DNA of 64,000 bases from Gelidibacter salicanalis (GTDB taxonomy: Bacteria > Bacteroidota > Bacteroidia > Flavobacteriales > Flavobacteriaceae): the NCBI RefSeq assembly GCF_007997285.1, contig NZ_VORX01000001.1, positions 124,001 to 188,000 on the forward strand. The letters run 5' to 3'. Position numbers and translations under genes: made by a program. Every line of letters starts with the position of its first letter. Within the stretch, counting starts at the first letter, position 1. Below the pieces are notes generated by a model. The model was not told the DNA's origin. It saw nothing but the letters and a program-made list of their open reading frames with translations, and searched no databases. This document shows positions 1-64,000 of the stretch, in pieces.

Positions 1-540
1 GACAACGCCCGACCTGCAATGTATGCCTTTAATGGCGATGTGTATAGAGGTTTAGACGCGTACACCATTCCAAATTCCAAGCTCACTAAAGTTCAGGATA
101 CCGTTCGGATTCTTTCAGGATTGTACGGCCTTCTAAAACCGTTGGATTTAATTCAGCCTTACCGTTTGGAAATGGGAACGAAAATTGCTGTAGGCAAGGA
201 TAAAAATCTCTATGAATTTTGGAAGGATTCTATTACGAAGACTTTAAATAACGAATTAGAGGATGATGAAGTGTTTCTTAATTTAGCCAGTGTAGAATAT
301 TTTAAAGCTATCGATAAAAAAGCTTTAAAAGTGCCGGTGATTGATGTTGATTTTAAAGAGTTGAAAAACTGCGAGTATAAAACCATAGGCATTTATGCGA
401 AAGTAGCTCGTGGGCTTATAGCGCGTTATATAATTGACAAGAATGCTGATAGCATTGATGATATAAAGGGTTTCGACCTAGAGAATTACAGGTTTCATGA
501 AAAGCTTTCTGAAACGCATACTTTAGTGTTTACCAGATAA
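1..540 (+). CDS. yaaA: Peroxide stress protein YaaA, 3' part only
   Basis: The reading frame is open from the first base, so the gene begins outside the window; about 179 of an expected roughly 250 codons are present. The sequence matches the C-terminal two thirds of the YaaA (DUF328) family, including the conserved segment around [13 protein letters not shown] and the following [14 protein letters not shown]. In E. coli YaaA limits free iron and Fenton damage during hydrogen peroxide stress; it acts in the cytoplasm. The family assignment is firm, the physiological role here is by homology. Confidence 0.88.
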
Positions 541-559
541 GAATTCAAAAAAAAAAGCT

Positions 560-601
560 CGCATTACAGTAGATTATGATTTAATAATCTACTGTAATGC
601 G
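560..601 (-). terminator. Strong hairpin terminator of the bTHX gene
   Basis: A perfect 17-bp inverted repeat (560-576 against 585-601) with an 8-nt loop. On the minus strand it is followed within a few bases by an uninterrupted T run (complement of the A run at 547-556), the form of a rho-independent terminator for the small ribosomal-protein gene. The hairpin is also correctly placed to stop yaaA readthrough, but the plus strand lacks a T run. Confidence 0.85.
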
Positions 602-631
602 AACCTGTATAAGGAGATTACTTTGTAATTT

Positions 632-763
632 TTAAGGCTTCGCCTTCTTGTCAACACTAATTTTTTCCAGTGTTGTTGGTCTCTTTTTAATTCGAGGACG
701 TCTTACTCCGTAGCTGCCACGTTGTATCTTTCCTCGTCTCGATTTTTTATCACCTTTTCCCAT
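632..763 (-). CDS. 30S ribosomal protein bTHX (43 aa)
   Basis: A 43-codon gene. The product begins MGKGDKKSRRGKIQRGSYG, which is the signature of the bTHX (Thx/S31e-like) protein of the small ribosomal subunit of Bacteroidota and Thermus: very basic, with the conserved GDKKS-RRGKI and GSYG-RRP segments. In Thermus the peptide sits in a pocket of the 30S head and stabilises 16S rRNA. The gene is monocistronic and ends in front of a strong terminator at 560-601. Confidence 0.9.
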   Translation of the reverse strand: MGKGDKKSRRGKIQRGSYGVRRPRIKKRPTTLEKISVDKKAKP

Positions 764-861
764 TTTTTGTAAATTTACTGTTGTTAATACTGTAGATTTT
801 AAGATACATACTTTTTACAACTTCAAACCACTATATTTAGACTTTAATCAGAATTTAACAG

Positions 862-1584
862 ATGTACTATTATTTTATTATTGCTTTTCAAGCATTTTGT
901 ATTTACCATCTTTTCAAAAACAAGAATTCATTTTACTGGATTTTTGCCATCATCTTTTTGCCGCTTATTGGCTGCATCGTGTACTTGGTAACACAAGTGA
1001 TTACAAAACGCGACACAGAGAAAATTCAGGATAATTTGACCACCATCATTGATCCCTCTAAAAGCGTACGGGATCTTGAGAAAAAACTTGAATTTACAGA
1101 TACTTATGAAAATAGAGTGAATCTTGCAGATGCCTATTTGGCCTCTCATAACGATGCGAAAGCCATCGAGCATTACAAAATAGCTTTAGAGGACAAAACC
1201 CAAAATGGATTTTATGTCAAAACCCAAATGGTCAAAGCGTATTATAACTCGAAAAATTTTGATGAGGTTATCAGGTTGGGGGAGATGCTCGAGCATCATA
1301 AGGACTACTCAAAATCTGATGTGCCTTTTTATTTTGGAATGGCTTTGGCGGAAAAGAATCGCACGGCAGAAGCAGAAACACAATTAAGCGCGATTGATAG
1401 ACCATATTCAAATTATAATGAACGATTGGCCTTTGCCAAATTTCTGTTGCGCATTGACAAAACCACAAAGGGAAAAGCACTGTTAGAGGAACTCCATGAA
1501 GAAATGCAAAACATGACCAAAATGAATCAACGGATTTATAAATCGACCAGTCTTGAAGTAGAGAGATTGAGAGCTAAAGTCTGA
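862..1584 (+). CDS. Membrane-anchored TPR-like protein
   Basis: 240 aa. Two hydrophobic segments lie near the N-terminus (about residues 1-17 and 27-46, the second containing FAIIFLPLIGCIVYLV), the layout of the short N-terminal domain of phospholipase D/cardiolipin synthase-like proteins. Residues from about 65 on are helical pairs with TPR spacing (for example NLADAYLASHNDAKAIEHY). This suggests a cytoplasmic scaffold attached to the inner membrane. No catalytic domain is visible. It is followed after one base by the UDG-like gene, so the two are probably co-transcribed. Function unknown. Confidence 0.75.
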   Translation: MYYYFIIAFQAFCIYHLFKNKNSFYWIFAIIFLPLIGCIVYLVTQVITKRDTEKIQDNLTTIIDPSKSVRDLEKKLEFTDTYENRVNLADAYLASHNDAKAIEHYKIALEDKTQNGFYVKTQMVKAYYNSKNFDEVIRLGEMLEHHKDYSKSDVPFYFGMALAEKNRTAEAETQLSAIDRPYSNYNERLAFAKFLLRIDKTTKGKALLEELHEEMQNMTKMNQRIYKSTSLEVERLRAKV

Positions 1585-1585
1585 A

Positions 1586-2284
1586 ATGTTTTTACACCAA
1601 CATCCATATCCACCATTTATTAAAGAAGATACCACAACGCTTATTGTAGGCACCTTACCACCGCCGCGGTTTTCAGTTGGGGAACTTTTAGAGAAAGATG
1701 TTGATTTTTGCTATGGAAGTTATTTTAACTCGCTTTGGTTATTTATTGATAAAATTCACAAGTTGAATTTAAGGTTTGATAATTCCAAAGAAGCAGTAGA
1801 CCAACGCAAAGCATTTTTAATCGCTCATAAAATTGGAATATGTGACATAGTTGCAAGTGCGGAACGCCAAAAAATTGATGCTTCAGATTTGGGCATGACT
1901 AACATCCGTTTACGAGATTTGGTAGGCTATTTGCGGGATTATCCTAATATTAAAACACTACTTTTTACAGGTGGAAACAGTAAAAATGGTCCAGAATATT
2001 TTTTTAGACGACATCTGAAAACGTATGGGCTACACCTAAGAGTGGTTTCCAATGAGGTGCCTCGAATACATGAGTTTGTACTTCCTCAGCAATTAACATC
2101 ATCTCGTACAACATCAGTAGAACAGTTGAACAGCAGAATCATAAAAACCGTTTCTTTAACCTCAGGATCGGGGGCTGCAAATATCTCCATCAGCAGAATG
2201 CCTTTATACCAACATCTCAAGGCTAAAAACCCCAATTTCAATACCTTCGATTTTAGAGTGCTGCAGTACCTCGAGTTTATTTGA
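1586..2284 (+). CDS. Uracil-DNA glycosylase-family protein
   Basis: 232 aa. The N-terminal TLIVGTLPPPRFS and the following FCYGSYFNSLW, plus LLFTGGNSKNGPEYFFRRHL in the middle, resemble the UDG-superfamily fold in a divergent form often annotated as uracil-DNA glycosylase family protein in Flavobacteriia. Such enzymes hydrolyse the glycosidic bond of uracil or a mismatched base in DNA, but the catalytic residues of the well-studied families are not clearly recognisable here, so activity should not be assumed. The start codon lies one base after the stop of the TPR gene. Confidence 0.6.
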   Translation: MFLHQHPYPPFIKEDTTTLIVGTLPPPRFSVGELLEKDVDFCYGSYFNSLWLFIDKIHKLNLRFDNSKEAVDQRKAFLIAHKIGICDIVASAERQKIDASDLGMTNIRLRDLVGYLRDYPNIKTLLFTGGNSKNGPEYFFRRHLKTYGLHLRVVSNEVPRIHEFVLPQQLTSSRTTSVEQLNSRIIKTVSLTSGSGAANISISRMPLYQHLKAKNPNFNTFDFRVLQYLEFI

Positions 2285-2397
2285 GTCAATAGGTCATTTA
2301 AAAGTGTTAATTTACTACAATGTAATTCGTACATTTATATGGACTATTTACTAGGCTCAACTAACCACTAACTTTCCCAATATTGGGATTATCCTCT

Positions 2398-3192
2398 ATG
2401 AAAAAAGTTCTGCAAATAAGCAATGGTATTGCACTTGTGTCCACTATCATTATTAATTACCTCTCTAACACAGGACTCATAAATGACAGCACTATTGGTG
2501 GCGTTTCAAAAGAGCTTAACACTTTATTTACACCCGCCGGATATGCCTTTTCCATTTGGGGTTTTATCTATTTACTATTACTTGGTTTTATCGTCTATCA
2601 GGGTAGAAGTTTGTTTGTAAAGGTTAGAAATGACGATTTTATATTAAAAATTGGCTGGTGGTTTGTAGTGTCTTGTTTAGCCAATTCGGCGTGGGTATTC
2701 TTATGGATTTATGGCTATACCGGAATATCTTGTATTTTCATTTTCCTACTATTATTCTCGTTATTAAAAATTGTCGTGAATAATGCGATGGAACTTTGGG
2801 ATGCGCCCATATCCGTCATTGCCTTTTTATGGTGGCCTTTTGTGGTTTATAGTGGATGGGTAACCGTAGCGAGTATAGTAAATGTGGCGGCATACCTTGT
2901 AAAAATAGGATGGGGAGGCTTCGGAATGTCAGCTGTAGCGTGGACTATTTTTATGATCATTGTAGCATTAATCATTAATCTTGTGGTGACTTGGTCGCGT
3001 AATATGCGCGAGTTTGCATTGGTAGGCGCATGGGCGCTTGCCGCTATTGCATATGCCAATTATCAGGAGACCCTTAGTATAACGTATGTTGCTGGAGTGG
3101 CGGCACTTATTTTAGTGGTAAGCAGCTCACTTCATGCTTATAAAAACAAAGAAAGTAGCCCTATAGAAAAGTTGAAACAATATCTAAAATAG
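2398..3192 (+). CDS. TspO/MBR-like tryptophan-rich membrane protein
   Basis: 264 aa from the ATG at 2398; an in-frame TTG at 2383 could add five residues. The protein is strongly hydrophobic with about eight predicted membrane helices and many Trp residues. FTPAGYAFSIWGFIYLLLL is the typical first conserved block of TspO-like proteins (FxPxxxxFxxxW). It is longer than classical TspO (about 160 aa) and belongs to the extended relatives annotated as tryptophan-rich sensory protein. TspO binds porphyrins and sterols, but whether this longer form does is unknown. It converges on the serine hydrolase gene with a 52-bp gap. Confidence 0.7.
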   Translation: MKKVLQISNGIALVSTIIINYLSNTGLINDSTIGGVSKELNTLFTPAGYAFSIWGFIYLLLLGFIVYQGRSLFVKVRNDDFILKIGWWFVVSCLANSAWVFLWIYGYTGISCIFIFLLLFSLLKIVVNNAMELWDAPISVIAFLWWPFVVYSGWVTVASIVNVAAYLVKIGWGGFGMSAVAWTIFMIIVALIINLVVTWSRNMREFALVGAWALAAIAYANYQETLSITYVAGVAALILVVSSSLHAYKNKESSPIEKLKQYLK

Positions 3193-3244
3193 ATTGTTTT
3201 TCATTCTTGAAGATTTTATAACATCACTGTAGTTTTTGCGGTGC

Positions 3245-5041
3245 TTAATCTTTCTTGGCTTTAAAGGTGCCGTTGGGTTGAATGAGGTTCATTTCTTTAA
3301 TACCATCTACCGATTCTAAAAATTCGACTTTAAAACCATCTGCCGCTTTTAAGGTGAACTTGTGTTTTTCAGTGGGCATCAATTCATATTCTGGCTGTCC
3401 TGGGACAAATAGATATAAGACTGAATCATTCTTAATGTAAATTTTTATGGTGGCGCCCATCAAACTATAATCCCCCACATAGAGTTCTAAGTCAGAGTTA
3501 TTCACCTCTATGGAATTTGGCGTGCGTTTAAAGGCGATGGGCTCTAGGGCGGCCTCTACTTTCATGGTCATTTTTACGATGTCCCCACCATCTCCAGTAG
3601 CAAAATTTAAATGCATGGGATTCGCTTCCGTAGTGTCAATTTTTTTATTTGACACTTCATAAGGTTTAAAGACATCGTAATGGTAATGTTTTAGAAACAT
3701 TTTGACACGTTTAAAGTTTGCAAATAACGAATCGTTTTCGAGTGTAACAGTTAGTTTGCCGTAGCCTTCATTTTCATAAGTGCCTGTATAGTCATACTTA
3801 ATATGTGAAGGTCTCGTGTTTTTAACTTGAGTAGAAGCCGTTTCTTCCAACTTCAATTCGTCTTTCATTTTTTCAGCTTTCTGTTTAGCTTCAATAAAAC
3901 GCTTGGTCCAGTCGGTTCTTTCGCCTTCAAAAAGTCGGTCGGCAATGGTGTTTCTTACAATTCCTGGAAGGGCAGAGGCATCCTGATTTGTTAAAACTAC
4001 AATCCCTAAACTGTCACTTGGGTAAAAAGCAACACTCGCTGAAAAACCATTGATATTTCCGCCATGTTCTACACGGTAATGTCCTCTATAGGAGCTGAGA
4101 ATCCAGCCGTATCCGTAATTAGCGAAATGCATGTCTGGGAGTTTTTCTTCAGGCAAACCACCCGACATCACCATTTGAGAACTCGTAGCTTCAGTAACAT
4201 AAGTTTCGGGTAAAATCTCTTTTCCATTAAATTTCCCTTTGTTGACCCATAGTTGTAACCATTTGGCAATGTCATTAACACTACTATAAATACTACCCGC
4301 GGGACTCATCCCTGAAATGTCATAGAAATCCATTTTACTAATGTTGTTGTTCTTAAACTCATATCCCAATGCTGCATTGTCCATTTTTAATAATTCGCTT
4401 AATAAGGTTTGGGAACGTGACATCCCAAGAGGTTCAAAAAAGCGATTCTTGATATTCGCTTCCCAAGATTGTCCTGTAATTTTTTCAGCAATCACACCCT
4501 GCGCTAAAAACATAAAGTTGTTGTAATGCCATTGTGTTCTCAAACCTGTAAATGGTTCTTGGTGGGCGATACGCTGAATCAAACTATCCTTATCCGTCGA
4601 AGGAAATAAATACCAGCTTAAATCATGACGGGGTAGCCCCGTACTATGACGCATCAAATCTTTTATGATGACATTGTTATTAAGATTGTCGTTATTGAAT
4701 TTTAATTCGGGGATGTATTTTAACGGGCTGTCCTCAAAAGATAATTTGTCTTCCGCTCGCAATTGGCCTAGAAGGGCTGAGGTGAATGCTTTGGTAGAAG
4801 ACCCGATGGCGAATAAGGTGTTGGCATCTGCCGGCACCTTATTATCATAATCGCCATACCCAAATCCTTTGGCATAAATTACGGTATTACCATTAACCAC
4901 GGCAACAGCAAATCCCGCAGCCTTAGTGGCGTCTAAAATGGCATTCAAATCTTTTTCAAGACCTTTCAGGCGCTTATCGGTTTGTGAATAGGTGGTGGAA
5001 AAAATGGCAAAGCAAAAGAGAAGACAGATGACTTTTTTCAT
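3245..5041 (-). CDS. Secreted beta-lactamase-fold serine hydrolase
   Basis: 598 aa with a signal peptide ending near residue 20 (MKKVICLLFCFAIFSTTYSQ). The class C beta-lactamase/D,D-peptidase fold is shown by the SxxK motif S81-S-T-K84 (GSSTKAFTSALLGQL), the YNN-type motif around residue 170 (WHYNNFMFLAQG) and EHGGNINGF in place of KTG. A C-terminal beta-rich domain (from about residue 400) is of the DUF3471 type. Such proteins are periplasmic or exported peptidases or esterases; the substrate is unknown. A paralogue lies at 61717-63285. Confidence 0.82.
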   Translation of the reverse strand: MKKVICLLFCFAIFSTTYSQTDKRLKGLEKDLNAILDATKAAGFAVAVVNGNTVIYAKGFGYGDYDNKVPADANTLFAIGSSTKAFTSALLGQLRAEDKLSFEDSPLKYIPELKFNNDNLNNNVIIKDLMRHSTGLPRHDLSWYLFPSTDKDSLIQRIAHQEPFTGLRTQWHYNNFMFLAQGVIAEKITGQSWEANIKNRFFEPLGMSRSQTLLSELLKMDNAALGYEFKNNNISKMDFYDISGMSPAGSIYSSVNDIAKWLQLWVNKGKFNGKEILPETYVTEATSSQMVMSGGLPEEKLPDMHFANYGYGWILSSYRGHYRVEHGGNINGFSASVAFYPSDSLGIVVLTNQDASALPGIVRNTIADRLFEGERTDWTKRFIEAKQKAEKMKDELKLEETASTQVKNTRPSHIKYDYTGTYENEGYGKLTVTLENDSLFANFKRVKMFLKHYHYDVFKPYEVSNKKIDTTEANPMHLNFATGDGGDIVKMTMKVEAALEPIAFKRTPNSIEVNNSDLELYVGDYSLMGATIKIYIKNDSVLYLFVPGQPEYELMPTEKHKFTLKAADGFKVEFLESVDGIKEMNLIQPNGTFKAKKD

Positions 5042-5256
5042 ATGGGTTGGTTTTGAACGGTTACTTTATGAGTAGCCGTTGGTATGTAAAAGTTACGATT
5101 TTCACTGAAATTCTTACCTATCTGGCCAAATTTTTAATTTATAAGAGGATGTGAAGATGAAGTAGGGAATGTCCATTGTAAAAAATATAATTTTGGAAAG
5201 ATATCAAAATTTGAGGTAAAAGCCTTCTAAACCTCCCATATAACCATAGAAAAAAA

Positions 5257-5286
5257 TGGGTGTTAGCAAATAATTACCAACACCCA
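5257..5286 (-). terminator. Terminator of ggt
   Basis: Inverted repeat TGGGTGTT (5257-5264) and AACACCCA (5279-5286) with inner pairing, followed on the minus strand by seven T residues (complement of 5250-5256). It lies 28 bp beyond the ggt stop codon. Confidence 0.8.
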
Positions 5287-5314
5287 CGGATGTTATCCTT
5301 TGCTAAAAATCTAT

Positions 5315-7006
5315 TTAATATCCCACGGCGCCACCATCTGGACTGGAAGAATCAGAGGCACCAATATATGCAGTACCATCTGTGGGAATTAGGATGCCCA
5401 TTAAACGGCCTAGGTTATCTCTGCCTTTAACCACATGGCCCATCGCTTCCAATGTCTTTTTCGTGTCAGGAGACATCAAATCGTTTTCAAAGATCAATTC
5501 ATCAGGAAACCATTGGTGATGGATTTTCATGGTTTCAATCGCTTTTTTGATGGGCATATCATAGGCAATCACATTTAAAATAGTTTGAAAAACAGTATTG
5601 ATAATGGTACGTCCACCCGGGCTTCCAATAACCAAATATGGTTTTCCGTTTTTGGTAACGATGGTTGGACTCATACTGCTGAGCATGCGTTTTTCTGGTT
5701 GAATAATGTTGGGATCGGTACCAATTAACCAACCACTGTCCGTATAGCCTGGCTGCGGATTGAAATCGCCCATTTCATTGTTGAAAATAAAACCTAATTT
5801 GGGAGAACCTAATCCAGAACCGTAGGATTGTTCTAAAGTATACGTGAGCGACACTGCGTTTCCAACTTTGTCAACCACTGATAAATGTGTGGTATTTTTA
5901 CCGTCATAGAGTTGTCCGAATTTTAGGGTGTCGCTAACCGAAGCTTTATTCATATCAATATTATCATAGCGCATTTTGGCGAATGCTTTGGAGGTTAATC
6001 GGTCTAATGGCATTTCCAAATTGAAATCTGGATCGCCCAAATGTTCGGCTCTGTCGGCAAAGGCGCGACGCATAGCTTCCGCAACCAAGTGTACATAAGC
6101 GGTAGAGTTAAATGCAATAGAATCTAAATTTGCTTGCTCCATGATGTTAAGCATCTCTATAATCGCTACACCACCTGAACTTGGTGGCGGCATGGATACT
6201 ATTCCGTAATCTTTATAAGTGCCAGTGATGGCTTGGCGTTCTACAGCTTCATATTTGTTGAGGTCTTCCATCGTGATGATGCCTCCATTCTCCTTCATAT
6301 ACGTAGCGATTTCTTGAGCGACCGCTCCTTTATAAAAACCGTCTCTCCCGTGGTCTCTAATCAATTTTAAGGTTTCCGCTAAATTTTTCTGAATCCAAAG
6401 TTCACCGTGTTTGGTCAATTCTCCCTTGGAGTTGTGGTAATAATCTTTTAGAAATTGTGGATACGTACCTTTATTAAAATTTTTGGCGTGCTCGGCCAAG
6501 GTGTACGAAAATTCTACACCATTTGCTGCTAAATCTACAGAAGGCTGAACTAAGTCTTTCCAAGGTAACTTCCCGTATTTCTGATGCGCCATATACAAGC
6601 CCGCAACGGTCCCCGGTACACCTACCGACTTTAAACCTTCATGATTACTGCCTTTTATAAGCTGACCGTCGCTGTCTAAAAACATGTCTGGAGTAGCCAA
6701 TAATGGTGCTTTTTCTCGAAAATCGATGGTCGTCGACATTCCATTGGCGTCCATATAGACTAAGAATCCGCCGCCGCCTATATTGCCAGCCTGCGGATGG
6801 GTGACCGCCAATGCAAAAGCCGTCGCAATGGAGGCATCAATGGCATTGCCGCCTTTTTTAAGAATATTGGTACCCACTTGCGAGGCTACCGTATTGTCAG
6901 AAACTACCATACCGTTTTGACCGTAGGTCTGTGCGAAACTTGTATGGTAAAAAAGAGAGGTCGCTAGAATAAGAGCGATGACGAAAGAAGATTTAATGTT
7001 TCTCAT
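5315..7006 (-). CDS. ggt: Gamma-glutamyltransferase
   Basis: 563 aa, the usual length of the full precursor, with a signal peptide of about 26 residues. Family hallmarks are present: GNAIDASIATAFALAVTHPQ, GGGGFLVY, PPPSSGGV and the autocatalytic cleavage site NTTHLSVVDK, where T372 would become the N-terminal nucleophile of the small subunit. GSPGGRTIINTV near the C-terminus is the expected oxyanion region. The periplasmic enzyme hydrolyses glutathione and other gamma-glutamyl compounds or transfers the glutamyl group. A terminator follows; the upstream side is the repeat array. Confidence 0.93.
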   Translation of the reverse strand: MRNIKSSFVIALILATSLFYHTSFAQTYGQNGMVVSDNTVASQVGTNILKKGGNAIDASIATAFALAVTHPQAGNIGGGGFLVYMDANGMSTTIDFREKAPLLATPDMFLDSDGQLIKGSNHEGLKSVGVPGTVAGLYMAHQKYGKLPWKDLVQPSVDLAANGVEFSYTLAEHAKNFNKGTYPQFLKDYYHNSKGELTKHGELWIQKNLAETLKLIRDHGRDGFYKGAVAQEIATYMKENGGIITMEDLNKYEAVERQAITGTYKDYGIVSMPPPSSGGVAIIEMLNIMEQANLDSIAFNSTAYVHLVAEAMRRAFADRAEHLGDPDFNLEMPLDRLTSKAFAKMRYDNIDMNKASVSDTLKFGQLYDGKNTTHLSVVDKVGNAVSLTYTLEQSYGSGLGSPKLGFIFNNEMGDFNPQPGYTDSGWLIGTDPNIIQPEKRMLSSMSPTIVTKNGKPYLVIGSPGGRTIINTVFQTILNVIAYDMPIKKAIETMKIHHQWFPDELIFENDLMSPDTKKTLEAMGHVVKGRDNLGRLMGILIPTDGTAYIGASDSSSPDGGAVGY

Positions 7007-7118
7007 GGTATTAACTAGGATTGTGGAATAATTTGTAATCAGCTTCTAATTTAGTGAATAAAAGTTGATTTTGGATACGGATGCGACTGTTATGAAACAC
7101 ACCCAAGGTTAAATTGCT

Positions 7119-7942
7119 AAACAGCAAAATGTATGTAGCAAATGGAGGGTTTTTTACACACATATTGGTCAATGGTGTGTTTTTGAACAACACTGTTTTT
7201 TTGCCTGATACACTCTATAAACAACATCGTTAATGCATATTTAGTTTCAATTTATCGTAGGATTTATGGAGGTGAGTTATTGGTGGAAAACACCAACAAC
7301 GGCAGAAAACAACATCATTAATGCATATTTAGTTTCAATTAATCGTAGGATTTATGGAGGTGAGTTATTGGTGGAAAACACCAACAACGGCAGAAACGGC
7401 AAAATGGATGTAGCAAATGGAGGTTTTTTTCACACAGGTATAGGTCAATGGTGTGCTTTTGAACAACACTGTTTTCATGTTTGGTATACTCTATAAACAA
7501 TATGTTAGGGCATATGTAGTTTCAATTGAAATAGAATGTATGGAGATGGGTTGAGGGTGGAAAACACCAACAACGGCGGAAAACAACATCGTTAATGCAT
7601 ATTTAGTTTCAATTTATCGTAGGATTTATGGAGGTGAGTTATTGGTGTAAAACACCAACAACGGCAGAAAACAACATCGTTAGGGCATATTTTGTTTCAA
7701 TTAATCGTAGGATTTATGGAGATGAGTTGTTGGTGGAAAACACCAACAACGGCAGAAACAGCAAAATGTATGTAGCAAATGGAGGGTTTTTTACACACAT
7801 ATTGGTCAATGGTGTGTTTTTGAACAACACTGTTTTTTTGCCTGATACACTCTATAAACAACATCATTAATGCATATTTAGTTTCAATTAATCGTAGGAT
7901 TTATGGAGATGAGTTGTTGGTGGAAAATACCAACAACGGCAG
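7119..7942. repeat. Compound 88/186-bp repeat array with GTTGTTGGTG palindromes
   Basis: Six copies of a short module end in the hairpin TTGGTG-gaaaa-CACCAA followed by CAACGGC. Their CACC (last copy TACC) starts are at 7291, 7379, 7565, 7653, 7741 and 7928, so spacing is 88, 186, 88, 88 and 187 bp. The long units are the short module plus an insert of about 98 bp (GCAAAATGTATGTAGC...AACAACACTG). The insert occurs three times (from 7119, 7394 and 7756). The order short-short-long is repeated with a 362-bp shift, which implies a recent block duplication. Open frames inside (7011-7193 minus, 7266-7496 and 7628-7870 plus) are by-products of the repeats. Some modules contain GTTAGGGC or GTTAATGC next to AACAAC. 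Confidence 0.9.
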
Positions 7943-8409
7943 ACCATCACACCTCTTTAGAAGTGCTGCTCATTTTGTTCAATAATAGACAAGAATCAAA
8001 TAAATAATGTTTCATCGTCTTGTAGATGAAAATATGTAGTTTGACGATATATTATTTTAAAAACCATAAATCCTAGTATATTCAGGTGATAAGCACGACA
8101 TCGATCATTACCTATTTTAATCGTAAAGAATTCCTCGAGGCTCTGCCTCGAGGATAGTTGGTTTCAAAAAATTCTTTATTTATGGTAAATGCGGTTGTTA
8201 ATGTCCTAGCTAAAGTGGGCGGGTTTTGTATGCCTGACAGCTTGGAGACACTCTAATTCAGGAAACAGCAATTGGTAATCATTCTGATATAGGCACAGCA
8301 TCAAAAGTTGCAGAATCCATAGGAACTAACACGTAGCTTTTGGGTTGCCCATACAAACCACAATGACAGATGCTCCAGTTCTAATTATTTAGGTAAAATA
8401 CATCGAATC
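7943..8409. other. Non-coding stretch with a palindrome and a possible gene relic
   Basis: No intact gene. A 23-bp perfect hairpin, TCCTCGAGGC-tct-GCCTCGAGGA, occupies 8132-8154. Between 8182 and 8335 a short ATG frame ends at a TAA, and a second frame continues with DTLIQETAIGNHSDIGTASK before a TAG. This may be a decayed coding sequence with a frame change near 8245, but no family is recognised. Confidence 0.45.
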
Positions 8410-9723
8410 ATGATTCTAAATGTTGCACGAAATAAGTTCTTTTGGTTACTTGATAGCTTAAAAAAAGGTAAAATAAAAAATAATTTAAATGAAATTGAAC
8501 TTTGTGTTGCGCATCCAAATTCTGATAAAGCCATTCAAATTAAAGATACGCATTTAAGACGTTTACTTGATCATGCGGTCAAAACGACCCAGTATTACAA
8601 TTGCCTGTCTTCCGCGACTACAATTTCTGGTTTTCCTGTGATTAGAAAAACCACTATTCAAAATAACTTTGAACTGTTTGAATCGAGTGAGTTTAAAGAC
8701 AAATCCAATTTTAAAGTCTCAACAAGTGGTTCTACAGGAGTGCCTTTTTTCTTATTTCAAAATCAAGATAAACGTCATAGAAACCGTGCAGATGTGATTT
8801 ATTTTTTCAGGAAAGCCAATTTTAATGTTGGAAATCGGTTATACGAGCTTGAAGTTTGGCGTGGACATAACAAGAAGGGAAGATTGAAGTCTTTTCTTCA
8901 GAATGTTTTACAATTTGACATTTCCAGATTAACTGATGAAAGCATTGAAACTTTTTTAGGATTATTAAAATCTGACCAACAATCTACAAAAACATTACTA
9001 GGCTTCGCGTCTGCCTATGAAATGATTGCACAATATTTGGAGAATAATAGTCTTGTTTTAAATGGTTTAGGTATTACTTCTGCGATTGCCAATGCAGAAT
9101 ATCTAAATCCTTACACAAAATATACACTAGGAAAACATCTTAATACCGTCGTGCTTTCTAGGTATTCAAGTGAGGAAATTGGAATTATTGCACAACAAAC
9201 ACTAGATTCTCCTGATCGGTTTGTTGTTAATCATGCAAGTTACCATGTTGAATTATTAAATTTGGAACGTGACGCTCCTGCTAAACTTGGGGAGCTTGGC
9301 AGAATTGTGGTCACCGATTTGTTTAACTATGCCATGCCTATAATTAGATATGATACCGGTGATATTGCACAATTTGGATTGAATAAAGAAGGTGCTATGG
9401 AGTTCGTGCATGTTGAAGGTCGTCAGATGGATCTTATTTATGATTCAAAGGGTAAGCTGATTTCTTCGTTTGTGATTTATACAAAATTTTACAACTATTA
9501 TCATTTATTAAAACAATATCAATTTATTCAACAAGGTGAAAAAGAATACGAAGTTAAATTGAACCTTCAAGGCGATAATTTTCCATTTGAAAAGCAATTG
9601 ATCATGGATATTGAATCAGACTTTGGAGAGGATGCTCAAGTTGCTGTTACTTATGTAGATGAAATTCCTGCTTTAAATTCTGGAAAGCGAAGAAAGGTGA
9701 TTAACAATTATAAAAAGAATTAG
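8410..9723 (+). CDS. PaaK/CapK-like adenylate-forming ligase
   Basis: 437 aa, the usual length for the phenylacetate-CoA ligase/CapK group of ANL enzymes. The P-loop-like STSGSTGVPFFLF (about residues 106-118) and YDTGDIAQFG (adenylate-binding YxTGD motif near residue 317) are clear, followed by EGRQMDLIYDSKGKLIS. ANL enzymes activate a carboxylate as acyl-AMP and transfer it to CoA or another acceptor. Relatives are common in surface-polysaccharide loci. The gene converges, with a 4-bp overlap at the stop codons, on the ATP-grasp/GNAT/BKACE operon. The substrate cannot be read from the sequence. Confidence 0.75.
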   Translation: MILNVARNKFFWLLDSLKKGKIKNNLNEIELCVAHPNSDKAIQIKDTHLRRLLDHAVKTTQYYNCLSSATTISGFPVIRKTTIQNNFELFESSEFKDKSNFKVSTSGSTGVPFFLFQNQDKRHRNRADVIYFFRKANFNVGNRLYELEVWRGHNKKGRLKSFLQNVLQFDISRLTDESIETFLGLLKSDQQSTKTLLGFASAYEMIAQYLENNSLVLNGLGITSAIANAEYLNPYTKYTLGKHLNTVVLSRYSSEEIGIIAQQTLDSPDRFVVNHASYHVELLNLERDAPAKLGELGRIVVTDLFNYAMPIIRYDTGDIAQFGLNKEGAMEFVHVEGRQMDLIYDSKGKLISSFVIYTKFYNYYHLLKQYQFIQQGEKEYEVKLNLQGDNFPFEKQLIMDIESDFGEDAQVAVTYVDEIPALNSGKRRKVINNYKKN

Positions 9724-10826
9724 TAAGTTTTTAAGCCTAGTTCCAAGATTTCATTGGTAAATTTTCCGAATAAAGGACCATTAGTAATTTGATGTATATC
9801 AATATTTTGATTATAGGTGTTAAATTCAATAAAAATGGGCGCATCAGTCTTATCAATTCCAATGTCCCAGGACACAAATTTGAAATAAGGAACAATTGGA
9901 TGCATGGCATAGATCATTTTTATGACACTCGAATAGTTGGGGATTTGAAAACCTTCAAAAAGGACATTTGTATGGGTTTTCTTCAGAAGCGTTCCCTTTT
10001 TGGTATATCCTATGTTTTTTAAATAGCCTTTTTTATCTATTCCAATGATGATTCCACCACCAGAATAATTATCGGTTTGGCTACCTGGCTGTCCTATTCT
10101 CAGTACCGATGATAAAACATAAACACCATTAGGTCTCAGATAGGTCATTATTCTTATTGTATTAAGAGATGACGGATTTAAAGCCTTTAATGCACTGTTT
10201 TGTTCAACAAATTCCTGAATAATAAAATCTTTTTTATACAATTTAAATACCTGGGAGATGGTAAGATTCTTATAAGAAGTTACCCCTGCTTTTATAGTAA
10301 AGGTATTGACCTGTTTTCCACGACCCGAATCTATTGTTGGTTTAATTACTAAAGGTTTATTAATTATGTTGCAGGCTTCAATAGCAATTTGCTCAGGAAC
10401 AATTTGATTATTTCTATAATAAAACCCATTAATATTCTGTATAACACGACTGGGTTGGTTAACATCTTTAAATAAAATATAGGATAGATTCTTATCTAAT
10501 AAAAATGGCCATTGTCGCATTTCGTTAAACCTCGGAGATAGTATGGATCTAAAAAGATCCTCAGGAATATAGTCCACATGAAATTCATTATTCAAGCCTG
10601 TATAATAGCTGTGCCAATAAGTATTGTTTAAATTATAGCCTTGAGATTTAAAATAAGACTTAGCCGCTTCAACTTGACTGGACTTTAGTTGTGGAGTCTT
10701 GTTTGTATGATTAAACCGTTGGATTTTGCTTCTGGAATTCATTTTTGAATTATATTCAAAAAACCGCTTTCTAGAATTTAAAACATGAGTAGTCAATAAT
10801 CGTTTCAATACAAAATAAACGCTCAT
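9720..10826 (-). CDS. ATP-grasp protein, sugar-transfer-associated type
   Basis: 368 aa. The middle and C-terminal parts have an ATP-grasp layout: IINKPLVIKPTIDSGRGKQV (lysine and glycine-rich loop, about residues 150-170), IIQEFVEQN (the acidic hinge), NTIRIMTYL, GGGIIIGID and the metal-binding end FVSWDIGID...PIFIEFNTYNQ. This matches the group called sugar-transfer-associated ATP-grasp, found in capsule and exopolysaccharide clusters. ATP-grasp enzymes join a carboxylate to an amine or thiol through an acyl-phosphate. The start overlaps the GNAT stop by 4 bp (ATGA), indicating translational coupling. Confidence 0.75.
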   Translation of the reverse strand: MSVYFVLKRLLTTHVLNSRKRFFEYNSKMNSRSKIQRFNHTNKTPQLKSSQVEAAKSYFKSQGYNLNNTYWHSYYTGLNNEFHVDYIPEDLFRSILSPRFNEMRQWPFLLDKNLSYILFKDVNQPSRVIQNINGFYYRNNQIVPEQIAIEACNIINKPLVIKPTIDSGRGKQVNTFTIKAGVTSYKNLTISQVFKLYKKDFIIQEFVEQNSALKALNPSSLNTIRIMTYLRPNGVYVLSSVLRIGQPGSQTDNYSGGGIIIGIDKKGYLKNIGYTKKGTLLKKTHTNVLFEGFQIPNYSSVIKMIYAMHPIVPYFKFVSWDIGIDKTDAPIFIEFNTYNQNIDIHQITNGPLFGKFTNEILELGLKTY

Positions 10827-11467
10827 TTATAGCTTTTTAATGTAAAATTAGAACTCCATCTTTTAAATAACCGGACACTTAAATATAATTTAATAGGTTT
10901 TGAGTTGAGTTTCTCTTTAAACTTAATTGTGGACTTATTAAAATATTCACTAACACTGTAAAAAGTTTTTATGTTCTCTTTTTCTAAATAGTCATAACTG
11001 TGATAACGCAAGTATGGTGCGATATTTTTACCTCTATAAGCTTCAAAAGTGTACATACTATGTAAATAGCTTTCTGTTGGTTTTAAGTTGAAGTGATGTT
11101 TTCTAAAGGTGAAGGGTTTACATTTTATAAACATATAAGCGGCTATATGGCCATTGTTTTTTAACCCAATACAGATTTCACCATTTTTAAGATCTGCCAA
11201 TAAATCCTTTTGCTCTATTCCAATAATAGTATTCTTAATATGATTGATCTCAGTTTCACCAAAAATTGAAATTTGAAAATTGGTGTCTTCACCACGCAAC
11301 TGTGGAGGCGTAATTGGGCTGGTAGCTTCCTCAACCCAATAATAGGGCATAAAATCTAAGCCGATTTTTGCCAAATTGTTCCGTACCCCATGCCAAAACA
11401 AACCGTGCTTTATAATATTAGAGAGCCATTTAATACGATATGAAAGCCCTGTTTTATCTCCTTCCAT
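10823..11467 (-). CDS. GNAT-family N-acetyltransferase
   Basis: 214 aa from the ATG at 11467; an in-frame TTG at 11479 would overlap the upstream stop. The acetyl-CoA binding region is visible around YTFEAYRGKNIAPYLRYHSYDYL, followed by YSVSEYFNKSTIKFKEKLN, the usual GNAT motif A/B order. The N-terminal third is extra and of unknown fold. It lies between the BKACE and ATP-grasp genes and is probably translated with both, so it may acylate an amine intermediate of their pathway. The specific substrate is unknown. Confidence 0.72.
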   Translation of the reverse strand: MEGDKTGLSYRIKWLSNIIKHGLFWHGVRNNLAKIGLDFMPYYWVEEATSPITPPQLRGEDTNFQISIFGETEINHIKNTIIGIEQKDLLADLKNGEICIGLKNNGHIAAYMFIKCKPFTFRKHHFNLKPTESYLHSMYTFEAYRGKNIAPYLRYHSYDYLEKENIKTFYSVSEYFNKSTIKFKEKLNSKPIKLYLSVRLFKRWSSNFTLKSYK

Positions 11468-11475
11468 AGTATTGA

Positions 11476-12342
11476 TCAATTATAAACACGACCATAACGT
11501 CCATATCCAGGTTCCATATTCATGATGGTCCTAAATTCTGAAGGGGTCATAATTTCTCTATTATTTGCCTCTGCAACAACATGGATCCGTTTTAAGAGGT
11601 CACTATTGGTTGCTAGTTTGGTTCGCTCTGTATCATACCAAATATTATCCTCTAATCCCACACGCACGCCTTTACCGATGGCTATGGCCAAGAAATTCAT
11701 GAGCATCTGTCCAGTTCCAACACCAGCCATTGCAATCAGCGCATCTTTTGGAAGGTCATTTAACATCACACCTACATGAAGCAAATTGGTTTGTGCGCAG
11801 GCAATGTTACCAAAAAGAAGATTATAATATAAAGGAGGTTTTATATGTTCTTTTTTCATTAAATAATTTCCAAAATTTATCATGCCAACATCAAATACTT
11901 CTAATTCTGGTACAATACCTTTAATTTTCATGGTTTTTGCCAAATCTTCAATCATGTTCGGGGCATTCATACTGGCCACATTATTAAAGTTTAAAGAACT
12001 TAAAGTTAAACTTCCCATATCGGGTTTCAGATCACCCTTTAAAGAAAGGACATCGGCTCTTTTTTCCAATGTATTGAAGTTGCGTCCACTTAGCGAAGCA
12101 CATATCACGAGATCAGGTGCATATTTTCGAATCCCAGATATTAATTCAGCATATACTTCTTTTTTATAAGTAGGAACGCCTGTAATTTCATCTCTGGCAT
12201 GAATATGCGCCAGAGTAATTCCTAATTCATAGGCACGATGGACATCCTCTACAATTTCATTGATAGTTACAGGAACGTGAGGTGTCATCTCTTTTGTGGG
12301 AATCATTCCTGTAGGCGTAAAATTAATAATTAACTTCTGCAT
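11476..12342 (-). CDS. BKACE-family beta-keto acid cleavage enzyme (Kce-like)
   Basis: 288 aa, the full length of the BKACE (DUF849) family. The N-terminal LIINFTPTGMIPTKEMTPHV, the metal-binding HIHARD (His-x-His, about residues 46-51) and CASLSGRNF are diagnostic. Members use a metal to cleave a beta-keto acid with acetyl-CoA, as 3-keto-5-aminohexanoate cleavage enzyme does in lysine fermentation, but many accept other substrates. No other lysine-fermentation gene is present in the window. The position at the head of an operon with GNAT and ATP-grasp genes argues for a different, probably biosynthetic or modifying, role (inference). Confidence 0.85.
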   Translation of the reverse strand: MQKLIINFTPTGMIPTKEMTPHVPVTINEIVEDVHRAYELGITLAHIHARDEITGVPTYKKEVYAELISGIRKYAPDLVICASLSGRNFNTLEKRADVLSLKGDLKPDMGSLTLSSLNFNNVASMNAPNMIEDLAKTMKIKGIVPELEVFDVGMINFGNYLMKKEHIKPPLYYNLLFGNIACAQTNLLHVGVMLNDLPKDALIAMAGVGTGQMLMNFLAIAIGKGVRVGLEDNIWYDTERTKLATNSDLLKRIHVVAEANNREIMTPSEFRTIMNMEPGYGRYGRVYN

Positions 12343-12786
12343 AAGGGTTGAAGGTTGGTTGAAGTTAAAATTTAATCTAATATTTTGAATTAGAGGTAAA
12401 TAAATCGTTCAACAGGAAATCTTCACTATAAGATGCCTGTTTTTAATGCTGTACATTTAAAAATCCGTAGTGTTTATTAAGTCTCCTCTAAAAATACATG
12501 TTGTGCTATCAGAAATAAAATTAGGATTTGCGTGCATTTTGAAATTACTATAACAGATTACGGAGAAGTCTAGGTTTACGGTGTATAATGGAAGAAAACC
12601 GAGTTCAGGCGAATTCAAAAATCAGTTCACTTTTATGCATCCTTGAACGTGTTTGGTCAATTGTATAAGGACACCCTTTGCATCGATCAAACTTAGTTAA
12701 TATTATAAACACATAACCTTAAAACATGAAATGCGGTAAAGGGTTTTATAGAACCTGTTTGGGAACAACATGATATAATTTCAAAA
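12343..12786. other. Intergenic stretch, nothing recognised
   Basis: About 440 bp between the start of the BKACE gene and the end of the EEP gene. No frame of useful length, RNA-like structure or repeat was seen on either strand. It must contain the promoter of the BKACE operon, but no convincing TAnnTTTG box was found. Confidence 0.5.
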
Positions 12787-13829
12787 TTAATCCTTCAGTT
12801 CAAAAACAGCTAAAAGATTCTTATGATCCGTAGGCCAAACCCCATCGTGTGTTTCTATAGGATCTTCTGAAGTTTCCAATACCCGTTGGTTACGAACAAT
12901 CGAACCTTTTGGTCCAATAATCTTAACTTCCTTAAGCTCTAATTGATCAGAGGGTAGGTAAAAAATATAATCAATTCGGTCCCTATCATCTGCGTCAGGT
13001 GCCCAAGCTAATTTTTCAAGTGGCACGAGAGGCGTATCTGCCGGAAAGGTGAATCCGGGATGGGTTACGGGGTTTGGATATGCTTTACGATAGGCATCAA
13101 TAAAACCTGCTTTGTCCAGTTGTAATGTGTTATGCCAAGGCATTACCACACCGTTATGATCGTATACGTTTTTAGTGCTTTCTGTCCAGTCCAAAAAGGA
13201 AGCTTCGTTAAGGTCGCCACCCAAAATGACCAGTCTGCCAAGAGATTTTTCTGCCATCGCATCTTTTGTAAAGGCAGTAATGGCTTCATCACGTTTGGAC
13301 GCTAAATTGTCGATTGCAATGGTTAGGAATCGGTAACGCGATTATTGAGTTTGTTCCAAGTAGAACTGTCATAACCCCGAGGTAAATAAAGGCTACAATT
13401 TAAGTAATCAAGATGGGCGCTGTAAAATGCGATTTCAGTGTTTTTGACTTTTATGATGGCTTTTGTAATAGATCCTTGGTCATTATGTAGAGGATATAGG
13501 GCTTGTTGTGAAAGTATCGGATAGCGGGAAAAAATGCCAGAATCTTCACTTTGTTCTGAATAATAGGTATGCCGTTTTTTTGCTAGAGCTTTTACCAAAC
13601 GTTCGGCTAGGCTTTTATCATTATAATTTCTGACTTCACTCAATGCTATTAAATCGGTGTCCGTACGAATGACTTCATCAATAATGGCGTCAAATCCGCC
13701 AGGAACAATGGTGCCTTCTTGCCAGATATTAAACTGTAGGACTTTTAACGACTGCTCTTTCTGCGCCATACAGGAACATGTGACCGCCAGAAACAGATAA
13801 ATACTTAAAAAAGGGAGTCTTAAAAACAT
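12787..13829 (-). pseudogene. Secreted EEP-family phosphatase/nuclease, frameshifted
   Basis: One endonuclease/exonuclease/phosphatase (EEP) gene is split into two frames. The upstream part (13829 to 13323) starts with an export signal (LFLAVTCSCMAQ, possibly a lipoprotein), has QFNIWQEG, the catalytic-type LSEVRNYND and YSAHLDYLN, and ends ...RVTDS followed by TAA. The other frame takes over at 13326 with LTIAIDNLASKRDEA and runs to 12787 with GGDLNEASFLDW, DDRDRIDYIFY and WPTDHKNLLAVF. All catalytic segments are intact, so loss of one C in a short C run at about 13326 (TCCCTA to TCCTA) explains the break. Whether this is a true recent inactivation or a sequencing error cannot be decided here. 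It lies downstream of susCD and may belong to that system. Confidence 0.8.
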
Positions 13830-13940
13830 CTTTGGTTATAATTTGATGGATGCTAGAAAGGTAATAAGATTTTTTGATTCTTGAGTATTTCAGAGTTTTT
13901 TATAGGGATCATGTAGATGAGCTCAGCATCTCACCAATAA

Positions 13941-13969
13941 AAAAGCCAACGCATTAAACGTTGGCTTTT
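13941..13969 (-). terminator. Terminator of the susCD unit
   Basis: Inverted repeat AAAAGCCAACG (13941-13951) and CGTTGGCTTTT (13959-13969) with a 7-nt loop; the U-rich arm and following TTATT on the minus strand fit a rho-independent terminator 24 bp after the susD stop. Confidence 0.85.
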
Positions 13970-13992
13970 AGACTATAAAAATGACACTGCAA

Positions 13993-15489
13993 TTATTCAG
14001 GCGTATTCCACCATAATGGTGTTTTTAAACGAATAAGCGGATCATTTGTAGGCATATTTACATAATTACGATCTTCTTCATTATACTCATACATCATGGC
14101 TTGAATCCATTCGTCGTTACCAGGAAAAATGTCAAGGTTAACATTAACGGGACGTTTAAGGCCTGGGTAAATGTCTGCACTATAATCCATTCTTCGCATG
14201 TCTACCCAAGTTTCTGGATTTAAAACATTCGCGATATATTTTTGGGTCATGATTGCTGACAGATCAATTTTGGTAGCGCCTATCTCAGCGTCTAACATCT
14301 CTAAATAAGATGTCATTTGATCGTTTGGAACGTTCAGTTTTTCTAAATCGGCACGAACACCTTCTTTAAATGCAGCGTATGCACCTGGTAAATCGTTTTT
14401 ACGGAAGCGGGCCTCTGCTTCAATAAATTTCACTTCACTATAAGTCATCATATAGGTTGGTGCTGTGGGGCTCGTGTAAAAACCGCCATTTCCAGCAGAA
14501 TAATTATCGCCTGAATCACCGGCCAAACCACGTCCAACATCTAAGCCAACATAGCCACCATTAACAGCTTCAGGAACAATGATTGACAATCGAGGATCTT
14601 CAACCGGTGCAGCTAAGTTTAATGGATTTTTCAATAAATTCACGAAAAACGTAGAAAAGTATCTAAATCTTGAAGACCCATAACCACCTTCAGCAAATGG
14701 CTGTCTTTGGTTTTCTGCCTCGCCACCTACAAAATTTTGTTGTGCATTGAGAGCGTTAGAATTGATACCGGCTTCTACAGCAGTAATAATTGCATCAGCA
14801 TTATACGCCATATCTCCTGAAGACTTCTTGCTTAAATGGTTTAAGTAGCGTGCTTTAAGAGAGTGTGCAAAACGAATCCATTTATCTTGATCGCCATTGT
14901 AAAGCACATCGCCGCCCTCAGCATTCAATCCAATAGTACTTGCTTGTTGCAGTTCAATAATTGCTTCATCAAGCAATGTGAAGATGGTTTGGTAAGCTTG
15001 TTTTTGGGTCACAAATTTTGGGGTGATATTCATATTTGATTCACCATCATAGGTGTCTTCCGTAACAATATCGCCGTATTGATCGGTGGTCATGCCAAAG
15101 ATGTAGGCTCTTAGTATTTTGCCTACCGCCGTATAATTTGGCGCATCGTATCTTTCGCCCAAAACGATAAGGTCTGCCGTGTTAGGGAGCGCATACACGT
15201 AAGAATTCTGCCATAAGAAATAACGTCCGGTTGTAAATGTATTCGTCCAAGAATTAGAATCGTAGGCGGAGGTATGATGCGCAGCATATTGTGTGACACC
15301 AATCACTTCTCTTGCACCTCTATATTGAGCAGTCCCTGTGGTGTTTTCAATAGCTCCTTGAATCCTGAATTGGGGCGGTAGCGAACTCGTTGTAGGAGCC
15401 GTTTCTGAACTGTTTACATCAAAGTAGTCATCACTACAGGATGTTGCCATTACTGCTAATGCTATTACTGTATATTTTAAAATTTTCAT
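13993..15489 (-). CDS. SusD/RagB-like surface lipoprotein
   Basis: 498 aa. Lipoprotein signal MKILKYTVIALAVMATSC with the lipidated Cys at residue 18. The body has the SusD-like alpha-helical TPR layout, with NTADLIVLGERYDAPNYTAV, the conserved LRAYIFGMTTDQYGDI and KYLNHLSKKS-type helix (FAHSLKARYLNHL), and a C-terminal WVDMRRMDYSADIYP. It most resembles the SusD-like_2 group. The lipoprotein caps the TonB-dependent partner encoded 12 bp upstream and binds the substrate at the cell surface. The ligand is unknown; no glycoside hydrolase is nearby. Confidence 0.9.
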   Translation of the reverse strand: MKILKYTVIALAVMATSCSDDYFDVNSSETAPTTSSLPPQFRIQGAIENTTGTAQYRGAREVIGVTQYAAHHTSAYDSNSWTNTFTTGRYFLWQNSYVYALPNTADLIVLGERYDAPNYTAVGKILRAYIFGMTTDQYGDIVTEDTYDGESNMNITPKFVTQKQAYQTIFTLLDEAIIELQQASTIGLNAEGGDVLYNGDQDKWIRFAHSLKARYLNHLSKKSSGDMAYNADAIITAVEAGINSNALNAQQNFVGGEAENQRQPFAEGGYGSSRFRYFSTFFVNLLKNPLNLAAPVEDPRLSIIVPEAVNGGYVGLDVGRGLAGDSGDNYSAGNGGFYTSPTAPTYMMTYSEVKFIEAEARFRKNDLPGAYAAFKEGVRADLEKLNVPNDQMTSYLEMLDAEIGATKIDLSAIMTQKYIANVLNPETWVDMRRMDYSADIYPGLKRPVNVNLDIFPGNDEWIQAMMYEYNEEDRNYVNMPTNDPLIRLKTPLWWNTPE

Positions 15490-15501
15490 AATTATAATTT
15501 T

Positions 15502-18500
15502 TTAAAATCTAAATCTTAATCCTAAATCAAATCCTTTAACGTTAGGAGTTCCTAGGTTGTCAATGTTCATAGAACCTGCACCAGAGATGCCAGCACCAAA
15601 TGTGTTTACTTCAGGATCTACACCACTGTAGTCAGTAATTGTAAATAAATTACGTCCTGTTGCATAAATTTCCAGACCCGATAACGATAATTTCTCTAAA
15701 GTGGCTTCAGGGAATTTATACGAGAGCGTCACATATCTTAATCTTGCGAAAGAACCATCTTCTATAAAATTTTCAGAGTTTTGAGAATAGTAATTTTGAT
15801 AATAGTTTTGGTCCTTGCTCACCGCTACTGTGTTTGGATTTCCAGTGGCGTCTACACCAGGTAATACCACTGACTGATTTCTATCCGCAACAGTATTGGT
15901 GCTAAGTCCGTAGTAGGCTAGTGCTGATTCGGTAGCGTTGTAAACTTCTCCTCCTTGAACAATATCCAATAAGAAAGATAAGTTCAGGTTTTTATAGCCT
16001 ACAGAGTTAGAAATGCCTAGGGTCCAATCCGGTGTTCTATTCACATCCGTGTAAGTTTGGTCAGTAAGGGTTGGTAATCCGTTAGAATTGATGATCACGT
16101 CGCCATTTTCATTTTTAACTGGTCGTTTTCCGCGTAATCCAAATAAGGAACCATCAAGAATAGCAGCGCCGGCCGCAGAATTTCTAAAGGTCCACGAGTC
16201 AGATAAGTAAACTTCATTTAAGAATCCTGGCAATTCTTTAACTTCACTCTTGTTGGCTCCAAAATTAAAGTCCAAATTCCAACTTACTTTTGAAGTTTGT
16301 GGCAACATTTGTAATCTTAACATGGCTTCTACACCACTATTTTTAATTGAACCTCCGTTTAGAGTAGCATAAAACGTTCCTGTTGTAGGCGGTACCCTGA
16401 TGTCTCTCAAAATTTGATTGTCAGAGGTGCTTGTATAGTACGTAAAATCGAAACCAAGACGGTTTTGGAAAAAGCGGATATCAGTTCCTATCTCAAAACT
16501 GTTAGTGAATTCAGGTTCTAAATTAGGATTTCCTACATTCACTCCATTCCAGGTATACGCTGAACTTGCTAAACCATTAATGTTGGTGCCCAATGAACTT
16601 TCTAAAGCACCAATAGGCGCATCTTTACCAACTTGAGCCCAAGTAGCTCTCAATTTGAAATAAGACAAGCCTTTATCAGATGTAATATCATTGCCGTAAA
16701 CTTTGAATAAATCACTAACTACAGCTGACATACCTACTGAAGGGTAAAAAAAAGAGCGTTTATCTTTAGGCAGGGTAGAAGACCAGTCATTACGTCCGGT
16801 TAAGTTAAGGAATAAGGCGTTTTTCCAGCCAAACTTAAATTCCCCAAATACACCTACGATGCGCTTTCTGGTTATCAACTCGGAAATTAATTGATTTTCT
16901 TTTAAAATATTTCCAACACTATAAATGCCCGGAGCTAGGAATGAAGTTCCAGAGGTGAAGGTGGTTCTGATATCTAATTCTTCGACTGAATTACCAATCA
17001 TTCCATCAAACGATAGGTCTTCAGTAATGTCTTTTTGATAACTCAAAAAGATATTTGAGGTTAACCTGCTGTGGTCTTTTTCAAATTGACTGATATAACC
17101 ATCTTCTCTTGTGTCGATTAATGATCCGTTACCCGTAATTTTTTTGTTGAATTGGGTATAGTTATCAGTACCTATTTTATAGGATAAGTTAAAATCATTT
17201 AAGAAATTGTAATTGAAGCTGATGATTCCAATAAGTCGTTTTGTCTCGTCAGAATTTGGACTGTTGTTTGTGCTCCAGTAAGGATTGTCAAATTGTTGGT
17301 CTAAAAAGAAAGTTTTTTGAGACCCATCGGCATTGAGATACTCTTTGGCATTCACATCACCAGGGTAGGCTAATAAACTTCCAAAACTACTACCTGCGGC
17401 ATTTCCTTGCTTACTGCTTAAAATATCCGTTGTAATATAGTTTGCTGAAATCCCGACAGTAAAGTTATCCGACACATTAGAATTAGCGTTGATCTTAAAA
17501 GACGTTTTATCATAACTAGTTCCTTCAATCACCCCATTTTGAGAAAGATCTCCTATAGACATGTAGATATTGCTCTTTTCTGAACCAGAAGAATAACTCA
17601 CGTTATGATTCTGTGTGGTTGCAGCCTGATAGAAATCTTCAATGTTATTAAAAATTGGCGTACCTGAATTTAAAGTTTGGCCAAAAGAGAAAGGCGATTC
17701 TGGATCATAAGTAATGCCGTCCTGAGTTCTGATTTGAGCTCCTTTTCCAAAGGTTGTTTGCACATCTGGAGTTCCAATGACTTGGTCAGATGACACAGAA
17801 CCAGAATAACTTACTGTGCTCACACCAGCCTTTCCTCTCTTAGTGGTAATAATTACTGCACCACCAGCGGCCTGAATTCCGTATAATGCGGCAGCGGCAG
17901 GTCCTTTTAATACAGATACACTTTCAATATCGGCAGGGTTAATGTCTGACGCTCTGTTGGTACTAGCCACTTCTAAACTAGAACTAGTAGAATTATCGAT
18001 CGGAATCCCGTCAACCACAAATAAAGGTTGGTTACTTCCTGTGATAGAAGATCCCCCGCGAATTAGTATCACCGCAGATGAACCTGGAGCTCCACCTGAG
18101 TTTACAACAGTAACGCCCGAAACTTTACCTTGTAAACCATTCACCATATTATTTTGATTGCCTTCCATTAACGCATCAGATTCTACCGCTTGTACGGCAT
18201 ATCCCAAGGCTTTCTTTTCCCTCTTAATACCTAAGGCGGTAATTATAACTTCGTCTAACTCATCTCCAGCTTGTAGAGAGACGTTAAGCGGAGCAATAGA
18301 AGTCACCTTAACCTCTTTGGTTTGATACCCAACGTAAGAAAATACTAGGGTTGAATTTAGTGGTGCTTCAACAACATAATTTCCATCAAAATCTGTTGTT
18401 GTGCCCACTGAAGTTCCTTTAACAAGTACTGTGGCGCCTAGTAAAGGTAAGTTGTCATCACTTGATGTCACAGTTCCGGTAATTTTTGAACTTTGTGCAT

Positions 18501-18558
18501 AGGTAAAATGCGCAAAGCAAAAAATAAATAGGAAATGCACTATTAGTTTGCCTTTCAT
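15502..18558 (-). CDS. SusC/RagA-like TonB-dependent outer-membrane transporter
   Basis: 1018 aa from the ATG at 18558, which is directly followed by a signal peptide (MKGKLIVHFLFIFCFAHFTYAQ region); the open frame runs further upstream but without sense. Order of parts: carboxypeptidase-regulatory-like domain (about 25-105, GATVLVKGTSVGTTTDFDG), TonB plug (about 115-230, with VVDGIPIDN and SVLKGPAAAALYG) and a 22-strand barrel ending in FDLGLRFRF. It imports large substrates through the outer membrane in partnership with SusD. A -7-like box (TATATTTG) lies at 18586-18593 on the minus strand. The divergent neighbour is a DeoR-type regulator. Confidence 0.93.
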   Translation of the reverse strand: MKGKLIVHFLFIFCFAHFTYAQSSKITGTVTSSDDNLPLLGATVLVKGTSVGTTTDFDGNYVVEAPLNSTLVFSYVGYQTKEVKVTSIAPLNVSLQAGDELDEVIITALGIKREKKALGYAVQAVESDALMEGNQNNMVNGLQGKVSGVTVVNSGGAPGSSAVILIRGGSSITGSNQPLFVVDGIPIDNSTSSSLEVASTNRASDINPADIESVSVLKGPAAAALYGIQAAGGAVIITTKRGKAGVSTVSYSGSVSSDQVIGTPDVQTTFGKGAQIRTQDGITYDPESPFSFGQTLNSGTPIFNNIEDFYQAATTQNHNVSYSSGSEKSNIYMSIGDLSQNGVIEGTSYDKTSFKINANSNVSDNFTVGISANYITTDILSSKQGNAAGSSFGSLLAYPGDVNAKEYLNADGSQKTFFLDQQFDNPYWSTNNSPNSDETKRLIGIISFNYNFLNDFNLSYKIGTDNYTQFNKKITGNGSLIDTREDGYISQFEKDHSRLTSNIFLSYQKDITEDLSFDGMIGNSVEELDIRTTFTSGTSFLAPGIYSVGNILKENQLISELITRKRIVGVFGEFKFGWKNALFLNLTGRNDWSSTLPKDKRSFFYPSVGMSAVVSDLFKVYGNDITSDKGLSYFKLRATWAQVGKDAPIGALESSLGTNINGLASSAYTWNGVNVGNPNLEPEFTNSFEIGTDIRFFQNRLGFDFTYYTSTSDNQILRDIRVPPTTGTFYATLNGGSIKNSGVEAMLRLQMLPQTSKVSWNLDFNFGANKSEVKELPGFLNEVYLSDSWTFRNSAAGAAILDGSLFGLRGKRPVKNENGDVIINSNGLPTLTDQTYTDVNRTPDWTLGISNSVGYKNLNLSFLLDIVQGGEVYNATESALAYYGLSTNTVADRNQSVVLPGVDATGNPNTVAVSKDQNYYQNYYSQNSENFIEDGSFARLRYVTLSYKFPEATLEKLSLSGLEIYATGRNLFTITDYSGVDPEVNTFGAGISGAGSMNIDNLGTPNVKGFDLGLRFRF

Positions 18559-18774
18559 AATATTTGGTTTTGGATAAATTAGAATCAAATATAATTTAAA
18601 ATTTGAAATAATGCATAAAATAAGCAATATTACCCTGTTAAATATGCAAATAAAATGCAGTATATTTAGGAAATCAATAAAGGGTACGGATAATTATGCT
18701 TTTGGCGACGGGCAACTTTTTTAGATCTGAATTCGGATCTTTATCCTTTTACAATTAATATATTTTTTAATATT

Positions 18775-19524
18775 ATGAAAAAAAATCACCGACAGCGTTT
18801 AATTATTGATCTGGTCATGTTACATAGAAAAGTTGACACAGATCAGCTAGCGTTAGATTTGAATGTTTCGTCCGATACCATCCGTAGGGATTTAAATGAT
18901 TTGGATGAAAAGGGAATGCTCACAAAAGTTCACGGTGGAGCAGTATCATCTATTCAAAAATTGTTTCATTATAATGAGAATGCAGTCTTTAATAGGGAGC
19001 ACAAAAATAGTATCGCCACTAAAGCAATACATCTTTTGGAAGATGGTATGGTTGCCATAGTAAGTGGTGGTACGACCAATCTTGTTTTCGTCAATAACTT
19101 ACCTAAAACTTTGAAAGCCACTATTTACACCTATAGTTTAGAAATTGCACTTCAACTGACAGATCATCCGCATATAGAAACTATATTTATTGGCGGAAAG
19201 ATTCAAAAGAAATCCGTAGTTACAACCGGGATTGAAGTGTTTCAAACCTTATCCAAAATACACGCCGACCTATGTTTTGTGGGGGCAAGTGGCATCACTT
19301 TAAATGAAGGAATCACTGATGAAGGTTACGAAATTGCTTTAATAAAAAGAGCGATGGTTGATGCTTCAGACAAAGTGGTTTCCCTCATAACCAGCAACAA
19401 ACTCTGTGTGAGACATAATTATTCAGTATGTCCATTGTCGGCAATTGATGTGATGGTTACAGATCTACAGCCAGAGCACCATCTTTTAGAAGGATATGCA
19501 GATAAAAACATTTTAATTTTATGA
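18775..19524 (+). CDS. DeoR/GlpR-family transcriptional regulator
   Basis: 249 aa, full family length. N-terminal winged helix (about 5-58) with the signature VSSDTIRRDLNDLDEKGMLT and KVHGGAV, then a sugar-phosphate-binding DeoR C-terminal domain with SGGTTNLVFVNNL and FVGASGITLNEGITDEGYEI. Regulators of this class usually repress catabolic genes and are released by a phosphorylated sugar or nucleoside. It is transcribed divergently from susC with about 216 bp between the starts, so it probably controls the susCD-EEP unit. Confidence 0.88.
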   Translation: MKKNHRQRLIIDLVMLHRKVDTDQLALDLNVSSDTIRRDLNDLDEKGMLTKVHGGAVSSIQKLFHYNENAVFNREHKNSIATKAIHLLEDGMVAIVSGGTTNLVFVNNLPKTLKATIYTYSLEIALQLTDHPHIETIFIGGKIQKKSVVTTGIEVFQTLSKIHADLCFVGASGITLNEGITDEGYEIALIKRAMVDASDKVVSLITSNKLCVRHNYSVCPLSAIDVMVTDLQPEHHLLEGYADKNILIL

Positions 19525-19763
19525 AAAATCACTTTTGATAACACTACTTCATGAAACAATCTGTGGAGACATTCTGAATATAAAAGTTTAAGGGTTCAGA
19601 TGTAGATAGATTTTTTCATTAATAAAGATGGTTACCTTTTACTGGGTCAGCTGGTTAGCACAAACTTGCATTCTGTAAAGCGATGCTTAATAAAATAGAC
19701 GTACCTTTGCCAAAATTAAAGGAGTGACCTAAATTAATAGTGTTTGCTTCGTAAACACATTTT

Positions 19764-21032
19764 ATGTCATTTAACTCATTAGGATTATCTGATGCTTTAC
19801 TTAAAGCTGTCAGCAAACAAGGCTATACAACGCCATCACCAATTCAACAAAAAGCAATTCCGTTAATATTAGAAGGTAAAGATGTCTTAGCATCGGCACA
19901 AACCGGTACCGGAAAGACTGCAGGATTTACATTGCCATTACTGCAATTATTATCGCAAGGGCAACCTTTGCGCCAGCGCCCTGTTAGAGCATTGGTATTA
20001 ACGCCTACGCGCGAATTAGCAGCTCAGGTGTACCAAAACGTCAAACAATACAGTACTTATTTAGATATTAGAAGCACCGTTATTTTTGGCGGAGTGAACC
20101 AGAATCCCCAAGTGGCAACACTTCGCAATGGGGTGGATGTGCTTGTAGCAACACCAGGCCGTTTGTTAGATTTACATAACCAACGTTTGATATCTCTTGC
20201 CAATGTCGAAATTCTCGTCTTGGATGAGGCAGATCGTATGTTGGATATGGGCTTTTTACGCGACATTAAGAAAATTATGGCAGTCATGCCGTCCAAACGT
20301 CAAAACTTATTGTTTTCGGCAACTTTCTCTAAAGAGATCAAAGCCTTGGCAAATGAAATTTTAAATCACCCAGTATTAGTGGAGGCCACTCCTGAAAACA
20401 CGACGGTTGATGCAATAGACCAACAAGTCTACCGCGTGGCCAAAGGTTTAAAACCTGATTTATTGGTCAAATTGATTTCTGACGGCAATTGGGAACAGGT
20501 TCTGGTATTTACACGTACCAAACATGGCGCCAATAAACTGACCAAGAAATTGATCAGTAGTGATATTACCGCTATGGCCATTCACGGAAATAAAAGCCAA
20601 GGCGCTAGAACGAAAGCGTTGGACGGTTTCAAAAAAGGAACAGTCAGGGTTTTGGTTGCCACTGATATTGCAGCCCGTGGATTGGACATCCCGTTATTGC
20701 CACACGTGATTAATTTTGAACTTCCTAATATTGCAGAAGATTATGTGCATAGAATTGGTAGAACGGGAAGGGCAGGAGCTAGCGGATTGGCGATCTCCTT
20801 AGTAAGTGCTGATGAGACTTCATTTCTTCGTGATATCGAAAAATTAATTGGTGAACGTATTCCTATGGAAATTGTAGAAGGTTTTGAACCAGATCCTAAC
20901 GCGTCTACAGAACCTATCAAGCAAGGACAAGGTCAAGGCAGAAATAGCCGACCTCAAGCTCGAAAATCTTCAGGAAATAACCAATCTTCAGGGAGTAGCG
21001 CTAATAGGAACAGAAATAGGAGACGGAATTAG
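19764..21032 (+). CDS. DEAD-box RNA helicase (RhlE-like)
   Basis: 422 aa. Ordered motifs: Q motif (FNSLGLS...[13 protein letters not shown]), Walker [28 protein letters not shown] in [16 protein letters not shown] in [17 protein letters not shown] and [10 protein letters not shown]. The last 50 residues form an Arg/Asn/Ser-rich basic tail typical of RhlE-type helicases. It unwinds RNA in ribosome assembly or mRNA decay. A -7 box TACCTTTG lies at 19702-19709, about 55 bp before the start, and a small hairpin (GTGTTT/AAACAC, 19740-19758) sits directly in front of the ATG. Hexamer repeats begin right after the stop. Confidence 0.93.
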
Positions 21033-21610
21033 AGAGTTGAAATTGAAATTGAAATTGAAGTTGAAGTTGAATTTGAATTTGCGGTAGTTTCACATTAAAA
21101 TTTTGGTTGATTTGAATGCCGGATTAGCGCTTTTTAATCACCTTTAAACCTTTTTTTCAGCGTTATCAGCGTTCTTTTTATAAAGAGTTCGCGCTTCGAC
21201 TGCGCTCAGTGTGACAGGTGAAATTGAAAATGAAGTTGAATTTGAAATTGAAGTAGAGTTAGAAGTTACATTATAATTTTGGTTGATTAGAATACCGGAT
21301 TAGTGCTTTTTAATCACCTTAAAATCTATTTATTCAGCGTTATCAGCGTTCTTTTTATAAAGAGTTCGCACTTCGACTGCGCTCAGAGTGACAGGTGAAA
21401 TTGAAGTTGAAATTGAAATTGAAGTTGAGGTAGATTTCACATTAAAATTTTGGTTGATTAGAATACCGGATTAGTGCTTTTTAATCACCTTAAAATCTGT
21501 TTATTCAGCGTTATCTGCGTTCTTTTTATAAAGAGTTCGCACTTCGTCTGCGCTCAGTGTGACAGGTGAAGTTGAAATTGAATTTGAATTTGAATTTGAA
21601 TTTGAAATCG
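21033..21610. repeat. Three tandem units of about 175 bp with hexamer microsatellites
   Basis: Each unit consists of a run of hexamers (GAAATT, GAAGTT, GAATTT), a conserved block (TTTTGGTTGATT...CCGGATTAG...TTTTTAATCACC) and an end block AAAGAGTTCGC-CTTCG-CTGCGCTCAG-GTGACAGGTGAA. The end blocks start at about 21193, 21371 and 21542, giving periods of 178 and 171 bp. Hexamer runs differ in length and composition between units, as expected from slippage. No gene is present. Confidence 0.88.
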
Positions 21611-21669
21611 AATACGAAAAATTTTGTCGAATTACCGTAAACCCTAGACCTCACACCTCATACCTCCCT

Positions 21670-21891
21670 ATGCTGAGTACGAATTTAAAAGAGAAAATGA
21701 TTTCAGTTTGTGAGGCAAAGATTGCTTCTAAAGGACCCGATGTGGGATTATCATTTTATGCATTTTTTGCAAATAAGAATGATGCGCCTAAATTGTTAAT
21801 GGAAGCTGCCATCTGGTGGATCGAGACGCATCAGTTGGATCATTTTGAGAAAGCGGTTAAGATTAAAGCGTTGGTGGAGGCTGAAGACTAA
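21670..21891 (+). CDS. Small conserved helical protein (DUF6500-like)
   Basis: 73 aa from the ATG at 21670. A longer frame opens at 21559, but its first 37 residues (an EFEFEF run) are read from the hexamer repeat and are not expected in the protein. The remainder, with KEKMISVCEAKIASKG, VGLSFYAFFANKND and WWIETHQLDHFEKAVKIKALV, is a compact mostly helical protein widespread in Flavobacteriaceae; I recall it as DUF6500, which should be confirmed. Function unknown. It is framed by copies of the same repeat on both sides. Confidence 0.7.
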   Translation: MLSTNLKEKMISVCEAKIASKGPDVGLSFYAFFANKNDAPKLLMEAAIWWIETHQLDHFEKAVKIKALVEAED

Positions 21892-22185
21892 GGTTTTGAG
21901 ATGATGCTTAACATTAGCATTGATACTTCATTGCCGTATTTCATTTCCAAGTAGATTTTATTATTTTAGCAACTAGTTCAGATCAGTTCAATTTATTAAA
22001 GTCAGTGCTATCAGCTTTATCAGTGTGATCCGCGTTCTATTGATCTATGAAAGCACTTCGACTGCGCTCAGTGTGACGGATGAAGTTGAAGTTGAAACTA
22101 AAATTGAACTACTTTAAATAATAATTCTTGATCTAACGAACCAGCAGACTTCTGAGATTAAAGCCCAACTATAAACCTATTAAAA
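21892..22185. repeat. Gap holding a diverged fourth copy of the hexamer/175-bp repeat
   Basis: Roughly 21997-22115 repeats the elements of the upstream array (CAGTGCTATCAGC, GCGTTCTATTGA, CACTTCGACTGCGCTCAGTGTGAC and then GAAGTTGAAGTTGAAAC) in degenerate form. No coding sequence was seen. Confidence 0.7.
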
Positions 22186-22413
22186 ATGGAACAACCCAAT
22201 AATCCCTTACACGGCATAAAGCTCGAACAAATTCTCACAGATCTTGAAGCGCATTATGGTTGGGAATATATGGGCACAATTATAAATATTAAGTGCTTTA
22301 ACGACAATCCGTCTGTGAAATCTAGCCTTAAATTTTTAAGACGTACGCCTTGGGCGCGTACAAAAGTGGAGTATATGTATTTGAAGATGTTGAAGAATAA
22401 AAATCTGATTTAA
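22186..22413 (+). CDS. VF530-family (DUF2132) small DNA-binding protein
   Basis: 75 aa. The pattern PLHGIKLEQILTDLEAHYGW, CFNDNPSVKSSLKFLRRTPWAR and KVEYMYLKM is characteristic of the VF530 family, whose founding structure (from Vibrio fischeri) is a small helical protein with a proposed DNA-binding fold. The gene stands alone. The biological role is not established. Confidence 0.85.
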   Translation: MEQPNNPLHGIKLEQILTDLEAHYGWEYMGTIINIKCFNDNPSVKSSLKFLRRTPWARTKVEYMYLKMLKNKNLI

Positions 22414-22821
22414 AGCTGGATCGCAAAACATTATTATGTTCTCTATTTACGAGTTTTTAAAGAATAGTACTTCATTCTAGAAGAACTTTTTCATCTGTTT
22501 TTATTTACCGCTTTCAACAAAAATAAATATGCGTTTCTCGATACATTTTTCAAAGTTGTTGCTTTTTAGATAGAATTATTGAGCGGCGGTCCTTTATAAT
22601 TTTTAGAGTTTTCATTACCCTTGTAAAATTATTGCTCGGTTCTCGATACATTTTTTAATATATTGTTTCTTTATTGGAATTAGAGAGGTGCGGCTTTAAA
22701 ATATCTTTGAGTTTACGCTGAAACTAGATATCTAAGTACTCGGTTCTCGAAACATTTTTTAATCTGCCGCTTCCGCGTCAGCTTAAAAAAAACTCGAACT
22801 GACAAGGCAGTGTGTGAAGCT
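22414..22821. repeat. Gap with three copies of a TTCTCGATACATTTTT element
   Basis: Related blocks occur at 22534-22550, 22635-22659 and 22741-22763 (TTCTCGATAC or TTCTCGAAAC followed by A/T-rich sequence). The third continues through CTGCCGCTTCCGC to ACTCGAACTGAC (22792-22803), giving a complete dispersed element bounded by TTCTCGATAC and ACTCGAACTGAC. Another copy forms the 3' end of trpF. No gene is visible. Confidence 0.7.
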
Positions 22822-23661
22822 TTACTTTTCGGTATACGGAAACATAAGTTTGAACGTATCATTTACACTTTGATGTAAAATGGTGGCGTGGTTCTCTTTG
22901 GGTAAAAACAATAATTCGACCTTCAAATTTGGCTTGCCGGAATTCTTTAATAATTCAGCTAACGTTTTTGCCTCACGTTCCATAATCTCTCCTTCATTAC
23001 CAACAGACACATACACATTGACAGGCATTTTAGGATGCGCTCCCAGAAACATTTTAGCATCTTTAAGTAAGGTTTCATTATCCCACCACAAACTCGGACT
23101 CACGATAATATAATCTGTAAACAGTGTTGGCTTTTTGAATAAAATCTCCGTTGCCAACAATCCACCAAGTGATTGGCCGATTAGCATTTTTTGAGTATTC
23201 GTCTTGTAATTCGCATGGATGTAAGGTTGCACTTCTTTTTGTAAGAAGTCGATAAACTTTCTCGAACCGCCGGTGGTTGGAAAATCTTTCTTTAATTTCT
23301 TATCAATTGTTGGAAAAGTGAAATCACGTTTCCTATCAATATTGGCAATGCCAACCACTATGGTATTGGGCATATTCATCTGCAAATTAAAAAATTGAAC
23401 CAATCCAACTACATGCAGAAAATCTTCATTCAAAGAGCCATCTAACACATATATGACTGGGTATTTTAAAGTATCAGAAACTTTATAATTCTCAGGTAAG
23501 TATATATTTAAGGTTCTCGATTCCGATAAAATGTTAGAATCAATGGTCACAATCTCACCAATCATTAAAGGTGATTTTGAGCTTTCTTTTAGAGCAGTCT
23601 GCGCTTCTGCAGGAGTAAAGTAGATGCTGATAAAAAATATACTAAAGAAAAGGTATTTCAT
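22822..23661 (-). CDS. Secreted alpha/beta hydrolase, Fes/IroE-like esterase
   Basis: 279 aa with a signal peptide to about residue 20. Alpha/beta hydrolase motifs: RTLNIYLPENY, YPVIYVLDGS, the nucleophile elbow IGQSLGG (S164) and a C-terminal catalytic His probably in KENHATI. This is the putative-esterase family (PF00756) that includes enterochelin esterase-like IroE. A role in siderophore or ester hydrolysis in the periplasm is possible but not shown by neighbours. The promoter side abuts the 110-bp repeat array. Confidence 0.82.
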   Translation of the reverse strand: MKYLFFSIFFISIYFTPAEAQTALKESSKSPLMIGEIVTIDSNILSESRTLNIYLPENYKVSDTLKYPVIYVLDGSLNEDFLHVVGLVQFFNLQMNMPNTIVVGIANIDRKRDFTFPTIDKKLKKDFPTTGGSRKFIDFLQKEVQPYIHANYKTNTQKMLIGQSLGGLLATEILFKKPTLFTDYIIVSPSLWWDNETLLKDAKMFLGAHPKMPVNVYVSVGNEGEIMEREAKTLAELLKNSGKPNLKVELLFLPKENHATILHQSVNDTFKLMFPYTEK

Positions 23662-23704
23662 TTATTGATTTTAATTTTTTTGATATGATTTACATGGATG
23701 ATGT

Positions 23705-24573
23705 TTTTTTGACACGAATTTCACGAATCCCACGAATTTTAAACTCTCTATAAAACATAAATATTCCTCAAACAGTCTTGATTCTTGATTCTAACAGCGC
23801 AGCGGTCTTGGTTCTTTTTTGACACGAATTTTACGAATCCCACGAATTTTAAACTCTCTATAAAACATAAATATTCCTCAAACAGTCTTGATTCTTGATT
23901 CTAACAGCGCAGCGGTCTTAATTCTTTTTTGACACGAATTTCACGAATTATACGAATTTTAAACTGTCCATAAAACCTGCATTTCCCACAGACAGTCTTG
24001 ATTCTTGTTTCTAGCAGCGCGGCGGTCTTGATTCTTTTTTGACACGAATTTCACGAATCCCACTAATTTTAAACTGTCTTTAAAACATAAGTACTCCATT
24101 AAAAAAGTCTTGATTCTTGATTCTAACAGCGCAGCGGTCTTAATTTTTTTTTGATACGAATTTCACGAATTATACGAATTTTAAACTGTCCATAAAACCT
24201 ACATTTCCCACAGACAATCTTGGTTCTTGATTCTAGCAGCGCAGCGGTCTTGATTCTTTTTTGATACGAATTTCACGAATCACACTAATTTTAAACTGTC
24301 TATAAAATATACGTATTCTACAAACAGTCTTGATTCCTGATTCTAACAGCGCAGCGGTCTTGGCTCTTTTTTGACACAAATTTCACGAATTTCACGAATT
24401 ATACGAATTTTAAACTGTCCATAAAACCTTCATTTCCCACAGACAGTCTTGGTTCTTGATTCTAGCAGCGCAGCGGTCTTGATTCTTTTTTGACACGAAT
24501 TTTAACAGTACATAAAATATACATTGCACAAACAATCTTGATTCTTAATTCTAACAGCGCAGCGGTCTTAATT
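23705..24573. repeat. Tandem array, eight copies of a 110-bp unit
   Basis: The landmark AGCGCAGCGG (copy 3 AGCGCGGCGG) begins at 23796, 23906, 24016, 24128, 24238, 24348, 24467 and 24556, so the period is 110 bp with slips of +2, +9 and -21. Each unit has CACGAATTT-type nonamers, TTTTAAACT, TAAAAC and GATTCTTGATTCTA-CAGCGCAGCGGTCTT. Units fall into type A (CCCAC/TAATTTTAAACT, copies 1, 2, 4, 6) and type B (TATACGAATTTTAAACTGTCC, copies 3, 5, 7), alternating in the second half; copy 8 is shortened. The array fills the space between the stop at 24588 and the esterase promoter. Confidence 0.92.
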
Positions 24574-24587
24574 CTATAATAAAAAAA

Positions 24588-25247
24588 CTAATCTTCCTCC
24601 TCGTCAAATAGCTCGATGGTGGCGTCAAATTCGGCGTCTTTAAATTCGTCACGACTGATCCAATACTCTGATGTTTTTAGAATGTATGAGTTGTCGCCCT
24701 TAGCTTTCAATTCCCACACAATATCATCGGCTTCTATGAAAGCCTCTTTACCGGCCAATTGGTCAGCGTAAAGACGTTTAATTACGCTATTGTTTGCTAA
24801 GGTTTGGTCCAATACTTTTAAAACCACTTCTTTGTTGACCTCCTTATTTGGTGTAATTTCAAATTCAATTACTGTTGCCTTAGCGCTTGGAAAGGTCCCA
24901 TTGTAGGCTTTGTGCAATAATTGATTGATGTTAAAAAGCTCATGGTGTAAGCTAATGTCACTGTATTCTTCTGAAATTTTATCCAAAAGCATGTCATGGG
25001 ACATTTGTCCAATTTGGCCTTCGTTAAGGTGTTCAGAAAGTTTGTAATCCAATAAAATGGCAGCCGCTTCTGGGCCATCAAAATCTGAAATGGCCATAAA
25101 AAGCAGGTCTTTCAGCTCTGTAGGTTTAGAGTCTTTGGCATCCGGAAATCCGAACAATTCCAAAAGTTTAATATAATCCGCATTGGTCCATGCGTCTTCG
25201 AATTCTTCAACAGTTTTAACACTATTGATAATCATATGATAGGTCAT
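24588..25247 (-). CDS. Conserved hypothetical protein co-transcribed with the GNAT-nitrilase fusion
   Basis: 219 aa, acidic, without signal peptide or membrane segment. The N-terminal half is helical (EEFEDAWTNADYIKLLELFGF, AAAILLDYKLSEHLN), the C-terminal half looks like alternating beta strands (ATVIEFEITPN, DDIVWELKAKGD, YILKTSEYWIS). I do not recognise a family. The start lies 2 bp after the stop of the preceding GNAT-nitrilase gene, so a linked function is likely. The 110-bp repeat array starts right behind the stop codon. Confidence 0.75.
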   Translation of the reverse strand: MTYHMIINSVKTVEEFEDAWTNADYIKLLELFGFPDAKDSKPTELKDLLFMAISDFDGPEAAAILLDYKLSEHLNEGQIGQMSHDMLLDKISEEYSDISLHHELFNINQLLHKAYNGTFPSAKATVIEFEITPNKEVNKEVVLKVLDQTLANNSVIKRLYADQLAGKEAFIEADDIVWELKAKGDNSYILKTSEYWISRDEFKDAEFDATIELFDEEED

Positions 25248-25249
25248 AA

Positions 25250-26770
25250 TTATTTCTTTTTAAGTTCAAATAAATCTGTTCTTCTGTCTTTTAAGTTTCT
25301 CACACTACCAAATTGGTTGAGTTCTCTTAAAAGGTCAATATCCACGTCGGCAATGAGGATCATTTCCGCATTTTGAGTGGCTTCCGCTTTAACACCGTTG
25401 GTTGGGAATGCAAAATCGCAAGGCGTAAATACCATAGATTGGGCGTACTGTATGTCCATATTTTGAACATTTGGTAAATTCCCCACACTTCCAGCAATCG
25501 CAACGTAACATTCGTTTTCAATAGCTCGTGCTTGGGCACAATGGCGCACCCGTGAGAATCCGTTTTGAGTATCAGTTAAGAACGGTACGAATAGGATATC
25601 CATACCTTCATCTGCTAAGATACGGCTTAGTTCAGGGAACTCCACATCATAACAAATAAGAATCCCAATTTTACCACAGTCGGTGTCAAACGCTTTAAGT
25701 TTGGTACCGCCAACCATTCCCCAAACTCTTGCTTCGTCCGGTGTGATATGCAATTTTTCAAAACGTTCTGTACTACCATCCCGTCGGCATAGATATCCAA
25801 CATTAAATAGCTGACCATTCACCACTTCTGGCATACTTCCAGTGATGATATTGATATTATAGGAAATGGCAAGTTTGGAAAAACGTTGTACCATTTCTGG
25901 CGTGTGTTTGGCTAATTCTCGGATGGCTTCTGGCGTAGACAAATGGTTATTTCCCGCCATTAACGGCGCATTAAAAAACTCAGGGAACAAGGCAAAGTCA
26001 CTGCGGTACCCAGAAACGGAGTCGATAAAAAACTCTGCTTGCTGCATCATTTCATCCATATCTTTATACAAACGCATTTGCCATTGTACAAGTCCTAAAC
26101 GTACTATTTTTTTAATGGTAGTGGCTTTTTTAGACTTTTTCTCGTAGTAAATATTGCTCCATTCCAATAATACCGCATAATCCTGAGAAGATGCGTCGCC
26201 TTCTAAATAATTTTTTAAAATTCGGGTAGGGTGAAAATCATTGGAAATTTGAAAATTCAGAACGGGATCATGAATTTCCTTCCGCTTTACTTTATCGATA
26301 TATTCTTTAGGGGAAAGTGTGTCTGAAAATTTGTGATAATTTGGGATGCGGCCGCCAAAAGCTAGACCACGAAGGTTCAGGCGTTCACACAATTCCTTAC
26401 GGTAATCATATAAACGACGCCCAAGTCTTAATCCTCTAAATTCTGGTTTTATAAATACATCGACGCCATAAATAACATCGCCTTCATTGGTATGTGTACT
26501 GAAGGTGTAATTTCCTGTGATATCCTTATAGGTATGATTGTCTTCAAATTGATTATAATCGACAATAATGCTCAATGCACATCCGGCAATCTGATCGTTT
26601 ATTTTAATCACGACCTGACCTTCGGGGAATTTTTCAATTAATTTTTTTATTTGATTTTCTCTCCAAAACGCATCTGGCATGGTCGTGTAGGATTCGATCA
26701 TGGCTTGTTTCAGTTCTTGATAATCGTCAAGATTCAAGTATTTTAATTCGATATTTTCAATGTCATTCAT
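25250..26770 (-). CDS. GNAT acetyltransferase-carbon-nitrogen hydrolase fusion
   Basis: 506 aa with two domains. Residues about 10-160 are a GNAT domain (VFIKPEFRGLRLGRRLYDYR is the acetyl-CoA loop). Residues about 225-500 are a nitrilase-superfamily hydrolase with the full Glu-Lys-Cys triad: FALFPEFFNAP, FEKLHITPDE and GILICYDVEFPE. This fixed architecture is widespread in Bacteroidota. Nitrilase-family enzymes cleave amides or nitriles, and the GNAT part could acetylate the same amine compound. The natural substrate is unknown. The unknown gene at 24588-25247 follows directly. Confidence 0.9.
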   Translation of the reverse strand: MNDIENIELKYLNLDDYQELKQAMIESYTTMPDAFWRENQIKKLIEKFPEGQVVIKINDQIAGCALSIIVDYNQFEDNHTYKDITGNYTFSTHTNEGDVIYGVDVFIKPEFRGLRLGRRLYDYRKELCERLNLRGLAFGGRIPNYHKFSDTLSPKEYIDKVKRKEIHDPVLNFQISNDFHPTRILKNYLEGDASSQDYAVLLEWSNIYYEKKSKKATTIKKIVRLGLVQWQMRLYKDMDEMMQQAEFFIDSVSGYRSDFALFPEFFNAPLMAGNNHLSTPEAIRELAKHTPEMVQRFSKLAISYNINIITGSMPEVVNGQLFNVGYLCRRDGSTERFEKLHITPDEARVWGMVGGTKLKAFDTDCGKIGILICYDVEFPELSRILADEGMDILFVPFLTDTQNGFSRVRHCAQARAIENECYVAIAGSVGNLPNVQNMDIQYAQSMVFTPCDFAFPTNGVKAEATQNAEMILIADVDIDLLRELNQFGSVRNLKDRRTDLFELKKK

Positions 26771-26843
26771 AAAGTGATGTAATGATAAATGTGTTTGTTA
26801 TAAGTTGCAAATATAGTTCTCAGGAAGACTACTTTTAAAAATA

Positions 26844-27296
26844 TTATTTCAATGCCCTAATGCCTTCATAAGTGACTATGGCTACGGCATTCGCTAAATT
26901 TAGACTTCGGATGTGATCACTGAATAAAGGGATTTTGTACAGTTGCTCCGGATGTTTTGCAAGAATATCTTTTGAAAGTCCTACGGATTCTTTACCAAAA
27001 ACGAGAAATAAATTATCCTGAAATGGAATGTCCCAAAAGTTTTTTTGGCCGTGGCTAGATAAAAAGGCCATTTTTTTATCTTGATGTTGCTCAAAAAAGT
27101 CAGCAGCACTGTCATAATAAGTGATGTGAACGTGCGGCCAATAGTCTAACCCTGCACGTTTGAGGCGAGCATCGGTTATTTCAAATCCGAAAGGTTTAAC
27201 CAAATGTAAATGCGAACCTGAGGCCAAGGCTAATCTGCCAATGTTGCCTGTATTATTAGGGATTTCAGGTTCAATTAAAACAATATTTAAAGGCAT
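26844..27296 (-). CDS. trmL: tRNA (cytidine/uridine-34-2'-O)-methyltransferase
   Basis: 150 aa, the family length. SPOUT-fold motifs with the knotted SAM site: IVLIEPEIPNNTGNIGRLA, HLHLVKPFGF, LVFGKESVGLS and IPLFSDHIRSLNLANAVAIV. TrmL methylates the wobble ribose of tRNA-Leu isoacceptors. The stop of the preceding lipoprotein gene lies one base upstream, so both may share a transcript. Confidence 0.93.
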   Translation of the reverse strand: MPLNIVLIEPEIPNNTGNIGRLALASGSHLHLVKPFGFEITDARLKRAGLDYWPHVHITYYDSAADFFEQHQDKKMAFLSSHGQKNFWDIPFQDNLFLVFGKESVGLSKDILAKHPEQLYKIPLFSDHIRSLNLANAVAIVTYEGIRALK

Positions 27297-27297
27297 A

Positions 27298-27780
27298 TTA
27301 ATAATCTAGAGTATCGCATGCTACTGCAGTTAATGGAAATTTATCGTCAAAAGTAATTGTAGCATTTTCTTTAAATACAGTGGTGTTTTGTGCGTCTACC
27401 TCTAATTCGCCATAACCTTGAAGTACCACATTATCTTTCTTGAGAAGAATGAGTTCTCGCTTAGACTTGGTGCCTTCAGCTTCAAAATTATAATCGGCAT
27501 ATATAGTGTCACCTTTCATAATGCCTTCAAATACCCCATGACTCCCGTCTTTTTCATAAAAATTAAAGAGTAATGTCCCCGTGACCAAGGTTTTGTTTTC
27601 CTTCAAGATTAATTTAATGGTGTCCCTATTATTCGCGTACAAATAACACTGCTCATTAGCCTTTAAAGTTTTAGATTCAGTCTCTGAACTTGATGGCAAC
27701 GGCTTTTCGGTAGAATTTTCTTTGCAGGAGAAACTCATTAGAGCAAAGATCATGACGATTGCTTTTAAGTGTATATTCAT
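27298..27780 (-). CDS. Putative lipoprotein, unknown function
   Basis: 160 aa from the ATG at 27780 (the open frame extends 17 codons further without a signal). Lipoprotein signal with lipobox LMSFSC, Cys at about residue 19. The mature part is beta-rich with NRDTIKLILKENKTLVTGTLLFNF and GDTIYADYNFEAEGTKSKRE, a pattern common in small flavobacterial lipoproteins. No catalytic motif is visible. It ends one base before trmL. Confidence 0.75.
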   Translation of the reverse strand: MNIHLKAIVMIFALMSFSCKENSTEKPLPSSSETESKTLKANEQCYLYANNRDTIKLILKENKTLVTGTLLFNFYEKDGSHGVFEGIMKGDTIYADYNFEAEGTKSKRELILLKKDNVVLQGYGELEVDAQNTTVFKENATITFDDKFPLTAVACDTLDY

Positions 27781-27873
27781 CTTGGTTGTGGTATTTATAC
27801 TACTTTGGTAACTAAAAAGAAACCTATTCAATTTATGTAGAATAGGTCTCTTCGGCTTTTTTTACTCAGACAA

Positions 27874-28017
27874 TTATTTTTTTGATTGCTGATCTTTTAT
27901 GGTCTTATCATTAATGTCATATTTATTGACATTGTTATTCTTAATTCCCGTAGGATTCGTCGGATTTGTCTGTTCTTTAGTCGTCTTAAATTTTTTATTA
28001 TCTTCTATAATTCCCAT
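27874..28017 (-). CDS. Small hydrophilic protein, 47 aa
   Basis: A 47-codon frame with ATG at 28017 and TAA at 27874. The product is rich in Lys, Asn, Asp and Thr (MGIIEDNKKFKTTKEQTNPT at the start, ending IKDQQSKK), has no hydrophobic segment and is probably unstructured. An ATG, a sensible stop and the even codon pattern in an otherwise empty 330-bp gap support a real gene, but no family is recognised. Confidence 0.55.
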   Translation of the reverse strand: MGIIEDNKKFKTTKEQTNPTNPTGIKNNNVNKYDINDKTIKDQQSKK

Positions 28018-28110
28018 GATTATTTGTTTTTAAATTCTTTGATAAGTTAAGAAAATATGGTCAAAATAATATTAAGATTGTCTTAAAGTTTAGGTTTAAT
28101 CTGCATTCTA

Positions 28111-28884
28111 CTATTCTTGTGGCTGTAATAAGGAGCTTATGAAATGTTGTGTGTCATCACTACCTTTCGTTGTTAAATGTTTGACGAATGCACTTCCAAT
28201 AATAGCGCCTTTCGCATATTGGGTGGCTTGAGAAAATGACTTGTAGTCTGAAATACCAAAGCCAATGACTTGCGGATTTTTAAGTTTCATTTGATAAATG
28301 CGTTCAAAATAATCGGTTTGAACATCCCCAAATCCCGAATTACTTCCTGTAACACTGGCGCTACTCACCATGTAAATGAACCCTTTGGATATGGAATCGA
28401 TAAAACGAATGCGTTCTTCTGAGGTTTGCGGAGTGATGAGAAAAACGTTGATGATGCCGTGCCTTTCAAAAATAGATTTGTATTGCTCATTGTACACATC
28501 GACCGGAAGATCAGGAATGATGAGTCCGTCGATGCCCACCTCGGCACATTTCTTACAGAAAGCTTCCACACCGTATTGGAGGATGGGATTGAAATAGCCC
28601 ATAATAAGTAATGGGATGCTTACGGTTTTTCTAACATCCTTAAGTTGATCAAACAAAACTTCAGTAGTCATGCCGTTTTTTAAAGCTTTTGTAGAACTTG
28701 CTTGTATTGTGGGACCGTCGGCTAAAGGATCGCTAAAGGGCAAGCCAATTTCAATCATGTCTACACCGTTTTTTTCCAAGCTTTCAATGATACCAACAGT
28801 GTCGTTGATATCTGGATAGCCTGCTGTAAAGTATATGGAAAGTAACTTTTTGTCTTCTTTTAATTTCTTGTTGATTCTGTTCAT
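28111..28884 (-). CDS. trpA: Tryptophan synthase alpha chain
   Basis: 257 aa, full length. Motifs: YFTAGYPD, EIGLPFSDPLADGPTIQ (catalytic Glu region), DGLIIPDLP (catalytic Asp) and IGSAFVKHL near the C-terminus, with VSSASVTGS as the phosphate-binding loop. It cleaves indole-3-glycerol phosphate and passes indole to TrpB through the alpha-beta complex. It is the last gene of the trp operon, separated from trpB by the GIY-YIG gene and its palindromes. Confidence 0.96.
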   Translation of the reverse strand: MNRINKKLKEDKKLLSIYFTAGYPDINDTVGIIESLEKNGVDMIEIGLPFSDPLADGPTIQASSTKALKNGMTTEVLFDQLKDVRKTVSIPLLIMGYFNPILQYGVEAFCKKCAEVGIDGLIIPDLPVDVYNEQYKSIFERHGIINVFLITPQTSEERIRFIDSISKGFIYMVSSASVTGSNSGFGDVQTDYFERIYQMKLKNPQVIGFGISDYKSFSQATQYAKGAIIGSAFVKHLTTKGSDDTQHFISSLLQPQE

Positions 28885-28901
28885 GGGAATTTATATTTTT
28901 C

Positions 28902-28921
28902 ATTTCCGCGAATGCGGAAAT
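28902..28921. repeat. Palindrome at the left edge of the GIY-YIG insertion
   Basis: ATTTCCGC-gaat-GCGGAAAT, a perfect 8-bp inverted repeat 17 bp upstream of trpA. The same arms with another loop occur at 29257-29276 on the other side of the GIY-YIG gene. Confidence 0.85.
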
Positions 28922-28951
28922 CTTATTTTTTATGTTCCAATTTTAATATTG

Positions 28952-29242
28952 TTAATCGCTTATATATTCTGAAAGATCTTTCCAATCTGGATTTAGGCTA
29001 TTTATTAAGCTTATTTTCCATTCACGATTCCATTTCTTAATCTGTCGTTCTCGCTGGATGGCATTATTAACATATCTAGTGGTTTCGAAATAAACGAGTT
29101 TGTGCACATTGTATCTTCCTGTAAACGATTTCTTGGTATTATGTGCATGTTGGTACAAACGTTTTTTTAATTGTTTTGTGCGGCCCACATATAGAACGCA
29201 ATGATTTTTATTGGTTAATATGTAGACATAAAAAACATCCAT
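28952..29242 (-). CDS. GIY-YIG nuclease-family protein inside the trp operon
   Basis: 96 aa, single-domain URI-type GIY-YIG protein. FYVYIL and VLYVGRTKQLKKRLYQH hold the diagnostic pair of Tyr residues and the catalytic Arg, and RERQIKKWNREWK holds the conserved Glu-like region. Stand-alone proteins of this type are nuclease-like, of unclear role, and frequent in Bacteroidota. It separates trpB and trpA and is flanked by near-identical palindromes, which suggests it arrived as a unit. It is on the operon strand and would be transcribed with trp. Confidence 0.88.
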   Translation of the reverse strand: MDVFYVYILTNKNHCVLYVGRTKQLKKRLYQHAHNTKKSFTGRYNVHKLVYFETTRYVNNAIQRERQIKKWNREWKISLINSLNPDWKDLSEYISD

Positions 29243-29256
29243 AGTTTATTTGAAAG

Positions 29257-29276
29257 ATTTCCGCCTACGCGGAAAT
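29257..29276. repeat. Palindrome at the right edge of the GIY-YIG insertion
   Basis: ATTTCCGC-ctac-GCGGAAAT, with arms identical to the copy at 28902-28921. It lies 8 bp downstream of the trpB stop codon (minus-strand sense). Confidence 0.85.
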
Positions 29277-29284
29277 TAAAAAAG

Positions 29285-30466
29285 TTATAATCCAAAATGT
29301 TGTATATAAGTCTCCAAATCCTTATCGCCACGTCCCGATAAACTCACCACCACAATATCGCTAGATTTAAATTTTTTGTGTTCAAATACAGCCAAGGCAT
29401 GAGAGCTTTCAATAGCCGGAATGATGCCTTCCATTTTGCACAATTCTAAGCCAGCAGTCATGGCATCGTCATCCGTTATAGCGACGAACTCAGCGCGTCC
29501 ACTTTTGTATAAATGGGCATGCATTGGGCCAACGCCAGGATAATCCAAGCCTGCTGAGATACTGTAGGGTTCTGTGATTTGCCCGTCTGGGGTTTGCATT
29601 AAGAGCGTTTTACTGCCGTGGATGATGCCTTCTTTTCCAAGAATTGAAGTTGCGGCACTTTCTCCAGAATGCACCCCTTTGCCAGCGGCTTCTACAGCAA
29701 TAAGTTTGACCTCAGTATCTTCTAAAAAGTGATAAAAAGCACCGGCTGCATTGCTGCCGCCACCAACGCAGGCCACTACATAATCAGGTTTGGTAGTGCC
29801 TTCTTTTTCTTTAAGTTGCCATTGAATTTCTTCAGAAACAATGGCCTGAAATCGCGCCACCATGTCCGGATAGGGATGTGGGCCAACCACACTCCCGATG
29901 ATGTAATGGGTGTCTACTGGATTGTTAATCCAATCGCGAATGGCCTCATTGGTGGCATCCTTTAACGTGCGGCTCCCAGAAAGGGCGGGAATTACGGTAG
30001 CACCCAACATTTTCATACGCGCCACATTGGGAGCCTGACGCGCGATGTCAATTTCACCCATATATACGATGCATTCCAATCCCATAAGCGCACAAACAGT
30101 CGCTGTGGCTACGCCGTGTTGTCCAGCGCCTGTTTCCGCAATGATCCGGTTTTTTCCGAGGCGTTTCGCCATCAGAATTTGTCCAACGGTGTTATTGATT
30201 TTGTGCGCACCCGTGTGGTTCAGGTCTTCGCGTTTTAAGTAAATCTTGGTGTTGTATTTGACACTCAATCGCTTGGCGAAATAGAGTGGCGACGGACGAC
30301 CTACATAATCTTTGAGCAAGGCATTGAATTCTTCTTGGAATTCTGGCTCTGCCATAACCTTAAGATAGTTTTGCCGTAATTCTTCCACATTTGGGTAGAG
30401 CATCTCAGGAATGTAAGCGCCTCCAAATTCGCCGTAATAACCTTTATTGTTAATATTGTATGTCAT
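29285..30466 (-). CDS. trpB: Tryptophan synthase beta chain
   Basis: 393 aa, full length. PLP lysine K89 in [26 protein letters not shown], the glycine loop [12 protein letters not shown] and GLDYPGVGP are all present. It condenses indole with serine to tryptophan in complex with TrpA. Unlike many operons, trpA does not follow directly: a GIY-YIG gene lies between. Upstream, a 125-bp gap to trpF holds a TCCCACC/GGTGGGA hairpin (30476-30490). Confidence 0.97.
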
Positions 30467-30567
30467 AATTTATAGTCCCACCTGGTGGGAACCTCATGAT
30501 TTAATGTTCAAAGATGTCTTTTGAACCGATTAATTTCCTTTTAAATACTTTATGCGACGTTGCGTCT

Positions 30568-30621
30568 GCTTCTCGATACTAATTTATAGCGCTACTGCGC
30601 TGTAAAATCACTCGAATTGAC
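30568..30621. repeat. Dispersed TTCTCGATAC/ACTCGAATTGAC element overlapping the end of trpF
   Basis: TTCTCGATAC (30570-30579), an inner hairpin AGCGC-tact-GCGCT (30588-30601) and ACTCGAATTGAC (30610-30621). The layout matches the element at 22741-22803. The last residues of TrpF and its stop codon are read from it. Confidence 0.65.
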
Positions 30622-31257
30622 CTGGTTTTTAAATTCTTTTAATTTGTTATAGTCTTTCAATCCTGGGGCGCTTTCAAATTTGCTATTCACATCAATTGCA
30701 TAGCAGTATTGTGAAGCTTCACCTTGCCTGAAATTTTTAATATTTTCCGTTTCTTCCAAGCCAATACCGCCACTTAAAAAATATGGTTTGGTAGATGGAT
30801 ACTGTTGTAAAACGTCCCAATTAAAGGTATAGCCATTTCCTCCTGGAAGCTGACCTTTTGTGTCGAACAGGAAGTAATCACAAACGGATTCATAAGGTGT
30901 TAAAACATCAAAATTAAAATGATCTTTGATGGAAAACACTTTAATGATTTTGATGTGTTTTTGTTTTTGATGGATCTCACTTAAACTTAATTTTAAATTT
31001 TCGCAAAATTCTGGCGATTCTTCTCCATGCAATTGAATGAGATCCAAATTGTGTTGTGCTACCTTTTCTAAAATATATTTGTCCGAAGCATTCACAAAAA
31101 CGCCCACTTTTTTGATGTCTTTTGGGAGTTCTGGGATAGTGCCATTAAAATAGCGGCTTGATTTTTCATAAAATATAAAGCCAAGATAATCCGATTGAAG
31201 AGTGGCCACTTCAGCGATATTCTCTTGATATGTCATGCCGCAAATTTTTAGTTTCAT
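30592..31257 (-). CDS. trpF: Phosphoribosylanthranilate isomerase
   Basis: 221 aa. TIM-barrel motifs: KLKICGMTYQENI with the catalytic Cys, GFIFYEKSSRY, VGVFVNAS, LIQLHGEESPEFC, FLFDTKGQLPGGNGYTF (catalytic Asp) and FLSGGIG. It catalyses the Amadori rearrangement of N-(5-phosphoribosyl)anthranilate. It starts one base after trpC. The last about ten residues (NQVNSSDFTAQ) are encoded by a dispersed repeat element and probably replace the native C-terminus. Confidence 0.94.
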   Translation of the reverse strand: MKLKICGMTYQENIAEVATLQSDYLGFIFYEKSSRYFNGTIPELPKDIKKVGVFVNASDKYILEKVAQHNLDLIQLHGEESPEFCENLKLSLSEIHQKQKHIKIIKVFSIKDHFNFDVLTPYESVCDYFLFDTKGQLPGGNGYTFNWDVLQQYPSTKPYFLSGGIGLEETENIKNFRQGEASQYCYAIDVNSKFESAPGLKDYNKLKEFKNQVNSSDFTAQ

Positions 31258-31258
31258 G

Positions 31259-32053
31259 TTACCTGTTTAAATCTTTGATAAATTGTGTGGCACTGTCGCC
31301 TGCATTATCCGTTTTCATAAAATTTTCACCAATTAAAAATCCTTTGTAACCATAAGGTTGCAGGGTTTTAATCGCCTCAATGTTGCTAATGCCACTTTCA
31401 GATATTTTTACAAAATCATCAGGAATTAGCGTGCTCAACTTTTTGCTGGTTTCTAGGCTCACCTCAAATGTTTTTAAGTTGCGATTGTTCACACCCATCA
31501 TATCCAAACTTGGCATGACCGATTTATGCAATTCTTCTTCATTATGAATTTCTAAAAGCACTTCTAAATTTAAGCTTTGTGCAAGTTCTGACAGTTGTTT
31601 GATTTCTTGATGAGACAATACAGCGGCTATAAGGAGAATGACATCGGCACCATACGCCTTGGCTTCAATGATTTGGTACGGATCAATAATAAATTCTTTC
31701 CGGAGCAATGGCAATTGACAACTTGCTCTAGCTAGGATTAAATCGTCTAATGAGCCTCCAAAATATTTACCATCGGTTAAAACCGACATCCCACACACCC
31801 CGGCAGCTTCATACCCATTAGCGACGTCAAAAACATTCAGATTTTGATTGATGACAGATTTGGAAGGTGATCGGCGCTTGTGCTCGGCAATAATTCCAGA
31901 AGTACTTTTTTTCAATCGCTCAGCAAGAGAAAAAGTAGAACGTTCAAATAACACCGATTGCTCCAATTGCGAAACTGGAATTACGGATTTCTTAAGGTCA
32001 ACTTCCTTACGTTTATCAGCGATAATATGGTCTAAAATGTTCATTTTTTTCAA
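31259..32053 (-). CDS. trpC: Indole-3-glycerol phosphate synthase
   Basis: 264 aa. Motifs include ILDHIIADKRKEVD, IIAEHKRRSPSK (catalytic Lys), LLRKEFIIDPYQI, LEVLLEIHNEEEL, GVNNRNLKTFEV and ISESGI. It forms the indole ring from CdRP. It is a single-function protein, not fused to TrpF, and its stop is one base before trpF. Upstream lies a heptamer repeat gap to trpD. Confidence 0.96.
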   Translation of the reverse strand: MKKMNILDHIIADKRKEVDLKKSVIPVSQLEQSVLFERSTFSLAERLKKSTSGIIAEHKRRSPSKSVINQNLNVFDVANGYEAAGVCGMSVLTDGKYFGGSLDDLILARASCQLPLLRKEFIIDPYQIIEAKAYGADVILLIAAVLSHQEIKQLSELAQSLNLEVLLEIHNEEELHKSVMPSLDMMGVNNRNLKTFEVSLETSKKLSTLIPDDFVKISESGISNIEAIKTLQPYGYKGFLIGENFMKTDNAGDSATQFIKDLNR

Positions 32054-32067
32054 GGTTCTTTTTTTTT

Positions 32068-32186
32068 AGTCTCCAGTCTCCAGTCTCCAGTCTCCAGTCT
32101 TCAGTCTCCAGTCTCCAGTCTTCAGTCTTCAGTCTTCAGTTTTCACAGTCTAGACTGCAAACTGTCCACTGCCAACTGCATACTGA
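32068..32186. repeat. Heptamer repeats between trpD and trpC
   Basis: About ten tandem heptamers AGTCTCC/AGTCTTC (32068-32141) followed by a degenerate run of ACTGCNN heptamers up to the trpD stop. The same two-part structure lies on the other side of trpD at 33255-33385. On the transcribed strand the two runs read ACTG and CAGT at seven-base intervals and can pair in part. Confidence 0.88.
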
Positions 32187-33182
32187 TCACTGCCTACTAA
32201 TTCCTACTAATCGTTCAAATTTCGCTTTTGCTTTTCCGTCCAGCAAAGCTTCTTTTGCTAAGCCGAAACTATCTTCTACCGATTTCTTTGTCACTGTTGC
32301 GATAGCCATGGCGGCATTGGCACACACCACGTTGTTTTGTGCATAGGTACCTTGTCCGTTTAAGATGTCTACAAATATTTTAGCAGCGGATGCTACCGAA
32401 TCACCTCCATATATTTCAGCTTGATTTAAGGTTTCGACACCAAAAAATTGAGGAGTGATGATCGTTTCTGAAGCATTTCGGATCACTTTAGCGGGACCTG
32501 TCAATGAGATTTCATCATAACCATCTAAAGCGTGCAGAATGGTGTAATTGATATCTGTATTTTGATAAAGATAGCCGTACATCCGCAATAATTCCAAATT
32601 AAAAACGCCTACCATTTGATGTTTAGGGAAGGCTGGATTTACCATAGGACCTAACATATTGAAAAAGGTTTTAACCGCCAAATCTTTTCGAATGGGCGCG
32701 ACATTTTTCATGGCAGGATGGAAGAGTGGTGCGTGCAATATACAGATATTCGCTTCATCTAGAGAGCGCTTTAAAAAATCGATGTCTTTGGTAAACTTAA
32801 TTCCTAGAAATTCCATAACGTTAGAGGATCCACATGCGGATGATACGCCGTAATTACCATGTTTGGTTACATTAACCCCTGCTCCAGCAGTCACAAATGA
32901 CGCTAAAGTTGAAATATTAAAGGTGTCCTTGCCATCGCCGCCAGTGCCACATAAATCAATACCATTATAATCGGCTAAATCGACGTGTAAGCAAAGTTCT
33001 AAAAGTGCATCTCTAAACCCTTGTAGTTCTTCAATGGTAACGCTTCGCATCATATATACTGTCAGGAATGACGCAATTTGACTTTGATTATATGCACCTT
33101 TAGAGATGTTCACCAACACGTGTTTGGCTTCGTCGCTAGAGATGCTTTCTTGATTGATGAGTCTGTTGAGTATATGTTTCAT
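32187..33182 (-). CDS. trpD: Anthranilate phosphoribosyltransferase
   Basis: 331 aa from the ATG at 33182; an earlier in-frame ATG at 33197 adds five residues and is less likely. Motifs: DLCGTGGDGKDTFNISTLASFV (PRPP-binding glycine loop), KHGNYGVSSACGSSNVME, HPAMKNVAPIRKDLAVKTFFNMLGP and ALDGYDEIS. It transfers phosphoribose to anthranilate. Both flanking gaps are filled with heptamer repeats, and the C-terminal few codons border the repeat. Confidence 0.95.
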   Translation of the reverse strand: MKHILNRLINQESISSDEAKHVLVNISKGAYNQSQIASFLTVYMMRSVTIEELQGFRDALLELCLHVDLADYNGIDLCGTGGDGKDTFNISTLASFVTAGAGVNVTKHGNYGVSSACGSSNVMEFLGIKFTKDIDFLKRSLDEANICILHAPLFHPAMKNVAPIRKDLAVKTFFNMLGPMVNPAFPKHQMVGVFNLELLRMYGYLYQNTDINYTILHALDGYDEISLTGPAKVIRNASETIITPQFFGVETLNQAEIYGGDSVASAAKIFVDILNGQGTYAQNNVVCANAAMAIATVTKKSVEDSFGLAKEALLDGKAKAKFERLVGISRQ

Positions 33183-33254
33183 ATGTATTCCCCACAAGAG
33201 TGGAGATTTTTATTTATTAAACTTTGTTTTAAGAAAAATTTTCTGCCTTTTTTG

Positions 33255-33385
33255 GTCCTCAGTCCTCAGTCCTCAGTCCTCAGTCTTCAGTCTTCAGTTC
33301 TCAGTCCTCAGTAATCTGCAGACTTTCTGCCGCTGCCTACTGCTTACTGCTTACTGCTTACTGCACACTGCCAACTGCATACTGT
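33255..33385. repeat. Heptamer repeats between trpG and trpD
   Basis: CCTCAGT/CTTCAGT heptamers from about 33255 to 33312, then a short spacer with CTGCAG, then TACTGCT-type heptamers from about 33331 up to the trpG stop. It resembles in sequence and order the gap on the other side of trpD. Apparent reading frames here come from the repeat. Confidence 0.88.
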
Positions 33386-33952
33386 CTACTGGTTAACCCA
33401 ATTTTCCAAAATCTTCTTTCCATGTGGCGTCAACACCGATTCCGGATGAAATTGCACGCCTTTCAAGTCATACTCTTTATGACGTAAGGACATTACTTGA
33501 CCGTTTTCATCAAAAGATGTCGCTTCCAAGACCTCGGGTAAATTGGGATCGACGACCCATGAGTGGTAACGCCCAACTTCAAAGGTGTTATCCAATCCAT
33601 CAAATAGGCTTTCGTCAGTAACTGATTGCGTTATATTGGTGGATACGCCATGATAGACAGTGTCTAAGTTGATTAGGGTGCTACCATAAACTTCGCCAAT
33701 AGCTTGTTGACCTAGGCAAACTCCAAGAATACTTTTTGTAGGGGCATAGGTTTTTATAATGTCTTTTAACAATCCAGCCTCATCAGGAATTCCTGGGCCA
33801 GGTGAGAGTACGATTTTTTCAAAAGCATCCACCTCGTCTAAAGTCAGTTGGTCATTTCGTTTAACCGTAACTTCACAGCCTAAATCTTCCAAATAATGCA
33901 CCAAATTGTAGGTAAAACTGTCGTAATTATCTATAACTAATACTTTTTTCAT
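33386..33952 (-). CDS. trpG: Anthranilate synthase component II, glutamine amidotransferase
   Basis: 188 aa, class I glutamine amidotransferase: VIDNYDSFTYNLVHYLEDLG, LSPGPGIPDEAG, ILGVCLGQQAIGEVYG with the nucleophilic Cys, and FHPESVLTPHGKKIL with the His-Glu pair. It supplies ammonia to TrpE. The start lies 2 bp after the trpE stop. It could also serve p-aminobenzoate synthesis, as in other bacteria with one shared subunit. Confidence 0.94.
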   Translation of the reverse strand: MKKVLVIDNYDSFTYNLVHYLEDLGCEVTVKRNDQLTLDEVDAFEKIVLSPGPGIPDEAGLLKDIIKTYAPTKSILGVCLGQQAIGEVYGSTLINLDTVYHGVSTNITQSVTDESLFDGLDNTFEVGRYHSWVVDPNLPEVLEATSFDENGQVMSLRHKEYDLKGVQFHPESVLTPHGKKILENWVNQ

Positions 33953-33954
33953 AA

Positions 33955-35358
33955 TTATATCTCTTTGGCCATATCGATGGCTTTCGTTAAGGCTCCTAGT
34001 TTGTTGTACACTTCCTGTAATTCATCCTCAGGGTTCGATTTTGAAACAATTCCGGCACCCGCTTGCCAATGCAGTTGATGGTTTTTGCTCAAAAACGTTC
34101 GGATCATTATGGCATGGTTAAAATTGCCCTCAAAATCCATAAACCCGATGGCGCCACCGTAAAAATCGCGACTTGTTTTCTCGTACTTTTCAATGAGTTG
34201 CATGGCTTTGTGTTTCGGAGCCCCACTTAAAGTTCCGGCCGGAAAAGTGTCTGCTACCATTTGCATGGTTGTTGTGTCTTTATGTTTTTGCCCTGTCACT
34301 TTACTCACAAGATGGATCACGTGAGAAAAAAACTGGACTTCTCTGTAATTTTCAACGGTGACTTGGCTCCCGTGGCGACTTAAATCGTTCCGCGCCAAAT
34401 CGACCAACATCACATGTTCGGCATTCTCTTTGTCATCTACCGCTAATTGTTTGGCCAACTCTGCATCTTTTTCATCATTCCCTGTTCGTTTAAAGGTGCC
34501 AGCAATAGGGTGGATTTCTGCTTTATCTTTATTGATGACCAATTGCGCTTCTGGCGAACTTCCAAAAATCTTAAAATCGCCGTAATCAAAATAGAAGAGG
34601 TAAGGGGATGGGTTGATGCTTCTTAGGGCGCGGTATACATTAAATTCATCACCTTTAAATTGTTGCGAGAATTTTTTAGAGAGTACCAATTGAAAGACAT
34701 CACCTCTAGCACAATGTTTTTTGGCAAGCACCACATTCTCTTTATACTCATCATCTGTCAGATTAGAAGTCGTGGCTCCATCAGTAGAAAAATTAAACGC
34801 CGCAAAGTTCTTCGATTTGATTAGCTGTAATATTTCATCAATATTATTATCAGTGTCATAACAATGTGCAAATACATACGCCTCATTTTTGAAATGATTG
34901 ATGGCGATGATATTTTGATACACGGCATAATAAATATCAGGAATATTTTGATGGCCTTCTTTTTTTGTGATTTCTACATCTTCAAAATAACGGACCGCAT
35001 CATAAGCAATATAGCCAAACACCCCATTGTTGATGAATTTAAATTGGTCTTCAGTATGGGTTTTAAATCGTTTGGTAAACTTATGGATTACGTTAGCCAC
35101 ATCAGTCTCTGCAGTAATGGATTGGGTCAATTGACTCTTGTCTGGAAAGGTTTCCGTAATCACTTCATCCTGAACTTTTATTGAGGCTATGGGATTGCAA
35201 CAGATATAGGAGAAACTATTATCGTTGGCGTGATAGTCACTACTTTCCAAGAGCATACTGTTGGGGAATTTGTCCCTAATTTTTAGATAGATGCTTACCG
35301 GTGTAATGGTGTCGGCAAGTATTTTTTTATGATGTGTGTATAGACTAAAGGTCTTCAT
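33955..35358 (-). CDS. trpE: Anthranilate synthase component I
   Basis: 467 aa. N-terminal regulatory part with LLESSDYHANDNSFSYI (the LLES feedback-inhibition element), C-terminal chorismate-binding domain with RGDVFQLVLSKKF, PSPYLFYFDYGDF, PIAGTFKRTGNDEKD, LVDLARNDLSRH, TFPAGTLSGAPKHKAM, YGGAIGFMDF and IRTFL. It makes anthranilate from chorismate and ammonia and heads the trp operon. Transcription is preceded by a promoter, a Trp-rich leader peptide and an attenuator. Confidence 0.96.
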   Translation of the reverse strand: MKTFSLYTHHKKILADTITPVSIYLKIRDKFPNSMLLESSDYHANDNSFSYICCNPIASIKVQDEVITETFPDKSQLTQSITAETDVANVIHKFTKRFKTHTEDQFKFINNGVFGYIAYDAVRYFEDVEITKKEGHQNIPDIYYAVYQNIIAINHFKNEAYVFAHCYDTDNNIDEILQLIKSKNFAAFNFSTDGATTSNLTDDEYKENVVLAKKHCARGDVFQLVLSKKFSQQFKGDEFNVYRALRSINPSPYLFYFDYGDFKIFGSSPEAQLVINKDKAEIHPIAGTFKRTGNDEKDAELAKQLAVDDKENAEHVMLVDLARNDLSRHGSQVTVENYREVQFFSHVIHLVSKVTGQKHKDTTTMQMVADTFPAGTLSGAPKHKAMQLIEKYEKTSRDFYGGAIGFMDFEGNFNHAIMIRTFLSKNHQLHWQAGAGIVSKSNPEDELQEVYNKLGALTKAIDMAKEI

Positions 35359-35382
35359 AAGTTTATTTGAGTATTAAAAATG

Positions 35383-35415
35383 AAAAAGGCTTGTCGTGAA
35401 TGACAAGCCTTTTTT
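35383..35415 (-). terminator. trp attenuator hairpin
   Basis: AAAAAGGCTTGTC (35383-35395) pairs perfectly with GACAAGCCTTTTT (35402-35414), leaving a 6-nt loop, and the 3' arm ends in a T run on the minus strand. It lies between the leader peptide stop (35447) and the trpE start (35358). The loop and the leader stop region share a complementary TCGTGA/TCACGA pair that could form part of an antiterminator. Confidence 0.88.
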
Positions 35416-35446
35416 ATATTAAATTTAAATATACAATAGCGTTACC

Positions 35447-35503
35447 TCACGAATGTTGTTTCGAAAAGTTCCACCACCAAGTATGATTTAAAATTGTGTA
35501 CAT
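35447..35503 (-). CDS. trpL: trp operon leader peptide with three consecutive Trp codons
   Basis: An 18-residue frame with ATG at 35503 and TGA at 35447: MYTILNHTWWWNFSKQHS. The three adjacent TGG codons (35471-35479) lie between the promoter and the attenuator hairpin. This is the arrangement of a ribosome-stalling leader peptide: charged tRNA-Trp allows passage and termination, starvation stalls the ribosome at WWW and would favour an alternative fold. No mechanism has been tested for this sequence, but the chance of a WWW run exactly here is very small. Confidence 0.85.
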   Translation of the reverse strand: MYTILNHTWWWNFSKQHS

Positions 35504-35517
35504 AATTATTATTTTGT

Positions 35518-35548
35518 CAAATATAGAAATGAAAATTTTAGTTTCAAA
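35518..35548 (-). promoter_or_regulatory. trp promoter (-33 TTTG, 19 bp, -7 TATATTTG)
   Basis: On the minus strand TTTG (35548-35545) and TATATTTG (35525-35518) are separated by 19 bp, a full match to the Bacteroidota consensus TTTG-N19-TAnnTTTG. The expected start of transcription is about 35514, some 11 bases before the leader-peptide ATG. Confidence 0.8.
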
Positions 35549-35572
35549 CAATTTGGCAACAAAATATAAAAA

Positions 35573-35592
35573 AATCCTGCCGAAACAGGATT
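35573..35592 (-). terminator. Terminator of the YceI gene
   Basis: AATCCTG (35573-35579) and CAGGATT (35586-35592), followed on the minus strand by a seven-base T run. It separates the YceI gene from the trp promoter, which begins only about 25 bp further on. Confidence 0.82.
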
Positions 35593-35613
35593 CATTTTAA
35601 TTATAAGTTAAAC

Positions 35614-36168
35614 TTAAAACTTCAACTTTACGTTCAAATCGAAATCATCATAGATTGCTTTATCTGCTAATCCTTCAAAGAAACTAGTTGATCTAAATTT
35701 GATATCATATTTTGTTCTGTCCACTTTCAACTGAGCAGAAGCTGTATTGTTATCCGTTACCGTCATGTCAAAGGTATTAGGAAAACTGATTCCTTTGATG
35801 GTTAAATCGCCAGTAACTTTGTATTTGCCATTTTTGCCTTCAACCTTAGTGATGACAAATTTTGAAGTGTTGTGTTTGGCGATACTGAAAAAGTCGTCAG
35901 ATTTTAAGTGACCTTCAAGTTTTTCTTTAGATTCACCTTCAAGATCCTCAACCGTTAAAGTAGTCATGTCCATAATGAATGACCCACCAATCAACTGGTC
36001 GTTATCATTAAATTTTAGGCTGCCTTCTTTAAGTGTAATCTTACCATCGTGTTGACCTGTCACTTTTTTGCCAACCCATGTAATGTCACCATTGATGACG
36101 TCGACGTTTTTTACTGTCGTAAAAGAAAATGCGGCGAAAGCCATTACTAAAATTAGTGTACTCTTCAT
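35614..36168 (-). CDS. YceI-family periplasmic protein
   Basis: 184 aa with a signal peptide (MKSTLILVMAFAAFSFTTV). YceI lipocalin-like pattern: ITWVGKKVTGQHDGKITLKEG, GSFIMDMTTLTV, KLEGHLKSDDFFSIAKHNT and GDLTIKGISFPNTFDM. YceI-like barrels bind isoprenoid or other amphiphilic molecules in the periplasm; the ligand here is unknown. A MarR-type regulator lies 106 bp upstream on the same strand and may control it. Confidence 0.9.
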   Translation of the reverse strand: MKSTLILVMAFAAFSFTTVKNVDVINGDITWVGKKVTGQHDGKITLKEGSLKFNDNDQLIGGSFIMDMTTLTVEDLEGESKEKLEGHLKSDDFFSIAKHNTSKFVITKVEGKNGKYKVTGDLTIKGISFPNTFDMTVTDNNTASAQLKVDRTKYDIKFRSTSFFEGLADKAIYDDFDLNVKLKF

Positions 36169-36274
36169 AATGTTTAATTTTTATTGTTAAAGTTTATAGT
36201 GGTTATTAATAATTCTGTTTGTAACATTTAAATGCTTTCAATTGATCACCATGCATTTATTGGGCCCAATACGA

Positions 36275-36730
36275 TTACTTTCTAAGTTTGGTCAATAAGG
36301 TGTTTAAGGTGTTCAGTTCTTCTGTTGTCAAAATCTCAGTGAGTTCGGTTTCTGTCGAAAGCACTTTAGGGTCGATAATGTTTAGGGCTTCTAAACCTTG
36401 TTTAGTGATGAAAATTTCAACTTTACGTCGGTTATCTTCACAAATAAAACGTTCTACAAAACCTTTTATAATCAGTTTATCCACCAATCGCGTGGTGTTA
36501 CTCATTTTGCTCACCATCCGGTCTTGAATATCCTGAAGGTTCGTAGGCTTCCCATGTTGTCCTCTTAAGATTCTAAGTACATTAAACTGTTCTATAGAAA
36601 TATCAAAAGGTTTCAAGACATTAGAGATGGCATCCTTAAAATTGACGCTGGTCAAAGAAACGTTTAAAACCGTTTTTTTTGCCAGTGTAATTTCTGATTT
36701 CGTTTTAATGATGTCTTCTAACTCTTTCAT
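36275..36730 (-). CDS. MarR-family transcriptional regulator
   Basis: 151 aa from the ATG at 36730; the frame is open upstream but runs through the promoter. Winged-helix signature: ISIEQFNVLRILRGQHGKPTNLQDIQDRMVSKMSNTTRLVDKLIIKGFVERFICEDNRRKVEIFIT, shown here only to name its parts: recognition helix around SNTTRLVDKL and wing around EDNRRKVEI. MarR dimers bind palindromes near their own promoter and release with small ligands. A candidate operator overlaps the start codon. It is divergent from the TlpA-like gene and upstream of YceI. Confidence 0.9.
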   Translation of the reverse strand: MKELEDIIKTKSEITLAKKTVLNVSLTSVNFKDAISNVLKPFDISIEQFNVLRILRGQHGKPTNLQDIQDRMVSKMSNTTRLVDKLIIKGFVERFICEDNRRKVEIFITKQGLEALNIIDPKVLSTETELTEILTTEELNTLNTLLTKLRK

Positions 36731-36778
36731 GTACAACAATTGTATGTACAAATGTAAAGTATTTTGTAAAACTGACAA
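36730..36778 (-). promoter_or_regulatory. marR promoter with quasi-palindromic operator
   Basis: On the minus strand TTG (36778-36776), 19 bp, TACATTTG (36756-36749) form a consensus promoter. Directly behind it a 21-bp quasi-palindrome, TGTACA-N9-TGTACA with central AATT (36730-36750), overlaps the -7 box and ends at the ATG. This is the position expected for MarR autorepression (inference). Confidence 0.65.
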
Positions 36779-36843
36779 GCTTCAAGTATATAATTTTTTG
36801 TTAAATTTAAATTTGCTGATCAACGGATGTATATTTTTATAGC

Positions 36844-37371
36844 ATGAGAATAATTGGTATAGTATTGGTCATTTTACTGGCGTCATGTAAGCATGATGCG
36901 AGTCAGCAAGAGCAACAGGATGTGGAAGTTTCTAAAGAAATTATCGCATTGCCAACGCTAGAAGTTTATGATTATGAAGGTTTAAAACCATTGCTGAAAA
37001 CGAGATCGGATAGTACGTATATTGTGAATTTTTGGGCGACTTGGTGTGCACCCTGTATTAAAGAATTGCCTTATTTTGAAGCCATCAATAAAAACTATAA
37101 GGACAGAAATGTTAGTGTTACTTTAGTGAGTCTAGATTTTCCTAAGAAATACGAATCCCATTTAAAGCCGTATATTAGAGATAATGAGATCAAATCGAGA
37201 GTAGTGGTCTTAAACGATTCCGACTCTAATACTTGGATTCCTGCCATCGACCCCGATTGGTCGGGAGCCATCCCAGCGACACTCATTTATAATAAAAGCA
37301 AACGCGCTTTTTACGAGCAACCCTTTACCTATGAAGAATTGGAAACGGAGCTTCAAAAGTTTTTAAATTAA
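36844..37371 (+). CDS. TlpA-like thioredoxin-fold lipoprotein
   Basis: 175 aa. Lipoprotein signal with lipobox LLASC (Cys15). Thioredoxin fold with the redox motif FWATWCAPCIKELPYFE (CAPC near residues 67-70), then VTLVSLDFPKKYE and the cis-Pro region GAIPATLIYNK. It probably reduces or exchanges disulfides of exported proteins at the periplasmic membrane face. It is divergent from marR and followed 70 bp later by another thioredoxin-fold gene. Confidence 0.88.
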   Translation: MRIIGIVLVILLASCKHDASQQEQQDVEVSKEIIALPTLEVYDYEGLKPLLKTRSDSTYIVNFWATWCAPCIKELPYFEAINKNYKDRNVSVTLVSLDFPKKYESHLKPYIRDNEIKSRVVVLNDSDSNTWIPAIDPDWSGAIPATLIYNKSKRAFYEQPFTYEELETELQKFLN

Positions 37372-37441
37372 AGCTAAGCGGTACTCCCTTCAATAATGGA
37401 ACGTTTATTGAAGTGTAGGGCATACATACAATATACATCTT

Positions 37442-38047
37442 ATGAAAAAAATAAAAGGAATTATCGCCATTGCGGCCGTAGTGCTGCTCTCAAGCTTTGC
37501 CACCGTAAATACTGGTTATAAAATAGGTGACATTGCTTCTGATTTTAGTCTAAAAAATGTGGATGGCAACATGGTGTCCTTGTCCAACTATAGTAATGCA
37601 AAAGGTTTTATCGTCATTTTTACATCTAACACCTGCCCGTATTCGGTGGCCTATGAGGATCGTATTCTTGCTCTAGACAAAACATACGCCAGTAAAGGAT
37701 ACCCAGTAATTGCCATTATGCCCAATAATCCAACCTTGCAAACTGGGGATACTATGGAAGCCATGCAAAGGCGTGCTCAGCAAAAAGGATTTACTTTTCC
37801 TTACGTCATGGATGAGGGGCAAAAAACAGCCTCCCAATATGGTGCCACCAAAACGCCACAGGTATATGTGTTACAGAAAACCACTAACGGGAATCAGGTA
37901 AAATACATTGGCGCCATTGATGAGAACTATCAGGATGCAAGCGCAGTGCAGCACAAATATGTCGAGAACGCTGTCGAATCGCTCCTGGCGGGCCAACCTA
38001 TTAAAGAAACGCAAACTCGAGCTATTGGTTGTTCTATAAAATATTAG
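37442..38047 (+). CDS. Exported thioredoxin-fold protein with a single-Cys CPYS site
   Basis: 201 aa with an N-terminal export signal (AIAAVVLLSSFATVNT). It belongs to the AhpC/TSA-like thioredoxin family: GDIASDFSLKNVDGNMVSLSNY, then FTSNTCPYSVAYEDRI where the usual CxxC is CPYS, and GATKTPQVYVL with the cis-Pro. With one Cys in the active site it resembles a peroxiredoxin-like or thiol-binding variant. A hairpin (CTTCAATAA/TTATTGAAG, 37388-37413) lies upstream and a terminator follows. Confidence 0.82.
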   Translation: MKKIKGIIAIAAVVLLSSFATVNTGYKIGDIASDFSLKNVDGNMVSLSNYSNAKGFIVIFTSNTCPYSVAYEDRILALDKTYASKGYPVIAIMPNNPTLQTGDTMEAMQRRAQQKGFTFPYVMDEGQKTASQYGATKTPQVYVLQKTTNGNQVKYIGAIDENYQDASAVQHKYVENAVESLLAGQPIKETQTRAIGCSIKY

Positions 38048-38106
38048 ATATTCAATTGGTGGAAGCAGAATTGAGGAAGGAAGTTCATCAACCGTTAAAT
38101 AATTTG

Positions 38107-38134
38107 TCCGAAGCGTAACGCTTCGGATTTTTTT
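38107..38134 (+). terminator. Terminator after the CPYS thioredoxin-fold gene
   Basis: TCCGAAGCG and CGCTTCGGA with a TAA loop (38107-38127), followed by seven T residues. The T run overlaps the -33 element of the next promoter. Confidence 0.9.
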
Positions 38135-38163
38135 GTCTTTATCCTAAAGAAACGTTAATTTTG
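38132..38163 (+). promoter_or_regulatory. Promoter of the rhodanese pair
   Basis: TTTG (38132-38135), 20 bp, TAATTTTG (38156-38163) match the Bacteroidota consensus; the ATG at 38185 follows 21 bp after the -7 box. Confidence 0.65.
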
Positions 38164-38184
38164 CATCAAGCAAAACGAATACTT

Positions 38185-38496
38185 ATGGCAGATTTAACAC
38201 AAGAAGATTGGGCCTCGCAATTAGAGCAGGACGATAATGCAGTAATTTTGGATGTACGCACAGCGGAAGAAGTGAGTGAAGGATATATTCCTGGTGCTAT
38301 CAACTTAGACATCCATCAAGGGCAGGAATTTGTAGATGCACTTAAAGAATTGGATGCGGATAAAAACTACTACGTTTACTGCAGATCTGGCGGTAGGAGT
38401 AGTCAAGCCTGTTCTATAATGAACCAACTCGGCATCGATAAAGCCTATAATTTAATGGGTGGATTCAGTAATTGGAAAGGTGAATCAACACAATAA
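38185..38496 (+). CDS. Single-domain rhodanese
   Basis: 103 aa from the ATG at 38185. Rhodanese-fold pattern: AVILDVRTAEEVSEGYIPGAINLDI and the active-site loop VYCRSGGRSSQAC with Cys66, then LMGGFSNWKG. Such proteins carry a persulfide on the Cys and act as sulfur carriers or transferases in the cytoplasm. No signal peptide. The next gene encodes a lipoprotein version, so the pair may serve sulfur transfer on both sides of the membrane (inference). Confidence 0.9.
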   Translation: MADLTQEDWASQLEQDDNAVILDVRTAEEVSEGYIPGAINLDIHQGQEFVDALKELDADKNYYVYCRSGGRSSQACSIMNQLGIDKAYNLMGGFSNWKGESTQ

Positions 38497-38537
38497 AACT
38501 CGATTTTTTTCTTTATAAGGAAACTAAACTATACCCT

Positions 38538-38936
38538 ATGAAAAGCCTTTTACTAATATTTTTTGTGGTTACGGCTTCGTTTTTGACGAGTTGCAAAAAT
38601 GATCTTGAAGGCGAAATAAAACTTGTTACCCCTGAGGAAATGCAAGATTTAATGGAATTGGAAGATGTGCAATTGGTTGACGTAAGAACGGAACAAGAAC
38701 GTGTTGATGGATTTATTAAAAATTCTCAAAACATCGATTTCAATTCGCCTACTTTTGAAAAAGATATTGAAAAATTGGATAAAACCAAACCAGTTATTTT
38801 ATATTGCCAATCTGGCGGGCGCAGTAAAAAGTGCGCTGAAAAGTTGAAAGATGCTGGCTTCGTAATGATTTACGATCTGAAAGGCGGCATTACCCAGTGG
38901 CGATTTAAGGATTATTTTATTGAAATGCCCAATTAA
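38538..38936 (+). CDS. Rhodanese-like lipoprotein
   Basis: 132 aa with a lipoprotein signal (FFVVTASFLTSC, Cys at about 19). The rhodanese domain has VQLVDVRTEQERVDGFIKNSQNIDF and LYCQSGGRSKKCAEKL with the catalytic Cys, ending DLKGGITQW. It is the exported relative of the preceding protein, 41 bp downstream of it, and probably in the same transcript. Confidence 0.9.
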   Translation: MKSLLLIFFVVTASFLTSCKNDLEGEIKLVTPEEMQDLMELEDVQLVDVRTEQERVDGFIKNSQNIDFNSPTFEKDIEKLDKTKPVILYCQSGGRSKKCAEKLKDAGFVMIYDLKGGITQWRFKDYFIEMPN

Positions 38937-38992
38937 TATGATAAGGTTGTTGGTTAAATAAGTACGCTTACTTTAACGGCACACCACATCAC

Positions 38993-39031
38993 AAAAACCT
39001 TGTATGATGATTTATCAAACGAGGTTTTTTT
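38993..39031 (+). terminator. Terminator after the rhodanese pair
   Basis: AAAAACCT (38993-39000) pairs with AGGTTTTT (39022-39029), with an inner TGAT/ATCA stem, followed by further T residues. Confidence 0.7.
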
Positions 39032-39052
39032 GGTTATAAGTGCTTAGCTGTC

Positions 39053-39095
39053 TGATTTATATCATATGATGAGGCTGCTGATTTTATTACATTTA
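39053..39095 (+). promoter_or_regulatory. FNR-like site and -7 box of the first universal stress gene
   Basis: TGATTTATATCA (39053-39064) is a perfect TGAT-N4-ATCA palindrome. A -7-like box TACATTTA follows at 39088-39095. The palindrome centre is 36.5 bp from the last base of the box, so it lies near -41 relative to the expected start of transcription, the class II activator position. The same spacing recurs at two other promoters of the cluster. Confidence 0.75.
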
Positions 39096-39114
39096 TAAAA
39101 TTAAAACGCCTGTC

Positions 39115-39948
39115 ATGAAAAATATTCTGTTATTAACTGATTTTTCCGATCCTTCCAAAAACGCTATAGCCTATGCGTTACAGCTGTTTTCTAACACAGA
39201 ATGCACCTTTCATGTCCTTTGTGTCCAAGATTCATCCGCCTACATAACGGATGACGTTGTATCTCAAGCGACCACAAGTTTGTACGATTCGCTTGTTAAT
39301 AAAAACCGACTAAAACTAATTGATTATGTCGCCGAGTTGGAATCGGAATTTGATACTAAAAGCATCAGTTTTAAAGTTATTGTAGATTATGATTCCCTGA
39401 TTGATGCGGTCCAGCAGAATGTCACTTCTAATGATATCGAGCTGATTGTAATGGGTACTAGCGGTGCTACAGGCGCCAAGGAGGTGATATTTGGAAGTAA
39501 CACATTACAAATAGTGCGAAACATTCAGTGCAACACATTAATCGTTCCTAAGGATTATGAGTACCAACACCCCAAAGCACTTTTATTGGCTTTAAATCCG
39601 CCAGATTTACTGTCTGGAAGAACTGCCACCGATTTTTTTCAATTCTTGCAAGCTCATACACTGAAATTGCATGTATTGCGATTTACTGAGGATACTGAAC
39701 GACAGGATGTCCATGATCAAGATACGGATGTACTGAATACACAGATGCATAGTACGTCTTATCAATACCATCAAATTGCGCAGGTGCCTATGGTGTATGC
39801 TGTTGGGACTTATTTGCAAACCCACGCCATTGATATGATAGGACTGTTTGCTCATCGTGAAACATTTTTAGAACGTTTATTTTTGGGGTCCGCCACCACT
39901 GAGATGTGCAAACACGCTGAATTTCCCCTGCTTATTTTTCACACTTAA
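39115..39948 (+). CDS. Universal stress protein, two Usp domains
   Basis: 277 aa. It starts KNILLLTDFSDPSKNAIAYAL, typical of the UspA fold. The first domain carries the ATP-binding motif G-x2-G-x9-G-S (GTSGATGAKEVIFGS, about residues 119-133). The second half keeps the fold (VYAVGTYLQTHAIDMIGLF) but lacks the motif. It is transcribed towards the large Usp operon on the other strand, and its promoter has the same FNR-like site. A role under oxygen or energy limitation is inference. Confidence 0.9.
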   Translation: MKNILLLTDFSDPSKNAIAYALQLFSNTECTFHVLCVQDSSAYITDDVVSQATTSLYDSLVNKNRLKLIDYVAELESEFDTKSISFKVIVDYDSLIDAVQQNVTSNDIELIVMGTSGATGAKEVIFGSNTLQIVRNIQCNTLIVPKDYEYQHPKALLLALNPPDLLSGRTATDFFQFLQAHTLKLHVLRFTEDTERQDVHDQDTDVLNTQMHSTSYQYHQIAQVPMVYAVGTYLQTHAIDMIGLFAHRETFLERLFLGSATTEMCKHAEFPLLIFHT

Positions 39949-39986
39949 ACTAAGGTTTAAAGTGAAACTAGGCTTTTTGTACACTT

Positions 39987-40400
39987 TTAGCGAATGAGCC
40001 CTTTGGTGTATTCCATCATATCCGATTTTAATTCTGAGGTGTTATTTAAGAACGTCACCAACTCCAATTCGGTATCATGATATTGCTTGAGAAAATAATT
40101 ATCACAAGATAATTCGTCGCATTCTACTTTAAGTTGGACTTCCTTATACTGTTTTTCAACTGCAGTAGTTAGGCTCGCGGTCTGTTTCTCATGCGCATCT
40201 ATACGCTTTTTAAACAATTCAATGTCTTCAAAGAGATTAGGTGTTTTAGGGTCAAAAATATTGGAGCCTAACAGGTGTCTAAAAAAGTCCAATTCTTCCA
40301 TTAATAGCACCAGGCGGGAGTTGTAAAAGGCTAAATTGAATTGAAGTTCTTCAGTGTTTTTATCGGAATAAGCGTATTTGTGTATTTCAAATTTTTTCAT
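39987..40400 (-). CDS. Coiled-coil protein of unknown function
   Basis: 137 aa, charged and almost fully helical (ELQFNLAFYNSRLVLLMEELDFFRHLLGS is the first long helix; the middle DAHEKQTASLTTAVEKQYKEV has heptad character). No signal, membrane segment or known motif. It is the last gene of the stress operon, 11 bp after the metallo-hydrolase, so it probably works with that system. Confidence 0.7.
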   Translation of the reverse strand: MKKFEIHKYAYSDKNTEELQFNLAFYNSRLVLLMEELDFFRHLLGSNIFDPKTPNLFEDIELFKKRIDAHEKQTASLTTAVEKQYKEVQLKVECDELSCDNYFLKQYHDTELELVTFLNNTSELKSDMMEYTKGLIR

Positions 40401-40411
40401 GGCTATCGTTT

Positions 40412-41785
40412 TTAAACGGTAAATGTTTCTACATCATAAAGTTTCGGAATAGTCACATTCCAATTAAAGACATCCTTAATTTTTACTCGTAAAGCGTCAG
40501 ATGCGGAAGGTTCACCATGGATAAGATAAACTTTTTCGGGAATATTCACAATCTTACGCATCCAATTTAATAATTCCTCCTGATCAGCATGGGCAGATAG
40601 ACTTTGCAAATGCTTAACGCTCGCTTTTACCGGATAATACTTGCCACCAAATTTAATTTCGTGGGCGCCGTCAAATAACTGTCGGCCACGCGTGCCTTCC
40701 GCCTGATATCCCACCAATAATACAGTCGTCGACTTCTTATCAATGAGCTGTTGTAAATAAGTTAGGACTCTCCCGCCAGTAACCATGCCGCTTCCGGCAA
40801 TAATGATTTTAGAGCGTTTATCATCAATTGTTCCCAAGGTTTCTTTATAAGATTCAATGATGTTGGCGTGGTTATACATGGCATTGTATTCAGAATCCGT
40901 TAGCTTGTGCCAATTTGGAAACTTTGCAAAAACATCCAATACGTTATTTCCCATGGGGCTATCTACAAAAACAGGAATGTTGGGGATTTTGTTCTTTTGA
41001 TATAATTTATAAAGGATAAACATGAGCACCTGAAGGCGTTCTACGGCAAAACTTGGGATGATGAGGTTACCTTTTTTAAGCAAGGTTTCCAAAATAATAT
41101 CAGTTAGCAATTGCTCAACATCTTCTTCAGGATGAAGTTTATTGCCGTAGGTGCTTTCTATAAATAAATAATCAGCCCATTCAGGGCGTTTAGGGTTTTC
41201 CAATAGATAATCGTCACTTCTACCAATGTCACCAGAAAAGACAAAGCGCTTAGCGTTTATGTCCAACTCTATAAACGTCGCCCCTAAAATATGTCCGTTA
41301 TACTGAAACCGATAGGAGATATGTTCTGATAAATTGATCCACAGATCTTCCTTTTCGGATTGAAAAAGCAAAATTGTTCGTTCCGCCTCTTCCAAAGTAT
41401 AAAATGGGAGCGCAGGAGTATGCTTTGTAAATTTCTCATCATTAGCTCTACCGGCATCTTCCTCATGAATCTTTGCGCTGTCTCTTAAGATAATCTCTGC
41501 GATAGCCAAGGTTGGTGCTGTTCCGATTATTTTCCCTTTAAAGCCTTCTTTTAATAAGCGTGGCAGATAGCCCACATGGTCTAAATGACCGTGGGTAATT
41601 AGGACAACATCAATACTTGATACGTCAATAGGTAGGGGCGTCCAATTGAGTTTGCGCAATTCCTTTAGTCCTTGAAACATTCCACAATCGATCAAAATAT
41701 TTTTTTCAGAGGTTTCAATAAAAAATTTTGAACCAGTGACAACGCTCGAGGCGCCCAAAAAAGTAACTTTTACATGTGGATCCAT
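40412..41785 (-). CDS. MBL-fold beta-CASP hydrolase (RNase J/CPSF-like)
   Basis: 457 aa, the length of bacterial beta-CASP proteins with an RNA-metabolising (RMMBL) end. Metal site THGHLDHVGYLPRL (HxHxDH), SGDIGRSDD, then the beta-CASP insert, GSGMVTGGRV, GYQAEGTRGRQLFDG, SLSAHADQEELLNW and YLIHGEPSASD. Relatives cut RNA. It is located 4 bp after the ATP-cone/endonuclease gene and in the stress operon, suggesting RNA turnover during the stress state (inference). Confidence 0.9.
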   Translation of the reverse strand: MDPHVKVTFLGASSVVTGSKFFIETSEKNILIDCGMFQGLKELRKLNWTPLPIDVSSIDVVLITHGHLDHVGYLPRLLKEGFKGKIIGTAPTLAIAEIILRDSAKIHEEDAGRANDEKFTKHTPALPFYTLEEAERTILLFQSEKEDLWINLSEHISYRFQYNGHILGATFIELDINAKRFVFSGDIGRSDDYLLENPKRPEWADYLFIESTYGNKLHPEEDVEQLLTDIILETLLKKGNLIIPSFAVERLQVLMFILYKLYQKNKIPNIPVFVDSPMGNNVLDVFAKFPNWHKLTDSEYNAMYNHANIIESYKETLGTIDDKRSKIIIAGSGMVTGGRVLTYLQQLIDKKSTTVLLVGYQAEGTRGRQLFDGAHEIKFGGKYYPVKASVKHLQSLSAHADQEELLNWMRKIVNIPEKVYLIHGEPSASDALRVKIKDVFNWNVTIPKLYDVETFTV

Positions 41786-41789
41786 AGGT

Positions 41790-42635
41790 TTATAGTTTAC
41801 AGAGGAGTTTGATTTCCTTCTTTATATTCGATTGACGAGTTTCAGAAATACCCAGATGATCCAGGAAGAATACATCGTCTATCAGATCTCTACAGAGGAC
41901 GACATCTCTACTCAGTAAAAATTGTTTTTCCCGATTGCTCAGTAAAGTGGAGGCGGTTATAGGGTATAAACCCAACCGGTCTATGCGGTCTTTTAAACCA
42001 TCATGGTGAGGGTAATCCCAGCTTAGGAGATAAAGACCACTACAGTTACCATATTGCAAAGCATCTTTAGTAAATCGTGTATTGGTCACCACCCAACCCA
42101 TATCTAAAGTGGTGTCATGGGGTTTAGATTCCCAGTGCCTCTTGACATCCGCAAATCGGGAGGCGATATACAAGGGAACTTTAACATTACAATTCCTGCC
42201 TTCTTCACTATGAAATTTACACTCTATTAGTGTTGAAGTGCCATTTTTTGTAGCGACCACATCAATTTCATGGGGTACGCAAAACCCTTTAATAATTTCA
42301 CTGACACGGGTATCATAACCAGAATACTTTAGGATTTCACTTATAAAACGTTCAAAAGGATATCCCGTAGGTCCCAGCTCATAAATTGCTTTTTTAAGTT
42401 TGTATTTTGAAGCAAGGTAACTCGCTCTCTTTTTCAATAGGGCGTAGGCCCGGTTATAAATCTCTTTGGTTGAGATGCCATTGTATAATTCGTCTTGTAC
42501 TTTTTCAATAATGTCGTTAATGGTAGCGTCATCTGCTCCTGATTTTTTTAAAGAATTCTGGAGTTTACGCATTGAGAATTTAACCTTTTCGCCCGAGGAT
42601 TTCGTAATTTCATAATTGGTATTCATAGCTTGCAT
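41790..42635 (-). CDS. ATP-cone protein with Mrr-like endonuclease domain
   Basis: 281 aa (a second ATG at 42626 is possible). Residues about 6-90 form an ATP-cone (ITKSSGEKVKFSMRKLQNSL, EIYNRAYALLKKR), the nucleotide-sensing module of ribonucleotide reductase and NrdR. Residues about 100-200 form a PD-(D/E)xK nuclease of the Mrr type, with FERFISEILKYSGYDTRV, IDVVATKNG and LIECKFH (Asp and Glu-x-Lys). The pairing suggests a nuclease controlled by ATP or dATP level. It lies in the Usp operon directly before the beta-CASP gene. Confidence 0.82.
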   Translation of the reverse strand: MQAMNTNYEITKSSGEKVKFSMRKLQNSLKKSGADDATINDIIEKVQDELYNGISTKEIYNRAYALLKKRASYLASKYKLKKAIYELGPTGYPFERFISEILKYSGYDTRVSEIIKGFCVPHEIDVVATKNGTSTLIECKFHSEEGRNCNVKVPLYIASRFADVKRHWESKPHDTTLDMGWVVTNTRFTKDALQYGNCSGLYLLSWDYPHHDGLKDRIDRLGLYPITASTLLSNREKQFLLSRDVVLCRDLIDDVFFLDHLGISETRQSNIKKEIKLLCKL

Positions 42636-42717
42636 TGCATTACTATTGATTACTAAATTGATAATCGGGGAAGGCTAAACCCTCTTAGTCTATTCATCCT
42701 CTAGCGGCATTTAAACA

Positions 42718-43572
42718 CTAATGTCTCGCGTCATGCATCACCAAAATAGGGACGCGAGAATCGTAGGCAATCCCTTTAACCAATGGTTGGTTGATGATGC
42801 TGGCAAAGAACGAATGTTTCTTATTGATGAAGGCCACCATGTCACTTTCCCTACTTTCTACAAAACAATTAATGGCTGCAGGAACCGAGATATTTCTTAA
42901 AAAATGAAACGAATAGTTGACGTCATATAAATAGTCTTTCAATTGTTTTTTCTTGGCCAATTGCTGTGTATTCAGTGCGTCTTCCTCTAAAATATGCAAG
43001 ACTTTTATGGAGGCATCACACCGTTTTGCAATGTCAATTATGTATTTTAAGTTAGTGCCTTTAAAGTGTGATTTGTAGCTTGTAGGAAAAACAATTTCTT
43101 TGGGAAGATCTAGTTTTGCTAACTGGGGCACTACCAGAACAGGGCAGGTTCTAACCTTTTCCATAACACTTAAGGCAGTACTGCCGTAAATTTTGCTGCG
43201 GGAATTTGTTTCGCCTCGCGTCCCCATAACAATTAGCTCAATGTCTTTTTCTTCTACCACCTTAGTAATGGCGTCTAAAGGATGGCTGCAGATGGAAATG
43301 GTCTGGAAACTGTGTTTTGGGTTTCCTTTTTCTCCAAATACATACGTGCTCATGACCTTGTCCAATCCGCTTTTGGATTCCGCTTTTGAAGTTTTGTAAA
43401 ATGCATTGCCGGGCTCCATATTCATGAGGCTTTCAATGTTGTTGGAGTCGATAAAAAACACATTTAGAAGGTAGAAAATGCAAAGCTCATCTTTATAAAG
43501 TTCAATAGCATAGTCAATAGCTTGTTTGGCATTGAGCGAAAAGTCTGTGGGTAACAATATTCTACGTTTCAT
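42718..43572 (-). CDS. Universal stress protein, two Usp domains
   Basis: 284 aa. The N-terminal RILLPTDFSLNAKQAIDYAI and GTRGETNSRSKIYGS (ATP motif G-x2-G-x9-G-S) define a nucleotide-binding Usp domain; the C-terminal domain is degenerate (FVESRESDMVAFINKKHSFF). It is the fifth of the minus-strand paralogues and lies 47 bp after the preceding one, with no separate promoter seen. Confidence 0.88.
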   Translation of the reverse strand: MKRRILLPTDFSLNAKQAIDYAIELYKDELCIFYLLNVFFIDSNNIESLMNMEPGNAFYKTSKAESKSGLDKVMSTYVFGEKGNPKHSFQTISICSHPLDAITKVVEEKDIELIVMGTRGETNSRSKIYGSTALSVMEKVRTCPVLVVPQLAKLDLPKEIVFPTSYKSHFKGTNLKYIIDIAKRCDASIKVLHILEEDALNTQQLAKKKQLKDYLYDVNYSFHFLRNISVPAAINCFVESRESDMVAFINKKHSFFASIINQPLVKGIAYDSRVPILVMHDARH

Positions 43573-43619
43573 GAGTTTTTTTTTGAGGGTTAATCTATTG
43601 GTGATGGTGGCTAAATAGT

Positions 43620-44459
43620 TTAGTTATCAACATGAATAATTAAGAATGGAATGATGGGTTGGTACCCGATATTTTTAATTATAGGCTCTTTGGTCATATT
43701 CTCTATAATGCTGTGTTTGTAATTGAACATGGCTAAAACGTCAACATGGAGTTCTTTTATAAAATCGTTGATAATTTCAGCTTTGGTAGAGTAGGCGGGC
43801 ATCCAATGGAAACTGTGTTTTTGATCTTTAAAAACATCTTTTAAAATGTCGACGTTTTTTTGTTGTTTGTCACTTAGGGATTTTTCAACATTAATGTGTA
43901 AAATGTTGATATGGGCATCATGAAGTGCGGCAAAATCCTCCAAAACCTTCAGCATGGCAAGATCGTACGGACGGTTAAAATCTGTCGGAAATGCAATATG
44001 TTTAGGCGCCTTAAATGAGTTGTTATCAGGCACGACCATTACAGGACAGCTTTTTATACTTTGTATGGTTTTTACGGTATTGCTTCCAAAGAAAAACTTG
44101 TCTACGCCGGTAGCCCCTTTGGTGCCCATAATAACCATGTCAATATGATATTTTTCAATGCTATTCTTGATGGCATATAACAATTCGTCACCACTAATAA
44201 TTATGTTAAAAGTGTGTCCCGGATTGCTGTAATCCTTATCTGCTCTGGTTTTTAAAGCAGCTAAATCACGCTGAGATGCTTCTTTAAGGGACGCGATAAA
44301 ATGACTGGTAATAAACGTTCTTGACTGTGCATTCGAAAAATAATAAGAGTTCAGAAAATAAAAGGTGCATTCTTCCTTAGCGTATAATTTTGTAGCATAG
44401 TCTAAAGCGGTCCATGCGTTTTCTGAAAAATCAGTAGGTATTAAAATAGACTTTTTCAT
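43620..44459 (-). CDS. Universal stress protein, two Usp domains
   Basis: 279 aa. SILIPTDFSENAWTALDYA, then ATP motif GTKGATGVDKFFFGS in the first domain; the second domain ends in ELHVDVLAMFNYKHS without the motif. The stop of the upstream paralogue lies 6 bp before its start, so the two are in one operon. Confidence 0.88.
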   Translation of the reverse strand: MKKSILIPTDFSENAWTALDYATKLYAKEECTFYFLNSYYFSNAQSRTFITSHFIASLKEASQRDLAALKTRADKDYSNPGHTFNIIISGDELLYAIKNSIEKYHIDMVIMGTKGATGVDKFFFGSNTVKTIQSIKSCPVMVVPDNNSFKAPKHIAFPTDFNRPYDLAMLKVLEDFAALHDAHINILHINVEKSLSDKQQKNVDILKDVFKDQKHSFHWMPAYSTKAEIINDFIKELHVDVLAMFNYKHSIIENMTKEPIIKNIGYQPIIPFLIIHVDN

Positions 44460-44465
44460 AGTGTT

Positions 44466-45320
44466 TTAGTTTGGATTGTTAATTTCAGACGGGACTACCA
44501 AAAAAGGTATGGTTAAATGAAACCCTATTTGGTTGACGGTCGATTTAAAAAATATATTCTCAAAAAATGATTTTTTATTGTTGATCATGACCAACAGGTC
44601 AATGGCAAAGTGTTCCTGAACATTAAGAATGGCCTGCATCACATCGTTGCCTTGAACTTCATGAATTTGATACGTTGCCGGTAACAATAAGTGCTCTAAG
44701 CGTGCTTTATTATTGAATTGTGCCTCAGTGCATACGGTAGTTAGTACGTGTAGCACGTGTATAGTGGCCTCCTGCTTTTGGGCAAGAGTCAGTAGTGCTG
44801 TAAATGGATTTATTTGGTACGAAATTCCATAATCAGTAGGGAATAAAATGGCGCTCGGTTTTTTATATGCAAATCCTTCAGGGATTGCCAGTACCGGACA
44901 TTTCACATTTTTAAAGACGTGCACAGTATTCGATCCAAAAAGTACTTCTTTTGCGCCCGTGGCTCCTTTTGTGCCCATCACAATCATATGAATGGTATGC
45001 GTTTCCATAAATCCGGTTATTCCGGAGATGAGGTTGTCAAACCTAGCCATCTCCTGGATATCGTGTTTGGGATTATGTCCAAACTTTTCAAAAATACGCG
45101 CTCTCAAACCCTTTAATTGTTGTTGCGCACTGTTTCTGATGGTGTCCTCCAAACCAAATTGCGCAGGATAGCCCAGCACATATTCTACATGATAAATTAC
45201 CGGCGTATAGGTGTTCAGGAGATAAAATGTACACACCTCGTCATGAAACAATTCCATGGCATAAACAATGGCATTCCATGAATTTTCCGAGAAATCAGTG
45301 GGTAGGAGTATGTTTTTCAT
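44466..45320 (-). CDS. Universal stress protein, two Usp domains
   Basis: 284 aa. NILLPTDFSENSWNAIVYAM and ATP motif GTKGATGAKEVLFGS; C-terminal domain degenerate (HFAIDLLVMINNKKSFFEN). Spaced 18 bp from the preceding paralogue at 45339-46190. The ATP-motif region is close to that of the plus-strand gene at 39115 (both KEV-FGSNT), suggesting these two are the nearest relatives. Confidence 0.88.
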   Translation of the reverse strand: MKNILLPTDFSENSWNAIVYAMELFHDEVCTFYLLNTYTPVIYHVEYVLGYPAQFGLEDTIRNSAQQQLKGLRARIFEKFGHNPKHDIQEMARFDNLISGITGFMETHTIHMIVMGTKGATGAKEVLFGSNTVHVFKNVKCPVLAIPEGFAYKKPSAILFPTDYGISYQINPFTALLTLAQKQEATIHVLHVLTTVCTEAQFNNKARLEHLLLPATYQIHEVQGNDVMQAILNVQEHFAIDLLVMINNKKSFFENIFFKSTVNQIGFHLTIPFLVVPSEINNPN

Positions 45321-45338
45321 TGGTTGTATTTTAAAGTG

Positions 45339-46190
45339 TTAGGCGTCTCTCTTTATGTTTTGCATGGCAAAAAATGGCACGTTGAGTTTTAAGCTCAATT
45401 GATCCACACGAGAAGGGTATAAGAACGATTCTAAAAATGATTCTCTGGTATTCACCATCACCAGCATATCGATAGGATGGTTTGCCACATACGCTTCAAT
45501 AGCCGTTACCACATCTTTGCTGTCTATCGTTTTAAAATTAACCTCATTTTTACAGAGCGCTTCCTTCATAAAACGTTGGTTGTCTTCTTGTCTAATGGAT
45601 AGTTTTGAGCTTTTAGAAATATAAACCACATCAACCACTGAACGGTATGGAGCTATCATGTCGCAAAATAATTTAAGCTCTCTCCTTTTGTAAGGGATGA
45701 GGTAGTTGGTAGGGAAGAGCACGTGTTTGGGTTGTGAGTAGGTCTGATTCTCGGGTATTGCCAATACAGGACATTTCACATATTTTAAAACTTGCAAGGT
45801 CTGGCTTCCAAAAGTGATTTTTTTGTCGTTGCTTTTTCCTTTTGTTCCCATCACAATAAGGTCGATGTTTTTCTCATCTACAATTTTATCAGATTCATCA
45901 ATAAGAATATTATTGGAAGACACCGTGATATACGTGTGCTGCGGATTTGGAGAAATGTCATTGATCTCTTTTAAAATAAGCTCCAGTTGTTCCGCTGATC
46001 TCTGTGCAACCTGGGTAGTCACGTCGTGCAAATTGTCTCGCGTGACATCTATAGTCTCCTGATAGATCGCGTCTTGGTAAGCATGCATGAGGTAGAAATT
46101 GCACTTTTCATATTTAAAAAGTTCGAGTGCATAGCTCACAGCATTCATGGCATTTTCTGAAAAATCTGTCGGTATTAGTATATTTCTCAT
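45339..46190 (-). CDS. Universal stress protein heading the minus-strand operon
   Basis: 283 aa. NILIPTDFSENAMNAVSYAL and ATP motif GTKGKSNDKKITFGS; second domain with NHPIDMLVMVNTRESF. It follows its own FNR-like site and -7 box (46213-46255) and opens a run of eight close genes to 39987: four Usp, ATP-cone/endonuclease, beta-CASP hydrolase and coiled-coil protein make up this operon with spacers of 4-82 bp. Confidence 0.88.
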   Translation of the reverse strand: MRNILIPTDFSENAMNAVSYALELFKYEKCNFYLMHAYQDAIYQETIDVTRDNLHDVTTQVAQRSAEQLELILKEINDISPNPQHTYITVSSNNILIDESDKIVDEKNIDLIVMGTKGKSNDKKITFGSQTLQVLKYVKCPVLAIPENQTYSQPKHVLFPTNYLIPYKRRELKLFCDMIAPYRSVVDVVYISKSSKLSIRQEDNQRFMKEALCKNEVNFKTIDSKDVVTAIEAYVANHPIDMLVMVNTRESFLESFLYPSRVDQLSLKLNVPFFAMQNIKRDA

Positions 46191-46212
46191 GGTTTCCTAA
46201 GTGTTTATTTTA

Positions 46213-46255
46213 TAAATTTAGAAAGTAAACGAGACAAAACCTATGATAAATATCA
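46213..46255 (-). promoter_or_regulatory. FNR-like site and -7 box of the Usp operon
   Basis: TGATAAATATCA (46244-46255) is a TGAT-N4-ATCA palindrome; on the minus strand a -7-like box TAAATTTA follows at 46220-46213. The centre-to-box-end distance is 36.5 bp, identical to the other two sites. Confidence 0.75.
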
Positions 46256-46288
46256 GATCCTTAGGGTGAAAGGAGAAGATGGAGATTT

Positions 46289-47125
46289 TTAATGCAATAC
46301 AAGAAATGGAACATCAGTGTGGTAACTTATTTTTTCAATTTTGGAATGGAATAAGATGTGTTGAAAATAGTTTAGGTTTTTGGCCACCATGGTAATCATG
46401 TCAATATTTCGGCTTTCTACAAAGCATTGTACGGCATCTGCAACTTTGGTGTTGGTCAGAAAATGAAAGCTATGGTCCAAGTTACTGAAATAATCTTCTA
46501 GAAGTTCTTTGTTTTTAATTTGATCGCTGTTGAGAGACGTATCTTTTTTGCTGATGTTCAAAATCCGGATGGCCGCATCGTGTTTTTCGATAATGTTCAC
46601 TGCTGGCTCAAGGATGTTGATGTTATAAAGCATCGAAAAATCAGTAGGAAAGGCCACTTCCTTTAATTCAGTGTATTTGGCGTTTTCAGGAACCACTAAG
46701 GAGTTGCAATGTACTTTGGTAATCACATCCCCCGTATTGCTTCCAATAATCAATTTTTTGAGTCCCGAAGCCCCTTTAGTGCCCATGATAATCATATGTA
46801 TTTTTTTCTCGCTGACCTGCTGTCTGATGGCGTCCACCAAGAAATTATGATCCGTTACCGTGTAGAATTTGTGTTTTTTGTTGGTGGTTAGCGTTGAAAT
46901 TTGATGTACTAAATCCCGTAACCTTGCTTTTGCAGTTTGGGTATACACATCCGTCACTGGTACGCTAGAGACCAGGTAAGGTGAATCGCAGAGAGCTATA
47001 TCACTCGGTTTTATGACGTGCAGTAAATAAAAATTGCATGCCGATTCTTCAAACAGATGCAAAGCATACGTCATCGCATTCAATGCGTTATCTGAAAAAT
47101 CTGTGGGCAATAATATATTTTTCAT
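46289..47125 (-). CDS. Universal stress protein, two Usp domains
   Basis: 278 aa. NILLPTDFSDNALNAMTYAL and ATP motif GTKGASGLKKLIIGS; C-terminal domain with FVESRNIDMITMVAKNLNYF lacks the motif. It has its own promoter and FNR-like site and lies between the regulator gene and the Usp operon; the gap to the next gene (98 bp) holds the next site. Confidence 0.88.
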   Translation of the reverse strand: MKNILLPTDFSDNALNAMTYALHLFEESACNFYLLHVIKPSDIALCDSPYLVSSVPVTDVYTQTAKARLRDLVHQISTLTTNKKHKFYTVTDHNFLVDAIRQQVSEKKIHMIIMGTKGASGLKKLIIGSNTGDVITKVHCNSLVVPENAKYTELKEVAFPTDFSMLYNINILEPAVNIIEKHDAAIRILNISKKDTSLNSDQIKNKELLEDYFSNLDHSFHFLTNTKVADAVQCFVESRNIDMITMVAKNLNYFQHILFHSKIEKISYHTDVPFLVLH

Positions 47126-47143
47126 TTGTTAAATCTTCATGAA

Positions 47144-47186
47144 CAAATGTAAATGCCATTAAGGCCTTAAAAAATGATAAAAATCA
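47144..47186 (-). promoter_or_regulatory. FNR-like site and -7 box of the solitary Usp gene
   Basis: TGATAAAAATCA (47175-47186) followed on the minus strand by a full-consensus -7 box TACATTTG at 47151-47144. Spacing from palindrome centre to box end is again 36.5 bp. The ATG lies 18 bp behind the box. Confidence 0.8.
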
Positions 47187-47206
47187 TATCTAATTTTGGG
47201 AGCGTA

Positions 47207-48256
47207 TTAACTTATACTTTTAAGTTTCTCAATATCAATGATTCTGATATTCCGACCTTCAATTTCCAAGATGCCTTCCTTTCTGAAAGATGACATGGTT
47301 CTAATCAGTGTTTCCGTAGCAATACCGGCCACACTTGCCAAATCATTACGTGAAATGCGGATGGCTTCATCTGGTCTTTTGTTGAGCTTTTCGGCGAATT
47401 TAAGAATGGTTGTAGCTGTTTTTTTATGGACGGAACTATAGGCCATTTGCAGGAGTTGATCCTTAGTGCCTTTTAAATCTTCGGTCAACAAGTTGATCAA
47501 TTCCATAGTCACCTGATGATTGGTGTTCAGAATTCCCTTTAATACATTATTGGAAACGCCTACCAATTCTGTAGGCTGTATGGCTGTGGCAGTTTCTTGA
47601 TAAGGGGTGTTTTCAGTAAATGAGGTGTAGCCAAATAAATCATCTTCTTTGTGCAAAGCCGTGGTTAATTCCTTGCCTTGTTCATCTAATTTATGACATT
47701 TTACCAAGCCTTTTAAAATGAGGTAAATGGTGTTGGCATGATCTCCTTCTACATAAATATGTTGCCCTTCCGCAAATTTTACAATCGCTCCGTTGTCATC
47801 GAAAAAGTTTTTGAGGTCGTTCAGCGTTCGCAGTTCTCCATGGTTTTCAGAAACTGGTTCAACTTTTTCCTGAATTTCCTTGAGAATAGAAATTTTAGCC
47901 AACCTACTTTCTATAGCGCTGATCAATTCTTCTTCACTAAACGGTTTCGTGATGTAATCATCAGCCCCCAAGTTCATGCCTCGTCTCACATCTTGTCGTT
48001 CGGTTTTTGCGGAGAGGTAAATAAAAGGGATGTATTTTGTGCTTTCGTCGTTAGAAAGGGCTTCCAAAACCGCATAACCGTCCATTTCTGGCATCATGAT
48101 ATCGCAGACGATCAAATCAGGAAGATGTTTTTTTGCCAATTGCATCCCTATTTTTCCATTGGGTGCGGTCATGACCTGATAATCTGAAAGTTCTAATAAC
48201 TCTGCAGTATTCTCTCTTAAAACGGTGTCATCCTCAATCAATAATAATCTTCTCAT
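47207..48256 (-). CDS. Response regulator fused to a CRP/FNR-type DNA-binding protein
   Basis: 349 aa. Receiver domain 1-120 with acidic pocket E8-D9-D10, phosphoacceptor D52 (IVCDIMMPEMDG), S82 and K104. Residues about 150-265 are a cyclic-nucleotide-type sensor barrel (VEGDHANTIYLILKGLVKCHKLDEQG). Residues about 270-349 are a CRP/FNR winged helix with SRNDLASVAGIATETLIRTMSSFRKEG; the helix pattern TETxxR corresponds to the FNR E-x-x-S-R pattern with Ile in place of Ser. The few Cys residues rule out an FNR-type iron-sulfur cluster. It follows the histidine kinase by 3 bp and is the best candidate to bind the TGAT-N4-ATCA sites. Confidence 0.88.
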   Translation of the reverse strand: MRRLLLIEDDTVLRENTAELLELSDYQVMTAPNGKIGMQLAKKHLPDLIVCDIMMPEMDGYAVLEALSNDESTKYIPFIYLSAKTERQDVRRGMNLGADDYITKPFSEEELISAIESRLAKISILKEIQEKVEPVSENHGELRTLNDLKNFFDDNGAIVKFAEGQHIYVEGDHANTIYLILKGLVKCHKLDEQGKELTTALHKEDDLFGYTSFTENTPYQETATAIQPTELVGVSNNVLKGILNTNHQVTMELINLLTEDLKGTKDQLLQMAYSSVHKKTATTILKFAEKLNKRPDEAIRISRNDLASVAGIATETLIRTMSSFRKEGILEIEGRNIRIIDIEKLKSIS

Positions 48257-48259
48257 GTG

Positions 48260-49501
48260 TTATGCTTTGTTTGGTAATGTAATTTTAAAAACACTCCCTT
48301 CGTGTTCTTCACTTGTAAATGAAATAGTTCCTCCTAAATTCTCAAGATGTCCTTTTACAATATTCAATCCGATGCCCGTACCCTGAATATTCAATACATT
48401 TTCCGCTCTAAAATACCGATTAAAAATATTTTTCTGTTCCACTTCCGGAATTCCAATGCCGTTATCCTTGATTCTGAACACGGTATTATGTTCGTTTTGC
48501 GAAATTTTTATATCAATATTGGTGTGTTCTGGTGAGTATTTAATCGCATTATGGACAATATTGGACAAGGATAATTCTAAAATCTTTTCGTCCTGATGTA
48601 AAGACATATCATCAATATTATCCGGATAATTAATATTCTGTCCGTCCTTTAAAAGCATGTTTGCATTATATATGACTTCATTAAGCACTTTGCTCAATTT
48701 AAAAGTCTTAAACGTATAGTTCACTTTACCGGTTTCCAAGCGTTCTACGGATAAAAAATCATTTAGAATGTTGTTGAGGTAGTGCACTTTACTGGTAATG
48801 GTCTTCAGATGCTTGTCTCGCTTTTCCTGATCTTCTGTTAATTTATATTTCCCTAATAAAACGGTAGAGGTCAGGATGCCACTTAAAGGCGTCTTGAATT
48901 CGTGAGACACCAACGAAAGAAATTTCGTTTTAAGTTCATTCAGTTCTATTTCCCGTTTCAGAGCGATTTTAGTTTTTTCTTCCGCTTTAATCCGACGCTT
49001 ATTCTCATTGTCTAATTCTACATTGGCAAATTTGAGTTCTTCTACAATATTATGTAATGATTGGGTCCGATCTTCAACTTTTTTCTCCAGTTGATTGTTA
49101 AGTTCTATAATTTGATGTTCCTGTCTTTTTCTATCGCTGATATCGATAATGAGCGCCATGACAAACGTTTTGCCGTTTATTTCAAACGGATTTAAACCTG
49201 CTTCAACCGGAAAAATGGAACCATCCTTTCTTTTGCCGTAAATATCGCGGCCTTTGCCCATTTGTCGTCGTTCATGCTTGGCCATAAACCGATTAAAATG
49301 TCCACCGTGGTTTGCATGGTAGTTTTTAGGAATTAAGGTGTTTAAAGGCTGTCCTACAAGACCTTCCCGGGTGTATCCAAAAATTTGTTCGGCAGAGGTA
49401 TTGACTTCCATAATGGTTTGAGTTTCATCAACGATGATGACACCTTCTGAAACGGCTCCTAAGAGAATTTTAAATACTTTTCTTTGATCTTCTTTAAACA
49501 T
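48260..49501 (-). CDS. PAS-domain sensor histidine kinase, FixL-like
   Basis: 413 aa, without membrane segments, so a cytoplasmic sensor. PAS domain about 10-130, then a coiled coil (about 135-190), the H box FLSLVSHEFKTPLSGIL, N box LSNIVHNAIKYSP, G1 DNGIGIP and G2 GTGIGLNIVKGHL. The PAS segment aligns without gaps to FixL from ILMPEP/LIPKNY to GRIVTG/GRDIYG: H65 falls on the FixL haem ligand His and R85 on the distal Arg. Many PAS domains of this general type share such a His without binding haem, so oxygen sensing is a hypothesis. Confidence 0.88.
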   Translation of the reverse strand: MFKEDQRKVFKILLGAVSEGVIIVDETQTIMEVNTSAEQIFGYTREGLVGQPLNTLIPKNYHANHGGHFNRFMAKHERRQMGKGRDIYGKRKDGSIFPVEAGLNPFEINGKTFVMALIIDISDRKRQEHQIIELNNQLEKKVEDRTQSLHNIVEELKFANVELDNENKRRIKAEEKTKIALKREIELNELKTKFLSLVSHEFKTPLSGILTSTVLLGKYKLTEDQEKRDKHLKTITSKVHYLNNILNDFLSVERLETGKVNYTFKTFKLSKVLNEVIYNANMLLKDGQNINYPDNIDDMSLHQDEKILELSLSNIVHNAIKYSPEHTNIDIKISQNEHNTVFRIKDNGIGIPEVEQKNIFNRYFRAENVLNIQGTGIGLNIVKGHLENLGGTISFTSEEHEGSVFKITLPNKA

Positions 49502-50026
49502 GGACTTGGGGCAAAAAAATAGAAGGGATAAAAATACGAAATTTTGACCTTATTAACCATGATTAGACACTGTTTCGGTAAGGCGTCTTCTAAACATTAG
49601 AGCATAAAATTCATAATCAGTGCGCTATCAGACCTATTTAAATTTTTTAGATAAAATTCTTAGGAATTTATAAAGGCAATGATCCCGTGGCAAATTCTGA
49701 TTTGGGTAATTATTAAAATATGCATCATTTAGTATGTTTTGAAGTTAGCGTATCCCTTCTATGGAAACTTTTGTGGTTAAATGAGCGATGTCATTTGCTG
49801 CTCATGCAGATATCGCTAGTTTTATGTCAGAATTTTAACCATTAAAAATACCGTTGACAATAATTGAGCTACATTTAGTTTCAATTGTTTTAATTTTGAT
49901 CGAGATGCTATGATTTTATAACTCAATTCTGCGCTGTTCTGCGGTTTCTTATCTGAACACTACTTTAGTTCCTTTATGTTCAATTGCGGATGAGCAGGTC
50001 AATTATGTTAACTTTAAACGTAAACT
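49502..50026. other. Divergent intergenic region, nothing specific recognised
   Basis: 525 bp between the kinase gene (minus) and the patatin gene (plus). It must hold both promoters. No TGAT-N4-ATCA site, RNA gene, repeat or useful frame was seen on either strand. Confidence 0.5.
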
Positions 50027-50824
50027 ATGCAAAAAAATGACCTAAAAATCGGTTTGGTGCTATCTGGCGGCGGGATGCGCGGTGCTGCCCATATAGGGGT
50101 TATTAAAGCTTTGGAAGAACATCATATTTATCCTACCCATATCTCGGGGTCGAGTGCCGGCGCGATTGTAGGGGCGCTTTATGCCTCCGGTCTTTCTTGT
50201 GATGCTATGCTTACCTTCTTTAAGCAAGTCCAACTGTTGGGATTTACAAAATATGCCATTAATAAACCCGGATTTATTGATGCGGAGAAGTTTTACGATG
50301 AATTTAAAGTCTATCTTAAAGAAGATGACTTTTCATTTTTGAATAAAAAACTGTACATCACCGGTACTAATATATTGACCGGGAAGTTAAAGATTTTCGA
50401 AAAAGGAGAACTGATCAAACCTGTTTTGGCTTCTGCTGCCTTCCCTGGCTTGTTTGCGCCCGTAAAAATTAAAACTTCTTATTATACAGATGGTGGCGCC
50501 TTAAATAACTTTCCAATTGAACCTTTAAAGGGCAAATGTGACCGTCTTATTGGGGTTTACGTAGATGGTGTGGATGTGGTAACAATGAAAGCCTTAAAAC
50601 ATTCGCACAACGTAGTGGAGCGGGTTTTTAAAATAAAGGCTGTTTTAGAGAACCAGCATAAATTTAAGGACTGCGACCTGATGATTTCTCCGGAGAAACT
50701 GGATGTCTTTGGAACGTTCGATAGGAAAAACATCGATCAAATTTTTGAAATTGGGTACAAAGCAGCCACAACGGCTCTACAAGGTGTTGATCTCGATAGT
50801 TTTAGAGCAAGAGCTAAATCTTAA
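50027..50824 (+). CDS. Patatin-like phospholipase
   Basis: 265 aa, cytoplasmic. Oxyanion loop GGGMRG (residues 14-19), nucleophile S43 in GSSAG, and the catalytic Asp in YTDGGALNNFP (about residue 158). Patatin-like enzymes hydrolyse acyl chains from phospholipids or other lipids. The gene stands alone and is followed by a nested hairpin. Confidence 0.92.
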   Translation: MQKNDLKIGLVLSGGGMRGAAHIGVIKALEEHHIYPTHISGSSAGAIVGALYASGLSCDAMLTFFKQVQLLGFTKYAINKPGFIDAEKFYDEFKVYLKEDDFSFLNKKLYITGTNILTGKLKIFEKGELIKPVLASAAFPGLFAPVKIKTSYYTDGGALNNFPIEPLKGKCDRLIGVYVDGVDVVTMKALKHSHNVVERVFKIKAVLENQHKFKDCDLMISPEKLDVFGTFDRKNIDQIFEIGYKAATTALQGVDLDSFRARAKS

Positions 50825-50874
50825 ATCAAATCACGTCTAGTCATTAAGGGCGTTTTTAATTATTGGGGAAATCG

Positions 50875-50935
50875 CTTTTCTCAACTAAAAATTTCGAATC
50901 CTAAGATTTTTAGTTTTGTAGAATGCTGAGAAAAG
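50875..50935 (+). terminator. Nested long stem-loop after the patatin gene
   Basis: CTTTTCTCA (50875-50883) pairs with TGAGAAAAG (50927-50935) and, inside it, ACTAAAAAT (50884-50892) pairs with ATTTTTAGT (50906-50914), followed by TTTATTTTT. It is probably a terminator, although the interrupted stem is unusual. Confidence 0.6.
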
Positions 50936-50992
50936 TTTATTTTTCGCTCTAAACACCGCTATTTTTAGAAGTAGGGGAGCTTAGCATTACGT

Positions 50993-51637
50993 ATGAAAAC
51001 CTATAAAGTCAATAAGATTGATGTCAACCATATGACTATCAACGGAAGAGTAGATCATCCCTTATGGGAAAATGCCGTAGTGTTGAATGATTTCTCTTCA
51101 CCGTGGCATTTTGAATCGGTAGAAGATATCGAGTTTCGGGCGCTCTATGATGAAGACACCTTGTTCGTTTCATTTAAAGTTAGCGACTCACATTTGCATA
51201 TAGACAGTACGGACGATTCCAAAAAAAGTGTGGATAATTCAGATAGGGTAGAGTTGTTTTTAAGATCAGACAAACATCTTGATCCTTACTACTGTTTGGA
51301 AATTGATCCGTTAGCGCGCGTGCAAGATTTTACGGCGCGTCCTAATCGGCAATTCGATTTTTCTTGGAATTGGCCCAAAGAGGCCATCGAAATTAAATCG
51401 CACTTTACAGAGACCCATTTCTTTGTGGAGTTGGCATTGCGTATGACAACACTACAAGAATTTAATTTGATCCAAAAAGACGGTACAATCGAAGCGGGGA
51501 TTTTTCGGGCAAAATACAATCAACAACAAAATGGCGAATTCGAACCTACTTGGATCACTTGGGTTGATCCTCAAACTGAAACGCCAGAATTCCATACAGC
51601 ATCGTCTTTTGGGAAATTGAAATTGGAGAACTATTAA
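50993..51637 (+). CDS. CBM9-like carbohydrate-binding protein
   Basis: 214 aa without a recognisable signal peptide. The pattern DHPLWENAVVLNDFSS, FRALYDEDTLFVSFKVSD, DRVELFLRSDKHLDPYYCLEIDP and WNWPKEAIEIK is that of the family 9 carbohydrate-binding-module-like fold used by stand-alone bacterial proteins. It may bind a sugar, but the context (end to end with the LacI gene, stops overlapping by 4 bp) gives only a loose link to the amino-sugar locus. Confidence 0.8.
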   Translation: MKTYKVNKIDVNHMTINGRVDHPLWENAVVLNDFSSPWHFESVEDIEFRALYDEDTLFVSFKVSDSHLHIDSTDDSKKSVDNSDRVELFLRSDKHLDPYYCLEIDPLARVQDFTARPNRQFDFSWNWPKEAIEIKSHFTETHFFVELALRMTTLQEFNLIQKDGTIEAGIFRAKYNQQQNGEFEPTWITWVDPQTETPEFHTASSFGKLKLENY

Positions 51638-52671
51638 GGTCTTAAAAATGGGGTTACATTTTCTGAATTGATAATGTCTATAGGAAGTAGAAATTTTTCA
51701 GGGATCTGTTTGTCAAAAACCAAATGCTCAATAAGATATTTTAAGCCTAAATAGGCCTGCTGCCTGGGATTTTGGTGAATTAAGAAGTCGATTGTCCCGT
51801 TGTTAAGGTAATTGACGTTGTCAGACAGTAAATCGTAGCCGACTAATTTAATCTGCGTTTTGTTTTCAGATTCTAAAAGGCGCGCCACATGAAATGCCTT
51901 AGAGTTGGTAACAAATATTCCTTCTAATTGGGGATGATCATTAAGAAAGTCGCGCAGTTTATCTTCCGTTTCAACATACTTCACTTTACAGGTTAAAATC
52001 GTATTATCAAAACCTTTTAAATCGTCATAATAACTTTTAAAACCTTTTTCTTTTTCCTGCATGTGCACGGCATTCTTGTATTTTTCATCAATATGGATGA
52101 TGGCCATATCGCCTGTACTGCTTATACTATGAAGTAATTTGGCCGCTATTCTGCCGCTCTGGTAAAGATCCTGACCAATAAAACTTGCGGTTGAAGAGGT
52201 GATTTGGTTATTAAACGTCCCTACTTTTATGTTTAAGGATTGGTAGTGCTGTAACACACTGGTCGCTTCCTTGTAAAACAAAGGCACCATTAATATGACG
52301 TCTGGTTCTGATTGTAACAGCGCTTCATTGTGGTCTAAAAAATCCGCAGTATCTGTGGGGTCATAAAGAAAAGTGTTGATTCGCACATCAAAGGCACTAA
52401 ACTCAGCCAAAGCACTGTTTATGCCGTCCATACACACTGCCCAGTAGGGGTCTAAGCTCGGATCAGGAATGAGCACCCCAATCGTAAAGACTTTGTTGTT
52501 CTTCAGGTTACGGGCAATCAAATTGGGCTGGTAATTAATCTCCGTGAGTAAGGCTCTTACCTTTTGCTCTACGTCTTTTGCCACATTCCCTCTATTGTGT
52601 ATCACACGGTCTACGGTCCCTTTGGAAACTCCTGCCAATTGGGCAATATCTTTAATGGTATATTTTTTCAT
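51634..52671 (-). CDS. LacI-family regulator of the amino-sugar locus
   Basis: 345 aa from the ATG at 52671. The LacI helix-turn-helix is clear (YTIKDIAQLAGVSKGTVDRVIHNRG), followed by the hinge (QPNLIARNLKNNK) and a type 1 periplasmic-binding-like domain (IGVLIPDPSLDPYW, LVGYDLLSDNVNYL). KGTVDRV and the binding domain place it in the branch that resembles sugar-binding proteins. It is divergent from the operon starting at 52866, and a palindrome over the operon's -7 box is its likely operator. The ligand is probably an amino sugar or its phosphate. Confidence 0.9.
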   Translation of the reverse strand: MKKYTIKDIAQLAGVSKGTVDRVIHNRGNVAKDVEQKVRALLTEINYQPNLIARNLKNNKVFTIGVLIPDPSLDPYWAVCMDGINSALAEFSAFDVRINTFLYDPTDTADFLDHNEALLQSEPDVILMVPLFYKEATSVLQHYQSLNIKVGTFNNQITSSTASFIGQDLYQSGRIAAKLLHSISSTGDMAIIHIDEKYKNAVHMQEKEKGFKSYYDDLKGFDNTILTCKVKYVETEDKLRDFLNDHPQLEGIFVTNSKAFHVARLLESENKTQIKLVGYDLLSDNVNYLNNGTIDFLIHQNPRQQAYLGLKYLIEHLVFDKQIPEKFLLPIDIINSENVTPFLRP

Positions 52672-52746
52672 GATCGACATTTGTTTCGCATGCAATAGAT
52701 GTTTATATTCGCATAACTGTGTTCGAGCACAATTTATGAAAAATCC

Positions 52747-52777
52747 TTGGTTATTTCAAATTCAAACCTTAGGTTTG
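52747..52777 (+). promoter_or_regulatory. Amino-sugar operon promoter with overlapping operator
   Basis: TTG (52747-52749), 20 bp, TAGGTTTG (52770-52777) form a consensus promoter. The perfect 15-bp palindrome CAAACCT-T-AGGTTTG (52763-52777) covers the -7 box, so a bound dimer would block RNA polymerase. This is the expected position of a LacI operator. Confidence 0.7.
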
Positions 52778-52821
52778 TGTTTAAGAAACAATTTTATTGA
52801 TCAGAATTTCAAGGTTTCTGA

Positions 52822-52834
52822 GTTGAGGCTCAAC
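52822..52834 (+). promoter_or_regulatory. Second palindrome in the leader of the amino-sugar operon
   Basis: GTTGAG-G-CTCAAC, a perfect 13-bp palindrome 31 bp before the start codon, of different sequence from the operator. It may be an RNA hairpin or a site for another regulator. Confidence 0.4.
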
Positions 52835-52865
52835 CAATTATTCCAAGACTTATAAAAATAAATAC

Positions 52866-53777
52866 ATGGTAGAAACAAACAAACCGACATTGGTCATTTT
52901 GGCTGCAGGAATGGGGAGTCGGTACGGTGGTTTAAAACAAATAGATGTATTCACTCCAGAGGGTGACACCATCATCGATTTTTCAATATTTGATGCCCTT
53001 CAAGCTGGGTTTGGCAAATTTGTCTTTATCATCAGAAAAAGTTTTGAAAAAGAATTTAGAGCAAAAATTGATCATAAATTAGAAGGAAAAGCTGAAGTGG
53101 CTTATGTGTATCAAGAATTTGATAGTGTACCTAAAAAATATATCGATCCGGAAAGGACGAAACCTTGGGGTACGGGACATGCCTTACTCATGGCCAAAGA
53201 TGTGGTAAACGAGAATTTCGCCATTATCAATGCCGATGATTTTTACGGACGGGAAGCCTTTATGGTGATGGCAAAATCATTGTCAGAAAAAGATAAAACG
53301 TCTTACGATTTTAATATGATGGCCTATCTGCTTAAAAACACGGTTTCAGACCATGGCCATGTGGCGCGTGGCGAATGTGAAGTGGATGCTAATGGCTATT
53401 TAAAGGACGTTACCGAGCGTACCCATATTGAGAAAATTGATGGGCAACTCATGCGAAAGGATGCCAACGGCAAGTTTATTCCTATTGATGGTGACACGAT
53501 TGTCTCTATGAATTTTTGGGGATTTACCCCTAAATGTTTTGAATTTGGAGGCGAGTTGTTTGATGCATTTTTAAAAGTCAACAAGAACAATCCAAAAGCC
53601 GAATTTTTTATTCCGTATGTGGTCAATGAAATTTTAAGGTCAGACATTGCTAGTGTAGAAGTCCTTAAATCGGATGCGCAATGGTTTGGAGTGACTTATA
53701 AAGAAGATAAAGAAATTGTAGAAGCTGCCATAGGGAAACTTAAGGCGCAAGGCGTATACCCAACAAAATTATGGTAA
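52866..53777 (+). CDS. Sugar-phosphate nucleotidyltransferase
   Basis: 303 aa. N-terminal nucleotide loop ILAAGMGSRYGGLKQID (glycine-rich GxGxRxGxxKQ), then KPWGTGHALLMAKD, INADDFYG (metal Asp) and WGFTPKCFEFG. It belongs to the NTP-transferase group and should link a sugar-1-phosphate to a nucleotide. It lies directly before the anomeric kinase gene (1-bp gap); together they could turn a free amino sugar into a UDP sugar. Confidence 0.85.
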   Translation: MVETNKPTLVILAAGMGSRYGGLKQIDVFTPEGDTIIDFSIFDALQAGFGKFVFIIRKSFEKEFRAKIDHKLEGKAEVAYVYQEFDSVPKKYIDPERTKPWGTGHALLMAKDVVNENFAIINADDFYGREAFMVMAKSLSEKDKTSYDFNMMAYLLKNTVSDHGHVARGECEVDANGYLKDVTERTHIEKIDGQLMRKDANGKFIPIDGDTIVSMNFWGFTPKCFEFGGELFDAFLKVNKNNPKAEFFIPYVVNEILRSDIASVEVLKSDAQWFGVTYKEDKEIVEAAIGKLKAQGVYPTKLW

Positions 53778-53778
53778 G

Positions 53779-54843
53779 ATGATGACAGAGCGATTACAAT
53801 TTATTTTTGGACAGTTTGAGCACGATGGAGAATTTGAATCTTACAAAGAATTGGCTTCTGGTCATATCAATGATACCTATTTGATAAAAACCAAAACTAA
53901 ACCTTTCTACGTTTTACAGTGCATCAACCACGGTGTGTTTAAGGACGTGCCTGGGTTGATTGAAAATAAAATGCTGATCAGCAACCACATCAAAGAAAAA
54001 TTGAGTCACTTGTCGCCTAAAAAGCAAAACAGACGTATTCTCAGGTTTTATACTACAAAAACTGGCGATTCCTATTACAGAGGTGAAGAAGGGAATTATT
54101 GGAATCTCATGCATTTTATTGATAAAAGCATCACGCACATATCGGTGCCTAGTGAGGAAATAGCGTATGAGGGTGGCCGATTGCTAGGTCAATTTTTAAC
54201 CTTGACCAGCGATTTTGATGCTTCCCAACTTATTGAAGTGATTCCAAAATTTCACGACATGTCGTTTAGATATTGGGAATTTGAAGAAGCCAAAAGATTA
54301 GCGTCTCCAGAGCGTCTTGCATTGGCAAAACCTTATATAGATCTCGTAGAACAGGCTAAAGAAGAAATGCACATTCTACAAAATCTGAAAGAATCTGGCG
54401 ACATTAAAGTGCGGGTTACCCATAACGATACAAAAATATCAAATGTGCTTTTTAACAAGCATGATAAAGGCTTATGTCTGATTGATACAGATACGGTGAT
54501 GCCCGGTATTGTGCATTATGATTTTGGGGATGCCATCCGCACCATTTGCAACACTGCCGCTGAAGACGAAAAGAATCTAGATTTAGTAGAATTTAACTTG
54601 ACCTATTACAATGCATTTAAAGAAGGATTTCTAAAGAAAATGGAAGCTTCCTTATCTCCAATAGAATTAAAATATCTGCCATTAGGTGCTAAAACGATGA
54701 TTTTTATTATCGGTTTGCGTTTTCTGACCGATTATCTTAATGGCGACGTGTATTTTAAAACCAAATATCCTGAACACAATCTGGATCGCGCCAAAAACCA
54801 ATTTAAATTATTACAAAGCTTGAGTGAAAAACTAGGTGTTTAA
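53779..54843 (+). CDS. NahK-like N-acetylhexosamine kinase (APH fold)
   Basis: 354 aa. Aminoglycoside-phosphotransferase fold: ELASGHINDTYLIKTKTKPFYVLQCIN (typical of NahK), catalytic VTHNDTKISNVLF (HxDxxxxN) and IDTDTVMPGIVHYDFGDAIR (metal Asp). NahK phosphorylates the anomeric carbon of GlcNAc and GalNAc. The neighbour nucleotidyltransferase would use the product. It is called NahK-like by sequence pattern and context; the exact sugar is not established. Confidence 0.82.
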   Translation: MMTERLQFIFGQFEHDGEFESYKELASGHINDTYLIKTKTKPFYVLQCINHGVFKDVPGLIENKMLISNHIKEKLSHLSPKKQNRRILRFYTTKTGDSYYRGEEGNYWNLMHFIDKSITHISVPSEEIAYEGGRLLGQFLTLTSDFDASQLIEVIPKFHDMSFRYWEFEEAKRLASPERLALAKPYIDLVEQAKEEMHILQNLKESGDIKVRVTHNDTKISNVLFNKHDKGLCLIDTDTVMPGIVHYDFGDAIRTICNTAAEDEKNLDLVEFNLTYYNAFKEGFLKKMEASLSPIELKYLPLGAKTMIFIIGLRFLTDYLNGDVYFKTKYPEHNLDRAKNQFKLLQSLSEKLGV

Positions 54844-54902
54844 GCCTTTTAAGATTATACAAAACCGATACTAAACATGTCACTAACCAAAATCCTGTAA
54901 TT

Positions 54903-56213
54903 ATGAGTACGACCACTAAAAACAATATTGTCCCAATCGTTATTATTGGAGGACTCTTTGCCATTTTCGGTTTTGTAACATGGATCAATGGAGCGCTAAT
55001 TCCCTTCATGAAAACCATTAATGAGCTTACGGAAGCCCAATCATATTTGGTGGCTACGGCGTCTTATATATCATTTGTGGTCATGGCATTGCCTGCATCT
55101 TACATCATCAATAAAGTAGGCTATAAAAATGGAATTTCATTGGGCTTGGCTATCATGGCAGTAGGCGCTTTGGTCTTTATACCGGCTGCTGATGCTCGCA
55201 CCTATTGGTTGTTTTTAGTGGCAATTTTTATTCAAGGTATTGGGATGACCATCTGTCAAACTGCGGCAAATCCGTACATCACCATATTGGGACCTATTGA
55301 AAGTGGTGCTAAACGTATGGCAATGATGGGTATCGCTAATAAAGTGGCAGGAGCCTTGGGTTCAGTTATTTTTGGAGCGCTACTGTTATCAGGAATTGAT
55401 GAGGTTAACGAAAAATTGGGAAGTGTTTCAGCTGATGAGAAATCGGTGTTGCTAGACGCGATGGCAGACAGTGTGCACACACCATATATTGTGATGGCGG
55501 TTGTACTATTCATTTTTGCCTTCTTAATTAGAAAGGCCAACTTGCCAAATGTGGAAGCGACTGTTGAAGATGAAGTTGCCACTGGAGGTGCTACATCAAA
55601 AAGTATATTTCAATACCCGCAATTGTGGTTGGGAGTCATTGCCTTATTTGTATATGTAGGGGCGGAAGTTATTGCTGGTGATACCATTATTGCCTACGGA
55701 ATATCCCTAGGAATCCCTGCTACCGAGGCTAAATTTTTTACAACCTATACGCTAATGGCCATGGTGGCTACGTACGCTTTAGGTGTGTTCTTAATTCCAA
55801 AATACCTTTCTCAAAAAACAGCGCTCATCGGAAGTGCGGTTTTAGGAATCATATTTAGTTTCCTGATTCTGTCTACCTCAGGATTCACGTCTGTACTATT
55901 TGTGGCAGCGTTAGGAATCTCAAACGCTTTAGTTTGGCCGGCAATTTGGCCATTAACTTTAGATGGATTGGGCAAACACACCAAAACAGCATCGGCATTA
56001 TTGATTATGGCCATATCGGGTGGGGCAATCATTCCACCATTATACGGGCGTATGGTTGATGCCAATAAACATGAATTGATTGCTAGTGGAATTCAGGAGG
56101 CAGACGCTTTGTCAACGGCTTCAACCAGTAGTTATTGGATTTTAATTCCGTGTTACATCATCATACTGTTTTTTGCATTGTGGGGTCATAAAATTAAGAG
56201 CTGGAGCAAGTAG
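54903..56213 (+). CDS. Sugar MFS transporter (FucP/NagP-like)
   Basis: 436 aa, twelve predicted membrane helices. FGFVTWINGALIPFMKTINELTEAQSY shows the opening of the FucP-like sugar:H+ symporter family, and QTAANPYITILGP, MGIANKVAGALG are the conserved central segments. Related NagP proteins import GlcNAc in Bacteroidota and Shewanella. It follows the kinase by 59 bp. Confidence 0.88.
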   Translation: MSTTTKNNIVPIVIIGGLFAIFGFVTWINGALIPFMKTINELTEAQSYLVATASYISFVVMALPASYIINKVGYKNGISLGLAIMAVGALVFIPAADARTYWLFLVAIFIQGIGMTICQTAANPYITILGPIESGAKRMAMMGIANKVAGALGSVIFGALLLSGIDEVNEKLGSVSADEKSVLLDAMADSVHTPYIVMAVVLFIFAFLIRKANLPNVEATVEDEVATGGATSKSIFQYPQLWLGVIALFVYVGAEVIAGDTIIAYGISLGIPATEAKFFTTYTLMAMVATYALGVFLIPKYLSQKTALIGSAVLGIIFSFLILSTSGFTSVLFVAALGISNALVWPAIWPLTLDGLGKHTKTASALLIMAISGGAIIPPLYGRMVDANKHELIASGIQEADALSTASTSSYWILIPCYIIILFFALWGHKIKSWSK

Positions 56214-56235
56214 TTCGAAAGCTTGAATTATAACG

Positions 56236-57234
56236 ATGAAGGAGAAGACAACATATAAATGGGGCATGATTGGATGTGGAAGCGTGACTGAGGTCAAAAG
56301 TGCGCCTGCATACCAACAAACTGACGGCTTCGAGCTTTTTGCAGTGATGGGTAGAGACTTATCCAAAGCAAAAGATTATGCTCAGCGGCATCACGTTCCT
56401 AATGTTTATGATGATGCGGATACCCTCATCAATCATCCGGAAATCGACGCCGTTTATATTGCAACGCCACCAGATTCGCATGAATATTATGCACTCAAAG
56501 TGGCTGCGGCAGGCAAGATATGCTGTATTGAAAAACCTTTGGCACCTACCTATGAAGCCTGTCAAAACATCACGGCGGCTTTTGAAGCTAGAAACTTACC
56601 ACTATTTGTATCTTATTATAGAAGGTCGTTGCCAAGATTCTTAAAAATAAAGGAATGGCTAGATCAGAACAAAATTGGTACCATTCGTCATCTGCATTGG
56701 CAGTTTGAAAAGCCAACCAATGACCTCGATAAATCCCGAGCGTACAATTGGCGTACCGATGCCAGTATAGCGCCAGGCGGCTATTTTGATGATTTAGCCT
56801 CACACGGACTGAATTTGTTCACCTTTTTACTGGGGCGAATAGCGCGCGCGGAAGGAATTGCCGAGAACAGACTCGGATTGTACTCCGCAAAAGATAGTAT
56901 TACCGGAAAATGGGTCCATGAATCTGGAGTCAGCGGATTTGGAAGTTGGGATTTTGGCGCAGAGCAGCGTCAGGATGTCGTGAAAATTTATGGCAACGAA
57001 GGGAATATTACCTTCTCGGTATTTGGAGAGCAGCCCATCGTTTTGGAGAATGATGAGGAGCGGATTGAATTAACCATTGAGCATCCCAAACATATCCAAG
57101 CGTATCATGTTGAAAACATGAAAGCCCACCTCAACGGTGAAGGTGAGCATCCTTCCAAAGGCGCATCTGCAGCCCATACCTCTTGGGTTATGGAGTGTAT
57201 TTTACAAAATAAAATTGAAGTCATTAATAATTAA
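56236..57234 (+). CDS. Gfo/Idh/MocA-family oxidoreductase
   Basis: 332 aa. NAD(P)-binding Rossmann start WGMIGCGSVTEVKSAPAYQ (GxGxxxxxxxxP), DAVYIATPPDSHEYYAL, the substrate Lys in CIEKPLAPTYEAC and the C-terminal beta domain with GGYFDDLASHGLNLF. It oxidises or reduces a sugar-like hydroxyl. Located between the transporter and nagB, it may interconvert an unusual amino sugar. Confidence 0.92.
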   Translation: MKEKTTYKWGMIGCGSVTEVKSAPAYQQTDGFELFAVMGRDLSKAKDYAQRHHVPNVYDDADTLINHPEIDAVYIATPPDSHEYYALKVAAAGKICCIEKPLAPTYEACQNITAAFEARNLPLFVSYYRRSLPRFLKIKEWLDQNKIGTIRHLHWQFEKPTNDLDKSRAYNWRTDASIAPGGYFDDLASHGLNLFTFLLGRIARAEGIAENRLGLYSAKDSITGKWVHESGVSGFGSWDFGAEQRQDVVKIYGNEGNITFSVFGEQPIVLENDEERIELTIEHPKHIQAYHVENMKAHLNGEGEHPSKGASAAHTSWVMECILQNKIEVINN

Positions 57235-57244
57235 TTATATAGCC

Positions 57245-59173
57245 ATGTTAAAAAGCACCATCGATAAAGCAACTGGTTTCGAAAAACGATTTGAAAACAT
57301 CAATACGAAAGTGTTTGAAGATTCTCAAGCAGCCTCCAGAGCTGTCGCTAAAGAAATAGCGAAACTTATAAAAGTAAAACAGTCTCAAAAACAACCCTGT
57401 GTGTTGGGCTTGGCTACGGGCTCTTCTCCAAAAGGTCTATATTCGGAATTGGTGCGTTTGCATCAGGAAGAAGACTTAAGTTTTAAGAATGTGGTGACTT
57501 TCAACTTGGATGAATACTATCCCATGCAACCAGACTCGGTGAATAGTTATGTGCGTTTTATGAAAACCTTGCTATTTGATCAGATCGATATTTTACCAGA
57601 AAACTGTCATATTCCTGACGGCACCTTGGAAAAAGCGGAGATTGCCGATTACTGTAGCCGTTACGAATCTAAAATTGAATCGTTGGGTGGGATTGACTTA
57701 CAAATTTTAGGAATTGGAGGCAACGGTCATATTGGTTTTAACGAATCAGGATCCCTACAGAACTCTAAAACCCGATTGGTAGCCTTAGATCATATTACCA
57801 GAGTGGCCGCCAGTAAAGATTTTGCAGGATTATCCAACACACCTAAAACGGCTATAACCTTGGGTGTGAAAAAAATTATGGAAGCTAAGCGCGTCATTCT
57901 TTTGGCTTGGGGTGAAGCAAAATCAACTATCATTAGAACTTCCGTAGAGGGCCAGGTTACCAACCAGGTGCCAGCGTCCTTTTTACAAGAGCATAACAAC
58001 GCCACTTTTGTGTTAGATAAAGGTGCCGCATCAAAATTAACCAGAATCAATACGCCATGGTTGGTTGAAAAAGTAACTTGGACCGATAAACTGATCAGAA
58101 AGGCAGTAACCGGATTAGCACTTCATCTAAATAAGCCAATCCTTATGCTAACTGAGGCTGATTATATTGAAAATGGAATGAGTGATCTGTTGGCTGATTA
58201 TGGTAATGGCTACGATATCAACATTAAAATTTTTAACGATTTACAACATACTATTACCGGATGGCCAGGAGGCAAACCTAATGCTGACGATACCAAACGC
58301 CCTGAACGTGCGGAACCAGCTAAAAAACGTGTCATTATATTCAGTCCGCACCCAGATGATGACATCATCAGTATGGGCGGGACGTTTAAGAGACTTCACG
58401 AGCAAGGTCACGATGTACATGTGGCGTATCAAACTTCAGGTAACATTGCTGTCGCCGATGAAGAAGCCCTGCGATTTGCAAATTTTGTGATTGATTATAA
58501 CGATAAATTTGGAATCAACAGTGATGCCACTGAGAAAATCTACGGCAAAATGGTGAAGGCGCTTAAAGAGAAAAAAGCGAGTGAAATTGATATTCCTGAA
58601 ACACGCTACATCAAAGGTTTAATTCGTAAAGGGGAAGCACGAGCCACGAGTCATTTTGTGGGCCTAACTGACAAGAATATCCATTTTATGGAAATGCCAT
58701 TTTACGAAACCGGAACTATTGATAAAAAACCGTTGGGTGAAGAAGATATTCAACTGACTGTAGATTTAATTGAAAGCATCAAACCTCATCAAATTTATGC
58801 CGCTGGAGATTTAGCGGATCCGCACGGTACACACAAGGTGTGTTTAGATGCGGTATTTGAAGCCGTCAGACGATTAAAAGATAAACCTTTTATGAAAGAT
58901 TGCCGCGTCTGGCTTTACAGAGGTGCATGGCAAGAATGGGGTGTTGACGAGATAGAAATGGCGGTACCAATGAGCCCTGAACAGGTATTGGAGAAACGTC
59001 ACGGAATATTTAAACATCAATCACAAAAGGATGGTGTGGTTTTTCAAGGATCAGATTCGAGAGAATTCTGGCAACGTGCAGAAGACAGAAATAAAGAAAC
59101 CGCTGAAACTTATGACCGTTTAGGCTTATCCCACTATGCAGCAATGGAGGCCTTTGTAAGATGGCATTTTTAA
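57245..59173 (+). CDS. nagB: Glucosamine-6-phosphate deaminase fused to a PIG-L domain
   Basis: 642 aa from the ATG at 57245 (the open frame extends upstream into the previous gene). Residues about 1-270: NagB with CVLGLATGSSPKGLY, FNLDEYYPM and LGIGGNGHIGFNESGS. Residues about 355-600: LmbE/PIG-L deacetylase with the zinc site SPHPDDDIISMGG and DPHGTHK. This long two-domain form is common in Bacteroidota. It yields fructose-6-phosphate and ammonia from GlcN6P; the second domain may remove the acetyl group from GlcNAc6P, which would explain the absence of nagA here (inference). Confidence 0.9.
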   Translation: MLKSTIDKATGFEKRFENINTKVFEDSQAASRAVAKEIAKLIKVKQSQKQPCVLGLATGSSPKGLYSELVRLHQEEDLSFKNVVTFNLDEYYPMQPDSVNSYVRFMKTLLFDQIDILPENCHIPDGTLEKAEIADYCSRYESKIESLGGIDLQILGIGGNGHIGFNESGSLQNSKTRLVALDHITRVAASKDFAGLSNTPKTAITLGVKKIMEAKRVILLAWGEAKSTIIRTSVEGQVTNQVPASFLQEHNNATFVLDKGAASKLTRINTPWLVEKVTWTDKLIRKAVTGLALHLNKPILMLTEADYIENGMSDLLADYGNGYDINIKIFNDLQHTITGWPGGKPNADDTKRPERAEPAKKRVIIFSPHPDDDIISMGGTFKRLHEQGHDVHVAYQTSGNIAVADEEALRFANFVIDYNDKFGINSDATEKIYGKMVKALKEKKASEIDIPETRYIKGLIRKGEARATSHFVGLTDKNIHFMEMPFYETGTIDKKPLGEEDIQLTVDLIESIKPHQIYAAGDLADPHGTHKVCLDAVFEAVRRLKDKPFMKDCRVWLYRGAWQEWGVDEIEMAVPMSPEQVLEKRHGIFKHQSQKDGVVFQGSDSREFWQRAEDRNKETAETYDRLGLSHYAAMEAFVRWHF

Positions 59174-59191
59174 CTTTAATGAAATTGAATT

Positions 59192-59752
59192 ATGATGGAA
59201 GTAACAATGAAAACCTTGTCGAAAATGAGCGGCTATTCCGTTTCTACGGTATCTAAGGCGTTACGTGACAAAAAGGATATCAGTTTAAAAACAAGACGAA
59301 TAATTAAGGAATTAGCAGAGAGTATTGATTTTGTGCCGAACAATTCGGCCATTGCACTCCGGTCTCAAAAGAGCAATACCATTGCGGTGATTGTGCCACA
59401 AATTGATTCAAAAATTTATGGAAGTATGCTAAACAGCATACAACATATCGCTTTTGAACGTGGCTATCGTGTAGTGGTGCAACAGTACTATAATGGAGAA
59501 AATGGTGCATTTGATAGTCTGAAAAGCTTAAGAAATGGTGGCATTGATGGCATTATACTTATTGGAGTTTCAAATGAATTGGATGCCATTAAAAAAGACG
59601 CTGCAGATCATTTTCTACCAACGGTTGTGAATAAAATTGAAGATACAGGCTTACATACAGACGATTATAAATATTCTGGAAGGAAAAATATTCTGTCGTT
59701 GTTGTCAAAAATTGACTCGTATAGCGCCGGAATTAAATTACACATGGTATAA
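59192..59752 (+). CDS. LacI-type regulator, truncated
   Basis: 186 aa (or 181 from the ATG at 59207). The helix-turn-helix (MKTLSKMSGYSVSTVSKALRD) and the first lobe of the effector domain (IAVIVPQIDSKIYGSMLNSI, GIDGIILIGVSNEL) are normal, but from about residue 135 the sequence no longer looks like a LacI protein and stops at about half the usual 330-340 aa. No second half was found in the other frames downstream. It may be a dominant-negative or DNA-only form, or a decaying gene. It lies 18 bp after nagB. Confidence 0.7.
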   Translation: MMEVTMKTLSKMSGYSVSTVSKALRDKKDISLKTRRIIKELAESIDFVPNNSAIALRSQKSNTIAVIVPQIDSKIYGSMLNSIQHIAFERGYRVVVQQYYNGENGAFDSLKSLRNGGIDGIILIGVSNELDAIKKDAADHFLPTVVNKIEDTGLHTDDYKYSGRKNILSLLSKIDSYSAGIKLHMV

Positions 59753-59803
59753 GTTGAATTGAGAAGTAGTGTCTCAGTTTGTCTGAGACCCCATGCTACA
59801 CTA

Positions 59804-60145
59804 ATGAAAGATGGTATTAAAATGAAACACGATCAAAATTTATGTGACCAACACAGTCACCATTCGGTTTTTCAAATGTCGTTTTCGTGTTCAGAAAAGT
59901 ACGATCAATTTGTCAACTGGCTGTGCGACGAATTTTATTTCTTTCAACAAGACCATGATCCTGCATTAACTATTTACTTTCCAAATGGAAAATTATGGGA
60001 AAAGCGGGTGGTTGGAAACGACAGTACGCTACTTTCAAAATTAACCATTGAAAGCAAGTGTAAAATTTTTGGATCAAAAATTGAAAAAAAACTCTCAGCA
60101 TTTTTGAATCATATTGAGAGATACCATAAACTCAGCCAAATTTAG
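59804..60145 (+). CDS. Hypothetical protein after the truncated regulator
   Basis: 113 aa from the ATG at 59804 (107 aa from 59822; the frame is also open from a TTG at 59759). Soluble, with a His/Cys-rich start (HDQNLCDQHSHH) and CSEKYDQFVNWLCDEFYFF. I do not recognise a family. A hairpin GTCTCAG-tttgt-CTGAGAC (59771-59789) precedes it and a terminator follows. It may be co-transcribed with the amino-sugar operon. Confidence 0.55.
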   Translation: MKDGIKMKHDQNLCDQHSHHSVFQMSFSCSEKYDQFVNWLCDEFYFFQQDHDPALTIYFPNGKLWEKRVVGNDSTLLSKLTIESKCKIFGSKIEKKLSAFLNHIERYHKLSQI

Positions 60146-60172
60146 AGTGCATTTTGTTAATCCGCAAAGTGG

Positions 60173-60205
60173 AAAACCCTGTAAACATCATGTTTATGGG
60201 GTTTT
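60173..60205 (+). terminator. Terminator of the amino-sugar operon
   Basis: AAAACCC and TAAACAT pair with ATGTTTA and GGGTTTT around a small bulge, followed by T-rich sequence (GTTTTTTT). It marks the end of the operon and probably also acts for the convergent dsdA region. Confidence 0.8.
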
Positions 60206-60262
60206 TGTTTTTTTGGCATTTAGCGCTTTAAATAGGTTGTAACTATAGAGGTTATCTTTAAA

Positions 60263-61594
60263 TTATACTGATTTCAATAGTCGGCTCCCTTTGTCATAAA
60301 AAGCCTCCCTTTGATATTCTGGAACCAATAAACCACCTGTTGCCCAAACTATATGAGTGGCATTTTCCATGTTCAGGTGATGTGTTTTGGCGTATTCTGA
60401 TGCTTGAATGCGTTGTGGTCCGATGAGGCCTGCCGTGGCTGAAGGCTCTAAAAAGATATTCTCGGAATCTTTTAATTGTGCTAACAGTTTGAATAGTTCA
60501 TCATCTTCAACGGTCAAAATTCCACTTATTAAATGCTTGCTGATTTTTGTGGCGAAATTAGAAGGTCGTCCTACCGCTAATCCATCAGCTTCTGTCTGAT
60601 TGTCTAAGCCTATATCTTGTACGCTAATCTTGCTCATCTCACCTGTAACCAATCCAGTTAAAACGCCAGGACTATGTGTGGGCTCAATAAAAAAACAATG
60701 GACATGATCGCCATAGAGTTGCTTTAATCCAAAAGCGATGCCTCCAGGAGAGCCGCCAACACCACATGGGGAGTAGACAAGCAACGGGTGATCAGCATCC
60801 ACCGTAATATGCTGGGCTTTTAATTGCTCAGCAATCCTGAGCGCACCACTGGTGTAGCCAATAAATAAATCTTCTGAATCTTCATCATCAACAAAATGGG
60901 CGTTCGGATCCATCAATGTTTGTTGGCGTCCAGCTAAAATAGCTTCACTAAAATCGCCTTCAAATTCAACAACAATAACGCCTTTTTCTCGCAACAATTC
61001 TTTTTTCCACTGTTTGGCATCGGCTGAAACATAGACCGTAATTTTAAAGCCTAGGGTTGCACTCATGATGCCAATTCCGAGTCCGAGATTCCCCGTAGAT
61101 GCCACGCCAATTTTATGCCTACTAAAAAACTCGCGGAACACAGGAGACAACAACTTGCTGTAATCATCGTCATGTTTCAAAAGCCCTGCGTCAAGCGCTA
61201 ATGTCTCCGCATATTTGATAATCTCAAAAAATCCACCCCGCGCTTTAATAGAACCGGCAATCGGCAATTCGTTATCACATTTTAAAAACAATCGCCCTTC
61301 AAAGTTTCCATGACTGCTTTCTAAAACAGCTTTCATATTCGGAATCTCTCTGAGAGGCGATTCTAAAATACCGTGGCTCTCTATAGTCTCTGGAAAAGCT
61401 TTCATAAAGAAAGGTGCAAAACGGATCCATAACTGTTCCGCTTCTTCCATGTCTTTCAGGCCTAGGGAGAATTTAGGTGCATCATCAAAAGGTGTTAACT
61501 CAGGGTTTATCCAAGTCACCACCTTTGCATCTATAATATCCTGTAGGATGGGAGCACTTTTGATAAAAGCAGTTATTTCTTTATCGGAATACAT
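60263..61594 (-). CDS. dsdA: D-serine ammonia-lyase
   Basis: 443 aa, the family length. PLP lysine K117 in LPIAGSIKARGGFFE, LFLKCDNELP, GVASTGNLGLGIGIMSA and the glycine loop CGVGGSPGGIAF are diagnostic of DsdA. It converts D-serine to pyruvate and ammonia in the cytoplasm. No dsdC or dsdX homologue is adjacent. D-serine released from cell-wall or peptide turnover by the neighbouring secreted serine hydrolase is one possible source (inference). Confidence 0.94.
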   Translation of the reverse strand: MYSDKEITAFIKSAPILQDIIDAKVVTWINPELTPFDDAPKFSLGLKDMEEAEQLWIRFAPFFMKAFPETIESHGILESPLREIPNMKAVLESSHGNFEGRLFLKCDNELPIAGSIKARGGFFEIIKYAETLALDAGLLKHDDDYSKLLSPVFREFFSRHKIGVASTGNLGLGIGIMSATLGFKITVYVSADAKQWKKELLREKGVIVVEFEGDFSEAILAGRQQTLMDPNAHFVDDEDSEDLFIGYTSGALRIAEQLKAQHITVDADHPLLVYSPCGVGGSPGGIAFGLKQLYGDHVHCFFIEPTHSPGVLTGLVTGEMSKISVQDIGLDNQTEADGLAVGRPSNFATKISKHLISGILTVEDDELFKLLAQLKDSENIFLEPSATAGLIGPQRIQASEYAKTHHLNMENATHIVWATGGLLVPEYQREAFYDKGSRLLKSV

Positions 61595-61716
61595 AGGATC
61601 AATTATTTAAATTATATCACTTTTTAATGGCAATTTTATCCTTCGATAAGCATAAGAAGATCTAAGGTTAATTCTATCTGAGAATTCCAATTCCAACAGT
61701 TTTAAAGCTAATATGA

Positions 61717-63285
61717 TTATTCGGCTCTATGAAATTCCAAATCTTGGAAATCATAACTGAAATCCGTCAATGGCGAAATCGGACTCATCATAAATCCGAC
61801 CGCTTTGCCTTGAGTGTCTAGATTGAAATTCACAAAGGCATCCGCTTTTAATGCGGCGTCATTCCAACGGACCACAAAGGTTGTTCCTTTATAAAAGGTC
61901 ATCGTTCCAGTTAAATCTGACGATTTTTCAGACTTAAAATGAAGCGTACCGTTTTGGTTCGTTATGACAACATTGCCAAACCAATTGTCCTTATAGGTGC
62001 CCACATAATTTGAAAGGTTCGGTTTTGGAGTTTTACTTTTAAGTTGTGCGGCAATATCTTTTTCTAATTCAGAGACAATACGTTCTTCATCTTTTTCTCC
62101 CGCCAAGCGACGTTCATTGTATTGTTTGATGCGATCTTGGTTTTTGATGCCGAAATAACCATCCTTAATGGAATTGGTGATCGCATTGAATGCCGCACCA
62201 CTTTGTTGGTTGGTCAGGACGATTATTCCTAAATCCAATTCAGGTATCATAGTAACTTGGCTGACGATGCCTAATAATCCCCCCGTATGTGTCACTTGAA
62301 AATAGCCATTCACATCGCTCAAAAACCATCCTAATCCATAGGCTGAAAAATGAGTATTGTAAGGGCCTTTGCCACTTCTAATCAAGGTTTGTGGCGTCCA
62401 CATTTCTTTATGAGCTTTAGTGCTAAAAAGACTGTCGGTCAATTTTTCGCCATATTTCCCATCATTCAATTGCGCTTGTACCCACGTACTCATGTCGTTG
62501 ATGGAGGCGTAAATTCCGGCGGCAGGCGTAGAGATTTGCGTAAACGTATCGGTGGTCAATTCCAAAGTACCATTAACTGGCGCATGACCGTCAATTCTGT
62601 TAGGATCCGCATTTATTTCAGGAATCGACAATAAGGAACGTTCCATTTTTAAAGGCTTAAAGAAGTGATCGGAAATATAATCATCAAAGGATTGTCCTGA
62701 AATTCTTGAAACTATGTCTCCAGCTACGATATATAATAAGTTGTCATAATCAAATTGACTGCGGAAGGAGGATACCGGTTTTAAATAGCGAAGATTGTGA
62801 ATCATCTCGTCTTTAGTGGTCGTATTGGAAGCAGGAAACACCATCAAGTCGCCCGCACCAAGACCTAAGCCGCTACGGTGAGTTACAAGATCACGCACCG
62901 TAAATTCTCGGGTCACGTAGGCATCGTAAAGTTGAAATTCAGGAATAACGTCTATCACTTTGGTATCCCAAGTCAGTTCACCACGATCAATAAGTTGCGC
63001 TAAGGCTGAGGTTGTAAATGCTTTCGTATTGGAAGCAACTCCAAAAAGCGTGTGCTCATTTACTGGGGCTTTTGTTTTTACCGAACGCACGCCATAAGTG
63101 TTTTTATGATAAATTTTGCCATCTTTCAAGACGGCGACAGCTATCCCGGGAACGTCAAACGTCTGCATTGTTTTTTGAACTACACTGTCAATTTGTGTCC
63201 CACTTAATGCCTGGGCATTTATAGATACATTTATTGAAACGAAGAAGGCTCCAAAAAGAAGCGATTTTAAAGTTGTTGAGGTCAT
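61717..63285 (-). CDS. Secreted beta-lactamase-fold serine hydrolase, second paralogue
   Basis: 522 aa from the ATG at 63285, which opens a signal peptide (LLFGAFFVSINVSINAQA). Motifs of the class C/D,D-peptidase fold: S85-N-T-K88 (FGVASNTKAF), YDN (QFDYDNLLYIV) and THTGGLLGI in the third position. A C-terminal domain of the DUF3471 kind follows from about residue 390. It is related in architecture to the protein at 3245-5041, but divergent. Substrate unknown; it could act on D-amino-acid peptides. Confidence 0.83.
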   Translation of the reverse strand: MTSTTLKSLLFGAFFVSINVSINAQALSGTQIDSVVQKTMQTFDVPGIAVAVLKDGKIYHKNTYGVRSVKTKAPVNEHTLFGVASNTKAFTTSALAQLIDRGELTWDTKVIDVIPEFQLYDAYVTREFTVRDLVTHRSGLGLGAGDLMVFPASNTTTKDEMIHNLRYLKPVSSFRSQFDYDNLLYIVAGDIVSRISGQSFDDYISDHFFKPLKMERSLLSIPEINADPNRIDGHAPVNGTLELTTDTFTQISTPAAGIYASINDMSTWVQAQLNDGKYGEKLTDSLFSTKAHKEMWTPQTLIRSGKGPYNTHFSAYGLGWFLSDVNGYFQVTHTGGLLGIVSQVTMIPELDLGIIVLTNQQSGAAFNAITNSIKDGYFGIKNQDRIKQYNERRLAGEKDEERIVSELEKDIAAQLKSKTPKPNLSNYVGTYKDNWFGNVVITNQNGTLHFKSEKSSDLTGTMTFYKGTTFVVRWNDAALKADAFVNFNLDTQGKAVGFMMSPISPLTDFSYDFQDLEFHRAE

Positions 63286-63457
63286 GAAAAGTGTTTTAAA
63301 ATAGAATTTGAAAGATATTAATTTTTTTAGTTCTTCTATTGAAATTACAGTGCCTTCATCCCTTATAAATGATATGTGTTGGATTGTAAACCCTTTAATC
63401 AATACTTTTTTTGCACGTTAACATTCAATTTAAGTCAAATGTGTTATTTTCATCGCG

Positions 63458-64000
63458 ATGAAATTACATTTAATAGATCGAAGTACTACTACCGCTACCA
63501 TTTCCGTACGGAAGAATAGTTATGCTAACTTTTTGAAAATTTGGCATTACCATCCAGAACTCGAATTGGTCACCGTGCTCAAAAGTAAAGGCACCCGATT
63601 TATCGGCGATAGCATTAAAAAATTTCAACCTAAAGATGTGGTGCTGATTGGGAAAAATCTGCCGCACATGTGGTTGAATGATCCCAAATATTTTCAAGAA
63701 GACAAAACTTTAGTTGCCGAAGCCATTTCTATTCATTTTAAGGAAGATTTTTTAGGGAAAAGGTTTCTGCAGTTAACAGAAATGAAGCCTATTGTGGAGT
63801 TATTTAAAAAAGCGGAGCAAGGCATTCTATTTAAAAATCTTCCCAAAGCCCTGAGGCGATCCATCATCAATTTAAATGATGAAACTGATTTTAATAAAAC
63901 CTATCAATTTATTGGCATTTTACATCAATTGGCATTGCATGAGGATATGAAGCTCTTGGCAAGTACTGGTTATGTGGCCTCCTTAAAACTTGAGGAACCA
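63458..64000 (+). CDS. AraC-type regulator, 5' part only
   Basis: 181 codons are present and the frame runs out of the window. MKLHLIDRSTTTATISVRKN, WHYHPELELVTVLKSKGTRFIGDSI and LIGKNLPHMWLND are typical of the N-terminal cupin domain of flavobacterial AraC-family regulators; the double helix-turn-helix would lie beyond the window. It is divergent from the serine hydrolase (172 bp between starts) and may respond to a sugar. Confidence 0.8.
   Translation, partial: MKLHLIDRSTTTATISVRKNSYANFLKIWHYHPELELVTVLKSKGTRFIGDSIKKFQPKDVVLIGKNLPHMWLNDPKYFQEDKTLVAEAISIHFKEDFLGKRFLQLTEMKPIVELFKKAEQGILFKNLPKALRRSIINLNDETDFNKTYQFIGILHQLALHEDMKLLASTGYVASLKLEEP

Follow-up and report, generated by a model that had tools for sequence, protein, structure and literature searches.

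The arrangement of a PAS histidine kinase gene, a receiver-CRP regulator gene (RR-CRP) and universal stress protein (USP) genes behind a common operator is conserved across many flavobacteria, and its probable role is to turn on a dormancy-like response when oxygen is low. The locus was found in a 64,000-nucleotide stretch of Gelidibacter salicanalis DNA (the window). The likely reading is a DosR-like hypoxia regulon whose activator, a fusion of the FixJ/FixK kind, is driven by a FixL-like kinase, with heme, signal, phosphotransfer, DNA binding and activation as its predicted parts; its computed basis consists of the sites, their spacing and conservation, the gene content, the gene adjacency and the conservation of the recognition helix.

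On the minus strand, the gene for the 349-aa RR-CRP (47207..48256; PF00072, PF00027 and PF13545) lies 3 bp from that of the kinase (48260..49501; PF02518, PF00512 and a FixL-like PAS) and adjoins a USP gene (46289..47125; PF00582, 2.4e-27) with a candidate operator, ATGAT-TTTT-ATCAT with flanking bases (47175..47186, minus), and a -7 box, TACATTTG (47144..47151, minus). A second candidate operator, CTGAT-ATTT-ATCAT with flanking bases (46244..46255, minus), and its -7 box, TAAATTTA (46213..46220, minus), precede a long minus-strand unit. Four USP genes head this unit (45339..46190, its first gene, PF00582 6.8e-24; 44466..45320, 1.6e-26; 43620..44459, 4.5e-19; 42718..43572, 4.6e-21), followed by genes for an ATP-cone and Mrr-type protein (41790..42635; PF03477, PF04471), an MBL-fold beta-CASP nuclease-like protein (40412..41785; PF10996, PF07521) and, last, a 137-aa protein without a Pfam match (39987..40400). 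Look-alikes of this last protein at other loci have a site of their own. On the plus strand a 277-aa USP (39115..39948; PF00582, 1.8e-25) forms a transcription unit of its own, with the candidate operator CTGAT-TTAT-ATCAT, including one flanking base on each side, at 39053..39064 and the -7 box TACATTTA at 39088..39095. The sequence-only reading had reported three TGAT-N4-ATCA palindromes, each ahead of a USP gene and each centered 36.5 bp from the last base of a TAnnTTTR box; the palindromes are present at these positions, PF00582 is matched by the gene behind each, and the spacing is exact in all three. In F. psychrophilum the -7 box occupies -12 to -5, according to the available text of PMC9723704, and the palindrome centers would therefore lie at about -41.5. 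Box spacing at the three window sites and at 170 sites in relatives fits this class II position, with start sites inferred from another species.

Spacing, more than the palindrome, distinguishes these sites from chance. The palindrome by itself is unremarkable in the window (4 against 2.0 expected, with 12 of 100 shuffles reaching 4); the fourth exact copy (9790-9801) falls within an ORF (9720-10826), without a box in the gap range 21-40, and a relaxed scan of the window adds two doubtful sites, at 36773 and 49782. In the whole genome of the strain, 15 palindromes have a TAnnTTTR box at a gap of 21-40, against 2 for the reversed-pattern control, and 7 of the 15 fall at a gap of exactly 23 (Poisson P ~3e-7 versus the mean of the other 19 gaps). 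The genome scan gives 12 sites in all, with a control count of 0, and the genes behind them include hemN, nirK and ccoN over the NCBIfam cut-off, a cytochrome c gene from a nosZ-like unit, CBS and four USP genes. With these 12 genome sites, the stress regulon proposed for the window extends beyond the window and beyond stress genes.

The same peak is found in relatives. Among 80 related RR-CRP loci, 170 palindromes (in 68 loci) stand at gap 23, against 82 in total at the other 40 gap lengths between 5 and 45, or about 2 at any other gap; two control words give 1 match each at gap 23. A relaxed motif finds 355 sites, with at least one in 80/80 loci. The operator is (C/A)TGAY-N4-RTCAT, distinct from the TTGAT-N4-ATCAA box of FNR and FixK, as T precedes TGAT in 9 and A follows ATCA in 1 of the 170 sites. 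The kinase gene lies no more than 200 bp upstream of the RR-CRP gene in 78 of the 80 loci, and a USP gene starts within 300 bp downstream of it in 75. Comparing ORFs with at least 70 bp upstream in these loci, the strict site precedes 51 of 156 USP ORFs versus 63 of 454 others (p 7e-7). The sites and their spacing are thus far from chance, and the placement of kinase and receiver-CRP genes beside USP genes, which had been read from the window, is kept together with site and spacing across the 80 loci. That no dedicated regulator exists and the palindrome stands in these promoters by chance or for structural reasons, as its near-chance number in the window might suggest, has a negligible probability in view of the single-base spacing peak in the strain's own genome and the 80 loci, the gene content at the sites and the reversed-pattern or control-word counts of four scans (2; 1 and 1; 0; 3). 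Autoregulation of the kinase gene was considered and rejected: in the window its sole relaxed upstream match lies 292 bp before the start, and elsewhere, among 67 kinase ORFs with 70 bp or more of upstream sequence, 2 have a strict site.

FNR proper and FixK carry the recognition helix E..SR. RR-CRP consists of a receiver (PF00072, 4.4e-29), a cNMP-binding-like domain and HTH_Crp_2, and its PF00027 and PF13545 matches, both over the cut-off, place it in the CRP/FNR family. The phospho-acceptor Asp52 is present in 81/81 proteins, the window's own included, and so is the helix E..IR (E315, I318 and R319). What had been described as an FNR-like recognition helix is a conserved one, of the E..IR and not the E..SR type. 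RR-CRP has two cysteines (51 and 187) and not the four-cysteine Fe-S ligand set of FNR. In a distant RR-CRP subfamily the helix is E..SR in 7 of 12 loci. The prediction that these proteins use TTGAT-N4-ATCAA failed, with no gap-23 match in the 7 loci; at three of these loci, relaxed sites of the form GTGAT or CTGAT lie ahead of a gene judged Hsp20-like by reading.

The PAS domain of the kinase is closest to the heme-PAS of FixL. FixL is its best match in the PDB (1d06, 2e-17), with the pocket His and Arg of FixL aligned free of gaps. Among 79 kinases, the window's included, the phospho-acceptor His is kept in all, the pocket His in 74 and the Arg220 equivalent in 59; the Arg206 equivalent is found in 4. 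In a structure model built with 27 relatives from 72 usable kinase stretches, the best 24 fold matches are FixL or DosP heme domains, as chains of few different proteins, and the loop preceding the Arg has a pLDDT below 50. The NCBIfam FixL model gives the window kinase 99 of 850 bits, far below its cut-off. It is conceivable, though rather unlikely, that RR-CRP works the sites while the kinase responds to a signal other than heme-bound oxygen or NO, such as redox, flavin or energy state: PAS ligands are not readable from sequence, and of the two arginines one equivalent is not kept and the other is incompletely kept. This is opposed by the heme PAS domains that are its nearest solved relatives, by the microaerobic character of the co-regulated genes and by the joint loss of the pocket residues, Arg also being lost in 4 of the 5 kinases without the His versus 16 of the 74 with it (p 0.013). 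Kinases in 7 loci of the distant subfamily, moreover, have a FixL-like RHDGY/KHDSY...IIG pattern.

Under the preferred reading of a heme-based kinase, the kinase would use its FixL-like PAS to sense low oxygen, or else a different heme ligand (NO, for example), and would phosphorylate the receiver of the co-encoded RR-CRP. An activated RR-CRP dimer would then bind (C/A)TGAY-N4-RTCAT centered at -41.5 and recruit RNA polymerase as a class II activator at sigma-A promoters. Its predicted targets are USP genes and other dormancy-type genes, for instance those for Hsp20, HPF, PNPOx-like and CBS proteins, and RR-CRP would in effect be a FixJ receiver and a FixK/FNR activator within one protein.

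A second regulator complicates the assignment of the sites. A cysteine-bearing FNR paralog, separate from RR-CRP, is encoded near the cco genes; it has C4, C7 and C53 in 16 of 17 aligned sequences, C106 in 17/17 and, in 17/17, the same E..IR helix as RR-CRP. In ten genomes of one genus that have the paralog alone, 45 sites were read (from one listing of 34 sites, the 30 with a locus), of which 17 lie at respiratory and 4 at USP genes. The site as a mark of RR-CRP only is thereby ruled out, and because genomes without RR-CRP, whose paralog has the same helix, carry the same sites, these do not prove RR-CRP binding, nor is RR-CRP named as the sole regulator. As to the co-occurrence of site and receiver-CRP gene, the relaxed site is present at all 80 RR-CRP loci, and sites also occur where the gene is absent. 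Genomes with RR-CRP are also not significantly richer in sites (105 in 16 genomes with it versus 57 in 14 without, among 30 of the same family; p 0.08).

The opposite case is provided by G102 and G167, two RR-CRP-only genomes of one genus, in which the FNR paralog is absent at E<=1e-30 and no further HTH_Crp_2 match has an E..IR helix. They have 22 sites (reversed-pattern control 0), of which 11 lie no farther than about 10 kb from RR-CRP. USP genes follow 9 of the 22, and Hsp20, PNPOx-like and PLD-type genes are among the others (most named from translated starts); a respiratory gene follows 0/22, a count of sites and not of the presence of cco, hemN, nir or nos genes. That the FNR paralog alone works all sites, USP promoters included, and RR-CRP has other targets would agree with the shared helix and with the FNR-only genomes, but it seems improbable, as the sites persist in G102 and G167 and their density near RR-CRP (170 in 1.56 Mb) is far above that of whole genomes (105 in 16 genomes of 3-5 Mb). 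G039 does not fit a division between the two regulators: it has RR-CRP and lacks the paralog at E<=1e-30, yet has sites at hemN, ccoN, cytochrome c and RIC-like genes. It also encodes another CRP protein with an E..IR helix. Such a protein (the type of L019, RVETVIR), present in the strain's own genome and in G039, is a very improbable candidate for working the sites, since G102 and G167 keep the sites and have no such protein among their HTH_Crp_2 matches. For the regulatory link to RR-CRP proposed by the sequence-only reading, the conservation of site, spacing, adjacency and USP association and the sites of G102 and G167 argue in favor, and the paralog with its E..IR helix, along with the sites of FNR-only genomes, suggests that the link may in part be shared.

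The base before TGAT differs between these groups. It is C in 104 of the 170 sites near RR-CRP versus 5 of the 45 FNR-only sites (p 8e-10; the others A 35, T 3 and G 2), and in 18 of the 22 RR-CRP-only versus the same 5 of 45 (p 2e-8), the FNR-only and RR-CRP-only sets representing one genus each. In seven RR-CRP genomes, C stands at 17 of 28 sites of stress genes (USP, the 135-aa gene, HPF and Dps) versus 6 of 28 of respiratory genes (p 0.006; p 0.010 without G039). CBS genes as their own group have C in 1 of 7 and, counted as stress genes, bring the figure to 18 of 35 (p 0.02). These comparisons draw on 154 sites, 12 from the strain's own genome and 142 from six others (control count 3), in a table of 157 rows, as 4 sites near stretch ends are entered twice and one site was merged with its identical copy; 78 rows, 4 repeats among them, were left unclassified. 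Gene classes were set from a listing without the base, some bases having been seen beforehand, and gene names are readings of translated starts unless a family match is cited. A strict one-base code, C for RR-CRP and A for FNR, is ruled out by the mixed bases in RR-CRP genomes; USP genes directly after RR-CRP have C 12, A 11 and T 1 (n=24). Because the sets are of one genus each and the split between stress and respiratory genes is partial, the base is a bias and not a code in genomes with both regulators.

The FNR paralog would use nearly the same operator as RR-CRP, with some preference for respiratory genes (cco, hemN, nir, nor, nos), and two sensors would therefore feed one promoter architecture. 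A broader and more tentative proposal is that in Flavobacteriia a fused FixJ/FixK runs a DosR-like dormancy regulon and a cysteine-bearing FNR runs respiration on the same -41.5 design; C or A before TGAT would perhaps tilt a promoter to one or the other, so that one set of promoters would be both shared and divided between two oxygen sensors that differ in sensitivity. In the available text of PMC8510549, the role assigned to CRP/FNR homologs in MAGs, those of Flavobacteriales among them, is carbon sensing, and no evidence is reported for denitrification control by them; contrary to this, the nir, nor, nos-linked, cco and hemN sites suggest such a role for the FNR paralog. A search of the literature met no description of this flavobacterial system of RR-CRP, kinase and USP; for a large group of bacteria from sea and soil, it offers a ready-made, testable operator and regulon of oxygen control.

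A close parallel is in rhizobia, where, in the part of PMC7888657 available, a heme-PAS kinase, a receiver and an FNR-family activator act at low oxygen with the cbb3 oxidase as a target, and FnrN, with an N-terminal cysteine cluster, is a second sensor at the same box. In rhizobia, however, transcription of fixK is the task of FixJ or FxkR, and the box reads TTGAT-N4-ATCAA; in the flavobacterial system a single protein comprises receiver and activator, and the operator is (C/A)TGAY-N4-RTCAT. The two-protein chain from kinase to activator is a simpler design than FixL-FixJ-FixK.

FNR-family control of USP genes under hypoxia is familiar from E. coli, and Anr/FNR control of this kind uses a single-component regulator with no kinase. 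DosR, a regulator of the NarL type, is served by GAF-heme sensors, and its regulon, under heme sensor kinases, has Hsp20 and CBS members. The regulator here, a receiver-CRP, belongs to another DNA-binding family and is not of the NarL type. The likeness lies in a hypoxia regulon rich in USPs, the DosR/DosST regulon of M. tuberculosis having 10 among 48 genes in the available text of PMC6127331, which also records FNR-family (Anr) control of USP under hypoxia in Pseudomonas. NmpRSTU of Myxococcus xanthus shares a heme-dependent kinase and a regulon with USP, CBS, cbb3 oxidase and hemN but, as far as the text of PMC11841059 goes, has a protoglobin kinase, a multi-component phosphorelay and an NtrC-like regulator. 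The low-oxygen-activated lxa locus of B. cenocepacia has six USPs, a heat-shock protein and cytochrome genes, as well as a regulator of the CRP family; the homolog of this regulator, FixK, is controlled by FixLJ and exists as a protein of its own, and a receiver fusion goes unmentioned in the available part of the source (PMC6127331). The flavobacterial system would add another hypoxia regulon rich in USPs to those of DosR and lxa.

The three TGAT-N4-ATCA palindromes and their TAnnTTTR boxes in the window proved to be as the sequence-only reading had described them, each palindrome being centred 36.5 bp from the last base of its box (gap 23). A PAS histidine kinase gene (48260-49501) and the gene for a receiver-CRP fusion regulator (RR-CRP; 47207-48256, minus strand), with 3 bp between them, form a two-gene signalling operon. 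The universal stress protein (USP) genes comprise a single gene (46289-47125), a long unit running from 46190 down to 39987 (four USP genes, then those for an ATP-cone/Mrr protein, a beta-CASP MBL protein and a 137-aa protein) and a gene on the opposite strand to the other units (39115-39948). Among named relatives, Gelidibacter proteins come closest to the RR-CRP (88 and 85% identity). Relaxed sites with the correct spacing also occur at 49782 and 36773, 5' of 50027 and 36844; these are weak and probably chance matches.

The palindrome alone is common, with 190 copies in the genome, and the window contains 4 where 2.0 are expected; the signal is its distance to the box, not the palindrome itself. 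Among 15 palindromes of this genome with a TAnnTTTR box at gap 21-40, seven are at gap 23, and the reversed-pattern control gave two matches. Across 80 neighbourhoods of RR-CRP genes (1.56 Mb), gap 23 accounts for 170 of 252 matches at gaps 5 to 45, and no other gap for more than 8. When the pattern is relaxed to TGA-N6-TCA, which brings in TGAC and GTCA variants, 355 matches fall at gap 23 and at most 14 at any other gap, and every one of the 80 loci holds at least one gap-23 site. Class II activators bind at -41.5. The box of F. psychrophilum lies at -12 to -5 (PMC9723704), and the palindrome centre would thus be at -41.5.

The neighbourhood of the regulator is conserved: 78 of the 80 loci have a kinase gene no more than 200 bp upstream, and in 75 a USP gene starts within 300 bp downstream; ATP-cone and MBL relatives occur in 32 and 29 loci, respectively. 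USP genes lie downstream of 75 of the 170 sites (52 loci; four of these sites at a distance of at least 79 bp), and another 31 lie before a gene encoding about 135 aa, which is divergent from the kinase gene in most cases. Other targets include HPF (7), Hsp20 (3), DnaJ-like (2), M50-CBS (2) and PNPOx-like (2) genes and single ccoN-, hemN- and nirK-like genes; no ORF was called at 10 sites. The gene encoding about 135 aa (at L024:8332-8742 and in 30 other loci) has its own site in 31 of the 80 loci and matched no Pfam family above cut-off; that it is TerB-like is an impression only. The genes for a set of look-alike small proteins of 137-152 aa (window 39987-40400; L063:1539-1991; loci L208, L330, L331, L372 and L377) repeatedly have their own site. 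The ATP-cone/Mrr and beta-CASP MBL genes are a conserved pair (window 40412-42635; L241, L243, L244) that extends to a distant RR-CRP subfamily; the MBL protein resembles the models for aCPSF1 and the type VII CRISPR nuclease, with scores far below cut-off for each. In this subfamily (about 40% identity) all 12 loci examined have the kinase gene next to that of the RR-CRP, and three loci again carry Hsp20-like, ATP-cone and MBL genes. Distant RR-CRPs with an E..SR recognition helix adjoin kinases with a FixL-like pocket pattern (L234, L235, L237, L242, L241, L243, L244), and with the patterns tried no gap-23 site was found in four of their loci (family f5).

Heme binding by the PAS domain is likely, judging from its alignment and predicted fold. 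Searched alone against the PDB, it matched FixL best (1d06, 2.2e-17), then other FixL chains and then DosP, and the FixL residues taken as proximal His and distal Arg have counterparts in it in a gap-free alignment. Among 79 kinases, including that of the window, the His is present in 74, the Arg in 59 and both in 58; four of the five kinases lacking the His also lack the Arg. The AlphaFold2 model of the domain (mean pLDDT 79; below 50 in the loop before the Arg) has as its best 24 fold matches only heme chains of FixL and DosP, which represent few different proteins, with LOV domains next.

Scanning the genome for MTGAY-N4-RTCAT with a box at gap 23 gave 12 places, and none with the reversed pattern. 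The targets are hemN, nirK, the cytochrome c gene of a nosZ-like unit and the ccoS-ccoN region on the respiratory side, together with four USP genes, a CBS gene, a formate-THF-ligase-like gene and the genes for a 52-aa protein and a dehydrogenase. Six other RR-CRP genomes yielded 142 sites (reversed control, 3), with genes for [NiFe] hydrogenase, molybdopterin oxidoreductase and norC-like cytochromes c among the targets. By reading, sites also precede ferredoxin-oxidoreductase-, pyruvate-phosphate-dikinase-, phosphotransacetylase- and TonB-like genes in G079, G095, G109, G138 and G163 (loci L213, L215, L271, L294, L298, L303). Anaerobic carbon metabolism may be part of the regulon, to judge by these gene resemblances. 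Genome G138 has two RR-CRPs (C1:533590 and 2668267), which are 65 and 40% identical to that of the window; the latter has an E..IR helix. A butanediol-dehydrogenase-like gene 3' of one site (L002:306-1367) shows up as two adjoining ORFs, possibly through a frame break.

Six HTH_Crp_2 matches, five above cut-off, are found in the genome, among them an FNR paralog (C8:396590-397264; L017:1048-1725) with a CxxC near its start, divergent to a P-type ATPase-like gene and near cco genes; its helix reads TATESAIR versus TATETLIR in the RR-CRP. C4, C7 and C53 are conserved in 16 of 17 aligned paralogs, C106 and E..IR in all, and this is the probable oxygen-sensing FNR of the group. Among 196 sampled genomes of the order, the RR-CRP (E<=1e-40) occurs in 21, the FNR paralog (E<=1e-30) in 87 and the site in 77; the site thus outlives the RR-CRP. 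What most favours a division of labour between the two proteins is the gene content of genomes with only one of them, drawn from one genus on each side. G102 and G167, which have the RR-CRP and in which neither an FNR paralog nor another E..IR protein was found among HTH_Crp_2 matches, carry 9 and 13 sites (22 in total); 11 of these are no farther than about 10 kb from the RR-CRP gene. Their targets are USP (9), Hsp20 (1), PNPOx-like (2), PLD-type (2) and PEPCK (1) genes, small proteins of 138-150 aa (4), a 92-aa membrane-like protein (2) and nothing called (1). In ten genomes with only the FNR paralog, the targets of the 45 sites read include cco (5), hemN (5), nirK- (4), norC- (1) and narK-like (2), USP (4) and CBS (1) genes. 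Respiratory targets number 17 of 45 versus 0 of 22 (p 6e-4), and USP targets 4 of 45 versus 9 of 22 (p 0.006). However, G039 stands against such a division: it has the RR-CRP without the FNR paralog, and among its seven sites are those before hemN, ccoN, cytochrome c and RIC-like genes. This genome holds another E..IR protein.

At the 170 sites the base before TGAT is C in 104, A in 49, T in 9 and G in 8, N4 is largely A or T, and ATCA is followed by T in 164; the motif thereby departs at both outer bases from the TTGAT-N4-ATCAA box of FNR/FixK. The FNR-only genomes have A 35, C 5, T 3 and G 2, and the RR-CRP-only genomes C 18, A 3 and T 1. Within seven genomes, respiratory sites (A 20, C 6, T 2) differ from stress sites (C 17, A 11) at p 0.006, or p 0.02 with CBS genes classed as stress. 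We take the base to be a tilt in affinity, not a code.

The operator is probably common to the RR-CRP system and the FNR paralog, and the system is a real, conserved regulon of a probable hypoxia/dormancy type. Membership in FNR/FixK proper is ruled out by the differing box, helix and cysteines. Among the 60 of 332 matches to solved chains that were listed, the best-aligned stretch is confined to one part of the RR-CRP, the receiver or the CRP part. The working of the system would be similar to that of FixL-FixJ-FixK, but with two steps fused here, and the gene content of the regulon is similar to that of DosR.
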